NCBI GenBank assembly: GCA_904394215.1
Contig: CAJFNF010000012.1
Coordinates: forward strand, 1 to 47,588
Reading direction: 5' to 3'
DNA from: an uncultured Faecalibacterium sp.
Lineage (GTDB): Bacteria; Bacillota; Clostridia; Oscillospirales; Ruminococcaceae
DNA length: 47,588 bases
Part shown: positions 1 through 47,588 of the stretch, piece by piece
Position numbering within the stretch: position 1 is the first letter of the stretch
How the letters are laid out: each line of letters begins with the position of its first letter
Notes under the pieces: model-generated
The model's input: only the letters and a program-made list of their open reading frames with translations
Told to the model about the DNA's origin: nothing
Databases searched by the model: none
Translations under genes and position numbers: made by a program

Positions 1-174
1 CATCTGCGCCACTTCCTCCACCGTGTACACGCAAGCTTTCGACTCGGGCTGTTTCAGGTCAGAGATTGGAGACTTGACGGCATTGTTTTGGGTGACCAAC
101 TCCATTGTACCGGGAATGGGGGTACTTGGCAAGGTTTTAGTGTTAAAATAATCGTTCTTACAAACATTCTTCAT
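1..174 (-). CDS. Helix-turn-helix (excisionase-like) protein, N-terminal part
   Basis: The first 58 codons of a minus-strand gene run off the left edge. The start at 174 has a good ribosome binding site (AAGGAGA, 5 bases upstream). The last visible residues, VYTVEEVAQM, are typical of the start of the small HTH_17/excisionase-type DNA-binding domain found in many conjugative and mobilizable elements; the rest of the domain lies outside the window. Residues 35-58 carry this motif and the leader before it looks disordered. The gene lies just downstream of a relaxase gene on the same strand, which fits a role in excision or replication of a mobile element. Positions 71-95 are identical, on the opposite strand, to 5296-5320. 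Family assignment is inferred from a short stretch only. Confidence 0.55.
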   Translation of the reverse strand, partial: MKNVCKNDYFNTKTLPSTPIPGTMELVTQNNAVKSPISDLKQPESKACVYTVEEVAQM

Positions 175-193
175 GGCATTTCTCCTTTTTGAT

Positions 194-1167
194 TCAAAGT
201 TCTGCGGTATGGTGAGCGGCTTTGGGCTTTGCGTATTCTTCCAAAACTTCCGGCGGAATCCGCTCCAGAATCTCGAGAGCCTCCTGATACTCCCGCTGGA
301 GCTTGGCATCTTTCAGCTGTTTCAGAACGCTCTCGTGAGTCGCCTCGTCCAGGGACTCCGAGAGCTTTTTGCTTTTCTTCTTGAGCTTCTCATTCTCGGC
401 CTTGGTGCTGGTGAAGGCCGTACTGTACTTTTTCAGCTGGGTCCGCATCTTTTCCACGGCCGGGATATAGCTGTCCAGCAGTTCAGAAATCTCGGCGGCC
501 CGCTTCTTGCTGTTCAAGGGACCGATGCCAGCGAGCAGCTGGTCCAGCTTCTGGCGCTGCTTGGTCAGGCGGGTCATCTCTTTGAAGATACGGGGCGGGA
601 TATGGTCGCGGCCTGTCTGGCTGGCGCTCTCGCCGCGTTCCAGGTCGGAGTATTTGACGACCATGTGCTCCCAGAACTTGTCCCGCCACCAGCTTAGTTT
701 CTTTTTGTTGCCTACAATCTCCTTGGCACTGAGCCGGTTGTCTGGCGTCAGGGGGACAAAGGAAAGGTGCATATGGGCGTCTTCTCGTCCATATGCACCA
801 CGGCAGAGATGATTGTTTCTTTGGCTTGATACTGCTCCAGGAAGTGGAGTGCTTCTTCAAAATACTGCCGGATTTCGGGCAGCTTCTTGCCCTGAAAGAA
901 TTCCGGTGTGGCGGTGAACAGGACTTCCACCAGCCGGACACTGTCCTTCCGGGTGCGGCAGCCGGCGGCACTGATCTGCTGCTCGGCCTCAGCCCGGTAC
1001 CGCTGGGGTGGCTCAATCAGGTGAAAGTTATGCTTGCTGCGGGTGAGGTCAATGTCAGGATTGCTGGCGTACTTCTCTTTTCTGCGCTCGTTATGGGCCT
1101 CGATGTTGGTGATCTCCGGCCCCTTGTACTTGGCGAAGCGCATGATAGCGTATTGTGGTTGGCTCAA
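194..1167 (-). pseudogene. MobV/Pre-family relaxase, frameshifted
   Basis: Two minus-strand reading frames (1167 to about 772, then 772 to 194) together match a plasmid recombination enzyme (MobV/Pre/Mob), which nicks oriT and carries the strand during mobilization. The N-terminus reads SQPQYAIMRFAKYKG and the body contains RSKHNF and VVHMDEKTP, both typical of the family. One C appears to be missing from the run in ACGCCCAT near 776-780, so HMDEKTPHMH is split between frames. That places the break inside the metal-binding HxDExxPHxH motif. After the shift the protein continues normally for about 190 residues, ending in a coiled-coil-like Lys/Glu-rich tail. The start chosen is TTG at 1167, because GGAGG lies just upstream; an ATG at 1194 lacks a binding site. 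Either a real inactivation or a homopolymer error. Confidence 0.8.
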
Positions 1168-1378
1168 TGGCGGCCCTCCTTTTTGGCAATTCAATCGTAT
1201 TGGTGACGGGCATAGTACAAACTCCTTTCATTCGTGTAGATGGATAGGCTTTGATGATCGAGGTGGTGCTCACTTTGAACATCACCTCACCATGGCAACT
1301 TGGTCGAACCTGTGTGCTTGTTAAATAATCACTTTAGTGGCGTAAAGAATCGCGTATATAGTGCGTTTTGGGGTTTTC

Positions 1379-1419
1379 GCTATGTACGTATGTACAGGTT
1401 CTGTACGCACGTACATAGC
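1379..1419. repeat. 19-bp inverted repeat built from GTAC steps
   Basis: The arms 1379-1397 and 1401-1419 are complementary at 17 of 19 positions around a 3-base spacer. Each arm also contains two GTAC tetramers four bases apart. The repeat lies exactly where the Xre-type repressor gene loses its recognisable N-terminus. It may be the repressor's operator, the scar of a rearrangement, or a strong RNA hairpin. Confidence 0.75.
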
Positions 1420-2100
1420 AAAAAGGCGAAATCCTCGCATCTATTGGAAAAACTGGCGGCTCTCTACGGTGTAGGCTTGGATTATCTGCTGGGTTTGACC
1501 GAAAACAAAAAACACTTAAAGACAAGTCTTGCGGACCTGCATCTGAGTGATGACGCAGTGGATGTACTGAGCAGTGGAAAGATCAACAACCGGCTCCTGT
1601 CGGAATTGATTACCCACCCTGAATTTGCCCGGCTGATGGCGGATATGGAGATCTACGTGGATGGCATCATATCTATGCAGATCCGCAATCTGAACAGCTT
1701 GCTGGAATCTGCCCGCTCTGCCATTCTGGAGAAGTACCACCCCAAAGAGGACAACACCTTATTGGCCTTAAAGGCCGCCCAAATTGACGAGGATGAATAC
1801 TTTGGCCGCGTGGTCAGCGACGATGTGGAGCGCATTCTGAAGGAACTGAAGCAGGCACACAGTGGAGACCAGGGGAGTGTTGCTGCGGATGATGCCGCCT
1901 CGCTCAAAGAGTACATTGAAACCATTTCCGGGACAGAAGGCAGCGATTTCCAGAAATGGATTATGATTTTTTGTAAGCAGATTCGCCTGCCTTACAACAA
2001 ACTAACCGATACCGAAAAACATTGGCTGATTCAAATCAGCCGAAAATCGAGCCTCCTGAAAAGCGGGACCAGTCAGAGAGGAAAACACCCGAGAAAGTAA
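1390..2100 (+). pseudogene. Xre-family repressor lacking its HTH N-terminus (copy 1)
   Basis: From about 1434 the frame reads LLEKLAALYGVGLDYLLGL, the end of a Cro/CI (HTH_3) DNA-binding domain as in LEKLA-FGVS-DYLLGL of Xre repressors. The first ~45 residues of that domain, with the recognition helix, are absent: in their place the frame reads through the GTAC inverted repeat. The remaining ~200 residues are a helical domain rich in Leu, Asp and Glu, with 'MQIRNLNSLLESAR' and 'DEDEYF'. The open frame extends upstream to 1300, but the nearest in-frame ATG is 1390 and neither has a convincing binding site. A second, frameshifted copy lies at 5774-6109. I infer a former element repressor that can no longer bind DNA. 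The C-terminal domain has no function that I recognise. Confidence 0.65.
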
Positions 2101-2160
2101 TAGTGGAGCACTTGGCACAAGAGCATCCGCTGCGGCGGGGCTATATATACCTTTGTCCCG

Positions 2161-2217
2161 CAGACAGCAAAAGGCTGGCAGCCTGTGCTTTTAGGCACAA
2201 ACTGTCAGCCTTTCTTT
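2161..2217 (+). terminator. Dispersed hairpin terminator, copy A
   Basis: Arms AAAGGCTGGCAG (2170-2181) and CTGTCAGCCTTT (2202-2213) pair with one G-T wobble; an inner GTGC/GCAC stem extends the hairpin and TTTCTTT follows. Related hairpins with the same lead-in (AGACAGCAAAAGGC) occur at 12016-12067 and 17073-17128. Confidence 0.7.
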
Positions 2218-2307
2218 GTCGCTCATGCTGCCCCACAGGGGCACCTTGTGCGCCAGGGAAACAGGGTGGCCCCCCACTCAGCTGCCGTCTGCTGCACAAA
2301 GGTATAA

Positions 2308-2485
2308 CACACTAGACTTTGGTTCCAAAGTCGTGTGCCAACAGGGATGCTGCTCACCCCTATTGGAAAACCCAGAGCCAAAGAGGGGACACCCCTCTTT
2401 GAAATCACCCCGGCCTTTTCGTATTCCAGATCAAGCATCGAATACGCAAAGCCCCCAGCACCGGTCAATGTATTTTTCCGGTGCT
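2308..2485. repeat. Cluster of four hairpins
   Basis: Between the repressor remnant and the SLOG gene there are four separate inverted repeats: 2308-2337 (GACTTTGG/CCAAAGTC plus CACAC/GTGTG), 2379-2401 (a perfect 10-bp stem, CAAAGAGGGG), 2420-2446 (CGTATTC/GAATACG) and 2457-2485 (AGCACCGG/CCGGTGCT). The last is placed to end the minus-strand SLOG transcript but has no clear T-run. Open frames across the stretch give low-complexity translations, so I treat it as non-coding structure. Confidence 0.5.
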
Positions 2486-2499
2486 ATTCTGTGCGGGCA

Positions 2500-2961
2500 T
2501 TAAATCCAAATGGTCCGCACATCTCTGCCGATGGCAGAGGCATACCGTATGGTAGAAAAGGTGCCGCCATACTTGCGCCCATCATAAACAGCAATCACAC
2601 GTTGAGAATGATCCACCATGTAACGGTTCCGTTCTATGTAACAGGAGGGGATATAACTTTCACGGATCACAGTTACCCGGTCGCAAACAAGAAGAAGGCG
2701 TTGAAAATCCCTGTTGGGAGTTTGCATCCGGCCCCGGTAGGGGATGGCCGCTTCCAGAGACAAGGCCGGGTTGCGTTGCTTTTCCGATGCTACGATAGCT
2801 GCAAACAGCAAGTCAGAGCCATCCGCAAAGCCTGAAATGAATCGGGTATGGCCGTCCGCAATCGCTGCCTGGATTTCTCGGTACAGGCTGTACTTGATAA
2901 CGTTGATTTTGCTCGCAGGTATGTCACGATGTCCGGTAACACAACACGTCTTTGAATCCAT
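2500..2961 (-). CDS. SLOG-family (DUF1273, YpsA-like) protein
   Basis: A 153-residue protein with CCVTGHRD at the N-terminus, FISGFADGSDLLFA near residue 45 and YDGRKYGGTF near residue 130. These match the SLOG/DUF1273 Rossmann-like fold, whose members (YpsA and relatives) are thought to bind nucleotides or ADP-ribose-type ligands and are common on mobile elements. No enzymatic activity is established for this group. Length fits the family. The start at 2961 has AAAAGGAGG 8 bases upstream. The upstream region holds a perfect palindrome (2991-3010) shared with a divergent HTH gene fragment, so local repression is likely. Confidence 0.8.
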   Translation of the reverse strand: MDSKTCCVTGHRDIPASKINVIKYSLYREIQAAIADGHTRFISGFADGSDLLFAAIVASEKQRNPALSLEAAIPYRGRMQTPNRDFQRLLLVCDRVTVIRESYIPSCYIERNRYMVDHSQRVIAVYDGRKYGGTFSTIRYASAIGRDVRTIWI

Positions 2962-2990
2962 CTGGATGCCTCCTTTTGGTCTGCTTCCTA

Positions 2991-3035
2991 TATAGGCAAT
3001 ATTGCCTATAACACTTTATCTCCATTATAGGCAAT
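2991..3035. promoter_or_regulatory. Palindromic operator TATAGGCAAT-ATTGCCTATA
   Basis: Positions 2991-3010 form a perfect 20-bp palindrome, and the half-site TATAGGCAAT recurs at 3026-3035. Both lie between the divergent SLOG gene (2961, minus) and a small HTH gene (3074, plus). On the minus strand TTGCCT and TTATAG lie 17 bases apart and could form the promoter, overlapped by the operator. The obvious candidate to bind it is the HTH protein encoded next to it, now truncated. Confidence 0.6.
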
Positions 3036-3073
3036 AATGAAGATAAAGCAAGGCCGGGATGGAGGGAAGCTGG

Positions 3074-3205
3074 ATGATCTCATACGCTCCTTTATGGGAG
3101 ACCATGAAAAAGCGCGGAGCCACCACCTACACGCTCGAGTTCAAGGGCGGGATCAGCAGCTCCTCGATACGAAGATTGCCCCATCCTTTATTTTTGCTTG
3201 TCTAA
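3074..3205 (+). pseudogene. Small Xre/HTH_26 regulator, C-terminally truncated
   Basis: A short frame of 43 residues starts at ATG 3074 with GGAGG 8 bases upstream. It begins MISYAPLWETMKKRGATTYT and continues GGISSSSIRRL, which fits the small Xre-type (HTH_26) regulators that normally run 65-75 residues (pattern 'ISY.PLW.T....GI...L....GIS..TI..L'). After SIRRL the expected third and fourth helices are missing. Composition switches to AT-rich sequence at about 3185 and the frame ends at a TAA. I infer that insertion of the AT-rich island removed the 3' end. It lies divergent to the SLOG gene across the palindromic operator. Confidence 0.55.
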
Positions 3206-3359
3206 AAAATAAATGCCTTAATGGTTGCGCCTGTTAACTTTTGAGCAAAAATCTTGATGCTATTTAGCAACTCTGCTATAATAGATAAAAAATTATTGAT
3301 ATACGTTTAATTGGTGACGATTACCTAATTGATTGCATTTTGGTACAGGAGAATCAACC

Positions 3360-3853
3360 ATGCATTTTATTTGTACAGCTGGTGGAATTACTACAATTAA
3401 TGAATGTGTTGCTATATATAACTCTTATAAAATAGATGAATTAATTGGTACAGCTTCAAAGGATTCGTTGGGAGTAAAAGCTACCCTTGACTTCGATATT
3501 AATGAAAGTAACATCATTAATTTTAAAAGCGTAAAAAAGTTTAATGCTTTAGCCCCTGGAAAAGTTCGATATAAAACGATTGCTGAAGACGGTCACTTGG
3601 ATTTAATATGGAATGGAAATTCTTTGCAAATACAGAATCTAAAAACTATTTTAGTAATACATATTCTTACTATGTTGAGACATCTGATGGTACAGTTTAC
3701 TTTTCAAAAAAGGCCCTTTCTGAGTTATTAAGCATCGTAGAAAAAACACATAGTCATGCAATTGATTATAAAAAAGAGGAAGCTTTTGTTAGAGCTACAG
3801 AAGTTCTTGCAGGGGTTAACGAGGCGTGGAATGAATTTCCAAATCTCTATTAA
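3360..3853 (+). pseudogene. Unknown AT-rich gene, frameshifted, upstream of the Mrr gene
   Basis: The start at ATG 3360 has AGGAG 7 bases upstream. The first frame reads MHFICTAGGITTINECVAIY and holds sense to about 3620; the second frame (from about 3608 to 3853) then continues with YYVETSDGTVYFSKKALSEL and ends NEFPNLY. Restoring one A in GGAAATTC (3615-3622) would join them into one protein of about 164 residues. I do not recognise the family. The base composition is far more AT-rich than the surrounding genome, matching the endonuclease gene 42 bases downstream, so the two were probably acquired together. Alternatives are a sequencing error or a programmed -1 frameshift. Confidence 0.5.
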
Positions 3854-3895
3854 AAAATAGAGATCTTTTCGCAAAAATATGCATACCAGGTTTTT

Positions 3896-4855
3896 GTGAG
3901 TCTAAATAAATTAAATATTTTTGAAGTACATTTCTACAAAGAATGGATTGAAAAATCTGGTTCATCCGAAATGGTTGTGCTCCTTCAAACGGATCTTAAT
4001 TCTAATCCATCTGGGATAACAATGCAAGATAAATTTTCTGTTGCCAATCCATTGCCAAAGTTTGATGCACTAGTTCATCTAGTTGCAACATCATCAAAGT
4101 GGAGTGATTTTGATTCCGCATGTCGTACATACGCTGGTATTTTAAGTTCTGTTAAGAAAGAAGCACAGAGTCATTGTATTATTACCTATGGGTATCATAT
4201 TGAAGAAAAGTGGAGTTATGTAGATTGCTTGAAAAAATTTGTTGAGTGTTTGAAAGAAAGGTATAGTGATCCGATTGCTTTTGGATCGTTTGTATATTAT
4301 TTGATTTATTTGGATATTATTCCTGTTCCCCCTCAGTATAAAAGGACGCCCTATCATTTGACTTTTGAATATTCATATAAAAAAGTACGTAATGATATAG
4401 AACCGTACGCCAAGAAATTCTTTGAAAACATTGAAATGATTCAGCTTGAAAAGGAATTAAGTGCTCCTTCAAATCATCCGGAAATTTGCATCGAAGATTT
4501 TGATTTGATGAGTGGGCAAGAATTTGAATTAGCGATAGCCAATATTTTTAAAAAAATGGGATATCAAACATCAATGACGCCGGTTACTGGTGATCAAGGA
4601 ATAGATATTATAGCTGTAAAAAATGGCACACGAATTGGCATACAGACTAAATGCTACACAGGAAAAGTTGGTAATTCAGCTGTTCAAGAAGTTGTAGCAG
4701 GGAAACAGTATTATAGTGTTAATCGTTGTATGGTAATTACTAATAGCACCTTTACACCTTCTGCAGTTAAGCTTGCTGCTGCAAATAATGTTATTCTTTG
4801 GGATCGTAAAATTCTGGAAGAAAAAGTATACTCATATAATTTTGAAAATGAGTGA
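3896..4855 (+). CDS. Mrr-type restriction endonuclease with novel N-terminal region
   Basis: A 319-residue protein whose last ~120 residues form a PD-(D/E)XK nuclease of the Mrr_cat type. Visible are the helix 'SGQEFELAIANIFKKMGY' with Glu211, 'GDQGIDI' with Asp237, 'GIQTKCY' with the QxK pair Gln250/Lys252, and a following 'SAVQEV'. All catalytic residues are present, so it should cut DNA; Mrr proteins usually attack modified or foreign DNA. Residues 1-200 match nothing I know and may sense the target. The start is GTG 3896 with a weak AGG 5 bases upstream; no better start is visible. It follows the unknown gene 3360-3853 at 42 bases and shares its AT-rich codon use, unlike the host. A two-gene anti-phage island within a mobile element is the likely context. 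Confidence 0.8.
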   Translation: MSLNKLNIFEVHFYKEWIEKSGSSEMVVLLQTDLNSNPSGITMQDKFSVANPLPKFDALVHLVATSSKWSDFDSACRTYAGILSSVKKEAQSHCIITYGYHIEEKWSYVDCLKKFVECLKERYSDPIAFGSFVYYLIYLDIIPVPPQYKRTPYHLTFEYSYKKVRNDIEPYAKKFFENIEMIQLEKELSAPSNHPEICIEDFDLMSGQEFELAIANIFKKMGYQTSMTPVTGDQGIDIIAVKNGTRIGIQTKCYTGKVGNSAVQEVVAGKQYYSVNRCMVITNSTFTPSAVKLAAANNVILWDRKILEEKVYSYNFENE

Positions 4856-4915
4856 CATGCGCTGGCCAAATTAAATTCGAGAGATTGATAGATGGGATAC
4901 GTTCTACTATAACAA

Positions 4916-4959
4916 AACGGCAACACCCTACAAGATTGCTCAAGTAAGATATTGCCGTT
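4916..4959 (-). terminator. Hairpin downstream of the small toxin-like gene
   Basis: AACGGCAA (4959-4952 on the minus strand) pairs with TTGCCGTT (4923-4916) across a 28-base loop, followed by TTGTTATAG. It lies about 90 bases beyond the end of the minus-strand peptide gene at 5051-5125. This is the layout of Fst/TxpA-like type I toxin loci, where toxin mRNA and antisense RNA share a terminator. Confidence 0.5.
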
Positions 4960-5050
4960 ATAGTCAAAAGTCATACAGCCGTTCTGTTCATTTCTATTCG
5001 TTTCGTATGACGGACTCTTGATAGACCGTTTAACCGAACAACTGAATCAT

Positions 5051-5125
5051 TTATTTAAGATGATCATAGATGACGAATGCCAAATTGACCAGGGCAATGA
5101 CTACATTGATAATCTCAAGAGTCAT
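5051..5125 (-). CDS. 24-residue hydrophobic peptide, candidate type I toxin (holin-like)
   Basis: ATG at 5125 is preceded by GGGGGTGAG and encodes MTLEIINVVIALVNLAFVIY followed by DHLK. That is one membrane segment of about 17 hydrophobic residues with a short charged tail, the usual shape of 'putative holin-like' type I toxins in Firmicutes. A consensus promoter lies upstream (TTGACA at 5227-5222, TACTCT at 5205-5200, 16-base spacer), leaving a leader of about 70 bases. A long-range hairpin lies downstream. No antisense RNA promoter was firmly identified, so the toxin-antitoxin reading is inference. Confidence 0.5.
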   Translation of the reverse strand: MTLEIINVVIALVNLAFVIYDHLK

Positions 5126-5199
5126 ATGCTCACCCCCGTTTCTGAAAAGTAACGGAGTCCGTACCAAAGTACATAAATGATATTGACTTGACCTCTATA

Positions 5200-5227
5200 A
5201 GAGTATCACAAATTATGAGTCTGTCAA
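5200..5227 (-). promoter_or_regulatory. Promoter for the small peptide gene
   Basis: On the minus strand TTGACA (5227-5222) and TACTCT (5205-5200) are 16 bases apart. The sequence leads directly into the leader of the 24-residue peptide gene. Confidence 0.6.
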
Positions 5228-5295
5228 TAGAAATTGTTATGAGACATCATAGTTAAGAGAATAAACGTAATGAGAATTGAAATTTAATTTTGGGA

Positions 5296-5377
5296 TCACC
5301 CAAAACAATGCCGTCAAGTCATTTGTGTGTGAATTGCTTCCGGGTTTCTAAAATCCCTCTGCACGGTTTTTGCACGG
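5296..5377 (+). repeat. 82-bp repeat, copy 1
   Basis: Aligns without gaps to 11883-11964 with 7 differences in 82 bases (91% identity). Its first 25 bases are also identical to the reverse complement of 71-95, inside the excisionase-like gene. In one frame it reads TQNNAVKSFVCELLPGF and then stops, so it may be a remnant of a small gene. The segment ends in the repeated word TGCACGG. Confidence 0.75.
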
Positions 5378-5528
5378 AATTTGCACGGTTTCAACCTGTA
5401 CAATGGTTGACATCAGATGCAAAATTTGCTTCTTGATGACGAATGAATCTTGAAGAATAAGCGGAATTTCGACGAAAATAGGCAAGAGGTTGCAAGCTGC
5501 AACATGGACCAATAGTGCCTGGTTGGCG

Positions 5529-5573
5529 CTTTTAATCAGAGGGCCCGGGATTCGAGTTCCCGCGAGCGCACCA
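5529..5573 (+). tRNA. 3' half of a tRNA-Lys(UUU)-like gene, probable attachment-site remnant
   Basis: From the anticodon loop CTTTTAA onward the geometry is exact: anticodon stem 3' strand 5536-5540, 5-base variable loop, T-stem CGGGA (5546-5550) with TCCCG (5558-5562) around TTCGAGT, then a 7-base acceptor strand, discriminator A and CCA. The sequence upstream of 5529 does not pair with any of it, so the 5' half is absent. Integration into a tRNA 3' end leaves exactly such a half at one junction. Lysine identity rests on the UUU anticodon only. Confidence 0.65.
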
Positions 5574-5580
5574 AAGATCA

Positions 5581-5616
5581 AGCGTTGAATCGTAAGATTC
5601 AGCGCTTTTTCTTTTT
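5581..5616 (+). terminator. Terminator after the tRNA fragment
   Basis: AGCGTTGAATC (5581-5591) pairs with GATTCAGCGCT (5596-5606) around GTAA, followed by TTTTCTTTTT. It appears to be the native terminator of the tRNA gene and travels with its 3' half. The next ~150 bases, to 5774, hold no gene that I can support. Confidence 0.8.
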
Positions 5617-5773
5617 ATGTGCCCGCCCAAAGGCGGGGTCTGCACAGTCGGACATTCCTTTACAGGATTCTCTGCCAGGTCTCCTTCGTTGCTTCTGACG
5701 GCCATTTTTGCGATCATGAACGAACGGATGCATGTTCAAAACATCGGAGCGATTCGCTCCTTCAACCTTACCT

Positions 5774-6109
5774 TGATGGCATAGTGTCCATGCAGATCCG
5801 AAACCTGAACAGCTTGCTGGAATCCGCCCGAACCGCCATTCTGGAGAAGTACCACCCCAAAGAGGAACACCCTATTGACCTTAAAGGCCGCCCAAATTGA
5901 TGAGGATGAGTACTTTGCCCGCATGGTCAGCGACGATGTGGAGCGAATTTTGAAAGAACTGAAACAAGCCCGCAGTGGAGACCAGGGGAGTGCCGCTGCG
6001 GATGATGCCGACTCGCTCAAAGAGTGCATTGAAACCATTTCCGGGACAGAAGGCAGTGATTTCCAAAAATGGATTATGATTTTCCGTAAGCAAATTCGCC
6101 TGCCTCCCA
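5774..6109 (+). pseudogene. Decayed second copy of the Xre-type repressor C-terminal domain
   Basis: This stretch encodes the same helical domain as 1660-2000: MQIRNLNSLLESARTAILEK, then after a 2-base loss near 5870 the other frame continues DEDEYFARMVSDDVERILKE to KWIMIFRKQIRLP. Nucleotide similarity to copy 1 is high but with many substitutions, so the two copies are diverged paralogs rather than a recent duplication. No N-terminal half, start codon or binding site is visible. It lies just past the tRNA scar, suggesting remnants of two related elements at the same site. Confidence 0.75.
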
Positions 6110-6285
6110 ATTTCGGGAGGACGGGAATACATAAAATTCGACAATCAGAAAAGGAACCCGTCTGTGGTAGAATGAAATCTACTGCAGGCGGGTTTCTCTG
6201 TATCCGGGATTCTGAAAGCCGGAGTAAGGGAAGTTTTGGAGAGAAGTCTGCTCATCCGGAACGAAAAGCAGAGAAACGCATCAAC

Positions 6286-6384
6286 AACTTCCGTTGTATA
6301 ACGGAAGTTTCTAAAGTTGAAGTATTTGTGCAACAGATATAAAATTTTTATGTAATCAGAAAACTTGTTGGATGATACAACAAG
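6286..6384 (+). promoter_or_regulatory. Two hairpins ahead of the PTS regulator gene
   Basis: AACTTCCGTT (6286-6295) and AACGGAAGTT (6300-6309) form a perfect 10-bp inverted repeat; CTTGTTG (6364-6370) and CAACAAG (6378-6384) form a second. Both lie in the 300-base gap before 6410, between the repressor remnant and the PTS operon. They are candidates for an operator or antitermination structure of the beta-glucoside operon. I see no gene in 6110-6409. Confidence 0.45.
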
Positions 6385-6409
6385 CTGAGACATCGTTGAG
6401 GAAAAAGGC

Positions 6410-8311
6410 ATGGCGCAGAAACATAACAGAAAACTGCATATTCTGAACATTCTTCGAGAGAACTCCTACACAACGTCGGACCAGCTGGCCGGAATTCTGG
6501 GTGTTTCTGACAAGACGGCAATGGCCCAAGTGCGCCTGGTTTCCCGGGAAGGGGAGAAAAACGGATTTCGGATCGAGTCCAAGAGGGGATACGGCTATAC
6601 CCTGAAAATTACGGATGAGCAACGCTTTCAAACATATATGCAAGGGAAAATGGCCGAGCAGAAAGGGCTGGACCAAACCCTGGAGGAAAGGGTCTACTAT
6701 GTGGCGCTGCTAATCCTGAATCAGGAGAGCTATATCAAGTGGGATGAGGTCTGCGACAGGCTGTATATTTCCAAATCAACCCTGAACCTCATCATGCGCC
6801 AGGTCAAAAAGTTATATCTCCAATACGGACTGACCATACATGGCAAACCTTATTACGGTGTAAAGGTGGAGGGAGGAGAACTGGATTGCCGCAGGTGCTT
6901 CGCATGCTGCCTGCAGAATTGCAGGACCTACGCCGATCTGATCTTTACCCCGGAAGACAAGGTCGCTGTTGAAGAGGCCCTCAGCAAAGCGTTTGTGAAT
7001 GCCAGTTTTGATCTGACCGAAATTTCCAGGACATCACTGGTGGAATACCTGATGATTGCGGTGGTGCGTATACGCCAGAACAGGTGGCTGACGGGCAAAG
7101 CAAAGGATCCGGATCAACTGGACACTGAATATGGGGAGCTGGCCCGGAAGATTGCCGTGGGGCTGGAAAACCGGTTCTCGATCCTGTTTTCGGAGGCGGA
7201 AATTGACTATATAGCGGTGCAGCTGTCCTGCAAGCAGAAACTGAAGCGCTTCGGCACCCACAACATGGTGCTCAACGGGCAGACGCAGGATTTGGCCATG
7301 GACATGATCAACCGGATTGCAGAGCTGTTCCAGATTGATTTCTCGGCGGATCTGGAGCTCAAAGTCAACCTCTGCTCTCATCTGGTGCCTCTTTTGAATC
7401 GGCTCGCGTACAATTTCTGGGATGAAAACCCCTTTAAAATGGACATTCGCCGGGAATACCCCTTTGCCTACGAAATGGCAACAGTGGCAGTGAGCGTCAT
7501 CTATGAACAATACCGGAAAAAGGTAAATGAGGATGAAATTTCTTATCTGGCCACCATTTTTGCTCTGGCGCTGGAGCGCAGGAAAAAACAGAAAAAGAAG
7601 AACGTCCTGCTGGTATGTGACCATGGCCAGGGGACAACAGAGCTTCTTAAGCTGCGGCTGGAAGAAGAGTTTAAGGACACCATAGGCAGAATCCGCTCCT
7701 GTACTTCCGGCGAGCTGGAAGGAATCAACTATCTGAACATCGACTATGTGTTTACTACAGTTGAGATTCAGAACCAGATCCCGGTTCCCATTCTGGAGCT
7801 TTCCCCGCTGTTGACCCGGGCCGACATGAAGGAACTCAAGCGACGCCTCCAACAGAACAAAGAGCTGCGCTTGGACCGCTACTTCTGCAAGGATTTGTTC
7901 CTGCCGTCCATCTGTCTGGAAAGCAAGGAACAGGTGTTGAAACAGATGTGTGACCAAATTGTCGCGCTGGGATATGATTCGGCAGACCTGTTTGACCGGG
8001 TGATGGAGCGAGAAAAGTATGGCCAGACCACTTACAGCCACTGTGTCGCCATTCCGCATCCCATCCGCCGCCAGGCGGACCGGCATTATGTGTGCGTTGG
8101 CATTTTGGAAAAACCCATCCTTTGGGACAAACAGGAGATTGGGCTGGTATTCCTGTTTTCACTGGCCAAGTCGGCAGATTTGGATGCCTTTTACAAGGCG
8201 ATGGGAGAAGTGCTGACCTCTCCGAATCTGGTCCGTGAGCTGACAGGCATGAAAAACTACGATGACTTTATCAAGTACATCGAGAATTTGTTGAAACAAA
8301 GCGAGGAGTAA
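6410..8311 (+). CDS. PRD-containing PTS-regulated transcriptional activator (LicR/ManR type)
   Basis: A 633-residue regulator: N-terminal HTH_11 domain (residues 1-65, TTSDQLAGILGVSDKTAMAQ), a second HTH-like region (about 90-150), two PRD domains (about 170-400), an EIIB-like domain with the P-loop VCDHGQGTTELLK (about 400-490), and a C-terminal EIIA(Fru/Mtl)-like domain with SHCVAIPHP around residue 545. PRD and EII domains are phosphorylated by HPr or partner EIIs, so activity follows sugar transport and catabolite status. It heads a five-gene operon (EIIA starts 2 bases after its stop) and so probably activates its own PTS. Start 6410 has GAGGAAAAAGG upstream. Length is normal for the family. 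Confidence 0.9.
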   Translation: MAQKHNRKLHILNILRENSYTTSDQLAGILGVSDKTAMAQVRLVSREGEKNGFRIESKRGYGYTLKITDEQRFQTYMQGKMAEQKGLDQTLEERVYYVALLILNQESYIKWDEVCDRLYISKSTLNLIMRQVKKLYLQYGLTIHGKPYYGVKVEGGELDCRRCFACCLQNCRTYADLIFTPEDKVAVEEALSKAFVNASFDLTEISRTSLVEYLMIAVVRIRQNRWLTGKAKDPDQLDTEYGELARKIAVGLENRFSILFSEAEIDYIAVQLSCKQKLKRFGTHNMVLNGQTQDLAMDMINRIAELFQIDFSADLELKVNLCSHLVPLLNRLAYNFWDENPFKMDIRREYPFAYEMATVAVSVIYEQYRKKVNEDEISYLATIFALALERRKKQKKKNVLLVCDHGQGTTELLKLRLEEEFKDTIGRIRSCTSGELEGINYLNIDYVFTTVEIQNQIPVPILELSPLLTRADMKELKRRLQQNKELRLDRYFCKDLFLPSICLESKEQVLKQMCDQIVALGYDSADLFDRVMEREKYGQTTYSHCVAIPHPIRRQADRHYVCVGILEKPILWDKQEIGLVFLFSLAKSADLDAFYKAMGEVLTSPNLVRELTGMKNYDDFIKYIENLLKQSEE

Positions 8312-8313
8312 AA

Positions 8314-8637
8314 ATGGATATTGAACAGATTATGGAGCTCATTCTTCATGCGGGCAATTCGGAGTCGGCTTCCCTGATGTCCATCGAAGCGGCCCGGGAA
8401 TTTAACTTTGAGGAGGCGATGGCACAGAATGAGATCGCCAGACAGGAGCTGAAAGAGGCCCACAACGAGCAGACCGCCTTTCTGCAGCGGCAGGCCCTGG
8501 GCGACCACATCGAGATGGACATCTATATGACCCATGCACAGGATCACTTTGCAATGGCAAGTGTTCTGAAGAATTTTTCAGATGAGATGATCAACGTTTA
8601 CAAGCTCATTCAGGAATTAAAGGAGGAACGAAAATGA
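8314..8637 (+). CDS. PTS lactose/cellobiose-specific EIIA component
   Basis: A 107-residue all-helical protein of the Lac/Chb IIA family. 'MTHAQDHFAMA' near residue 72 contains the phospho-accepting histidine region, and the N-terminus 'LILHAGNSESASLMSIEAA' is characteristic. It takes phosphate from HPr and passes it to the EIIB encoded next, in the cytoplasm. The start is 2 bases after the regulator's stop and the stop overlaps the EIIB start (ATGA, 8634-8637), which indicates translational coupling. Confidence 0.92.
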   Translation: MDIEQIMELILHAGNSESASLMSIEAAREFNFEEAMAQNEIARQELKEAHNEQTAFLQRQALGDHIEMDIYMTHAQDHFAMASVLKNFSDEMINVYKLIQELKEERK

Positions 8638-8945
8638 GAATCATGTTGGCATGTCATGCGGGTATTTCCACCAGTATGCTGGTGGCCAAAATGAAAGAAG
8701 CGGCCGCTGCAGAAGGAAAGGATGACTACAAGATCTGGGCGGTGGAACAGGACCGGATCGAAGAAGAAGTGGGCAACTTTGATATCCTGATGCTGGGGCC
8801 TCAGGTCCGCCACATCATGAAAAAGGTGGAGCGGATTGTAGGCGACAAAGCGCCGGTGGTCGTCATCAATGCGATGGCTTATGGCCGCTGTGATGGAGCC
8901 GCCGCACTGAAACAGGCAGAGGATGTGCTCAGCGGCGCAAAATGA
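8634..8945 (+). CDS. PTS cellobiose-type EIIB component
   Basis: A 103-residue protein of the lactose/cellobiose EIIB family. The N-terminal 'MLACHAGISTSMLV' places the phosphorylated cysteine (Cys7) and its P-loop. It relays phosphate from EIIA to the sugar bound by EIIC. It overlaps the EIIA gene by 4 bases and is followed by the EIIC gene after 33 bases that include AAGGAAAGGA. Confidence 0.93.
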   Translation: MRIMLACHAGISTSMLVAKMKEAAAAEGKDDYKIWAVEQDRIEEEVGNFDILMLGPQVRHIMKKVERIVGDKAPVVVINAMAYGRCDGAAALKQAEDVLSGAK

Positions 8946-8978
8946 TGCTGTCAATCTAAAAAGGAAAGGAAGACGATT

Positions 8979-11769
<2,791 letters not shown>

Positions 11770-11806
11770 TATCCCCGGCAATCTACGTAAATTTTGAACA
11801 GATGGA

Positions 11807-11856
11807 CCCCCTCCCCGGATCGGCTTGAAAAGCTGTCCGAGGAGGGGGCGTTTTTG
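11807..11856 (+). terminator. Terminator of the beta-glucoside PTS operon
   Basis: CCCCCTCCCCGGA (from 11807) pairs with TCCGAGGAGGGGG (11836-11848), followed by CGTTTTTGTT. The 360 bases up to 12133 otherwise hold only the 82-bp repeat and a second hairpin, with no gene. Confidence 0.85.
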
Positions 11857-11882
11857 TTATAAAATAGTCCTGAAGCCGATTA

Positions 11883-11964
11883 TCACCCAAAAGAATGTCG
11901 TCAAGTCCTTTGTATGTGAATTGCTTCCGGGTTTCTAAAATTGCCCTGCACGGTTTTTGCACGG
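11883..11964 (+). repeat. 82-bp repeat, copy 2
   Basis: Ungapped match to 5296-5377 with 7 differences. It lies in the gap between the PTS operon and the sucrose operon and shares the repeated GCACGG words at its end. No open frame longer than about 20 codons runs through it. Confidence 0.75.
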
Positions 11965-12015
11965 TCGGGCTTTTCCAGGAGGATTTTGCATCCTGCGGAA
12001 TTCCATTTGCAACGC

Positions 12016-12067
12016 AGACAGCAAAAGGCCGACAGCCTGTGCTTTTCACACAGACTGCCGGCCTTTC
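12016..12067 (-). terminator. Dispersed hairpin terminator, copy B
   Basis: AAAGGCCGACAG (12024-12035) pairs with CTGCCGGCCTTT (12055-12066) with one mismatch, and a CTGTGC lead-in matches copy A at 2161. It lies between converging transcripts and could serve the minus-strand sucrose operon that ends at 12134. Confidence 0.65.
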
Positions 12068-12133
12068 TTGGGCGCTTATGCTGCACTGAAAGTGAGGCGG
12101 AACCATCCTGCTCAGTGCCCTTTGGTGGCGGCT

Positions 12134-13115
12134 TTATGCGCCGAAGGCTCTGTGCATGGTTTCCTCTACCGTTGTCCGGTCGGGCATCGAGCGGATGGCG
12201 CCCTTTTTGGTGGTGACCAGGTAGGCCGCCGTGTTGGCGAACCGGAGCATCTGGTCCAGATCCTGGACCGTCAGCCCCTCCAGGCCGTGATCCAGCACAA
12301 AGTTCAGGACGCTGGCACAGAAGGTATCCCCTGCACCGGTGGTCTCGATGACGCCGCCCAGGGTGCATCCTGGCTGGAAGGTGTGGAGGCTGCCATAGAA
12401 GGCATAACTGCCTGCCGCGCCCGCTGTCACGTTCAGAAGCCGGATGTTGGGGTATTGGCTATGGAGCAGGGCCGCCCCCTCGGCAAAATCTTCTTTGCCG
12501 GTTATGAACAGCAGCTCGTTGTCGGCGATTTTCAGGATATCGCACTGGCCCAGCCCCCAGGCAATCTGGACCCGGGCTTCATCCAGGCTGTCCCAGAGGG
12601 GCTCCCGGAGGTTGGGATCGAAGGAAATCAGGGCCCCTGCCTCTTTGGCGATCTCAACTGCCTTCCAGGTGGCGGTGCGGCAGGGCTCCCCGGTGAGGGA
12701 AAGGGTGCCAAAGTGGAAGATCCGGCAGTCCTGCAGCAGCGCCTGGTCCAGGTCGGCTGCCGACAGGTTGGCGTCGGCGCCGGGCTTACGATAGAAGCTG
12801 AAGTCCCGGTCGCCCCCCCGGCAGGGTCTGGACAATGGCCAGGGTGGTGTGGATCTCCGGGTCAAACCGGAGGGCCCGGGTGTCGATGCCGGCCTCCTTG
12901 ACCACCTGGGCCAGCTGCTGGCCGAAGCCGTCTTGTCCAACTTTCCCGAGGAAGGCACAGCGCTTGTCCAGCTTCCGCAGCATGGCCAGCACATTGCAGG
13001 GGGCGCCGCCGGGATTTGCCTCAAAGAGGCTGTTTCCCTGCTGGCTGAGACCGTTTTGGGTGAAGTCGATCAGCAGCTCTCCCAGAGCTGCCACATCAAA
13101 GGATTTGTCGCTCAT
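12134..13115 (-). pseudogene. scrK: Fructokinase (PfkB family), frameshifted
   Basis: Two minus frames make one PfkB-family fructokinase of about 326 residues, which would phosphorylate fructose released by the adjacent hydrolase. Frame 1 (13115 to about 12815) begins MSDKSFDVAALGELLIDFTQ with the family's NPGGAPCNVL; frame 2 continues 'DRDFSFYRKPGADANL' and ends with ETTGAGDTFCASVLNF, holding the catalytic Asp. The frames meet at a run of seven C (12813-12819, plus strand): one base fewer would restore TLPGGDRDFSFYRK. This may be a true inactivation, phase variation, or a homopolymer error. The start overlaps the hydrolase stop by 4 bases (ATGA). Confidence 0.85.
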
Positions 13116-14620
13116 GCTTCATCCTCCTGCCCGAAATTCAGGCTGTACTGTTCCACGTCGATGTAGGCGGCGCCTTCCACCACTTCAAAGCTGACAGCGT
13201 CGGCCGACAGCGGGGTGTAAATCACCATGGTGGCCGCCTGTTCGCCGTCGTTGACAAAGACTTCCAGGCTGTAGCGGTCCATGATGATCCGCAGCTTGAT
13301 CTCTCCGTCCCGGGGACGGACCGGGAAATCCCGGACATTCACGATGTCGTAGGGGAAGCCGCTGTGGGTGCGGTCCAGACGAAGGGTGCTGTTGCTGACC
13401 TTATAGCGGATCAGGGTTTCCCGCCGGCCGTCCTTGGCCAGGTGGAGCCGGAAGGCCTGGTAGGAGGCCCGGCCGTTCACCGGGCGAACGGTGACGGTCA
13501 GGTCCATCAGACGGCCCGACACTCCGCTCAGGGTGGTCTCGCTGGTCACCAGCAGGTCTTTGTAGCTGATCTTATGGCCCCGGTATTGCTCCAGCTCCCG
13601 CACCGGGTTTTGGATCAGGCGGCCATTCCGGAGGCTCAGCTCCCGGGGAAGGGTCATCTGGCCGAACCTGCGGCAGCCCTGGGGCTGGCAGCCGCAGGTG
13701 GCCCAGTTCTGCATCCAGGCGATCATAATCCGGCGGCCGTCATAGCTCTCCAGGGTCTGGGGGGCGTAGAAATCGGTGCCGTAGTCGATGGACTGAACCC
13801 GCCCCCGCTCAAACTTCCGGGCAGCTGGGTCATAGCTGCCCAGCAGTGCAATGGAGCCAAACCCTGCATGGAACTCCAGGCCGGCAGCCGTCATTTCCTG
13901 GGGGCTGACCAGCAGTACCTGCTGTCCGTCCAGCGGGAAAAAGTCAGGGCATTCCCACATCCGGCCATACTCGTTGTGGCTTTGGTCCAGGGTGCCGGCA
14001 TAGGTCCAGCGGGTGCCGTCCCGGCTCTCAAACAGCCGGATGGCGCCGCTGCCGTCGGGGGTGCGGTTGCCTGCCACCATGGAGAAGGAACCATCCGGGT
14101 TCTGCCAGACCTTCGGATCACGGAAATCCAGGACGCTGCCGCCTTCCGGCAGATCGCTGCCGTCCAGGATCGGGTTGCCGGGGTATTTCTCGTAGTTCAC
14201 GCCGTCCCCGAAGGCCACGCACTGCTGCTGAAATTCCTCGATCTGCCCATCCGCCCGGCGGGTCTTGTAGACGCCGGTATACACCAGCATCTGCCGGCCG
14301 TCGGGCAGTTCCAGGGCACTGCCCGAAAAACATCCATCCCGGTCGGCCTCGGTATCAGGAGCCATGGCAGCGGGCAGCCGTTCCCAGCGGATGAAATCCC
14401 TGGTTTTTACATGGCCCCAGTGCATCGGCCCCCAGTTGGTGGTGTAGGGATGGTATTGGTAAAACAGGTGGTACTCTCCCTGATAGCAGGAGAAACCATT
14501 GGGATCGTTGATCCATCCTACTGCCCCTGTCACATGGAAGGCCGGACGGTCGGCCTCGGGGATATAGGCTGCATACTGGGTCTCAAAATCGCGTGCGCAC
14601 TGTAATGTCTCACTGATCAT
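13112..14620 (-). CDS. scrB: Sucrose-6-phosphate hydrolase / beta-fructofuranosidase, GH32
   Basis: A 502-residue cytoplasmic GH32 enzyme that splits sucrose, sucrose-6-phosphate or short fructo-oligosaccharides. The nucleophile motif WINDPNGF lies near residue 42, the stabiliser FRDPKVW near residue 169 and the acid/base region MWECPDFF near residue 225. A C-terminal beta-sandwich (from about 350) contains 'LEVFVNDGEQ'. The start at 14620 has GGGAGG 8 bases upstream; the frame also opens further upstream to 14722 but without a binding site. No signal peptide. It sits between a solute-binding protein gene and fructokinase, which points to an ABC-type sucrose or oligofructose uptake operon. 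Confidence 0.9.
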   Translation of the reverse strand: MISETLQCARDFETQYAAYIPEADRPAFHVTGAVGWINDPNGFSCYQGEYHLFYQYHPYTTNWGPMHWGHVKTRDFIRWERLPAAMAPDTEADRDGCFSGSALELPDGRQMLVYTGVYKTRRADGQIEEFQQQCVAFGDGVNYEKYPGNPILDGSDLPEGGSVLDFRDPKVWQNPDGSFSMVAGNRTPDGSGAIRLFESRDGTRWTYAGTLDQSHNEYGRMWECPDFFPLDGQQVLLVSPQEMTAAGLEFHAGFGSIALLGSYDPAARKFERGRVQSIDYGTDFYAPQTLESYDGRRIMIAWMQNWATCGCQPQGCRRFGQMTLPRELSLRNGRLIQNPVRELEQYRGHKISYKDLLVTSETTLSGVSGRLMDLTVTVRPVNGRASYQAFRLHLAKDGRRETLIRYKVSNSTLRLDRTHSGFPYDIVNVRDFPVRPRDGEIKLRIIMDRYSLEVFVNDGEQAATMVIYTPLSADAVSFEVVEGAAYIDVEQYSLNFGQEDEA

Positions 14621-14669
14621 GGAGCGTCCTCCCGGATGATGACTTTCAAATTGTACGCGTCCTCCCTTG

Positions 14670-14699
14670 GCCCTGTCCCGCTGTGCGACGGGACAGGGC
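14670..14699. repeat. 11-bp inverted repeat in the intergenic gap
   Basis: GCCCTGTCCCG (14670-14680) pairs perfectly with CGGGACAGGGC (14689-14699) around an 8-base loop. It lies between the binding-protein gene and scrB and has no T-run, so it may reduce read-through or stabilise an mRNA end rather than terminate. Confidence 0.6.
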
Positions 14700-14742
14700 A
14701 GTGCGGAATGGAAGGAGAACACGGGAAATGGCTTGCGGCTGC

Positions 14743-15294
14743 TTAGGCTTCCTGATAGCGGGCGTAGGCGTCCTGATAGACTTTCAGCAGGTCATCCATG
14801 CCGCAGGTGTCGCTCAGCATCTGCTTGTAGGACTCCCACTCCTCGTCGGTGGGGCCGCCGTCCCGGATCCACAGGCCCTCCTGCTCCGAGACCATGCTCT
14901 CGAAGTCGGATTTGTAGCGGTCGATGGTGTCCAGCTCGTCAATGGTAAAGACGCAGTCCACCGGGTAGACGCTGGTGTCGGTGACCTGGGGCAGCCAGTA
15001 GTCGTACAGGTCGTTCAGGCGCTCGACAGCACGGTCTTCCATGTGGAAGTTTTCTTCGTAGTACTCGGACAGGATCAGCTTGGGACCGGCCACCTCATAC
15101 TCGCCCTTCAGCTCGCCGGCGCTCTTGCCGAACTGGGCCTGGGCCTCCTCATCGGTGATGGAGTTCCAGACGCCGTTCTCGTCCTGGTCGGTGAAGTAGA
15201 CGCCGATGGGGCCGTACTGCAGCTGCATCACGTTCTCGCCGGTGTACCACTGGTCGAAGAACTTCAGCAGGTTGATGGGGCTCTGGCAGACCGA
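14743..15294 (-). pseudogene. Extracellular sugar-binding protein, C-terminal fragment
   Basis: The frame encodes about 180 residues typical of the C-terminal lobe of large ABC solute-binding proteins (LplA/YtcQ-like): LLKFFDQWYTGENVMQLQYG, then 'ERLNDLYDYWLP' and 'YKQMLSDTCGMDDLLKVYQD'. Normal proteins are about 500 residues with a lipoprotein signal; here everything upstream of about 15294 is missing and replaced by the beginning of a plus-strand GH32 fragment. No internal ATG has a plausible binding site. Its place upstream of scrB and scrK suggests it once bound sucrose or oligofructose. The permease genes expected next to it are absent. Confidence 0.75.
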
Positions 15295-16924
15295 GGTGAA
15301 GCTCTACAGCCGGGCCCTCAGCGCCGAAGAAGTGGCGGAAAACTACGCTGCCGTCACGGTGCCCGAGATCCCCTATGAGGAGATCGGCCTCCAGAACATC
15401 CTGACCGATGATGTCCAGAAGCCCCAGTACCACGGCGGGCCCTATCAGTTCTGGATGAACGAGCCCCACGCGCCCCTCTATTATAACGGCGTCTATCATC
15501 TGTTCTTCCAGCAGAATATGCAGGGCAGCTACTGGCGCAACATCGCCTGGGGCCATCTGGTCAGCGACGATATGGTCCACTGGCGGGAGATAGAACAGGC
15601 TGTGGCCCCCACCTATGACACGGTGGTGCCCGACGGCGTGTGGAGCGGCGGCTCCACCCTGGATGCCAACGGGGTCCCGCTCTTGTTTTTCACCGCCGGC
15701 AATGACAGCTTCCGGGATGTGGAGGGCCTGATCTCCAACCAGAACATCGGCGTGGCCTATCCCGCTGATCCCAGCGATCCCAACCTCACCGACTGGGTGA
15801 TCTGCGATGACCTGGCGGTGATCCAGCAGGAAGGCCAGGGCAGGGCCGGGGAATTCCGGGACCCCCACATCTGGAAAGAAGGGGACACCTGGTGCATGGT
15901 GATCTGTTCCGGCAGCACCCAGACTTCCGGCGGCACCGCCCTGCTCTATACCACCGACACCCTGGAACTGCAGGAGGACGGCACGGTGGACATGGACTGG
16001 CAGTACCGCGGCCCGGTGTATGAAATGGAAGATCCCCCCGCCTCCATGGGTACTTCCTGGGAGCTGCCGGTGATCCTGCCGGTCAGCAACCAGGCGGGTA
16101 CGGTGGAGAAATACTTCTTTGTCTTTTCGCCGGCGCCCGCCACCACGGCAGACAACAAAATCTATTATTTCCTGGGTGATTTTGACCTGGAAACCGGGCG
16201 CTTTACCCCCGACGAATCCTTTGGCGGCCAGCCCCGGATTCTGGATTTCGGCGCCAACGTGTTCACCGGCCCCAGCGCCTTTGTGGACCCGGTCAGCGGC
16301 GATGTGGTGATGTTCTCCATCATGCAGGACCAGCGGTCCCCCGCTGAAGAGGGGGCCGCCGGCTGGGCCCACAACGTGGGCCTGGCCCGCAAAATCTACC
16401 TCAATGAGGATGGCTCAGATCTCTGCGTTGCGCCCATCGACGCAATTCAGAGCCTGGAAGACCAGGTCCTGGTGGACGCTGCAGACCTGACCCTGGACCA
16501 GGCCAACGAGCTGCTGGCCGATGTGGATGAGGACATGCTCTACATTGAGGTTGACTTTGTACCGCAGGACGCAGAATCCTTTGGCCTGGCCTTCAAGCAG
16601 AGCGATGGCGGGGACGAAAGCAAATTCACCTATGATGTGGCCAGCGGCAAGCTCACCGGCTCCACCACCAACCGGGGCGAGGGTGCTTCAGCTGTGCCCG
16701 GCAGCGGCCTGCTGCCGTTGCAGGACGGCCGCCTGACCATGCGGGTCTACATCGACCGCTCCCTGGTGGAGGGCTTCTTCAACAACGACAAGGCGCTGAC
16801 ACTGCGCAGCTATCCGGAAGACCCGGCCGCCGCCCAGGGGCTGTCGGTCTTTGCGGAAGGGGACGTGGCCATAGAGCGGCTCTGTGTGGCCACGATGGGG
16901 TCGATTTATGAATCGGCTTCCTGA
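15293..16924 (+). pseudogene. Extracellular LamG-GH32 fructan hydrolase, N-terminally truncated
   Basis: The frame from 15293 begins EVKLYSRALSAEEV, the end of a LamG/concanavalin-like domain, and continues into a GH32 catalytic domain: FWMNEPHAPLYYNGVYHLFF, 'EFRDPHIWKEG', 'TSWELPVIL', and a C-terminal sandwich with 'YIDRSLVEGFFNN'. This fits secreted levanase/inulinase-type enzymes of clostridia, which carry a signal peptide and one or more LamG domains before the GH32 part. All of that is lost at the junction with the minus-strand binding protein. The frame remains open to 15206, but codons before 15293 are antisense of the other gene. The usual nucleophile motif NDPNG reads NEPHA here. Confidence 0.8.
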
Positions 16925-16975
16925 CAGCAGAGATTGAGCAGATCGCTTTTCCGGCAGTCGGACTCAATCAAAAAT

Positions 16976-17016
16976 CCCCCGCACCCGGAAGAAAATTTTC
17001 TCCCCGGGGCGGGGGA
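16976..17016 (-). terminator. GC-rich hairpin after the GH32 fragment
   Basis: CCCCCGCACCCGG (16976-16988) pairs with CCGGGGCGGGGG (about 17004-17015). The T-run lies on the minus strand (ATTTTTGATT), so it would stop leftward transcription coming from the PPC gene. Confidence 0.65.
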
Positions 17017-17072
17017 CGACGCTGCTGGACAGACAGCCCGGTCAGGGCATTCAAATTTATAGACAGGTGCAG

Positions 17073-17128
17073 CAGACAGCAAAAGGCTGACAGCTTGGCG
17101 ATTGACGCAGGCTGTCAGCCTTTTTATT
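17073..17128 (+). terminator. Dispersed hairpin terminator, copy C
   Basis: AAAAGGCTGACAGC (17081-17094) and GCTGTCAGCCTTTT (17111-17124) form a perfect 14-bp stem followed by TATTTTTG. The lead-in AGACAGCAAAAGGC is shared with copies at 2161 and 12016. It separates the converging GH32 and PPC genes and could work in both directions. Confidence 0.8.
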
Positions 17129-17154
17129 TTTGATTGAAAAAGCCAGGAAAACGG

Positions 17155-17583
17155 TCAGTTCAAAAACTCGAACAGATTCAGACCCACCTCGGGGCTGTAG
17201 CGGCGTTCCACAGTGCCGGGCAGGGCGGTGAGAACGAATTCGCCGGTCAGGCTGATGACGCCGCGGTTCAGGTGGCCGCCATGGCACTGGTCCAGCTCAG
17301 GATTGCCCACCACCATGTGAAGATGGAAGTAAGGCTTGCCCTCCATGGTGGTCACAGTGCCGGTGCAGGAAGCGATTTCAAAGTCGCCGGTATAGGTTTT
17401 GGACTGGTAAGCAAATTTTTTCCGGTCGAAGACCCCCAGGGTCACCTCGCCGACTGCGCCAATGCCGTAGAGGGTGCCCAGGGTGATCTGCTCCTTGGTG
17501 CACAGTTCGGCCAGGCTGGCGAGGATTTCCTCGCCGCGGTCAATCCGGATGAAATAGGTGTTTTCAAACTTGCGGTATTCCAT
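17155..17583 (-). CDS. PPC-domain (DUF296) protein
   Basis: A 142-residue protein covering a single PPC/DUF296 domain. It starts 'EYRKFENTYFIRIDRGEEI' and contains 'GTLYGIGAVGEVTLGVFD', 'YFHLHMVVGN' and 'GGHLNRG'. The HxH and following His resemble the trimer metal site of bacterial PPC proteins, whose cellular role is unclear; some are fused to or stand near DNA-binding domains. ATG 17583 is chosen over the longer frame because AAGGAG lies 8 bases upstream. It is transcribed alone, convergent to the GH32 fragment and divergent from the aldarate transporter. Confidence 0.8.
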   Translation of the reverse strand: MEYRKFENTYFIRIDRGEEILASLAELCTKEQITLGTLYGIGAVGEVTLGVFDRKKFAYQSKTYTGDFEIASCTGTVTTMEGKPYFHLHMVVGNPELDQCHGGHLNRGVISLTGEFVLTALPGTVERRYSPEVGLNLFEFLN

Positions 17584-17774
17584 ACGTAATCTCCTTTCCG
17601 CATCTGGAATGGGCTTTGTTTTTTGGAACAATTTTATCATAGCATGAAAGATTTGATGCGGCAAGAAGCTTGGGATACAACATGAATTGCGAAATGAAAC
17701 GCTTGGAATGCGGCTGCAAGAAATTTGGAATGGAAACGGATGCTCGTCAAAAAGATACAATGGATTGCACTTGT

Positions 17775-17821
17775 TTTGGGCATCTTTGTCGATTGCTGAC
17801 AATGAAACAAGCTGATATCAT
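17775..17821 (+). promoter_or_regulatory. Promoter of the aldarate transporter-esterase operon
   Basis: -35 TTGCTG (17793-17798) and extended -10 TGATATCAT (17813-17821) with a 17-base spacer. Thirteen bases before the -35 lies TTTGG, and TCTTTGTCGATTGC (17783-17796) is repeated exactly at 21287-21300 at the same distance from the -10. The 390-base gap 17584-17981 holds no gene that I can support. Confidence 0.65.
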
Positions 17822-17981
17822 AAAGCCATCGATAAAACAACTTTGGCCATGGTTGTCGGTATGTACACAAGCAATTTGGAAAAGGAAAGGAACTGCGGCG
17901 GGCAGGAGCGTCACTCCTTTTGCGGGGGAGACTGCATCGCTGGAGCTTCTGAATCCAAGCGAATTTAGGAGGTATCCCTGG

Positions 17982-19259
17982 ATGGATATGTATATTGTAT
18001 TGGGCATAACCATCTTTATGATGGCGATGTTCATCATTGGCAAAATGCCCTATGGCGTGATCACCATGACCTGCTGCGCACTGCTGGCTGTGACCGGCGT
18101 GATGCAGCCCGCTGAGGCCTTTTCGGGCCTGTCCAACTCTACAACCCTGCTGATTGCCGGCATGCTGGCCCTGGCAACCGCCTTCGGCAAAACCAGCGCT
18201 GTGGCCCGTGTGCGGAGCCTGCTGGCCAAGGCAAAAGAAAAAAATGGTCTGGTCTTTCTGCTTAGTCTGTTCCTGATCGTGATTGTGCTGTCCCAGCTGA
18301 TGGGCCGCACCGCCTGCATCTCGATCATGATTCTGTTCATCGGCTCGATGGATGATTCCGAGGGCATGACCGCTTCCCGCCTGATCACCGCCGTCTTCTC
18401 GGTGATGGCCATGTGGAACCTGAAGTTCCCCATCGGCCTGGGTGCTACCATGGCATCGGTGGCCAACTCCTTCTATGAAGGCATCATCACCGACCCTGCC
18501 CTGATGCTCAAGCCCACCGATCTGCTGCTGGTCACCATCATCCCCGGCCTGGCCATCCTGGCCTACGCCCTGTTTGCATGGCGCCTGATCCCTGACACCA
18601 GCAAGGTGGACACCAGCTCGGTCAAGAACGTGAAAGACGCAGCCGCCCTCTCCAAAAAGGATGAGATCTGCATCACCGTGGTCTTCTTCGCAGTGGTTGT
18701 TTCCTTCTTCTTCAGCACCCAGCTGGGCGGCCTGATGAACATCATGCCCATCATCGGTGTGCTGATCCTGATCTTCACCAAGTCCATCAGCGTGAAAGAG
18801 GCCGTTTCCTCCATGACCGTGGATATGGTCTGGATGGTCGCCGGCGTTCTGACCGTTTCCAGCGCCATCGGCAGCTCGGGTCTGGGCGATGTGATTGGCC
18901 AGGCCATCGAGGATTTCCTGGGCGGCTCCAACAACAGCTTCCTGATCATCCTGGTGTTCACCACCGCAGCCACCGTGATAACCACCTTCATGTCCAACAC
19001 CGGCACCCAGGCTCTGCTGACCCCCATCGCAGCAAGCTACTGCCTGGTCAGCGGCGGCGATCCCCGCGGCATTGTGCTGGCTGTCAACATTGCAGCAGTC
19101 TTTGCACTGGCCTTCCCCTCCGGCTCTGGTGAGTGCGCCCTGATGTTCGCCGTGACCGGCCACAACCCCATCAAGCTGCTGCGTTACACGGCACCTTATC
19201 TGCTGATCGCAATTCTTACCCTGACCTTCAGCGTGAACCTGTTCTTCCCGGTATTTTGA
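17982..19259 (+). CDS. SLC13/DASS-type anion permease, probably aldarate transporter
   Basis: A 425-residue membrane protein with about 11-12 hydrophobic segments, of the SLC13/ArsB-like ion transporter superfamily that carries di- and tricarboxylates. Two family landmarks are visible: 'FSGLSNSTTLLIAGM' near residue 47 and the C-terminal SNT motif 'FMSNTGTQALLTPIA' near residue 338, both of which bind carboxylates in this family. The start at 17982 has TTAGGAGG 9 bases upstream; the frame opens further upstream but that part is untranslated leader. It is the first gene of an operon with glucarate metabolism enzymes, so I infer D-glucarate or galactarate as substrate. GudP of the major facilitator family, the usual transporter, is absent here. 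Confidence 0.85.
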   Translation: MDMYIVLGITIFMMAMFIIGKMPYGVITMTCCALLAVTGVMQPAEAFSGLSNSTTLLIAGMLALATAFGKTSAVARVRSLLAKAKEKNGLVFLLSLFLIVIVLSQLMGRTACISIMILFIGSMDDSEGMTASRLITAVFSVMAMWNLKFPIGLGATMASVANSFYEGIITDPALMLKPTDLLLVTIIPGLAILAYALFAWRLIPDTSKVDTSSVKNVKDAAALSKKDEICITVVFFAVVVSFFFSTQLGGLMNIMPIIGVLILIFTKSISVKEAVSSMTVDMVWMVAGVLTVSSAIGSSGLGDVIGQAIEDFLGGSNNSFLIILVFTTAATVITTFMSNTGTQALLTPIAASYCLVSGGDPRGIVLAVNIAAVFALAFPSGSGECALMFAVTGHNPIKLLRYTAPYLLIAILTLTFSVNLFFPVF

Positions 19260-19284
19260 CGAACGATAGAATGGAGAGATGATC

Positions 19285-21063
19285 ATGAGTAAATGGACCG
19301 CTCAGTCTCTGCCGGATGCAGCATCCCTGACTGTAGACCCCAAGCATTATTACCGCCAGGTACTGCACGGCTATTACAACTTTAATTGTGTGGTCAGCGA
19401 AGGCGTGACCCGCACCGCAAAATTCTATGTGCCGGAAGGCAGCGTCTACAATCAGCCCACCGTTTTCCTGATGGTGCCTGCCCAGTATGAGACCAGCGAA
19501 TTTCTGCAGGACAGCGGCTGGAAGGATCTGGCCGACCAGATGGGCCTGTACATCGTGCTGATGGAGGCCGAGAACGGTGCCTGGGGTGAGGATGAGAAGG
19601 AAATCGCTTACATCACTGCCCTGAACGAAGATGTCAACTTCCGCCCCTTGTTCTGCGCCTTCTCCTCCAAATTCTTTGCCTATGGCTATGGCGAGGCCGC
19701 TGCAATTCTGGGCCGCCAGAGCCGCCTGTTCCCCAAGTGCTGGGCAGGTGTGGCGCTGCTGGGCCAGACCGGTATGAGCGCCCAGGAGCTGGCCGGCCTG
19801 CAGCAGAAGGAGACCCGTGTGCCTGGGGTGTATTACAGCCAGGTTCAGATGCCGGTCTGGATGTCCTGCCCGGTGCAGGATGAGGACTTTGATCGGATGG
19901 TGGAGTACTACCGCGCTGCAAACCACAGCGAGGACGTCCCCCAGGAGATGGACGGCCATAAGGTTTGGCAGCCCAAGAAAGGCGGCACAGTGGATGAACA
20001 CTGGTGCTCGGTGGTGGGCGTCGATACCCTCGGCTGGGAGGCCTGCATGACTGCGGGCTACTCCAAGATGATTTATGAAGTGGTGTTCCAGGGTGTGGCC
20101 CGGTTCCCTGGCAATGCAAACGGTGCCCTGCGCCGTTACCCCTCCCTGGAAGAACGGGGCTTCCGCAAATACACCGCACCGGTGGCGGGCGGCTATTACG
20201 ACGATGGCCGCGACACTTACCAGCGTGACTGGTGGGTCTATCAGCCCGACACCATCGACACCACCAAGCCTTTCCCGGTGGTCTTCGTCTTCCACGGGGC
20301 CGGCGGCAGCGGCGATGAGATCGCCGACCGCACCGGCTGGGGCGATCTGGCCAAGAAATATGGCTTTATGATCATCTGCCCCATGGCTTCGGTCCCCAAC
20401 CGGGTGCGCAATGTCACCAATATGGTGACCAACGAGATGTTCCGCGCCATGTGGAATACCGGCGCTCCCCAGCCGGAACGCCCGGCCGACCTGCTGTTTG
20501 TGGACTACCTGTACAACTGGGTCACCAGCAACTACAACGTGGACAAGAGCCGGGTCTACGCCAGCGGCCAGTCCTCCGGCGGTATGATGTCCTGGGCCTG
20601 CGCCTGCTACCGCCCCGACCTGTTCGCGGCCACTGCCCCCGTCTCGGCCAAGACCCCTGACATTGAGAACACCCCCCAGCCGTTTGTCAATGGCTCCATC
20701 ATCCCGGTGATGTCCAATCTGGGCCTGCTGGACGGCATGTTCAAGGGCGGCTTCGGCACCCCGGACGCCCGCATGCTGATCGAGCGCTGGCACGATGCGT
20801 TCCACCTCACCGAAAACTGGGACAGCTATACCTACGATGACGGCGGCAAGAACTGCAGTTCCCAGACGGGCCTGTTCACCAGCTATGTCTACCACAACCA
20901 TCAGGGCTTCCCCATCCTGCGCTGTGTAGAGGCTTCCACCAAGACCCATGCAGTCTGGCCCAGCGAGTGCGAGATGGCCTGGACCGAGTTCATGCAGTAC
21001 TTCACCAAGGATCCGGATACCAAGGAACTGTACTACAAGGGCGAAAAAGTTACCCTGGCGTGA
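19285..21063 (+). CDS. Tandem alpha/beta-hydrolase esterase (LpqC/feruloyl esterase-like)
   Basis: A 592-residue protein without signal peptide, made of two alpha/beta-hydrolase-like halves. The C-terminal half (about 290-590) resembles LpqC/PHB depolymerase and feruloyl esterases: oxyanion loop 'VFHGAGGSGDE' near 335, nucleophile elbow GQSSGG (Ser430) and a late His in 'KTHAVWPSE'. The N-terminal half (about 20-280) has 'AYGYGEAAAI' where the elbow would be, Gly in place of Ser, so it is probably non-catalytic. It follows the transporter by 25 bases and precedes glucarate dehydratase, so I infer that it releases an aldaric acid from an imported ester. Start: ATG 19285, 6 bases after GGAGAG; ATG 19279 is too close. 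Confidence 0.8.
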   Translation: MSKWTAQSLPDAASLTVDPKHYYRQVLHGYYNFNCVVSEGVTRTAKFYVPEGSVYNQPTVFLMVPAQYETSEFLQDSGWKDLADQMGLYIVLMEAENGAWGEDEKEIAYITALNEDVNFRPLFCAFSSKFFAYGYGEAAAILGRQSRLFPKCWAGVALLGQTGMSAQELAGLQQKETRVPGVYYSQVQMPVWMSCPVQDEDFDRMVEYYRAANHSEDVPQEMDGHKVWQPKKGGTVDEHWCSVVGVDTLGWEACMTAGYSKMIYEVVFQGVARFPGNANGALRRYPSLEERGFRKYTAPVAGGYYDDGRDTYQRDWWVYQPDTIDTTKPFPVVFVFHGAGGSGDEIADRTGWGDLAKKYGFMIICPMASVPNRVRNVTNMVTNEMFRAMWNTGAPQPERPADLLFVDYLYNWVTSNYNVDKSRVYASGQSSGGMMSWACACYRPDLFAATAPVSAKTPDIENTPQPFVNGSIIPVMSNLGLLDGMFKGGFGTPDARMLIERWHDAFHLTENWDSYTYDDGGKNCSSQTGLFTSYVYHNHQGFPILRCVEASTKTHAVWPSECEMAWTEFMQYFTKDPDTKELYYKGEKVTLA

Positions 21064-21094
21064 TCGCGCGCTTCAGAATCATACAAAGCGTTCG

Positions 21095-21131
21095 GCTCCC
21101 CCGGTCTTTCTGGATCGGGGGAGCTTGTGCA
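21095..21131 (+). terminator. Terminator after the esterase gene
   Basis: GCTCCCCCG (21095-21103) pairs with CGGGGGAGC (21116-21124). A short TTGTGC follows, so termination may be partial. Confidence 0.65.
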
Positions 21132-21228
21132 AAAAGGAGCACCGGCAGCCTGTGCCCGGAAAGGCAGCGGACAACACAATCGGATATTTCATTTTTATTT
21201 CAAATAGGATGGACAATTGAAATGAATT

Positions 21229-21246
21229 TGAAATATTTTCTGCAAT
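21229..21246. promoter_or_regulatory. Candidate regulator site upstream of gudD
   Basis: TGAAATATTTTCTGCAAT at 21229-21246 nearly repeats on the minus strand at 33579-33563 (one base shorter), ahead of the galactarate operon. Further ATTTCAT/ATGAAAT words lie at 21186-21226 and near 24851. The shared word suggests the binding site of one regulator. Confidence 0.45.
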
Positions 21247-21278
21247 CTCAGAAGAAAATACCAAGGCTGGACCCTGCG

Positions 21279-21325
21279 TTTGGTGTTCTTTGTCGATTGC
21301 CGGAAGGAAGTGCCGCTGATATGAT
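21279..21325 (+). promoter_or_regulatory. Promoter of gudD
   Basis: TTTGG (21279-21283), 13 bases, -35 TTGCCG (21297-21302), 17 bases, extended -10 TGATATGAT (21317-21325). Spacing and the block TCTTTGTCGATTGC are identical to the promoter at 17775-17821. The remainder of the gap 21064-21413 holds only this control region and the terminator. Confidence 0.65.
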
Positions 21326-21413
21326 GGTATCAGAAAAAGGCCGGACGGTGCAGCGGCCGGTTCAGATGAAGAAGGCCGAGAAAACCTGAAAACAATAGAA
21401 AGGATACTTTTCA

Positions 21414-22742
21414 ATGATCCCTGCCGTAGCAAAGATGGAAGTCTACCCGGTTGCAGGCCATGACTGCATGGAACTGAACCTGTCCGGCGCACATGCGCCC
21501 TATTTCACCCGCAACGTCGTGATCCTCACCGATTCCAACGGTGTGGAGGGCGTGGGCGAAGTGCCCGGCGGCCAGAAAATCACCGCCGCCCTGGAAGCAG
21601 TCAAGGATCTGGTGGTGGGAACCAGCATCGGCGACTATAAACAGACCCTGAACAAGGTCCGCGCATGGCTGAACGCCAACATCAAGGACGATGTGCGGGG
21701 CAACCAGACCTTTGATCTGCGCACCGGTGTGCATGTGGTTACTGCCATCGAGGCCCCGCTGCTGGACCTGCTGGGCAAGTTCCTGGACGTGCCTGCCGCC
21801 GCTCTGATGGGGGACGGCATCCAGCGGGAAAAGGTGCGCTTCCTGAGCTATCTGTTCTATATCGGAGACCGCAAAAAGACCGATCTGCCCTATGAGGAAG
21901 AGCCGGACGCAGACTGCGACTGGTACCGCCTGCGCCATGAGGAGGCCCTGACCCCTGAGGCCATTGTGGCACTGGCCAAGGCCACCCACGAGAAGTACGG
22001 CTTTGAGGACTTCAAGCTCAAGGGCGGCGTGCTGCCGCCCAAAGAAGAGGTCAAGGCAGTGCAGGCCATCAAGGAAGCCTTCCCTGAGGCCCGGGTGGAC
22101 CTGGACCCCAACGGATGCTGGAGCCTGAAGGAAGCCCTGGAGATTGCCCCTGAGCTGAAGAAGTGCCTGGCCTACTGCGAGGATCCTGTGGGCGCAGAGG
22201 ACGGCTTCTCGGGCCGCGAGGTGATGGCTGAGTTCCGCAAGGCCACCATGATGCCCACCGCCACCAACATGATCAACACCGACTGGCGGCAGATGTGCCA
22301 CACCATCGCCTTGCAGAGCGTGGATATCCCCCTGGCCGATCCCCATTTCTGGACCATGAACGGCTCGGTGCGTGTGGGCCAGCTGTGCAATGACTTCGGC
22401 CTGATGTGGGGCTGCCACTCCAACAACCACTTCGACATCAGCCTGGCCATGGTGGTGCAGTGCGCCGCCGCCATCCCCGGCCGGATGAACGGCATCGACA
22501 CCCACTGGATCTGGCAGGAAGGCCGGGAGCGTCTCACCAAAGAGCCTCTGCAGATTGTGGGCGGCTGCATCGACCTGCCCAAGAAGCCGGGCCTGGGCAT
22601 CGAAGTGGACCGCGATCAGGTCATGAGGGCCAACAAGCTGTATCTGGACAACTGCCTGGGCGCCCGGGACGATGCCAAGGGCATGCAGTATCTGATCCCC
22701 GGCTGGAAGTTTGACCCCAAGAAGCCCTGTCTGGTTCGCTGA
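21414..22742 (+). CDS. gudD: D-glucarate dehydratase
   Basis: A 442-residue enolase-superfamily enzyme that turns D-glucarate into 5-dehydro-4-deoxy-D-glucarate. It follows E. coli GudD closely throughout: [20 protein letters not shown], '[13 protein letters not shown]', the base pair of lysines in FKLKGGV, the Mg ligands in DLDPNGCWS and 'CEDPVGAE', '[13 protein letters not shown]', the catalytic His in HSNNHFDIS, and the end 'GMQYLIPGW' to LVR. Length equals the family norm (about 445). Start ATG 21414 has AAAGGA 10 bases upstream. It has its own promoter and is followed by a strong terminator, so it can be expressed apart from the transporter. Confidence 0.95.
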
Positions 22743-22781
22743 ACAGCCAGATTCTGAGGGAATACATCGTTGCATGAGAGG

Positions 22782-22824
22782 AGCGCCCTTCAAAGCAGGA
22801 CCTTGCTTTGAAGGGCGCTTTTTT
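22782..22824 (+). terminator. Terminator after gudD
   Basis: GCGCCCTTCAAAGCA (22782-22796) pairs with TGCTTTGAAGGGCGC (22804-22818), followed by TTTTTT. A possible promoter for the next gene (TATAAT near 22840) follows at once. Confidence 0.9.
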
Positions 22825-22935
22825 GAAAGAATTCTGTTATAATTGTTTCATTGATGCCGGTTGTTTTGGATTGGACTGCAGCGGGGAAGGGCTGTTTTCC
22901 CTGCGCTGCCCGGAATCCGCAGAAAGGAGCCGTTT

Positions 22936-24834
22936 ATGAATCACATTGCGATGCTGCTGCCCAAAGAGGATCTTGTCAGCCGGGCGCAGGTGCAGGCCTC
23001 CGGCCATGACGCCATTGCAGAAATCCGCTGCATCACCACCGAACGGGCGGTGGAAGAGGCGGAAGCATCCATCCGCCGGGGAGCGGTGATTCTGATTGCC
23101 CGGGGGCTGCAGGCGCTGCGGATTCGGTCGGGCCTGAATGTGCCGGTGGTCAGCGTCCGGCTGACCGCCCAGGGAATCGGTATGCTGCTGCGCAAAGCGC
23201 GCCAGTTCACCGACAAGCCCTGCCCCCGTGTGGCGCTGGTGGTGGTCCAGGATATGCTCTGCGACACCAGCTGCTGCAATCTGCTGTTCAACGTCAATCT
23301 GGAAATCCATGTCTACCGCACCGAAGAAGAGTACGAAAAGGTCAATCGTGAGGCCCTGAATACCCACCCCGATGTGATCATCGGAGGGGACAGGACGGTG
23401 GAAATGGCCAAGGAGGCCGGGACCGCCTGCCTGTTTTTGGATTTCAGTGACGATTCCTTCCAGAATGCCATCCGAAACGCAGAGGTTGCCCTGCAGGCCA
23501 ACGAAAACAACCAGCGGGCCAACGCCCAGATTGACGCGCTGCTCAACAACACCACCGACGGATACATTCAGGTCAGCAGGACCGGCCTTGTGACCAAGTG
23601 CAACGACATTATCCTGCGGGACCTGGAAACCAGCTTCGAAGCGCTCAAGGGCCGGCCCCTGTGGGAGGTGCTCCCGGGCCTGGAGCGGGAGGTGGTGGAA
23701 AACGTGCTGAAAAACGGCACCAACTATTCCACGTTCCTTCACATCCGGGCGCAGGCCATGGTGGCGATTCTGGCCCCCGTCCAGCTGGAAAGCGGCCGCA
23801 TTGACAGCGCAATCTTTTCCTGCCACCGGGTACACCGGACCATTCAGCTGGACCCTGCGGTGGAGGATGGGGTGCTGCTGACCGGGAACCTGGCCCAGCG
23901 CACCTTTGACAACGTCTACCACCGCTCTCCCATGATGGCCCGGGCGGTGGAGCAGGCCCGGCTGTTCAGCCAGTCCGAAAACCCCATCCTGCTGACCGGC
24001 CCCCAGGGCTCTGAAACCCGGCTGCTGGCCCAGTGCATCCACAATAACGGGGTCAACCGCACCGGTCCTTTTGTTCAGCTCAACTGCGCCAGCCTGGAAC
24101 CGGAAGAGCAGATGTCAACCCTGTTTGGCACCGGCTACAAGGGCAAGGACGGGGACGTGAACCTGGGGGTTTTCGGCATGGCGGAAAACGGTACCCTGAT
24201 GCTCCAGGAGATCGAGAAGCTTTCTTACAGCGCCCAGTCCAACATCTACCAGGCCATCCGTTACCACCGGATCATCCAGCGCAACCTGGAGCGCCCGGTA
24301 CAGATCCATGTGCGGCTGATTGTCACCACCGAGAGCGACCTGTGGCAGATGGCCTGTGCCGGCCAGTTCCGGTCGGATTTGTACTACCTGCTGTCCGGGC
24401 TGCGGATCGACCTGCCGCCGCTGAAAAAGCGCCCTGAGGACCTGGAAGACATCCTGAAAAGGACCTTCCGCCGGACCTGCGAGGCCTACCACCGCTATCA
24501 TGTCATCACCAACGGCGGCATGGAGGAACTGCTGCATTATGATTGGCCGGGCAATATCATCCAGGTCAACAGTTTCATGGAGCGGCTGGTTCTGACCGCC
24601 GCCCACCGCAGCATTGACGAGGGCGCCATCCGCCGGCTGTGGCAGCAAATGTTCCCCGAGTACACGGTTTCCCGGGAAGAGACTGTTTCCACTTTCAGCC
24701 AGAGCCGGGAGGCCCAGCGGATTACCGAGGCGCTGGCCCGCAATGACGGCAACCGGGCGGTTACCGCCCAGGAGCTGGGCATCAGCACCACCACCCTCTG
24801 GCGCAAAATCAAAAAACTGGGGATTGATGTTTGA
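22936..24834 (+). CDS. PrpR-like regulator with degenerate AAA+ domain
   Basis: A 632-residue regulator: PrpR_N-type sensor (about 1-170), PAS domain (about 190-300, 'TTDGYIQVSRTGLV'), an AAA+ region (about 330-540) and a Fis-type HTH at the end (595-632, ELGISTTTLWRKIKKLG). In normal sigma-54 activators the AAA+ part has Walker A GETGTGKE, the GAFTGA loop and Walker B LFLDEI. Here these read GPQGSETR, TGYKGKDGDVN and LMLQEI: Lys, GAFTGA and the Asp are gone, and the arginine-finger region YYRLN reads YYLLS. It therefore should not hydrolyse ATP or remodel sigma-54. I infer a DNA-binding regulator of the surrounding aldarate genes using sigma-A promoters. Start 22936 has AAAGGAG 6 bases upstream. 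Confidence 0.85.
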   Translation: MNHIAMLLPKEDLVSRAQVQASGHDAIAEIRCITTERAVEEAEASIRRGAVILIARGLQALRIRSGLNVPVVSVRLTAQGIGMLLRKARQFTDKPCPRVALVVVQDMLCDTSCCNLLFNVNLEIHVYRTEEEYEKVNREALNTHPDVIIGGDRTVEMAKEAGTACLFLDFSDDSFQNAIRNAEVALQANENNQRANAQIDALLNNTTDGYIQVSRTGLVTKCNDIILRDLETSFEALKGRPLWEVLPGLEREVVENVLKNGTNYSTFLHIRAQAMVAILAPVQLESGRIDSAIFSCHRVHRTIQLDPAVEDGVLLTGNLAQRTFDNVYHRSPMMARAVEQARLFSQSENPILLTGPQGSETRLLAQCIHNNGVNRTGPFVQLNCASLEPEEQMSTLFGTGYKGKDGDVNLGVFGMAENGTLMLQEIEKLSYSAQSNIYQAIRYHRIIQRNLERPVQIHVRLIVTTESDLWQMACAGQFRSDLYYLLSGLRIDLPPLKKRPEDLEDILKRTFRRTCEAYHRYHVITNGGMEELLHYDWPGNIIQVNSFMERLVLTAAHRSIDEGAIRRLWQQMFPEYTVSREETVSTFSQSREAQRITEALARNDGNRAVTAQELGISTTTLWRKIKKLGIDV

Positions 24835-24850
24835 CCTGCGGCCGGGCAAA

Positions 24851-24888
24851 CATTTCATCTTGCAATGGCAAGAATGATGAATGAAATG
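24851..24888. promoter_or_regulatory. Nested inverted repeat upstream of the aldolase operon
   Basis: CATTTCAT (24851-24858) and ATGAAATG (24881-24888) form an outer repeat around CTTGC/GCAAG (24859-24872). It lies 62-99 bases upstream of the -35, the usual distance of an activator site. It contains the words ATTTCAT and TGCAATG also found ahead of gudD and the galactarate operon. Confidence 0.5.
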
Positions 24889-24932
24889 GAAACTGAAAAA
24901 CTGGCCAATTGCCATGAAATGCCCAAAGCTGC

Positions 24933-24977
24933 TTTGGCGTTTGTGCCGCTTGTTTTGTACCATCAGAAGCCTATAAT
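24933..24977 (+). promoter_or_regulatory. Promoter of the aldolase-reductase-kinase operon
   Basis: TTTGG (24933-24937), 12 bases, -35 TTGTTT (24950-24955), 16 bases, -10 TATAAT (24972-24977). The layout matches the promoters at 17775 and 21279. Confidence 0.6.
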
Positions 24978-25067
24978 GAAATCATCAGAAACACAAAAAC
25001 CAGTGCGGGCAAGGAAAAGCGGAGCCTCTGACGACGCCCGGCAAATGGACAAGAAAGGATGATATTT

Positions 25068-25988
25068 ATGGCGTTTGTTCCATACGGGATTACGCCCCCC
25101 ATCATTACCCCCTTCCATCAGGATGGGTCGGTCAATTATGAGGCCCTGGCAATGATGAGCAGGCGTCTGGTGGACAATGGCGTGCATGGCCTGTTCCCCC
25201 TGGGAACCACCGGCGAGTTCTACGCAGTCAATGAGGACGAGTTTGTCAAGATCCTCACCACTGTCAAGGAGGCGGTGGCCGGCAAGACCACCCGCAAGGG
25301 CCGCCCGATCCAGCTGTTTGCAGGCTGCAACCACATCACCACCCGCGGGGTGATCCGGCTGATCAAGCTGGTGGAACAGGTTGGGGGCTACGATGCAGTC
25401 AGCGTGCTGACCCCCATGTTTATCAGCCAGACCCAGGAAGAGCTGTACACCTATTACAAGACCATCGCCGACAGCACCGAGATGCCGGTGATTCTGTACA
25501 ACAACAAGCCCAAGACCAACGTCACCATTGCCCCCGCCACCGTGGCCCGGCTGGCGCGGGACTGCAAGAATATTGTGGCGGTGAAAGACTCCACCGGCGA
25601 TATGACCAACGCCGAGGAATATCTCCGGCTGACCGCTGACCAGCGGGATCATTTCAATGTGCTGATGGGCCGCGACACCCTGATCTATGCGGCGCTGCAG
25701 TACGGCGCCACCGGCGCCATTGCCAGCTGCGCCAACGTGGCGCCCCGCATCACTGCCGACATCTACGACAAGTGGGAGGACGGCGATTATGCAGGGGCAC
25801 TGGAGGCCCAGTACAAGCTGGCTCCGCTGCGGATCGCCACCAACATGGGCACCTTCCCCCAGACCATCAAGGAGGCTCTGGTGATGCAGGGCCTGCCGGT
25901 GGGCAAGTGCCTGGACCCCATCCAGGAGCTGTGTCCTGAGGACAAGGAGAAGCTCCGCAAGGTACTGGAGCAGATGGATCTGCTCTGA
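25068..25988 (+). CDS. DapA-family aldolase, probably 5-dehydro-4-deoxyglucarate aldolase
   Basis: A 306-residue (beta/alpha)8 enzyme of the dihydrodipicolinate synthase/N-acetylneuraminate lyase family. The Schiff-base lysine is in 'IVAVKDSTGD' (about residue 172), the conserved Tyr in 'VILYNNKPKT' and the carboxylate-binding 'GTTGEFYAVNEDE' near residue 45. The family includes KDG aldolase and 5-keto-4-deoxyglucarate dehydratase. As a tartronate semialdehyde reductase follows directly, cleavage to pyruvate plus tartronate semialdehyde is the best reading, replacing GarL of enteric bacteria. Start ATG 25068 has AAAGGA 8 bases upstream. The alternative, decarboxylating KdgD activity, would make the next two genes hard to explain. 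Confidence 0.8.
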   Translation: MAFVPYGITPPIITPFHQDGSVNYEALAMMSRRLVDNGVHGLFPLGTTGEFYAVNEDEFVKILTTVKEAVAGKTTRKGRPIQLFAGCNHITTRGVIRLIKLVEQVGGYDAVSVLTPMFISQTQEELYTYYKTIADSTEMPVILYNNKPKTNVTIAPATVARLARDCKNIVAVKDSTGDMTNAEEYLRLTADQRDHFNVLMGRDTLIYAALQYGATGAIASCANVAPRITADIYDKWEDGDYAGALEAQYKLAPLRIATNMGTFPQTIKEALVMQGLPVGKCLDPIQELCPEDKEKLRKVLEQMDLL

Positions 25989-26039
25989 GATATACATACA
26001 CAATCCTTTGTTGCTTGAATGGAAAGAGAGGTATATTCT

Positions 26040-26921
26040 ATGAAAATCGGTCTGATTGGTTTGGGTATTATGGGCAAGCCCATGGCAAGGAACCTGCTGA
26101 AGGCAGGCTACAATCTGATGGTCAACAACCTCACCGAGGCCCCCATGAAGGAGCTGGCCACCTATGGCGCAATTCCCGCTACCCAGCCCGAAATCGGTGA
26201 GCAGTGCGACGTGGTGATGACCATGCTGCCCAACTCTCCCCAGGTGGAAGAAGTGATGCTGGGAGAGGACGGCGTGGCTGCCCACATGCGTCCGGGCACC
26301 GTCTTCATCGACATGAGCTCCATCAACCCTGTGGCCAGCAAGAAGATCGCTGCCGTCCTGGCAGAGAAGAACATCGAGATGCTGGACGCCCCTGTCTCGG
26401 GCGGTGAGCCCAAGGCCATTGACGGCACCCTGTCCTTCATGGTGGGCGGCAAGCAGGAAGTCTTTGACAAGTACAAGGATCTGCTGGGTGCCATGGGCAC
26501 CAGTGTGGTGCGCTGCGGCGAAGTAGGCGCAGGCAACACCACCAAGCTGGCCAACCAGATCATTGTGGCCTGCAACATCCAGGCCCTGGCCGAGGCCCTG
26601 ACCCTGGCCCAGAAGGCCGGTGTGGATCCCCAGCTGGTGTTTGAAGCCATCCGGGGCGGCCTGGCAGGCTCCACCGTTATGAACGCCAAGGCTCCCATGA
26701 TGATCGAGGGCAACGTGAAGCCCGGCTTCAAGATCGACCTCCACATCAAGGACCTGAACAACGCTCTGGACTGCGCCCATGCCATCGGCGCACCGGTGCC
26801 CATGACCGCCGAGGTCCAGGAAGTGCTGCAGTGGCTGCACAACCAGGGCGAAGGCCAGAATGACCACAGCTGCATCGCACACTACTACGAGAAGCTGACC
26901 GGCATCCAGATCGGCCGCTGA
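26040..26921 (+). CDS. garR: Tartronate semialdehyde reductase (2-hydroxy-3-oxopropionate reductase)
   Basis: A 293-residue beta-hydroxyacid dehydrogenase reducing tartronate semialdehyde to D-glycerate with NAD(P)H. Visible are the Rossmann motif GLGIMGKPMARNL at residues 7-19, the substrate-binding DAPVSGGEPKA near 117-127 and the catalytic lysine in 'GAGNTTKLANQ' (about residue 170). Length matches GarR (about 294). Start ATG 26040 has GAGAGG 8 bases upstream. It follows the aldolase by 51 bases and precedes glycerate kinase by 40, an obvious pathway operon. Confidence 0.92.
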   Translation: MKIGLIGLGIMGKPMARNLLKAGYNLMVNNLTEAPMKELATYGAIPATQPEIGEQCDVVMTMLPNSPQVEEVMLGEDGVAAHMRPGTVFIDMSSINPVASKKIAAVLAEKNIEMLDAPVSGGEPKAIDGTLSFMVGGKQEVFDKYKDLLGAMGTSVVRCGEVGAGNTTKLANQIIVACNIQALAEALTLAQKAGVDPQLVFEAIRGGLAGSTVMNAKAPMMIEGNVKPGFKIDLHIKDLNNALDCAHAIGAPVPMTAEVQEVLQWLHNQGEGQNDHSCIAHYYEKLTGIQIGR

Positions 26922-26961
26922 ACCTGATCCCCAACAGAAACAAAACAAGGAAGGATTTGCC

Positions 26962-28194
26962 ATGAACAGCCGTTTACGCCAAGATGCCGACACCATCATC
27001 CAGCAGGCGATCCACGCCGTTTTGCCGGATGAAGCAGTCCGCCGCGCACTGGAAGGGCGCGCCTTCCCCGGGCGGGTGCTGCTGGTGGCCGCAGGAAAAG
27101 CGGCCTGGCAGATGGCTCATGCTGCTGTGAACTGCCTGGGTGATCAGCTGACCGCCGGTGTGGTGGTCACCAAGTATGACCACGTCAAGGGAGAGCTGCC
27201 CCGCTGTACCTGCTATGAAGCGGGGCACCCTGTCCCTGACCAGAATTCGTTCCGGGCCACCCAGGCGGCGCTGGATCTGGTGGCCGGCACAAAGCCGGAA
27301 GACACGGTGCTGTTTTTGCTGTCCGGCGGCGGCAGCGCCCTGTTTGAAAAGCCGCTGATCCCGGGCGAAGAGCTCCAGGACATCACCGGCCAGCTGCTGG
27401 CCTGCGGCGCGGACATCGTGGAGATGAACACGGTGCGCAAGCGCCTGTCGGGGGTCAAGGGCGGGCGGTTTGCCCAGGCCTGTGCCCCGGCCCGGGTCTA
27501 TGCAGTGGTGCTGTCGGATATCCTGGGGGACCCTCTGGACATGATCGCCTCGGGGCCTGCCTGTCCCGACTCCAGCACCTGCGCCGACGCGCTGGCGGTG
27601 GTGGAGAAATATGGCCTCAGGCTCAGCGAAGCTGCCATGGCCTGTCTCCATCAGGAGACCCCCAAGCAGCTTGACCATGTGGAGACCCGGATCACCGGCA
27701 GCGTGCGGGAACTCTGCTCCGCCGCGGCTGCGGCCTGCCGCAGCCTGGGCTACCGGCCTGTGATTCTGACCGACCAGCTCTGCTGCCAGGCCAAAGAAGC
27801 GGGCTCCTTCCTGGCATCCATCCTCAAGACCCATGCCGGCGACGGCGAGCCGCTGGCCTTCCTGGCGGGAGGCGAGACGGTGGTTCAGCTGACCGGCAAA
27901 GGCCTGGGCGGACGCAACCAGGAGCTGGCGCTGGCAGCAGCCCCCGGCATTGCCGGGATGGAAAACGCTGCTGTCTTCAGCGTGGGCTCGGACGGTACCG
28001 ACGGCCCCACCGATGCGGCAGGCGGCTATGTGGACGGCGACACCCTGGCAGCTCTGGCCGCCTGCGGGCTGCAGGTCCATCAGGTGCTGGCCGACAACGA
28101 CGCCTATCATGCGATGCAGGCGGTCGGCGGTCTGGTTGTGACCGGGCCCACCGGCACCAACGTCAACGACGTGGCAGTTGCATTGATCCGCTAA
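26962..28194 (+). CDS. Glycerate 2-kinase, MOFRL family
   Basis: A 410-residue kinase of the GckA/TtuD type (DUF4147 plus MOFRL domains), which makes 2-phosphoglycerate from D-glycerate and so feeds glycolysis. Motifs: 'VLLVAAGKAAWQMA' near residue 35, 'LFLLSGGGSALFEKP' near 115, 'EMNTVRKRLSGVKGGR' near 155, 'LSDILGDPLDMIASGP' near 183 and the C-terminal MOFRL loop 'GSDGTDGPTDAAGGYV' near 340. It is unrelated in sequence to the GarK-type kinase used by E. coli for the same step. Start ATG 26962 is preceded by AAGGAAGG. Confidence 0.92.
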   Translation: MNSRLRQDADTIIQQAIHAVLPDEAVRRALEGRAFPGRVLLVAAGKAAWQMAHAAVNCLGDQLTAGVVVTKYDHVKGELPRCTCYEAGHPVPDQNSFRATQAALDLVAGTKPEDTVLFLLSGGGSALFEKPLIPGEELQDITGQLLACGADIVEMNTVRKRLSGVKGGRFAQACAPARVYAVVLSDILGDPLDMIASGPACPDSSTCADALAVVEKYGLRLSEAAMACLHQETPKQLDHVETRITGSVRELCSAAAAACRSLGYRPVILTDQLCCQAKEAGSFLASILKTHAGDGEPLAFLAGGETVVQLTGKGLGGRNQELALAAAPGIAGMENAAVFSVGSDGTDGPTDAAGGYVDGDTLAALAACGLQVHQVLADNDAYHAMQAVGGLVVTGPTGTNVNDVAVALIR

Positions 28195-28277
28195 ATTCTT
28201 TTTCTACCGTTTTTCCTTACATTCTTACCCTCATTCCTTTTATTCCAATCCTTAAATCTATCTGCTCCTTTCTGATG

Positions 28278-28316
28278 GGCGGCACAGGCGGATATGCCCG
28301 TGCCGCCTTTTGATTT
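28278..28316 (+). terminator. Hairpin with T-run just upstream of the second gudD-like gene
   Basis: GGCGGCAC (28278-28285) pairs with GTGCCGCC (28300-28307), followed by TTTTGATTT. It lies only 23 bases before ATG 28339 with no promoter visible between, so it would attenuate read-through from the kinase gene or act as an mRNA structure near the start. Confidence 0.6.
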
Positions 28317-28338
28317 GGATTGAACCCGGAGGTTGTCT

Positions 28339-29682
28339 ATGTCTGTTTCTTCTCCAGTCATCACCTCCATGCAGGTCATCCCGGTGGCGGGATACGACAG
28401 CATGCTGATGACCCTCAGCGGGGCCCATGCGCCCTGCTTCACCCGCAACATTGTCATCCTGAAAGACAGCGCCGGCCACATCGGTATCGGCGAGATCCAC
28501 GGCGGTGATTTTACCTGTGAAAGCCTCAACGCCGTCCGCCCCCTGGTGGAGGGCCAGCCGGTGGCCTGCTACCGGCAGGTGCTCCAGCAGATCCACAAGC
28601 TCACCCGGCCGGGGGGCGAAGGGGATCTGCAGACGCTGGACATTGCCAAACTGAAATTTGTGGTCAAGAGCGAATGGGCCATCGAGTGCGCCATGCTGGA
28701 CCTGATGGGCCAGTTTGCCGGCGTCCCCATGTGCCAGCTGCTGGGGGAGGGCAAACAGCGCAGCGAGGTGGAGCTTCTTGGCTATCTGTTTTATGTGTCG
28801 GATAAGCGCAAGTACACCGGCCCCGGCATCCCCTATCTGGACGAGAGCGAAAGCAGCGACCCCTGGTTCCGGCTGCGGCGGCAGGAGATCCTGACCCCCG
28901 GCCGGCTGGCCGAGGAGGCCCAGGCGGTGCATGAAAAATACGGCGTCACCAACTTCAAGCTCAAGGGCGGCGTGCTGGCCGGCGAAGAGGAGATGGAGGG
29001 GCTGCGGGCACTGAAAAAACTGTATCCCGACGCCCGCATCAACATCGACCCCAACGGCGCCTGGAGCCTGGCCGAGGCCATCCGTCTGTGCCGCCCGATG
29101 CACGATGTCATCACCTATGTGGAGGACCCCTGCGGCCCGGAGGAGGGCTATTCCGGCCGGGAGATCATGCGGGAGTTCAAAAATGCCACCCAGTTCCAGG
29201 TGGCCACCAACATGATCGCCACCAACTGGCGGCAGCTCTACCACACCGTCAGCCTCAACGCCTGCGACATCATCCTGGCAGACCCCCATTTCTGGGGCTT
29301 TGACGGCACCATTCGGATGTCCCAGATGCTGGAGCAGTGGGGGCTGACCTGGGGCGTCCATTCCAACAACCATTTCGACATCACCTTAGCTGCCTTTGCC
29401 CAGGTGGGGGCAGCGGCAGCCGGGCAGCCCGCGCCGCTGGATACCCATTGGATCTGGCAGGACGGCCAGAACCTGCTGGAAGATACCCCTGAAATCCGGG
29501 GCGGCAGGCTCCAGGTTCCGGAAGGGCCTGGTCTGGGGGTCCACCTGAATATGGACCGGGTGATGGAGGCCAACGCCCTGTACAACCGCCTGCCCAGCCA
29601 CGACCGGGATGACAGTATGGCCATGCAGTACCTGATCCCGGGCTGGAAATACGACCACAAAAAGCCCTGCCTGGTGCGCTGA
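28339..29682 (+). CDS. Glucarate dehydratase-like protein (GudX type)
   Basis: A 447-residue paralog of the enzyme at 21414, about half identical by eye. It keeps the core residues: NFKLKGGV lysines, NIDPNGAWS, 'YVEDPCGPEEG', 'VATNMIATN' and HSNNHFDIT. It differs in two regions: '[13 protein letters not shown]' of GudD becomes LQTLDIAKLKFVVKSEW, and TDWRQ becomes TNWRQ. E. coli likewise has GudD and a less active relative GudX next to each other. It may act on another aldarate epimer such as idarate, or form mixed complexes. Start ATG 28339 has CGGAGG 6 bases upstream; the in-frame TTG 28333 is too close to it. Confidence 0.85.
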   Translation: MSVSSPVITSMQVIPVAGYDSMLMTLSGAHAPCFTRNIVILKDSAGHIGIGEIHGGDFTCESLNAVRPLVEGQPVACYRQVLQQIHKLTRPGGEGDLQTLDIAKLKFVVKSEWAIECAMLDLMGQFAGVPMCQLLGEGKQRSEVELLGYLFYVSDKRKYTGPGIPYLDESESSDPWFRLRRQEILTPGRLAEEAQAVHEKYGVTNFKLKGGVLAGEEEMEGLRALKKLYPDARINIDPNGAWSLAEAIRLCRPMHDVITYVEDPCGPEEGYSGREIMREFKNATQFQVATNMIATNWRQLYHTVSLNACDIILADPHFWGFDGTIRMSQMLEQWGLTWGVHSNNHFDITLAAFAQVGAAAAGQPAPLDTHWIWQDGQNLLEDTPEIRGGRLQVPEGPGLGVHLNMDRVMEANALYNRLPSHDRDDSMAMQYLIPGWKYDHKKPCLVR

Positions 29683-29714
29683 GGCGCTTTACCCGTTTCC
29701 CTTTCCAAACAAAT

Positions 29715-29751
29715 GCACAAGGCCCTGCCGGTATCCGGCAGGGCCTTGTGC
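29715..29751. terminator. Long perfect hairpin between converging transcripts
   Basis: GCACAAGGCCCTGCCGG (29715-29731) and its exact complement (29735-29751) are separated by TAT. The 17-bp stem has no clear T-run on either side, but it lies between the ends of two convergent operons. Confidence 0.7.
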
Positions 29752-29787
29752 TTGGCAGGGAAAAATTAGGAGGAGTTAATGGCTTTA

Positions 29788-31005
29788 TCAATCCACCGTC
29801 TGCAGGTATTCGTCCATGGCCTGGGCCACTTCTTTGGAATACTTGACGGCTTCCACCACCGTGCGGGCGCCCAGCACCACATCGCCGCTGGCAAAGACGC
29901 CGGGGCGGGTGGTCTCGCCCTTTTCGTCGGTGGTCAGCAGGCCGCGGTCGCTGGTTTCCAGGCCCTTGGTGGTGCTGACGATCCGGTTCAGGGGGCCCTG
30001 GCTCACCGCCACGATGACGCTGGAACAGGGGAAGAACTGGGGCTCGCTCAGCTGGGTGACGTTGCCGGCCTCGTCAAAGCTGGCCATCTGGTAGCGCACC
30101 CCGTCGTCGGTGATCTCCACCGGCCGGGCGCCGTAGAGGAATTCCACCCCGTCGGCCACTGCGTAGTCGATCTCCCGGGCGCTGGCAGCCGCCTGGAGCC
30201 GGCGGCAGAAGACGGTTACATGCCGGACCCCTTTGCGCAGGGCGGTACGGGCCACATCCATGGCCGAGTTGCCCGCGCCGATGACCACCAGGTCGTTGCC
30301 CAGGTCGTAGACGTCCGGGTTCTGCAGATAGTTGATGGCGAAATGTACATTGCCCAGGCTCTCGCCGGGAATGTTCAGCTTGTGGGGCCGCCAGACGCCG
30401 GTGCCGATGAAGATGGCTTTGTAGCCGTCCCGCTGCAGGTCATCCAGGGTCAGGGTGGAGCCGATGACGGTGTTGGGGCGGATCTTGATGCCCAGCTGCA
30501 CCAGCTGGGTCTTGTACCGGTCCAGGATGGTCTTGGGCAGGCGGAAGTCGGGGATTCCATACCGCAGCACACCGCCGATCTTGTCCCGGCTCTCAAAGAG
30601 GGTGACGTCGTAGCCCTTCTGGGCCATCAGCACCGAGATGGTGATGCCTGCCGGGCCGGAGCCGATGATGGCTACCCGCTTGTTTTTGCGGCTTTCACGC
30701 TCAATCTGGACCCGGTCCAGATAGCTGTCCGAGATGTAGTTTTCGATGCTGGAGATGTGGACCGGCTCCCCCTTGAGGCCCCGGACACAGTGGCCCTCGC
30801 ACTGCTTCTCATGGTCGCAGACCAGGGAGCAGACCACGCTGAGGGGATTGTTGTCAAAGAGCATCTGGCCCGCTTCATCCAGCTTGCCGTTCAGGAACAT
30901 CTGGATCATATCGGGGATGGGGGTATGGATGGGGCAGCCCTCGCGGCACATGGGCTTTTTGCAGTGCAGGCAGCGACGGGCCTCGTTTACAACATGGATT
31001 GCCAA
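29788..31005 (-). CDS. GltD-like NAD(P)-dependent flavoprotein oxidoreductase
   Basis: A 405-residue protein related to the glutamate synthase small subunit and PreT. The N-terminal iron-sulfur domain has CLHCKKPMCREGC (residues 12-24) and CSLVCDHEKQCEGHC (about 59-73), enough for two [4Fe-4S] clusters. The FAD site is IIGSGPAGI near residue 112 and the NAD(P) site is VIGAGNSAMD near residue 248. No GltB-like partner is encoded nearby, so it likely passes electrons to another enzyme. It is the last gene of the aldo/keto reductase-galactarate dehydratase operon, 37 bases after it. Start: TTG 31005 with AAGGAG 9 bases upstream; no ATG is available in frame. Substrate unknown. Confidence 0.75.
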   Translation of the reverse strand: MAIHVVNEARRCLHCKKPMCREGCPIHTPIPDMIQMFLNGKLDEAGQMLFDNNPLSVVCSLVCDHEKQCEGHCVRGLKGEPVHISSIENYISDSYLDRVQIERESRKNKRVAIIGSGPAGITISVLMAQKGYDVTLFESRDKIGGVLRYGIPDFRLPKTILDRYKTQLVQLGIKIRPNTVIGSTLTLDDLQRDGYKAIFIGTGVWRPHKLNIPGESLGNVHFAINYLQNPDVYDLGNDLVVIGAGNSAMDVARTALRKGVRHVTVFCRRLQAAASAREIDYAVADGVEFLYGARPVEITDDGVRYQMASFDEAGNVTQLSEPQFFPCSSVIVAVSQGPLNRIVSTTKGLETSDRGLLTTDEKGETTRPGVFASGDVVLGARTVVEAVKYSKEVAQAMDEYLQTVD

Positions 31006-31042
31006 GAAAAACGCTCCTTTCCGATGGGATCAAACGGGATGT

Positions 31043-32566
31043 TCAGGTGATGGGGGCAGGGTTGAAAATACACAGATCGTTGTGGAACCCGTACTGATCG
31101 CTGTAGGGCTGGCGGGTGCCGCTGGCCACATCCAGGATCATGTCGAAGATCTCCTGCCCCACGTCAGCGATGGTCTTTTCGCCGGTGGCGATCTGGCCGG
31201 CCGAAATGTCGATGAGGTCAAACCAGTGCTCTTTCATCTCGGTGCGGCTGCACACCTTGATCACCGGGCAGATATCCAGCCCGTAGGGGGTGCCCCGGCC
31301 GGTCATGAACACCTGCAGGCCGATGCCGCTGGCGGTCTGGCTGGGGCCGCAGACAATGTCGCTGGCGGGGGTGGCCGCATAGATCAGGCCGTGCTTGGTG
31401 GGGCGCTGGGCAGGGGAGAGCACCTCCACGATGGGGCTGGTGCCCGACTTGGCAATGGAGCCCATGGCCTTTTCCACAATGTTGGCAAGACCGCCCTTCT
31501 TGTTGCCCGGGGTGGGGTTGGCGTCCCGGTCCACCCCGCCTGCGGCCAGATAGTCGTCGTACCACTGCATCTCTTCGGCCAGGCGGTCCCGGGTGTGCTT
31601 GTCAACACAGCGGGCGGCCAGCATGGGCACGCCGTCCCGGACCTCGGTGACCTCGCTGAACAGGACGGTGGCGCCGCCCCGCACCAGCATGTCGGCGGCG
31701 TAGCCGGCGCTGGGGTTGGCGGTGATGCCGCTGAAGGCGTCGCTGCCGCCGCACTGCATCCCGATCAGCAGTTCGCTGAGGGGCAGCTCCTCCCGGCGGC
31801 GCTGGTTGAGGCGCTGGAGCTTTTTGTCTGCCATATCCAGAATCGCCTGCATCATGGCGTCGTGACCGGCGTAATCCTGCAGGGTCAGCACGTTTTCAGG
31901 GGTGATATCCTCGGGGGGGAGCACCCGGTCGTAGGTCAGCTTTTCGCAGCCCAGGCCCACCACCATGATCTCACCCCCGAAGTTGGGGTGGCGGATCAGG
32001 TTGGTCACTGCCCGGATGGGAATATTGGCCAGAGGGGCATTGATGGCCACGCCGCAGCCATAGGGATGGGTGACTGCCACCACCCCGTCCACGTTGGGAT
32101 ACTTGGGCAGCAGTTCCCGGCGGATGCGTTCCACCGCCACCTTCAGCACGCCTGCGGCGCACTGGACGGTGGTCACAATGCCCAGCAGGTTGCGGGTGCC
32201 GGCGGGGCCGGTTTTGTTGCGGTAGCCCATCCAGGTGGTACGGGTGGGGGCGGGCAGCTGATCAACGGGAACCAGGTTGGTGGCGTAAGGCAGGTCCTTC
32301 AGAGAGGGGCTCTCGGGCAGGTTGAGCATGTGCTCATTGATCCAGCTGCCGGCCGGGATGTCTGCCTTGGCATAGCCCAGCACCACGCCGTACCGGATGA
32401 TCTCGCCGCCGGCCGGGATGTCCTGCAGGGCAATTTTGTGGGCCTGGGGGATGGGATCGCGGGTGCAAAGGCCGGGCATGACCTCCACCCCGGCGGGCAG
32501 ATCATGGACGGCTACCGCTACGTTGTCGGCGTCCTTGATGCGGATGATCTTGGGGGATTCACTCAT
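31043..32566 (-). CDS. garD: Galactarate dehydratase
   Basis: A 507-residue dehydratase of the GarD/UxaA family, making 5-dehydro-4-deoxyglucarate from galactarate. The N-terminal SAF domain (about 1-90, 'NVAVAVHDLPAG') is followed by the UxaA core. Long stretches match E. coli GarD: GYRNKTGPAGTRNLLGI, PYGCGVAINAP, 'IGMQCGGSDAFSGITANPS', GNKKGGLANIVEKAMGSIAK and LIYAATPASDIVCGP. The cysteines and histidines that bind Fe(II) are present. Length is close to the 523 of E. coli. Start ATG 32566 has AAAGGAG 9 bases upstream. Its product is the same as GudD's, so both dehydratases feed the aldolase encoded on the other strand. Confidence 0.93.
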   Translation of the reverse strand: MSESPKIIRIKDADNVAVAVHDLPAGVEVMPGLCTRDPIPQAHKIALQDIPAGGEIIRYGVVLGYAKADIPAGSWINEHMLNLPESPSLKDLPYATNLVPVDQLPAPTRTTWMGYRNKTGPAGTRNLLGIVTTVQCAAGVLKVAVERIRRELLPKYPNVDGVVAVTHPYGCGVAINAPLANIPIRAVTNLIRHPNFGGEIMVVGLGCEKLTYDRVLPPEDITPENVLTLQDYAGHDAMMQAILDMADKKLQRLNQRRREELPLSELLIGMQCGGSDAFSGITANPSAGYAADMLVRGGATVLFSEVTEVRDGVPMLAARCVDKHTRDRLAEEMQWYDDYLAAGGVDRDANPTPGNKKGGLANIVEKAMGSIAKSGTSPIVEVLSPAQRPTKHGLIYAATPASDIVCGPSQTASGIGLQVFMTGRGTPYGLDICPVIKVCSRTEMKEHWFDLIDISAGQIATGEKTIADVGQEIFDMILDVASGTRQPYSDQYGFHNDLCIFNPAPIT

Positions 32567-32590
32567 AAAACCTTCTCCTTTCCGGGTGCA

Positions 32591-33439
32591 TTATACAATA
32601 TCCAGAGGGGTGGGGCGGCTGGGCGGCGGGAATGCACGGTCCAGGGCTGCCAGTTCCTGCCGGGTCAGGACGATGCTGGCCGCCGCCGCATTGTCCAGGG
32701 TGTGCTGGGGGGAAGAGCTGCGGGGAATGGGCAGGACCCCCGGGTGGCTCAGCAGGAAGGCCAGGAGAATCTGCTGGGGGCTGGCATCATGGGCCTGGGC
32801 GCAGGCCTGCACCGCCGGGTGGGTCAGCAGCCCCCGCCGCAGGGAGCCGCCCTGTGCCAGCGGGCAGTAGGCCATCATGGGCATCCCCTGCTGCTGCAGC
32901 CAGGGCAGAAGATCGTATTCCACCCCACGGCTGCCCAGATGATAGAGCACCTGGTCGGTCAGGCAGTGGGCGCCCCGGGACACCTGAAACAGCTCCAGCA
33001 TGTCCCCCTTGTCCAGATTGGAGACGCCCCAGCTGCGGATGCGGCCTTTGGCTTTCAGCTCCTCCATGCATTCCACCGTCTCGGCCAGGGGGATCGAGCC
33101 CCGCCAGTGGAGCAGATAGAGGTCCAGATAATCGGTGCCCATCCTGCGCAGGGAAGCCTCACAGCTCTTGAAGATGTTCCGGCGGCCGGCGTTGAACGGG
33201 TAGACTTTGGAGACCAGGTACAGGCTCTCCCGGTCGTAGCCGCGGATGGCCTGGCCCAGCAGCTGTTCTGCTGCGCCGTCGCCGTACATCTCGGCGGTAT
33301 CCAGCAGGGTCATGCCCGCCTCGATGCCCGCTTGCAGCGCGCTGCACTCCCGGGAAAAAGTGTGGGGGTTCTCCCCCAGGTACCAGGTTCCCTGGCCGAT
33401 GGGGCCTGCTTTCTGGCCCTTGACGGTGATAAAATCCAT
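32591..33439 (-). CDS. Aldo/keto reductase
   Basis: A 282-residue TIM-barrel reductase using NADPH. The catalytic tetrad is visible: Asp and Tyr in 'DTAEMYGDG' near residues 47-52, Lys in 'YLVSKVYP' and His in 'LYLLHWRG'. 'IPRSSSPQHTLDNAAA' near residue 240 binds the cofactor. It is the first gene of the galactarate operon, with a promoter at 33502-33473. A role in uronate or aldose interconversion is likely from context but unproven. Start ATG 33439 has GGAGG 10 bases upstream; the frame opens upstream to 33502 but overlaps the promoter. Confidence 0.85.
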   Translation of the reverse strand: MDFITVKGQKAGPIGQGTWYLGENPHTFSRECSALQAGIEAGMTLLDTAEMYGDGAAEQLLGQAIRGYDRESLYLVSKVYPFNAGRRNIFKSCEASLRRMGTDYLDLYLLHWRGSIPLAETVECMEELKAKGRIRSWGVSNLDKGDMLELFQVSRGAHCLTDQVLYHLGSRGVEYDLLPWLQQQGMPMMAYCPLAQGGSLRRGLLTHPAVQACAQAHDASPQQILLAFLLSHPGVLPIPRSSSPQHTLDNAAAASIVLTRQELAALDRAFPPPSRPTPLDIV

Positions 33440-33472
33440 GCCTGTACTCCTCCTTGTCTGTTTTCTGTGTCC

Positions 33473-33502
33473 ATTGTATCCCTTACCTGAAAACAGCCGC
33501 AA
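33473..33502 (-). promoter_or_regulatory. Promoter of the galactarate operon
   Basis: On the minus strand TTGCGG (33502-33497) and TACAAT (33478-33473) are 18 bases apart. TTTCTCCATTGC, ending within the -35, differs at only two positions from TTTGTCGATTGC of the promoters at 17775 and 21279. Confidence 0.6.
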
Positions 33503-33562
33503 TGGAGAAACCGCAGAATCCGCCCCCTTTTGCTACAGCACAACGCACAAACGGCTCGAAAC

Positions 33563-33579
33563 ATTGCAAAAATATTTCA
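33563..33579 (-). promoter_or_regulatory. Candidate regulator site upstream of the galactarate operon
   Basis: On the minus strand it reads TGAAATATTTTTGCAAT, matching 21229-21246 except for one missing base. It lies about 60 bases upstream of the -35. Confidence 0.45.
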
Positions 33580-33622
33580 TTTGGAGATACGGTGAAAGGG
33601 ATGGGAGGCCCTGCCGGCAGAC

Positions 33623-33663
33623 AAAAAGCCTGCGGACATTGAAAAATGGCCTGCAGGCTTTTT
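33623..33663. terminator. Bidirectional terminator
   Basis: AAAAAGCCTGC (33623-33633) pairs with GCAGGCTTTTT (33653-33663), giving T-runs on both strands. On the minus strand it ends the GNAT gene transcript. Confidence 0.8.
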
Positions 33664-33715
33664 GATGTTTACGAACTGTATAAATAAATGGCGCTATTCC
33701 ACTCCGGTCTGCAAT

Positions 33716-34198
33716 TTAGAACCGGAGCCGCATCTGGTACCAAGTGACATCCCCATGGGTGGACTGGGAGACGCCCTCGCTGACAAATCCGAATTTGGCA
33801 TAGTAGTGGACCAGCCGGTCCTTGCAGGTCAGCACCAGGCCCTTGCGGCCCTGGGCCCGGGCCTGGGCGATGACGTATTCCAGCAGCCGGGCGGCGCAGC
33901 CCCGGCGGCGGTAGGCCGGCAGGGTGTCCACCCCGAAGATCATCTGCCAGGCGCCGGTTTCACAGTGGAGGGCGGGGTGGTCGTACATCTCGTCCAGCAG
34001 GTCGGGCTGGTCGGTGACCATCCCGTTCACAAAGCCGATGACGGTTCCGCCGTCGGTCAGCAGCCAGAAGTGGTTGGGATAGACGGCCAGACGTCCGGCC
34101 AGGCTCTCCCGGCCGGCCCCTTCGGCCGGGGGAAAGCAGGCGGCTTCAATGGCGGTGACGGCTTCCAGGTCGTCAGGGCGGGCAGTGCGGATCTCCAT
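33716..34198 (-). CDS. GNAT-family N-acetyltransferase
   Basis: A 160-residue single-domain acetyltransferase. The acetyl-CoA loop is visible as 'LPAYRRRGCAARLLEYV' near residues 92-108, preceded by the beta strand WQMIFGVDT and followed by 'HYYAKFGFVSEG'. The N-terminus MEIRTARPDDLEAVTAIEAA is standard. The overall pattern is closest to arylalkylamine-type GNATs, but the substrate cannot be told. The start has GAGG upstream. It is a stand-alone gene ending in the 33623-33663 terminator. Confidence 0.85.
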   Translation of the reverse strand: MEIRTARPDDLEAVTAIEAACFPPAEGAGRESLAGRLAVYPNHFWLLTDGGTVIGFVNGMVTDQPDLLDEMYDHPALHCETGAWQMIFGVDTLPAYRRRGCAARLLEYVIAQARAQGRKGLVLTCKDRLVHYYAKFGFVSEGVSQSTHGDVTWYQMRLRF

Positions 34199-34401
34199 GG
34201 ATTTCCCTCCTCATGGGTGCGGCATCATCCGGATGCGCTTGTGGCCGGCCTGCCCCATCCCCTGACGGGGGACCGGCTGTAGTACGGTATAAATATACAC
34301 ATTTCGCACCCGGATTGCAACCGCAGGCCGGGGGTCATTCGGGTTTCGAAACAGCTTCTCCCAGCGGCAAAAAAATCCTGCCGGGTTTCGCCTGATTCCA
34401 C

Positions 34402-34430
34402 TTGACAAGCAGAGGGATGTTTCGTAAACT
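34402..34430 (+). promoter_or_regulatory. Promoter upstream of rny
   Basis: TTGACA (34402-34407), 17 bases, TAAACT (34425-34430). It faces rny, whose start codon is nearly 400 bases downstream. Confidence 0.65.
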
Positions 34431-34822
34431 AGTAAACAGTAGAAACAATGGGGCTTCCTGACTGTAGATGCAGAGGGCGGCCTCTTTGGAAGGACAGGCG
34501 GCGGCTGAGCCCGACAATGGAGCGGGAGGCTGCGGGCCTGTCCCGGGACTGCATCGGGCCCTGGCGGCCTGGTGCACCCTACCAGATGCTGCTCGCAGGG
34601 CCACTGTCCCCAGACGAACCGAGCCAATGGACGCTCGTTTTATATTTATAAGCTTGAAACTGTAACTTGGAAGCCGCCGACCCGTGCGCCGGTTTTGTTC
34701 GTGTGCGCGGTTTTGTTGTCTTTTTTGGATCAAAGGCTCACTTATAGATCATAAAATAGGTTTATGCCCGCGCTCTGCCGCAGCATCTCCACAAACCATT
34801 TGAATTTGAGGAGAACGAAACA
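34431..34822 (+). other. Long untranslated leader or unidentified RNA before rny
   Basis: About 390 bases follow a good promoter and precede rny. They can fold locally: GGACAGGC and GCCTGTCC, near 34490 and 34545, are complementary and about 35 bases apart. The stretch turns AT-rich at 34635-34660. No convincing coding frame with a binding site is present. I cannot match it to 6S RNA, RNase P RNA, tmRNA or a known leader, so it stays unassigned. Confidence 0.35.
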
Positions 34823-36406
34823 ATGGAAGCGACCACGATTGTTATCACTGTCGTGATCGCCCTCGTTGCACTTGCTGTCGGCGCAGCCGCGGGCTTTTTT
34901 GGCGGGTTCAACTACCGCAAAAAGACCGCAGAGGCCCAGATCGGCAGTGCAGAGGCCGAGGCAACCCGGCTGGTGAACGAGGCGATCAAGACGGCCACCC
35001 AGAAGAAGAAGGAAGCCATTCTCGAAGCCAAGGACGAAGTGTTCCGGATGAAGGCGGATGTGGATGCCCAGAAGGCCGAGGCCGACCGGGAAATCAAGCA
35101 GCGCCGGGCTGAAATCAGCCGGCAGGAGAACCGGATCGACCAGAAGGAAAACGCCCTGGACAAAAAGACCGAGGCCCTGGAAAAACGGGAAGAGGACGTC
35201 AAGAAGCGGATGGCTGAGGCAGAGGCCCACCTGGCCGAAGCCGACCAGCTGCGTGCCAAGCAGATGGAGCGGCTGGAAACCCTGGCCGGCCTGAGCCAGG
35301 CCGACGCCCGGGAAGTCCTGCTGAACAAGGTGGACGAGGAGCTGGCCCACGAGAAGGCCCTGCGGGTTGCCACCTATGAGTCGGACCTGAAGGACGACTG
35401 CGAGAACATCGCCCGGAACATGATCGCCCAGGCCATCAGCCGGTGCGCCGCCGATCATTCCAGCGAGACCACCGTCACGGTGGTGCCCCTGCCCAGCGAT
35501 GAGATGAAGGGCCGGATCATCGGCCGTGAGGGCCGGAACATCCGGGCCCTGGAGACCGCCACCGGCGTGGATCTCATCATCGACGATACCCCCGAAGCCA
35601 TCACCCTGTCCTCCTTCGACCAGACCCGCCGCGAAGTGGCCCGCATGACCCTGGAGCGCCTGATCGGCGATGGCCGCATCCACCCCGCCCGTATCGAGGA
35701 GACGGTGGAAAAGTGCCGCCGCGAGCTGGAAATCCAGATGAAGAAGGAAGGCGAGCGGGCTGTCATGGAGCTGGGCATCCACGGCCTGCACCCCGACCTG
35801 GTCAAGCTGATCGGCCGCCTGAAGTACCGCACCAGCTTTGGCCAGAATGCCCTGGCCCACAGCATGGAAGTGGCCTGGCTGGCCGGCCTGCTGGCCAGCG
35901 AGCTGGGTGTCAATGTCACTATGGCCCGGCGTGCCGGCCTGCTGCATGACATCGGCAAGGCCCTGGATCACGAGATCGAGGGCAGCCACGTCCAGATCGG
36001 CGTGGACATCTGCCGCAAGTACAAGGAGAACCCCCAGGTCATCCACGCTGTGGAGGCCCACCACGGGGATGTGGAGCCCAAGACGCCCCTGGCCTTCATC
36101 GTCCAGGCTGCCGACGCCATCAGCGCTGCCCGTCCCGGCGCCCGCCGTGAAAACGTGGAGAGCTATGTCCGCCGCCTGGAGAACCTGGAAGAGATTGCCT
36201 CCGGCTTTGAGGGCGTGGAACAGGCCTTTGCTGTCCAGGCCGGCCGCGAGGTCCGGATCATGGTCAAGCCCGATGTCATCGGGGACGATCAGGTCATCCT
36301 GCTGGCCCGGACCATTGCCCGCAAGATCGAGGAAAGCCTGGATTATCCCGGCCAGATCAAGGTCAATGTCATCCGCGAGAGCCGCGCCGTGGAATACGCC
36401 AAGTAA
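34823..36406 (+). CDS. rny: Ribonuclease Y
   Basis: A 527-residue membrane-anchored endoribonuclease that starts decay of many mRNAs in Firmicutes. Residues 5-30 form the N-terminal membrane helix, 35-200 a long Lys/Glu/Ala-rich coiled coil, then a KH domain with '[15 protein letters not shown]' near residue 230 and an HD domain with '[15 protein letters not shown]' near residue 372. All family landmarks are intact and length is normal (about 520). Start ATG 34823 follows TTGAGGAGAACG. It is followed by a strong terminator, so it is probably monocistronic. Confidence 0.96.
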
Positions 36407-36428
36407 TTCCGCCCCAATCAGACAAAAC

Positions 36429-36475
36429 AACAGCCGCCGCCTTTCGGTCGAAGGGCGGCGGCTGTTTTGCTTTTT
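36429..36475 (+). terminator. Terminator of rny
   Basis: AACAGCCGCCGCC (36429-36441) pairs with GGCGGCGGCTGTT (36454-36466), followed by TTGCTTTTT. It may also limit the minus-strand transcript ending at 36482. Confidence 0.9.
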
Positions 36476-36481
36476 CAGAGG

Positions 36482-36712
36482 TTACTTTTCACGGCACTTG
36501 ACGCCGTAGTTGCCCCGGCTACCGGTTTCGTAGCCGCGGTAAATTTCATAGGGCTTTCCGTCCAGGAGGACCTCGTCATCGCTGGGGAAGCTGCAGGTCA
36601 TTCCGTTCTGCTGGCAGTAGCGGGCGATGGCCTGGTGTGCTTTTTCCACGGTGGGGTAGACGTCGGCGGGCTCATAGGGAACCCAGAAGGCTTTTTTCAG
36701 AAGGTTCAGCAT
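36482..36712 (-). CDS. Small conserved-looking protein of unknown function
   Basis: A 76-residue protein starting MLNLLKKAFWVPYEPADVYP and ending RGNYGVKCREK. It has two Cys, no membrane segment, and a mixed alpha/beta look ('VEKAHQAIARYCQQNG', 'EVLLDGKPYEIYRG'). I do not recognise the family. ATG 36712 has AAAGGAG 7 bases upstream, which makes translation likely. It lies 49 bases after the glucokinase gene on the same strand, so both are probably in one transcript. Confidence 0.65.
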   Translation of the reverse strand: MLNLLKKAFWVPYEPADVYPTVEKAHQAIARYCQQNGMTCSFPSDDEVLLDGKPYEIYRGYETGSRGNYGVKCREK

Positions 36713-36761
36713 GGCGGTCTCCTTTCTGCAATGATGGGGAAGAGGAAAGCGGGCAGCAGAA

Positions 36762-37712
36762 TCAGGCGCCCACAATCAGCCGGACTGCGCCGTAGATGCC
36801 GGCGTCGTTGCCCAGGCTGGCCTGCTTGATGGGGATCTCCCGGCAGGATTTGAAGGCATACTCCTTGTAGTGCGCAGCCAGGGGCTGGAACAGCACATCC
36901 CCGGCCCGGGAAACGCCGCCGCCCACCAGGAAGACTTCGGGGTCGGTGGTGGAAGCAATGGAGGCCAGCGCCAGGCCCAGCAGGTCGGTCATCTGATCCA
37001 CCTCTTTGGCAGCCAGGGGGTCGCCGGCCCGGGCTGCGTCAAAGACATCCTTGGCGGCAAAGTCGGTGCCCCGCAGGGTGCAGGGGGTGTCGGGGTTCTC
37101 TTCCAGCAGCAGCTTCATGCAGCGGACCACACCGGTGGCGCTGGAATACTGCTCCAGGCAGCCCCGCTTGCCGCAGCCGCAGCAGGCGGTCTCGTGGCGG
37201 TTGACGGTGATGTGGCCGATCTCGCCGCCGGCGCCGTGGGCGCCCTCCACCACCTTGCCGTCTACAATGACACCGCCGCCCACGCCGGTGCCCAGGGTCA
37301 CCATGACGGCGCTGCGGCAGCCCTTGGCTGCGCCCATCCAGATCTCACCCAGGGCCGCCACGTTGGCGTCGTTGCCCACCAGGACCTTCATCCCGTTGAG
37401 CAGGCCCGAGAGGTTGGCGGCCACGTCCTGCTGGCCCCAGCCTCCCAGGTTGGCGCAGACAATGGGCACTACGCTGGACTTCTGGACAGGGCCCGGAACG
37501 CCGATGCCCACGCCCTCCACCTGGTCGGGGGTCAGGCCCTTTTCCTCCATCTTGCCCAGAATGGCTGCTGCCAGGTTGGGCAGGATGCGGATGCCCTTCT
37601 CAGAGCTGTCGGTGGGCACTTCCCACTTTTCCAGCAGGGCGCCTGCGGTGGTGAACAGACCGACCTTGGCGGTGGTGCCGCCCAGGTCGATGCCGAATGC
37701 ATATTCCTTCAT
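36762..37712 (-). CDS. glcK: ROK-family glucokinase
   Basis: A 316-residue kinase that phosphorylates glucose with ATP. The N-terminal phosphate loop is FGIDLGGTTAKVG (residues 6-18), the active site 'VGNDANVAALGE' lies near 111-122 and the ROK zinc site is 'GEIGHITVNRHETACCGCGK' near 162-181, with His and three Cys. 'FLVGGGVSRAGD' near 270 completes the ATP site. Length is typical. ATG 37712 follows AAAGGA. A possible -10 (TATACT, 37772-37767 minus) lies upstream. It would phosphorylate glucose left free by the cluster's glycosidases. Confidence 0.92.
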   Translation of the reverse strand: MKEYAFGIDLGGTTAKVGLFTTAGALLEKWEVPTDSSEKGIRILPNLAAAILGKMEEKGLTPDQVEGVGIGVPGPVQKSSVVPIVCANLGGWGQQDVAANLSGLLNGMKVLVGNDANVAALGEIWMGAAKGCRSAVMVTLGTGVGGGVIVDGKVVEGAHGAGGEIGHITVNRHETACCGCGKRGCLEQYSSATGVVRCMKLLLEENPDTPCTLRGTDFAAKDVFDAARAGDPLAAKEVDQMTDLLGLALASIASTTDPEVFLVGGGVSRAGDVLFQPLAAHYKEYAFKSCREIPIKQASLGNDAGIYGAVRLIVGA

Positions 37713-37828
37713 GATCCTTTACCTCGCTTTTTGGACGGGCTGTCAGCCCGCGCCGTATTTGCTATCAGTATAGCATACTCCACCGAAAAATACAGGCCCC
37801 CTGGCTGGCTTTTGGCTGATTGCATCAA

Positions 37829-37880
37829 AAAAGGGCCGCTGTTCCGGCGGGAAACTCCCGGGAACAGCGGCCCTTTCGGG
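37829..37880 (-). terminator. Terminator of the 62-residue protein gene
   Basis: AAAGGGCCGCTGTTCC (37829-37844 region) pairs with GGAACAGCGGCCCTTT (37861-37876). On the minus strand the stem is followed by TTTTGATGC. Confidence 0.85.
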
Positions 37881-37907
37881 TTTTAGGTCATCTGTCTTTT
37901 GCTGCAA

Positions 37908-38096
37908 TCAGCGTGCGGCGTGCATCCGCATGGAACCGGTGCCGTTGGAGCGAACCAGACGGCGAACCAGGGCCACAGGCCACAGCAGCGTATTGATGGC
38001 GATCTCGACCGGCTTGACATCCACAGTATCCATGCTGCTGATGCCGGTGAAGATCAGACAGGCAATGCCACAACCCAGAATGTAACAGTACAACAT
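37908..38096 (-). CDS. Small membrane protein, 62 residues
   Basis: Starts MLYCYILGCGIACLIFTGIS at 38096, seven bases after GGAGG, which decides this ATG over an upstream in-frame TTG. Residues 1-20 form one membrane helix; 'PVEIAINTLLWPVALV' may be a second, short or amphipathic one, followed by a basic tail (RRLVRSNGTGSMRMHAAR). No family recognised. The gene has its own terminator, and a GC-rich stretch with small inverted repeats lies just upstream (38115-38215). It is a good candidate for a regulated small membrane peptide. Confidence 0.6.
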   Translation of the reverse strand: MLYCYILGCGIACLIFTGISSMDTVDVKPVEIAINTLLWPVALVRRLVRSNGTGSMRMHAAR

Positions 38097-38306
38097 GTGC
38101 AAACCTCCACAAATTTTTGCGGCCGCGAAGGGCCTTTTTATTTTCAGGCCGGGGTGAACGCCCCGCGCCCTGATTCTTCATCCGCGGAGGGCCTCGCGCC
38201 CTTCCGCATCCTTACTATACCGCAAACAAGCAGTAAAGTCAATGGGGTAATATACTGAAATAATTGAAGGAGTAACGTGAACCAAAGTACATTATGAAAA
38301 CCATTT

Positions 38307-38333
38307 TGCAGCAAAGTGGTTTACTTTGTTGCA
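38307..38333. promoter_or_regulatory. Near-perfect palindrome in an intergenic region
   Basis: TGCAGCAAAGT (38307-38317) and ACTTTGTTGCA (38323-38333) are complementary at 10 of 11 positions around 5 bases. It lies 216 bases upstream of the membrane protein gene at 38550, in a 300-base gap without genes, and looks like an operator. Confidence 0.5.
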
Positions 38334-38549
38334 CTAAAGCGAGAGAGCGAAAATGTGCGCGCCGGAGCGACAGAGAAGGGGTGTTTTGGCTCGAAACAGG
38401 GGCCCTTGTGCGCGCTGTGTGAACAAAATGTGAACTGGATACACCGGGCGGCGGGGGACGAAATTTGATTTTGACGCCTTTGGGGGCAATGAAAGCAGGT
38501 CCCAAACCGTATTCTCTATAGAAAATTCTGCCAAAGGGAGGCGCGGACC

Positions 38550-39404
38550 ATGAAAAAAAGAAGGCCATGGGGAAACACATTTTGCTTTTTGATGGCGCTG
38601 GTGATGCTGTGCACCGGGCTGGCGCTGCCCGCCGCCGCAGACATGGGGCCCAAACCATCGGTGGAGGTACTGTTCCAGGGGCTGGAAGGGGAGCGCTATC
38701 AGGTGACCCTGCTGTCTGACCGGGTCCAGTATGGCCCCTGGTCAGCGAAGGAGGACTATCAGGACTGGATGGGGGACCAGGAGGCCTTTGAAGCCTTCGC
38801 GTCCTATCCGGCGCCGGCGGGCTGGTATTTCCTGGGAGAGTACGCGGACTGCACCGAGACGGGACGGTTTGTGTGGAGCTACTATCCCCCGGAGACCTTT
38901 TATGTGTTGGTGTGGCTGCCGGATGCCGGCCGCTATCTGTGCAGCAGCCAGCCGGTGAGCCGCTACGCCTTTGACAGCCGCTTTGCAGCCTCTGTGAGCG
39001 GGGACACTCTGACGGTCCGGCCCGCCTATGATTATGCCGGAGAGGCCCTGGGACTGGCGGTACGGGCGGTTCTGACCATCCTGCTGGAAGCAGGGGTGGG
39101 CTGGCTGGTGTTTGGGCTGCGGCAGCGGGCCCAGATGGCCCTGGTTTTCAAGGTCAACCTGGTGACCCAATTGGCCCTGAACCTGCTGCTGAACCTCAGC
39201 GGCTATTACTGGGGCCCGCTGCTGACGGGGGCTGTGTACCTGCTGCTGGAACTGGCGGTATTCCTGGCAGAGGGCGCTGTCTACGCCCGAAAACTGTCCT
39301 GGAATGGGAAAAAGCCCCATCCCTGGCTGTATGCGCTGGCAGCCAATGCCCTCTCTTTTGGGGCAGGGTGGGAACTGGCCCAATGGCTGCCCGGGGTTTT
39401 TTAA
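38550..39404 (+). CDS. Membrane protein with signal peptide, unknown function
   Basis: A 284-residue protein. Residues 1-30 form a clear signal peptide (MKKRR, hydrophobic core, AAA-D cleavage region). Residues 31-165 would be outside the cell: mixed beta, aromatic-rich, with many Asp and Tyr. Residues 165-284 contain about four or five membrane helices ('AVLTILLEAGVGWLVFGL' and on) and end without a tail. I do not recognise a family; the arrangement, outer domain then helical bundle, recalls sensor or permease-like membrane proteins. Start ATG 38550 follows AAAGGGAGG. Confidence 0.75.
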   Translation: MKKRRPWGNTFCFLMALVMLCTGLALPAAADMGPKPSVEVLFQGLEGERYQVTLLSDRVQYGPWSAKEDYQDWMGDQEAFEAFASYPAPAGWYFLGEYADCTETGRFVWSYYPPETFYVLVWLPDAGRYLCSSQPVSRYAFDSRFAASVSGDTLTVRPAYDYAGEALGLAVRAVLTILLEAGVGWLVFGLRQRAQMALVFKVNLVTQLALNLLLNLSGYYWGPLLTGAVYLLLELAVFLAEGAVYARKLSWNGKKPHPWLYALAANALSFGAGWELAQWLPGVF

Positions 39405-39459
39405 AATTACAAACAGTGCGTATAAAAATTATCAAGAATTATCTCAAAAACTGTTCTTA

Positions 39460-39488
39460 TTGACAACACCGGCTGCTGCTATTATAAT
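39460..39488 (+). promoter_or_regulatory. Consensus promoter of the ricin-type protein gene
   Basis: TTGACA (39460-39465), 17 bases, TATAAT (39483-39488): a perfect sigma-A promoter, suggesting strong expression. Confidence 0.85.
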
Positions 39489-39536
39489 GGAGGTAACACA
39501 GCTGGCACTATGCTCACAGAAAGGAGAGGTCATTTT

Positions 39537-40136
39537 ATGGCACGGGCATCGCAGGTTGTCTTATCCGAAAACGAATACTACCTGATCAAAGCACCCAACG
39601 GAAAGGTGCTGGAAGTCAAGGATTTCAGCACGGCAAACGGCGCGTTCATTCAGCTGTGGGACTACGCCGGGCACCCGTGGCAGCAGTGGCGGTTTGTGGA
39701 CGCAGGCGAAGGGCACTGGCGGATCCAGAACCGGTTCACCGGCAAGATGATTGACCTGGTTCAGGACGGTGTGGTGGAAGGTACCTGGCTGCACCAGTGG
39801 AGCCGCACCAGCGGGCTGAGCCAGTGCTGGGCGCTGGAGCCGCTGCGCAACGGCCGGACCCGGATCCGCAGCGTGCTGGCCAACAAGTACATTGACCTGG
39901 TGGGGATGAACACCTCCAACGGCGCCCAGGCCCAGATTTGGCTGGAGGTCAAGGGAGGCAACCAGGAGTGGAACCTGGAGCGGGTGGATGATATCACCGC
40001 CCGGACGGCGCCGCAGGCCGATGACCCGCCCTATCCCCATGGACCGACGCCGGGGCAGCGCCGGCATCAGGATGATCTGGTGCGCAAGCTGAACCAGTCG
40101 GGCAAGGGCCGCGGCCGAAAGGGCAGCAAGGCCTGA
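39537..40136 (+). CDS. Ricin B-type beta-trefoil protein, cytoplasmic
   Basis: A 199-residue protein whose first ~150 residues form one RICIN/CBM13-like beta-trefoil. Its three repeats each carry a QxW-type motif: 'PWQQWRF', 'SQCWALE' and 'NQEWNLE'. Such domains usually bind galactose- or xylose-type sugars on secreted enzymes. Here there is no signal peptide and no catalytic domain, and the last ~45 residues are polar and basic (PGQRRHQDDLVRKLNQ, then KGRGRKGSKA), which suggests binding of nucleic acid or an acidic partner inside the cell. The promoter is a perfect sigma-A site, so the protein may be abundant. ATG 39537 has AAGGAGAGG 6 bases upstream. Function unknown. Confidence 0.8.
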   Translation: MARASQVVLSENEYYLIKAPNGKVLEVKDFSTANGAFIQLWDYAGHPWQQWRFVDAGEGHWRIQNRFTGKMIDLVQDGVVEGTWLHQWSRTSGLSQCWALEPLRNGRTRIRSVLANKYIDLVGMNTSNGAQAQIWLEVKGGNQEWNLERVDDITARTAPQADDPPYPHGPTPGQRRHQDDLVRKLNQSGKGRGRKGSKA

Positions 40137-40167
40137 AACAGCTCCAGACAGTTTGATCAAGATACAG

Positions 40168-40206
40168 GCGCCCCGCCAGGCATCGGGCCCGGCGGGGCGC
40201 TTTTTG
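40168..40206 (+). terminator. Terminator of the ricin-type protein gene
   Basis: GCGCCCCGCC (40168-40177) pairs with GGCGGGGCGC (40191-40200), followed by TTTTT. Confidence 0.9.
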
Positions 40207-40244
40207 CAGAAAAAAGAAAACAAAAACAGAGAGGGAAACGCGAT

Positions 40245-40745
40245 ATGTCACTGGCACAAAATACCACCCTGTGCTACCTGGAACGGGACGGGGCGTGGCT
40301 GATGCTCCACCGGATCAAAAAGAAACATGACTGCAACCACGACAAGTGGATTGGGGTAGGGGGCAAGTTCGAAGCCTGCGAAAGCCCCGAGGAGTGCCTT
40401 CTGCGGGAAGTGCAGGAGGAAACCGGCGTTACCCTGACCCGGTGGCGGTACCGGGGGATTATCACCTTCGTGCTGGACGGGGTGGGGGAGTATATGCACC
40501 TGTTCACCGCCGACCGGTGGGAAGGGGAGCCCGCCTGCGGGGACAGCGCCGAAGGGGTGCTGGAATGGGTGCCCCGGGAAAAGGTACCGGAGCTGCCCAT
40601 CTGGGAGGGGGACAAAATCTTCTTCCAGCTGCTGGCAGAGGAGGCACCGTTTTTCTCGCTGAAGCTGTGCTATCAGGGGGACACCCTGACGGAGGCGGTG
40701 CTCAATGGCCGGCCCCTGGCCCTGCACCGGCCCGCAGAACACTGA
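40245..40745 (+). CDS. Nudix hydrolase, probably 8-oxo-dGTP diphosphatase-like
   Basis: A 166-residue Nudix protein. The full Nudix box is present: 'GGKFEACESPEECLLREVQE' followed by ETGV, with the REVQEE metal ligands, at residues 43-66. The flanking 'DKWIGVGGKFE' and 'YMHLFTADRWEGEPA' match MutT/NUDT1-like enzymes that remove oxidised nucleotides from the pool. Start ATG 40245 lies after a GAGAGGG. It is followed by a terminator and precedes the lrgAB-like operon. Confidence 0.88.
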   Translation: MSLAQNTTLCYLERDGAWLMLHRIKKKHDCNHDKWIGVGGKFEACESPEECLLREVQEETGVTLTRWRYRGIITFVLDGVGEYMHLFTADRWEGEPACGDSAEGVLEWVPREKVPELPIWEGDKIFFQLLAEEAPFFSLKLCYQGDTLTEAVLNGRPLALHRPAEH

Positions 40746-40755
40746 ATCCCGCGCT

Positions 40756-40783
40756 GCGCCTGTGAAAAGCAGGCGCTTTTTTG
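40756..40783 (+). terminator. Terminator of the Nudix gene
   Basis: GCGCCTG (40756-40762) pairs with CAGGCGC (40770-40776), followed by TTTTTTG. Confidence 0.88.
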
Positions 40784-40903
40784 TGCCTGTTTCCCCGGGT
40801 GGAAATCCAAATATTAAAACAAACGTCACCCAAATGTAGTACAAAGTTTATAAAATACTGTTTTTCCACCCTTTTGGGGGAACATTATGAGGCGGTTTGC
40901 ACA

Positions 40904-40932
40904 TTGTACGGCGGGGGCGCTTGTGGTACAAT
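40904..40932 (+). promoter_or_regulatory. Promoter of the lrgAB operon
   Basis: TTGTAC (40904-40909), 17 bases, TACAAT (40927-40932), about 75 bases upstream of the first start codon. Confidence 0.6.
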
Positions 40933-41012
40933 AACCGCTGCATAGCCGATCAGAAGGTGAGCGGATATAGAATTTTGATATGGAATTTTTATAAAAAAAG
41001 AGGGGAATTGTT

Positions 41013-41417
41013 GTGCGCTATCTGCGTCAATTTTTGTGGATCATTGGTTTTACCCTGGTGGGTGAGGCTCTGCATGCCCTGCTGCCGCTGCCGGTGCCGG
41101 CCGCTGTGTGGGGGCTGGTGCTGCTGTTCATCGCCCTGGAGAGCGGCAAGCTGAAGCTGAGCTCGGTGGAGGACTGCGGCCAGTTTATGCTGGGCATTAT
41201 GCCGGTGCTGTTCATTGCCCCGGCGGTGGGCCTGATGGACAGCTGGCCTGTGCTGGCCAGCGTCTGGCCTGCGGTTCTGGCCATCATCGTGCTGTCCACG
41301 GTGGTGGTGTTTGGTGTGAGCGGCGTGGTGACCCAGGGGATCCTGGATTTTGTCAGCGCCCGCGCGGATGTCGAGGAGCCCGTGATGGGCCAGGCTGAGG
41401 AGGTTTCTGATGACTGA
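41013..41417 (+). CDS. lrgA: CidA/LrgA family membrane protein
   Basis: A 134-residue holin-like membrane protein with four hydrophobic segments. 'FTLVGEALHALLPLPVPAAVWGLVLLF' and 'FMLGIMPVLFIAPAVGLMDSW' are typical of LrgA/CidA. These proteins affect autolysis or carry small organic acids such as pyruvate and glycolate. Start GTG 41013 is the only good one (GAGGGGAATT upstream). It overlaps lrgB by 8 bases, indicating coupled translation. Confidence 0.88.
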   Translation: MRYLRQFLWIIGFTLVGEALHALLPLPVPAAVWGLVLLFIALESGKLKLSSVEDCGQFMLGIMPVLFIAPAVGLMDSWPVLASVWPAVLAIIVLSTVVVFGVSGVVTQGILDFVSARADVEEPVMGQAEEVSDD

Positions 41418-42093
41418 GTTCTTTTCCGGGTCGGCCCTGTTTGCCATCCTGCTGACCTTTGGCGCCTACGAGGTGGGCCGCCTGATCCAGAAAAAGACGG
41501 GGATCGCCGCCTTCAACCCGATCCTGATTGCAGCCGTGGTGGTGGGCGTGGTTCTGGTGGCCGTCAAGATGCCCAACGAGGTGTACCAGAGCAACTGCGA
41601 GACCTTCTCCTGGCTGCTGACCCCGGCCACCGTGTGCCTGGCCATCCCGCTGTACGCCCAGTTCAGCCGCCTGCGCTATGACCTGCCCGCCATTCTGGCA
41701 GGGGTGGCCGCCGGCACCTTTGTGAGCATGGGCTTTGTGTGGGTGATGGCCCGCCTGTGCAACCTGGGCGACGTGCTGACCGCATCCCTGCTGCCCAAGA
41801 GCATCACCACCGCCATGGGCATTGTGGTGAGTGAATCCACCGGCGGCGAGCCTGCCGTCACCACCGCCGCCATCATCCTGACCGGCATCCTGGGCAGCAT
41901 CTTTGGACCCTGGCTGTGCAAAGTGCTGCGGCTTCACTGGCCTGCAGCCCAGGGCGTGGCCTTTGGTACTTCGGCCCACGTCATCGGCACCTCCAAGGCT
42001 GCCGAGATCAGCCAGACCGCTGAGGCTGTCAGCAGCCTGTCCCTGGTGTTTGCCGGCATCCTGACTGTCATCATTTGCCCTCTTGTTCTGTAA
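41410..42093 (+). CDS. lrgB: LrgB family membrane protein
   Basis: A 227-residue membrane protein with about six to seven helices. 'GIAAFNPILIAAVVV', 'LLPKSITTAMGIVVSESTGG' and 'GVAFGTSAHVIGTSKA' are hallmarks of LrgB, the partner of LrgA. Start ATG 41410 lies within the end of lrgA, after GAGGAGG. A terminator follows within 60 bases. Confidence 0.93.
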   Translation: MTEFFSGSALFAILLTFGAYEVGRLIQKKTGIAAFNPILIAAVVVGVVLVAVKMPNEVYQSNCETFSWLLTPATVCLAIPLYAQFSRLRYDLPAILAGVAAGTFVSMGFVWVMARLCNLGDVLTASLLPKSITTAMGIVVSESTGGEPAVTTAAIILTGILGSIFGPWLCKVLRLHWPAAQGVAFGTSAHVIGTSKAAEISQTAEAVSSLSLVFAGILTVIICPLVL

Positions 42094-42121
42094 ATACCGC
42101 CTATTGAGGCGTCTGTGAACC

Positions 42122-42156
42122 ATCCCTGCTCCCACAAGGAGCGGGGATTTTTTTGT
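42122..42156 (+). terminator. Terminator of lrgAB
   Basis: ATCCCTGCTCC (42122-42132) pairs with GGAGCGGGGAT (42138-42148), followed by TTTTTTTG. The 430 bases from here to lepA hold a few GC-rich hairpins but no gene that I can support. Confidence 0.9.
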
Positions 42157-42387
42157 TTGGAACGATTTTATTTTTAATCATCTAAACCCGCCCGCCGCCC
42201 GCAGATGAACCCCTGCGGCCTGCGGCCGCACCCCCTGACAGGGGCTCGCTGTCTGTCGCTGCTCTTTCGATCCATCAGCGGCTGGGTGGTCTGTAGGGTA
42301 AAATCAGAAGGAACCGTCTGTGGATTAGAGCCCACGTATGGGGGCGGGGGGAACATGAAAAGGGTGTAGGGTGGGTTTGGATGATAA

Positions 42388-42421
42388 ATAAAAAATCCCC
42401 GTCCCGAGCGGGAACGAGGAT
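42388..42421 (-). terminator. Terminator downstream of lepA
   Basis: On the minus strand ATCCTCGTTCCC and GGGACGGGGAT pair around GCTC and are followed by TTTTTTATTT. A second small hairpin (CTACTTTTTC/AAAAAGTAG) immediately follows the lepA stop near 42560-42585. Confidence 0.85.
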
Positions 42422-42587
42422 GTAGAGATGATGGGGCTGAATCAAACTTTTCCGGGTACCCGGGCGCAGCCCAAACGCCGACTAAGATGCACGGGGCAAA
42501 ACCGCCGGCAGGACGTAACGTAAGCCGGAGCAGCTGCGCGGTACAAGTTGAAAAGCTTTTTGGCTACTTTTTCTCCGAAAAAGTAGC

Positions 42588-44399
<1,812 letters not shown>

Positions 44400-44438
44400 G
44401 GGTTCCTCCGTAAAACGAGTCAGGAAAATGGGACGCTG

Positions 44439-45635
<1,197 letters not shown>

Positions 45636-45652
45636 ACTTTCTTCTCCGCCTC

Positions 45653-46429
45653 TCAGTCTTGCTGTTGGATCTTGAAGGAGCCCCGCCCGGTGTGGAGGGG
45701 GCGCCAGCCGTCGATGCCGCTCTCCTGCAGGGCATGGAGGGTCTTTTGGCGGAAGGCGTGGTCGGTGCGGCAGCGCTCCTGGACAAATTCTTTGGTCCGC
45801 TCCCGGGTGGTGGTGCCGTCAGCGGGGCACTGGCTCTTGACGATGGGCAGGCCCTCTTCAAAGACGGCGGCCCGGACCTCAGATTCGGTGGCCAGCAGCA
45901 TGGGCCGGATCAGGGTCAGATCCCGGCGGGACAGGTAGGTCACCGGAGAAAAGCATCCGATCCGGCCCTCCTGCCACAGGTTCATGTAAAAGGTCTCGAT
46001 GGCGTCGTCCAGGTGATGGCCCAGGGCCACCTTGTTGCAGCCCAGCTCCTGGGCCGCGGTATGGAGGGCGCCCCGCCGGAGCTTGGCGCAGAGGGCGCAA
46101 GGGTTTTTCTCCTGGCGCTCCTCAAAGACCACCGGGCCGATGTCGGTGCGGCGGACCTGGTAGGGTACCCCGTAGCGCTCCATTAGGGCGGTGAGCTGGG
46201 AATAGTCCCCCGGCCGGCGCCCGAACTGGGGGTCCAGGGTGACGGCCTGGATGTCATAGTGGAAGCCGATGTACTCCCGCAGCAGGGCCAGCCCCACCGT
46301 CAGGGCCGCGCTGTCCTTGCCGCCGGATACGCCCACCAGTACCCGGTCTCCGGGGGCCAGCATCTCATAATCCTGGACGGCTTTCCGCATCAGGCCGGTG
46401 AGCCGCTGGATGGCTTTCTGTTCACTCAT
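45653..46429 (-). CDS. ttcA: TtcA-family tRNA thiolation protein
   Basis: A 258-residue PP-loop ATPase that adenylates and thiolates a tRNA base, probably cytidine 32. Visible: the PP-loop 'VGVSGGKDSAAL' near residue 34, the paired cysteines of the [4Fe-4S] cluster in 'CALCAKLRRG' near 115, and 'GHHLDDAIETF' near 136; a further Cys appears in 'VKSQCPADG' near 205. Length is shorter than E. coli TtcA (311), as in many Firmicutes. ATG 46429 has AAAGGA 10 bases upstream and overlaps the end of a 25-residue frame. Confidence 0.87.
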   Translation of the reverse strand: MSEQKAIQRLTGLMRKAVQDYEMLAPGDRVLVGVSGGKDSAALTVGLALLREYIGFHYDIQAVTLDPQFGRRPGDYSQLTALMERYGVPYQVRRTDIGPVVFEERQEKNPCALCAKLRRGALHTAAQELGCNKVALGHHLDDAIETFYMNLWQEGRIGCFSPVTYLSRRDLTLIRPMLLATESEVRAAVFEEGLPIVKSQCPADGTTTRERTKEFVQERCRTDHAFRQKTLHALQESGIDGWRPLHTGRGSFKIQQQD

Positions 46430-46499
46430 GCCGGGACCATCCTTTCCTGCTGGACAAGGCCAGGCAGCAGACGGTCTGGCGGCGAATTTCTGTGGACAT
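46422..46499 (-). CDS. Small upstream open reading frame overlapping ttcA
   Basis: ATG 46499 has AAAAGGAG 9 bases upstream, better than the site of ttcA itself, and encodes 25 residues (MSTEIRRQTVCCLALSSRKG, then WSRHE). Its TGA lies inside the first codons of ttcA (ATGAGTGA), so ribosomes could re-start there. A possible -10 TATACT lies at 46551-46546. It may be a leader peptide controlling the operon; the paired cysteines are suggestive, as TtcA moves sulfur. Not recognised as a family. Confidence 0.4.
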   Translation of the reverse strand: MSTEIRRQTVCCLALSSRKGWSRHE

Positions 46500-46712
46500 G
46501 GGGAAAATCTCCTTTTCAATGGATGATAGACACAAGGTACCTTACAGTATACCACAAAACACGGCGGATTTACAGCGGCGGCGCAAAGAAAAGCCCCTTT
46601 CAGGCTGTGCCTGAAAATCAAAAATGCGATGCGAGTATTCAAGCGTATTCAAGAGAAAACAAGAGATTTTGGAAGAATGATAAATTTGAACCGAAAAAAT
46701 CAAAAAATCGTG

Positions 46713-46741
46713 TTGACAGGCAGCTTTTGATGGTATATACT
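46713..46741 (+). promoter_or_regulatory. Promoter of rplM-rpsI
   Basis: TTGACA (46713-46718), 17 bases, TATACT (46736-46741): near-consensus, as expected for ribosomal protein genes. A leader of about 55 bases follows. Confidence 0.85.
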
Positions 46742-46801
46742 ATCATTCGCGCCCACCCCGGCGCCTGAAATGTTACGAATGCTTATCAGGAGGAAATATA
46801 T

Positions 46802-47230
46802 ATGAGCACTACTCTCGTAAAGCCCGCCGAAGTCGAGCGCAAGTGGTACCTGCTCGACGCCGCCGGCAAGCCGCTGGGCCGCGTCGCAGCTGAGGCTGCT
46901 GTTCTGCTGCGTGGCAAGCAGAAGGTTGATTTCACCCCCAATGTGGATTGCGGTGACTTTGTGGTCATCGTCAACTGCGACAAGGCAGTCCTGACCGGCA
47001 AGAAGGCCGAGGAGAAGTTCCACATCACCCACTCTCTGTACATCGGCGGCCTGAAGAAGGTTCAGTACAAGAAGCTGATGGCTGAGAACAGCAACCTGGC
47101 CATGACCTATGCTGTCAAGGGCATGATCCCGTCCAACACCATCGGTGCCAAGGCTCTGACCCGCCTGCACTGCTACAAGGGTGCTGAGCACGCTCACGCT
47201 GCACAGAAGCCCGAGAAGATCGAGTTCTAA
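46802..47230 (+). CDS. rplM: 50S ribosomal protein L13
   Basis: A 142-residue large-subunit protein. '[20 protein letters not shown]' near residue 12, '[18 protein letters not shown]' and '[20 protein letters not shown]' at the end match L13 across its full normal length. Start ATG 46802 has AGGAGG 9 bases upstream. It is followed by rpsI after a few bases, the usual pairing. Confidence 0.97.
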
Positions 47231-47240
47231 GAAGGAGGCA

Positions 47241-47546
47241 ATCGACGATCGTGATCTGGACAACTACTTCGGTCTGGAGACCCTGAAGCTGATTGTCCGC
47301 GCTCCGCTGGTCCTGCTGGGCGTCGAGGACAAGTTTGATGTGGTGGTCCGCGTTGCAGGCGGCGGCGTTTCCGGCCAGGCCGGCGCTATCCGTCACGGCA
47401 TCAGCCGCGCCATGCTGCAGCAGAATGAGGAGAACCGTGCCGTTCTGAAGAAGGCTGGCTTCCTGACCCGCGATCCTCGTATGAAGGAACGTAAGAAGTA
47501 CGGCCTCAAGGCTGCCCGTCGCGCTCCGCAGTTCAGCAAGCGCTAA
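47241..47546 (+). pseudogene. rpsI: 30S ribosomal protein S9, missing its N-terminus
   Basis: The frame from about 47244 reads [20 protein letters not shown] and ends [20 protein letters not shown] and FSKR, the body and C-terminus of S9. Normal S9 (about 130 residues) begins with ~30 more residues containing YFGTGRRKxSVARV; here AAGGAGG (47233-47239) is followed almost at once by codons for residue ~34. No ATG, GTG or TTG lies in frame near it; ATC 47241 would be the only codon at the right distance. S9 is essential and its N-terminal part is conserved, so a deletion of roughly 100 bases in the assembly is more likely than a real truncation, unless another copy exists. Confidence 0.85.
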
Positions 47547-47588
47547 ACTTTATCAAAAGTGGTCAAAAACCCCGGAACTACGCGGTTT

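Follow-up and report, generated by a model that had tools for sequence, protein, structure and literature searches.

Why should an operon for the breakdown of glucarate carry a gene for an alpha/beta-hydrolase that appears to stay inside the cell? The question is raised by a 47,588-nucleotide contig of an uncultured Faecalibacterium sp. (CAJFNF010000012.1; the whole stretch is referred to as the window), which encodes a tandem alpha/beta-hydrolase at 19285..21063 on the plus strand. The protein is a predicted intracellular esterase, with a pseudo-hydrolase N-half and a C-half that carries a Ser/Asp/His triad. Its position agrees with a preliminary description of this DNA, which had placed it between a dicarboxylate-type transporter and glucarate dehydratase: a CitMHS/DASS gene precedes it and a glucarate-dehydratase-like gene follows.

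The carrier and the tandem hydrolase

The carrier gene (17970..19259, plus strand) encodes an anion transporter of the single-protein CitMHS/DASS type, scoring 72.8 bits against the Pfam CitMHS cut-off of 31.9. The cut-off of the DASS symporter model TIGR00785 was missed (75.3 vs 198.6), and the match to the VcINDY structures was weak (E 1.6e-6). The reading frame is open from 17670; the true start probably lies near 17970, since the relatives in two of the loci discussed below (L003 and L004), which occupy the same position and are 59% identical, are 427 aa long.

The frame of the tandem hydrolase begins 20 bp past the end of the carrier gene and runs uninterrupted from 19279 to 21063 (plus strand), giving 594 aa from the first ATG. 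The methionine aligned with 19285 is the ORF start in L002 and L003, and an in-frame ATG stands at this point in L004, so that the 592-aa form starting at 19285 was kept as the likely true one. Hydropathy scoring of the first 60 residues of ORFs, as distinct from dedicated signal-peptide prediction and with starts as called, which may differ from the true starts, detected no N-terminal hydrophobic segment. A secreted feruloyl esterase was rejected for want of a signal-like segment at the N-terminus.

The C-half exceeds the cut-off of the Pfam Esterase family PF00756 (30.6 bits vs 22) and has weaker Pfam matches to Peptidase_S9 and Esterase_PHB, and the Pfam scan gave no match of its own to the N-half. 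When profiles of the two halves were compared, they matched over 234 columns with the nucleophile elbows in register (probability 99.6, E 9e-24), whereas a negative control of the N-half against six unrelated profiles from these loci gave probabilities of 0.1-0.3. In sequence terms, the N-half is a divergent copy of the C-half that lacks the catalytic serine. Counted from 19285, the triad of the C-half comprises Ser430, Asp483 and His555; numbering in the 594-aa frame is higher by two, so that Ser430 becomes Ser432, and the nucleophile motif G-Q-S-S-G covers residues 430-434. In this second numbering, Gly430, Ser432 and His557 are each kept in all 67 aligned tandem relatives, and the acid position 485 is occupied by Asp in 55 and by Glu in 12 of them. 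The C-half thus combines the GxSxG motif, late histidine and acidic residue of PF00756 and feruloyl-esterase-like enzymes. The corresponding elbow of the N-half reads GYGEA in the window; across the 67 relatives its nucleophile position is Gly in 47 and Ser in none, so the loss of the serine is a trait of the family, a single row having Ser one alignment position earlier. The tandem architecture without a signal peptide, the intact elbow at Ser430 with its late histidine and the loss of the N-half serine had all been read from the window beforehand, and the Pfam assignment, half-against-half match, hydropathy score and conservation across relatives bear them out.

Family models offered less guidance. 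Identity as a PHB depolymerase was rejected, both NCBIfam models falling short of their curated cut-offs (NF050058, 121.6 vs 150 bits; TIGR01840, 77.2 vs 107.85 bits). The nearest solved structures to a seven-sequence profile were the PHB-depolymerase-family esterase 8daj, LC-Est1C, feruloyl esterases and acetylxylan esterase A; alignment of the N-half against the PDB returned nothing usable (best E 0.46), and an AlphaFold2 model built with four sequences was unusable (mean pLDDT 39).

The glucarate and galactarate genes of the window

Two glucarate dehydratase-like proteins are encoded downstream on the plus strand. GudD1 (21414..22742) reaches 728.8 bits with TIGR03247 (cut-off 828.7) and 707.9 bits with glucarate dehydratase 4hyr; GudD2 (28333..29682) reaches 595.7 bits with the same model, also below 828.7, and 550 bits with glucarate dehydratase 4g8t. 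Both align over nearly their full length to solved glucarate dehydratases despite missing the TIGR03247 cut-off, which was passed in none of the 18 genomes with a CitMHS-linked tandem gene and in none of 200 genomes of one family. Galactarate dehydratase GarD, on the minus strand (31043..32566), lies above its curated cut-off (TIGR03248, 743.1 bits vs 730.85). Since this gene accompanies the GudD genes, the cluster is predicted to serve galactarate as well as glucarate.

Between the two GudD genes, all on the plus strand, are a PrpR-type sigma-54 activator with PrpR_N, Sigma54_activat and HTH_8 domains, the probable regulator (22861..24834); a DHDPS-family aldolase or dehydratase (25059..25988; PF00701, 215 bits), probably responsible for the 5-keto-4-deoxyglucarate step; tartronate semialdehyde reductase GarR (26019..26921; NF008592, 460 bits over a cut-off of 397; TIGR01505, 404.6 over 340.75); and a glycerate 2-kinase (26962..28194), recognised by its Pfam domains DUF4147/MOFRL, the NCBIfam glycerate 2-kinase models being below cut-off. 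The GudD-like proteins, GarD, GarR and glycerate kinase are shared with the glucarate/galactarate pathway; the window differs from it in the added CitMHS carrier and hydrolase and in a DHDPS-type enzyme, Pfam and NCBIfam scans of cluster genes having revealed none of the GarL type.

The DHDPS-family protein reached no NCBIfam cut-off. Genes 64% and 68% identical to it occur in the gudD clusters L170 and L171, and genes 35-37% identical in L002-L004; whether aldolase or dehydratase, in the glucarate clusters of gut Clostridia it appears to take the place of GarL. Between GudD2 and GarD lies a GltD-like NAD(P)-binding protein (29788-31005, minus strand), matched by NCBIfam glutamate synthase models below cut-off and 87-88% identical to proteins in two other genomes (L178, 8110-9327; L188, 279-1496); a function in the breakdown of aldarates is not known to us for this protein. 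A PCC/DUF296 protein is encoded on the minus strand immediately upstream of the operon (17155-17802), and a 54% identical protein occurs ~4 kb from gudD in L172. A scan for promoters and terminators gave no clear excess over shuffled sequence (5 promoter-like sites vs a mean of 4.0; 15 terminator-like sites vs 11.1).

Relatives of the hydrolase and their link to gudD

A scan of genome contigs recovered three further loci, from Candidatus Faecalibacterium faecipullorum (L002, hydrolase 81% identical), Candidatus Avilachnospira avicola (L003, 61%) and an uncultured Lachnospiraceae bacterium (L004, 59%). All three keep the order carrier, tandem hydrolase, glucarate genes, so that the arrangement which the preliminary description had proposed to look for in other gut Clostridia does recur in other genera, down to 59-61% identity. 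A scan of viral contigs returned 40 pattern matches and no relative.

Six-frame genome searches extended the set to 68 full-length tandem genes in 67 loci (the window, L002-L004 and 63 fetched stretches), the loci taken with their surroundings being chiefly those of the best tandem matches; the truncated copy in L086 is not counted in the 68. Genes in these loci were called with a simple ORF caller and labelled by BLAST to a panel and selected Pfam scans. A CitMHS gene lies within 600 bp on the same strand for 24 of the 68. On a tree built with a quick method (n = 67, after removal of the partial row L134_1), this linkage requires 4 changes vs a mean of 20 for shuffled labels. One clade is linked in 15 of 16 members, the sixteenth (L158) beginning 186 bp from a contig end, and a second in 7 of 8, with L036 as the exception; the further linked genes are those of L043/L044. 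No N-terminal hydrophobic stretch was found in any of the 24 CitMHS-linked proteins vs 16 of the 44 others, some of which have 1900 residues and more.

Two groups among the unlinked relatives deserve separate mention. In related bacteria (L091, L093, L100, L134 and L137), the tandem hydrolase is embedded in proteins of ~1900-2700 residues with a signal-like N-terminus; the pairing of a dead with an active hydrolase therefore probably serves in intracellular as well as extracellular enzymes. In another group (L087, L090, L094, L095, L099, L135, L139 and L143), the tandem gene adjoins genes of 456-465 aa with many matches across each other's loci. The one scanned, in L135, encodes an MFS_2 sugar carrier, and an AraC-type regulator with a GH39-like part is encoded nearby; this group is possibly a sugar-ester counterpart of a module for acid esters.

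To gauge the association with glucarate genes, gudD-like genes were defined as TIGR03247 matches with E up to 1e-100; both controls, E. coli and B. subtilis, gave a signal. Two comparisons, both biased towards gudD by a search that began from the window and both resting on crude lineage and placement statistics, point in the same direction: gudD-like genes are present in 14 of the 18 genomes with a CitMHS-linked gene vs 9 of 200 genomes of one family (one of the nine being itself a CitMHS-linked genome), and gudD is no more than 10 kb away from 5 of 21 linked genes (counting L158) vs 0.33 expected under uniform placement. With lineages counted once, collapsed by hand without kinship data and with the 12 linked genomes presumed all to belong to the background family, the first comparison becomes 4 of 5 vs 8 of 199 (p 3e-5); kinship inflates the result obtained before collapsing (11 of 12, p 1e-12). 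The five genes near gudD represent three lineages, for which P is about 0.005. A chance neighbourhood was rejected on the conserved order in L002-L004, the linkage in 24 of 68 genes, its clustering on the tree and these gudD statistics. Conversely, six of the eight other gudD-positive background genomes have no tandem match at E 1e-25, and two (G1044 and G1145) have a tandem gene without a CitMHS neighbour; gudD therefore does not need the tandem hydrolase.

Proposed import and intracellular hydrolysis of an aldarate ester

The pairing of a soluble intracellular esterase with a CitMHS/DASS carrier suggests that an acyl conjugate of glucarate or galactarate is imported and then cut inside the cell, a reading to which we give slightly more credence than doubt. 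The carrier would import an anionic conjugate of glucarate or galactarate in which a hydroxyl group is acylated. Attack on the ester would come from the C-half serine, the acyl group leaving through an acyl-enzyme, and the N-half copy, devoid of the catalytic serine, probably shapes the active site or a dimer. The freed aldarate would then pass through GudD1/GudD2 or GarD to the DHDPS-type enzyme, GarR and glycerate kinase.

For arabinoxylo-oligosaccharides, uptake and subsequent de-esterification in the cytosol are already known from the Xua system of Ruminiclostridium cellulolyticum, in which the feruloyl/p-coumaroyl esterase XuaH and the acetyl esterase XuaJ are cytosolic (PMC11127375). As described there, the acylated molecules enter intact and lose their acyl groups in the cytoplasm to an esterase that lacks a signal peptide and belongs to the same operon; judged by gene context and hydropathy, the window likewise co-encodes an esterase lacking a signal peptide with an importer and catabolic genes. 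The Xua account differs in its substrate, its oligosaccharide importer and its intracellular glycoside hydrolases, in place of which the window has a CitMHS anion carrier, sugar-acid enzymes of the aldarate type and a tandem protein with a dead half. Gut bacteria are also reported to hydrolyse chlorogenic acid, in one account with intracellular enzymes, and intracellular chlorogenate/cinnamoyl esterases are described from lactobacilli and bifidobacteria (PMC3679781, PMC4335975, PMC6237967). These enzymes cut hydroxycinnamoyl esters of an organic acid, chlorogenic acid; the excerpts of these reports mention no CitMHS partner or aldarate operon.

Other aldarate clusters help to define what accompanies the carrier. 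Of 21 fetched gudD regions without an adjoining tandem gene, 2 have CitMHS, and in both another hydrolase stands beside it. Among 15 gudD loci whose neighbours were in part scanned with Pfam (L170-L184), TctA occurs in four (L170, L173, L175 and L183), GntP in two (L171 and L177) and CitMHS only in L182, beside GarD and directly followed by an Abhydrolase_3 esterase; no carrier was recognised within the fetched stretch in the remaining eight. Ten further neighbours scanned (nine from the TctA/GntP loci, one from L174) included no esterase, and the scanned neighbours in L175 included two amidohydrolases. The second region, L185, extends L178 (genome G054), and its glucarate cluster is 76-94% identical to that of the window. 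Here the slot between the CitMHS gene (43% identical) and GudD1 is filled by two metallo-beta-lactamase-fold proteins and a UxuA-like protein, and a second CitMHS gene lies upstream; the fold implies no resistance function, the NCBIfam subclass-B3 models being matched far below their cut-offs. A CitMHS-linked tandem gene is present elsewhere in both genomes (L165 in G1436, the genome of L182; L035 in G054), and the two regions are therefore not clean swaps. Since three different hydrolase families adjoin CitMHS in aldarate clusters, the comparison suggests that the conserved element is the hydrolysis of whatever is imported, although Abhydrolase_3 and the tandem family share the alpha/beta-hydrolase fold and cannot be called unrelated.

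The metallo-beta-lactamase-fold proteins of L185 also fit lactone or amide hydrolysis. The metallo-beta-lactamase fold includes lactonases, and a lactone is chemically an internal ester. Their presence in the same slot makes somewhat likelier the main rival explanation, in which the carrier imports glucaro- and galactarolactones and the hydrolase, encoded directly before the dehydratase, opens the ring for GudD or GarD. We still regard an aldarolactonase as unlikely: the nearest sequence relatives are esterases of the PHB-depolymerase, feruloyl and acetylxylan types, and relatives whose neighbours are a 2-hydroxyacid dehydrogenase, or nothing but regulators, give no hint of lactones.

How closely the pair is tied to aldarates can be judged from the neighbours of the 24 CitMHS-linked genes and L158 (n = 25). 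A sugar-acid dehydratase is encoded in 10 of these loci: GudD in the window, L002, L003, L004 and L167; a galactarate/altronate-type dehydratase in L034, L125, L126 and L161, and also in the window, L003 and L004; and, in L035, another enolase-superfamily dehydratase followed in the same direction by an Oxidored_FMN/FAD protein. Three loci (L124, L157 and L158) have a 2-hydroxyacid dehydrogenase instead, beside hydrolases 64% identical to that of the window; L043 encodes a threonate-kinase-like protein and an iron alcohol dehydrogenase together with a fragment of DHDPS; and 11 (L044, L085, L127, L159, L160, L162-L166 and L169), several of them at contig ends, have no acid-catabolic gene. Hence part of the family does stand beside genes unrelated to aldarates, an outcome that the preliminary description, with mainly unrelated neighbours in mind, had named as telling against it, and the 10 dehydratase loci tell for it. 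Relatives 62-64% identical to the window protein adjoin 2-hydroxyacid dehydrogenase or no recognised acid gene, and those with the dehydrogenase are closer to it than L003/L004, which speaks against strict aldarate specificity of the whole predicted subfamily. Given such varied partners, the pair is not tied to glucarate alone, and the label 'aldarate' may be too narrow.

The same variety of neighbours, from GudD and GarD-type dehydratases through the enolase-type enzyme with its flavin oxidoreductase to 2-hydroxyacid dehydrogenase and the threonate-kinase-like, Fe-ADH and DHDPS genes, favours a broader alternative, that of a CitMHS-esterase pair acting on conjugates of a wide range of hydroxy acids, malate, tartrate and quinate among them, for which the window's glucarate cluster would be one of several settings. 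We rate this as rather unlikely in view of the excess of gudD in linked genomes and the nearness of linked genes to it; for the window itself it is compatible with import and cleavage of an aldarate ester. That the gene encodes a detoxifying or housekeeping esterase hitchhiking in the operon, unrelated to aldarates, is improbable: tandem relatives elsewhere do have an MFS_2 carrier, members of the beta-lactamase family or further alpha/beta-hydrolases in their vicinity, or begin with a signal-like segment, but the gene order is kept to 59-61% identity in other genera and the carrier pairing repeats with different dehydratases.

Returning to the import and cleavage of an aldarate ester, we read the fold, the triad, the location of the protein and its pairing with the carrier from sequence; we infer uptake of a conjugate, hydrolysis of its ester and an aldarate moiety from the gene context, and the nature of the acyl group is a guess. 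The preliminary description had proposed both parts, naming plant hydroxycinnamoyl glucarates or galactarates as examples of the imported esters. The first part gains from the recurrence of the carrier-hydrolase pair with GudD, galactarate/altronate-type and enolase-superfamily dehydratases; the hydroxycinnamoyl bond does not, an OYE-type flavoprotein, by BLAST to the panel a possible enoate reductase and the one direct piece of context evidence for an aromatic half, being found in 1 of 24 CitMHS-linked loci (L035). OYE-type flavin oxidoreductases occur near tandem genes in L035, L045, L046, L100 and L143, and no enrichment is claimed. Hydroxycinnamoyl aldarates are nevertheless a plausible, weakly supported candidate substrate, because plants contain them and feruloyl esterases are among the nearest solved enzymes. 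Caffeoyl-, coumaroyl- and feruloylglucaric acids are described from amaranth (PMC6617258), and hydroxycinnamoyl aldarates from many plants among the literature matches listed, which in their excerpted form include no bacterial route for these compounds and no aldarate esterase.

A wider form of the proposal, which we hold to be doubtful, is a module of gut Clostridia in which CitMHS and a cytoplasmic hydrolase of one of three families (two of the alpha/beta-hydrolase fold, one of the metallo-beta-lactamase fold) would import plant acyl-aldarates intact, namely caffeoyl-, feruloyl- and coumaroyl-glucarate and -galactarate and perhaps galloyl-mucate, and split them inside. The acid would enter carbon metabolism and, where a lineage has a flavoprotein resembling enoate reductases, as in L035, the hydroxycinnamate would act as an electron sink.

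The repetition of the carrier-hydrolase pair with different acid dehydratases makes a bacterial route for hydroxycinnamoyl aldarates testable with a single enzyme and a single transporter. Such a route would assign a role to tandem hydrolases, which the family models link no more than loosely with PHB depolymerases.
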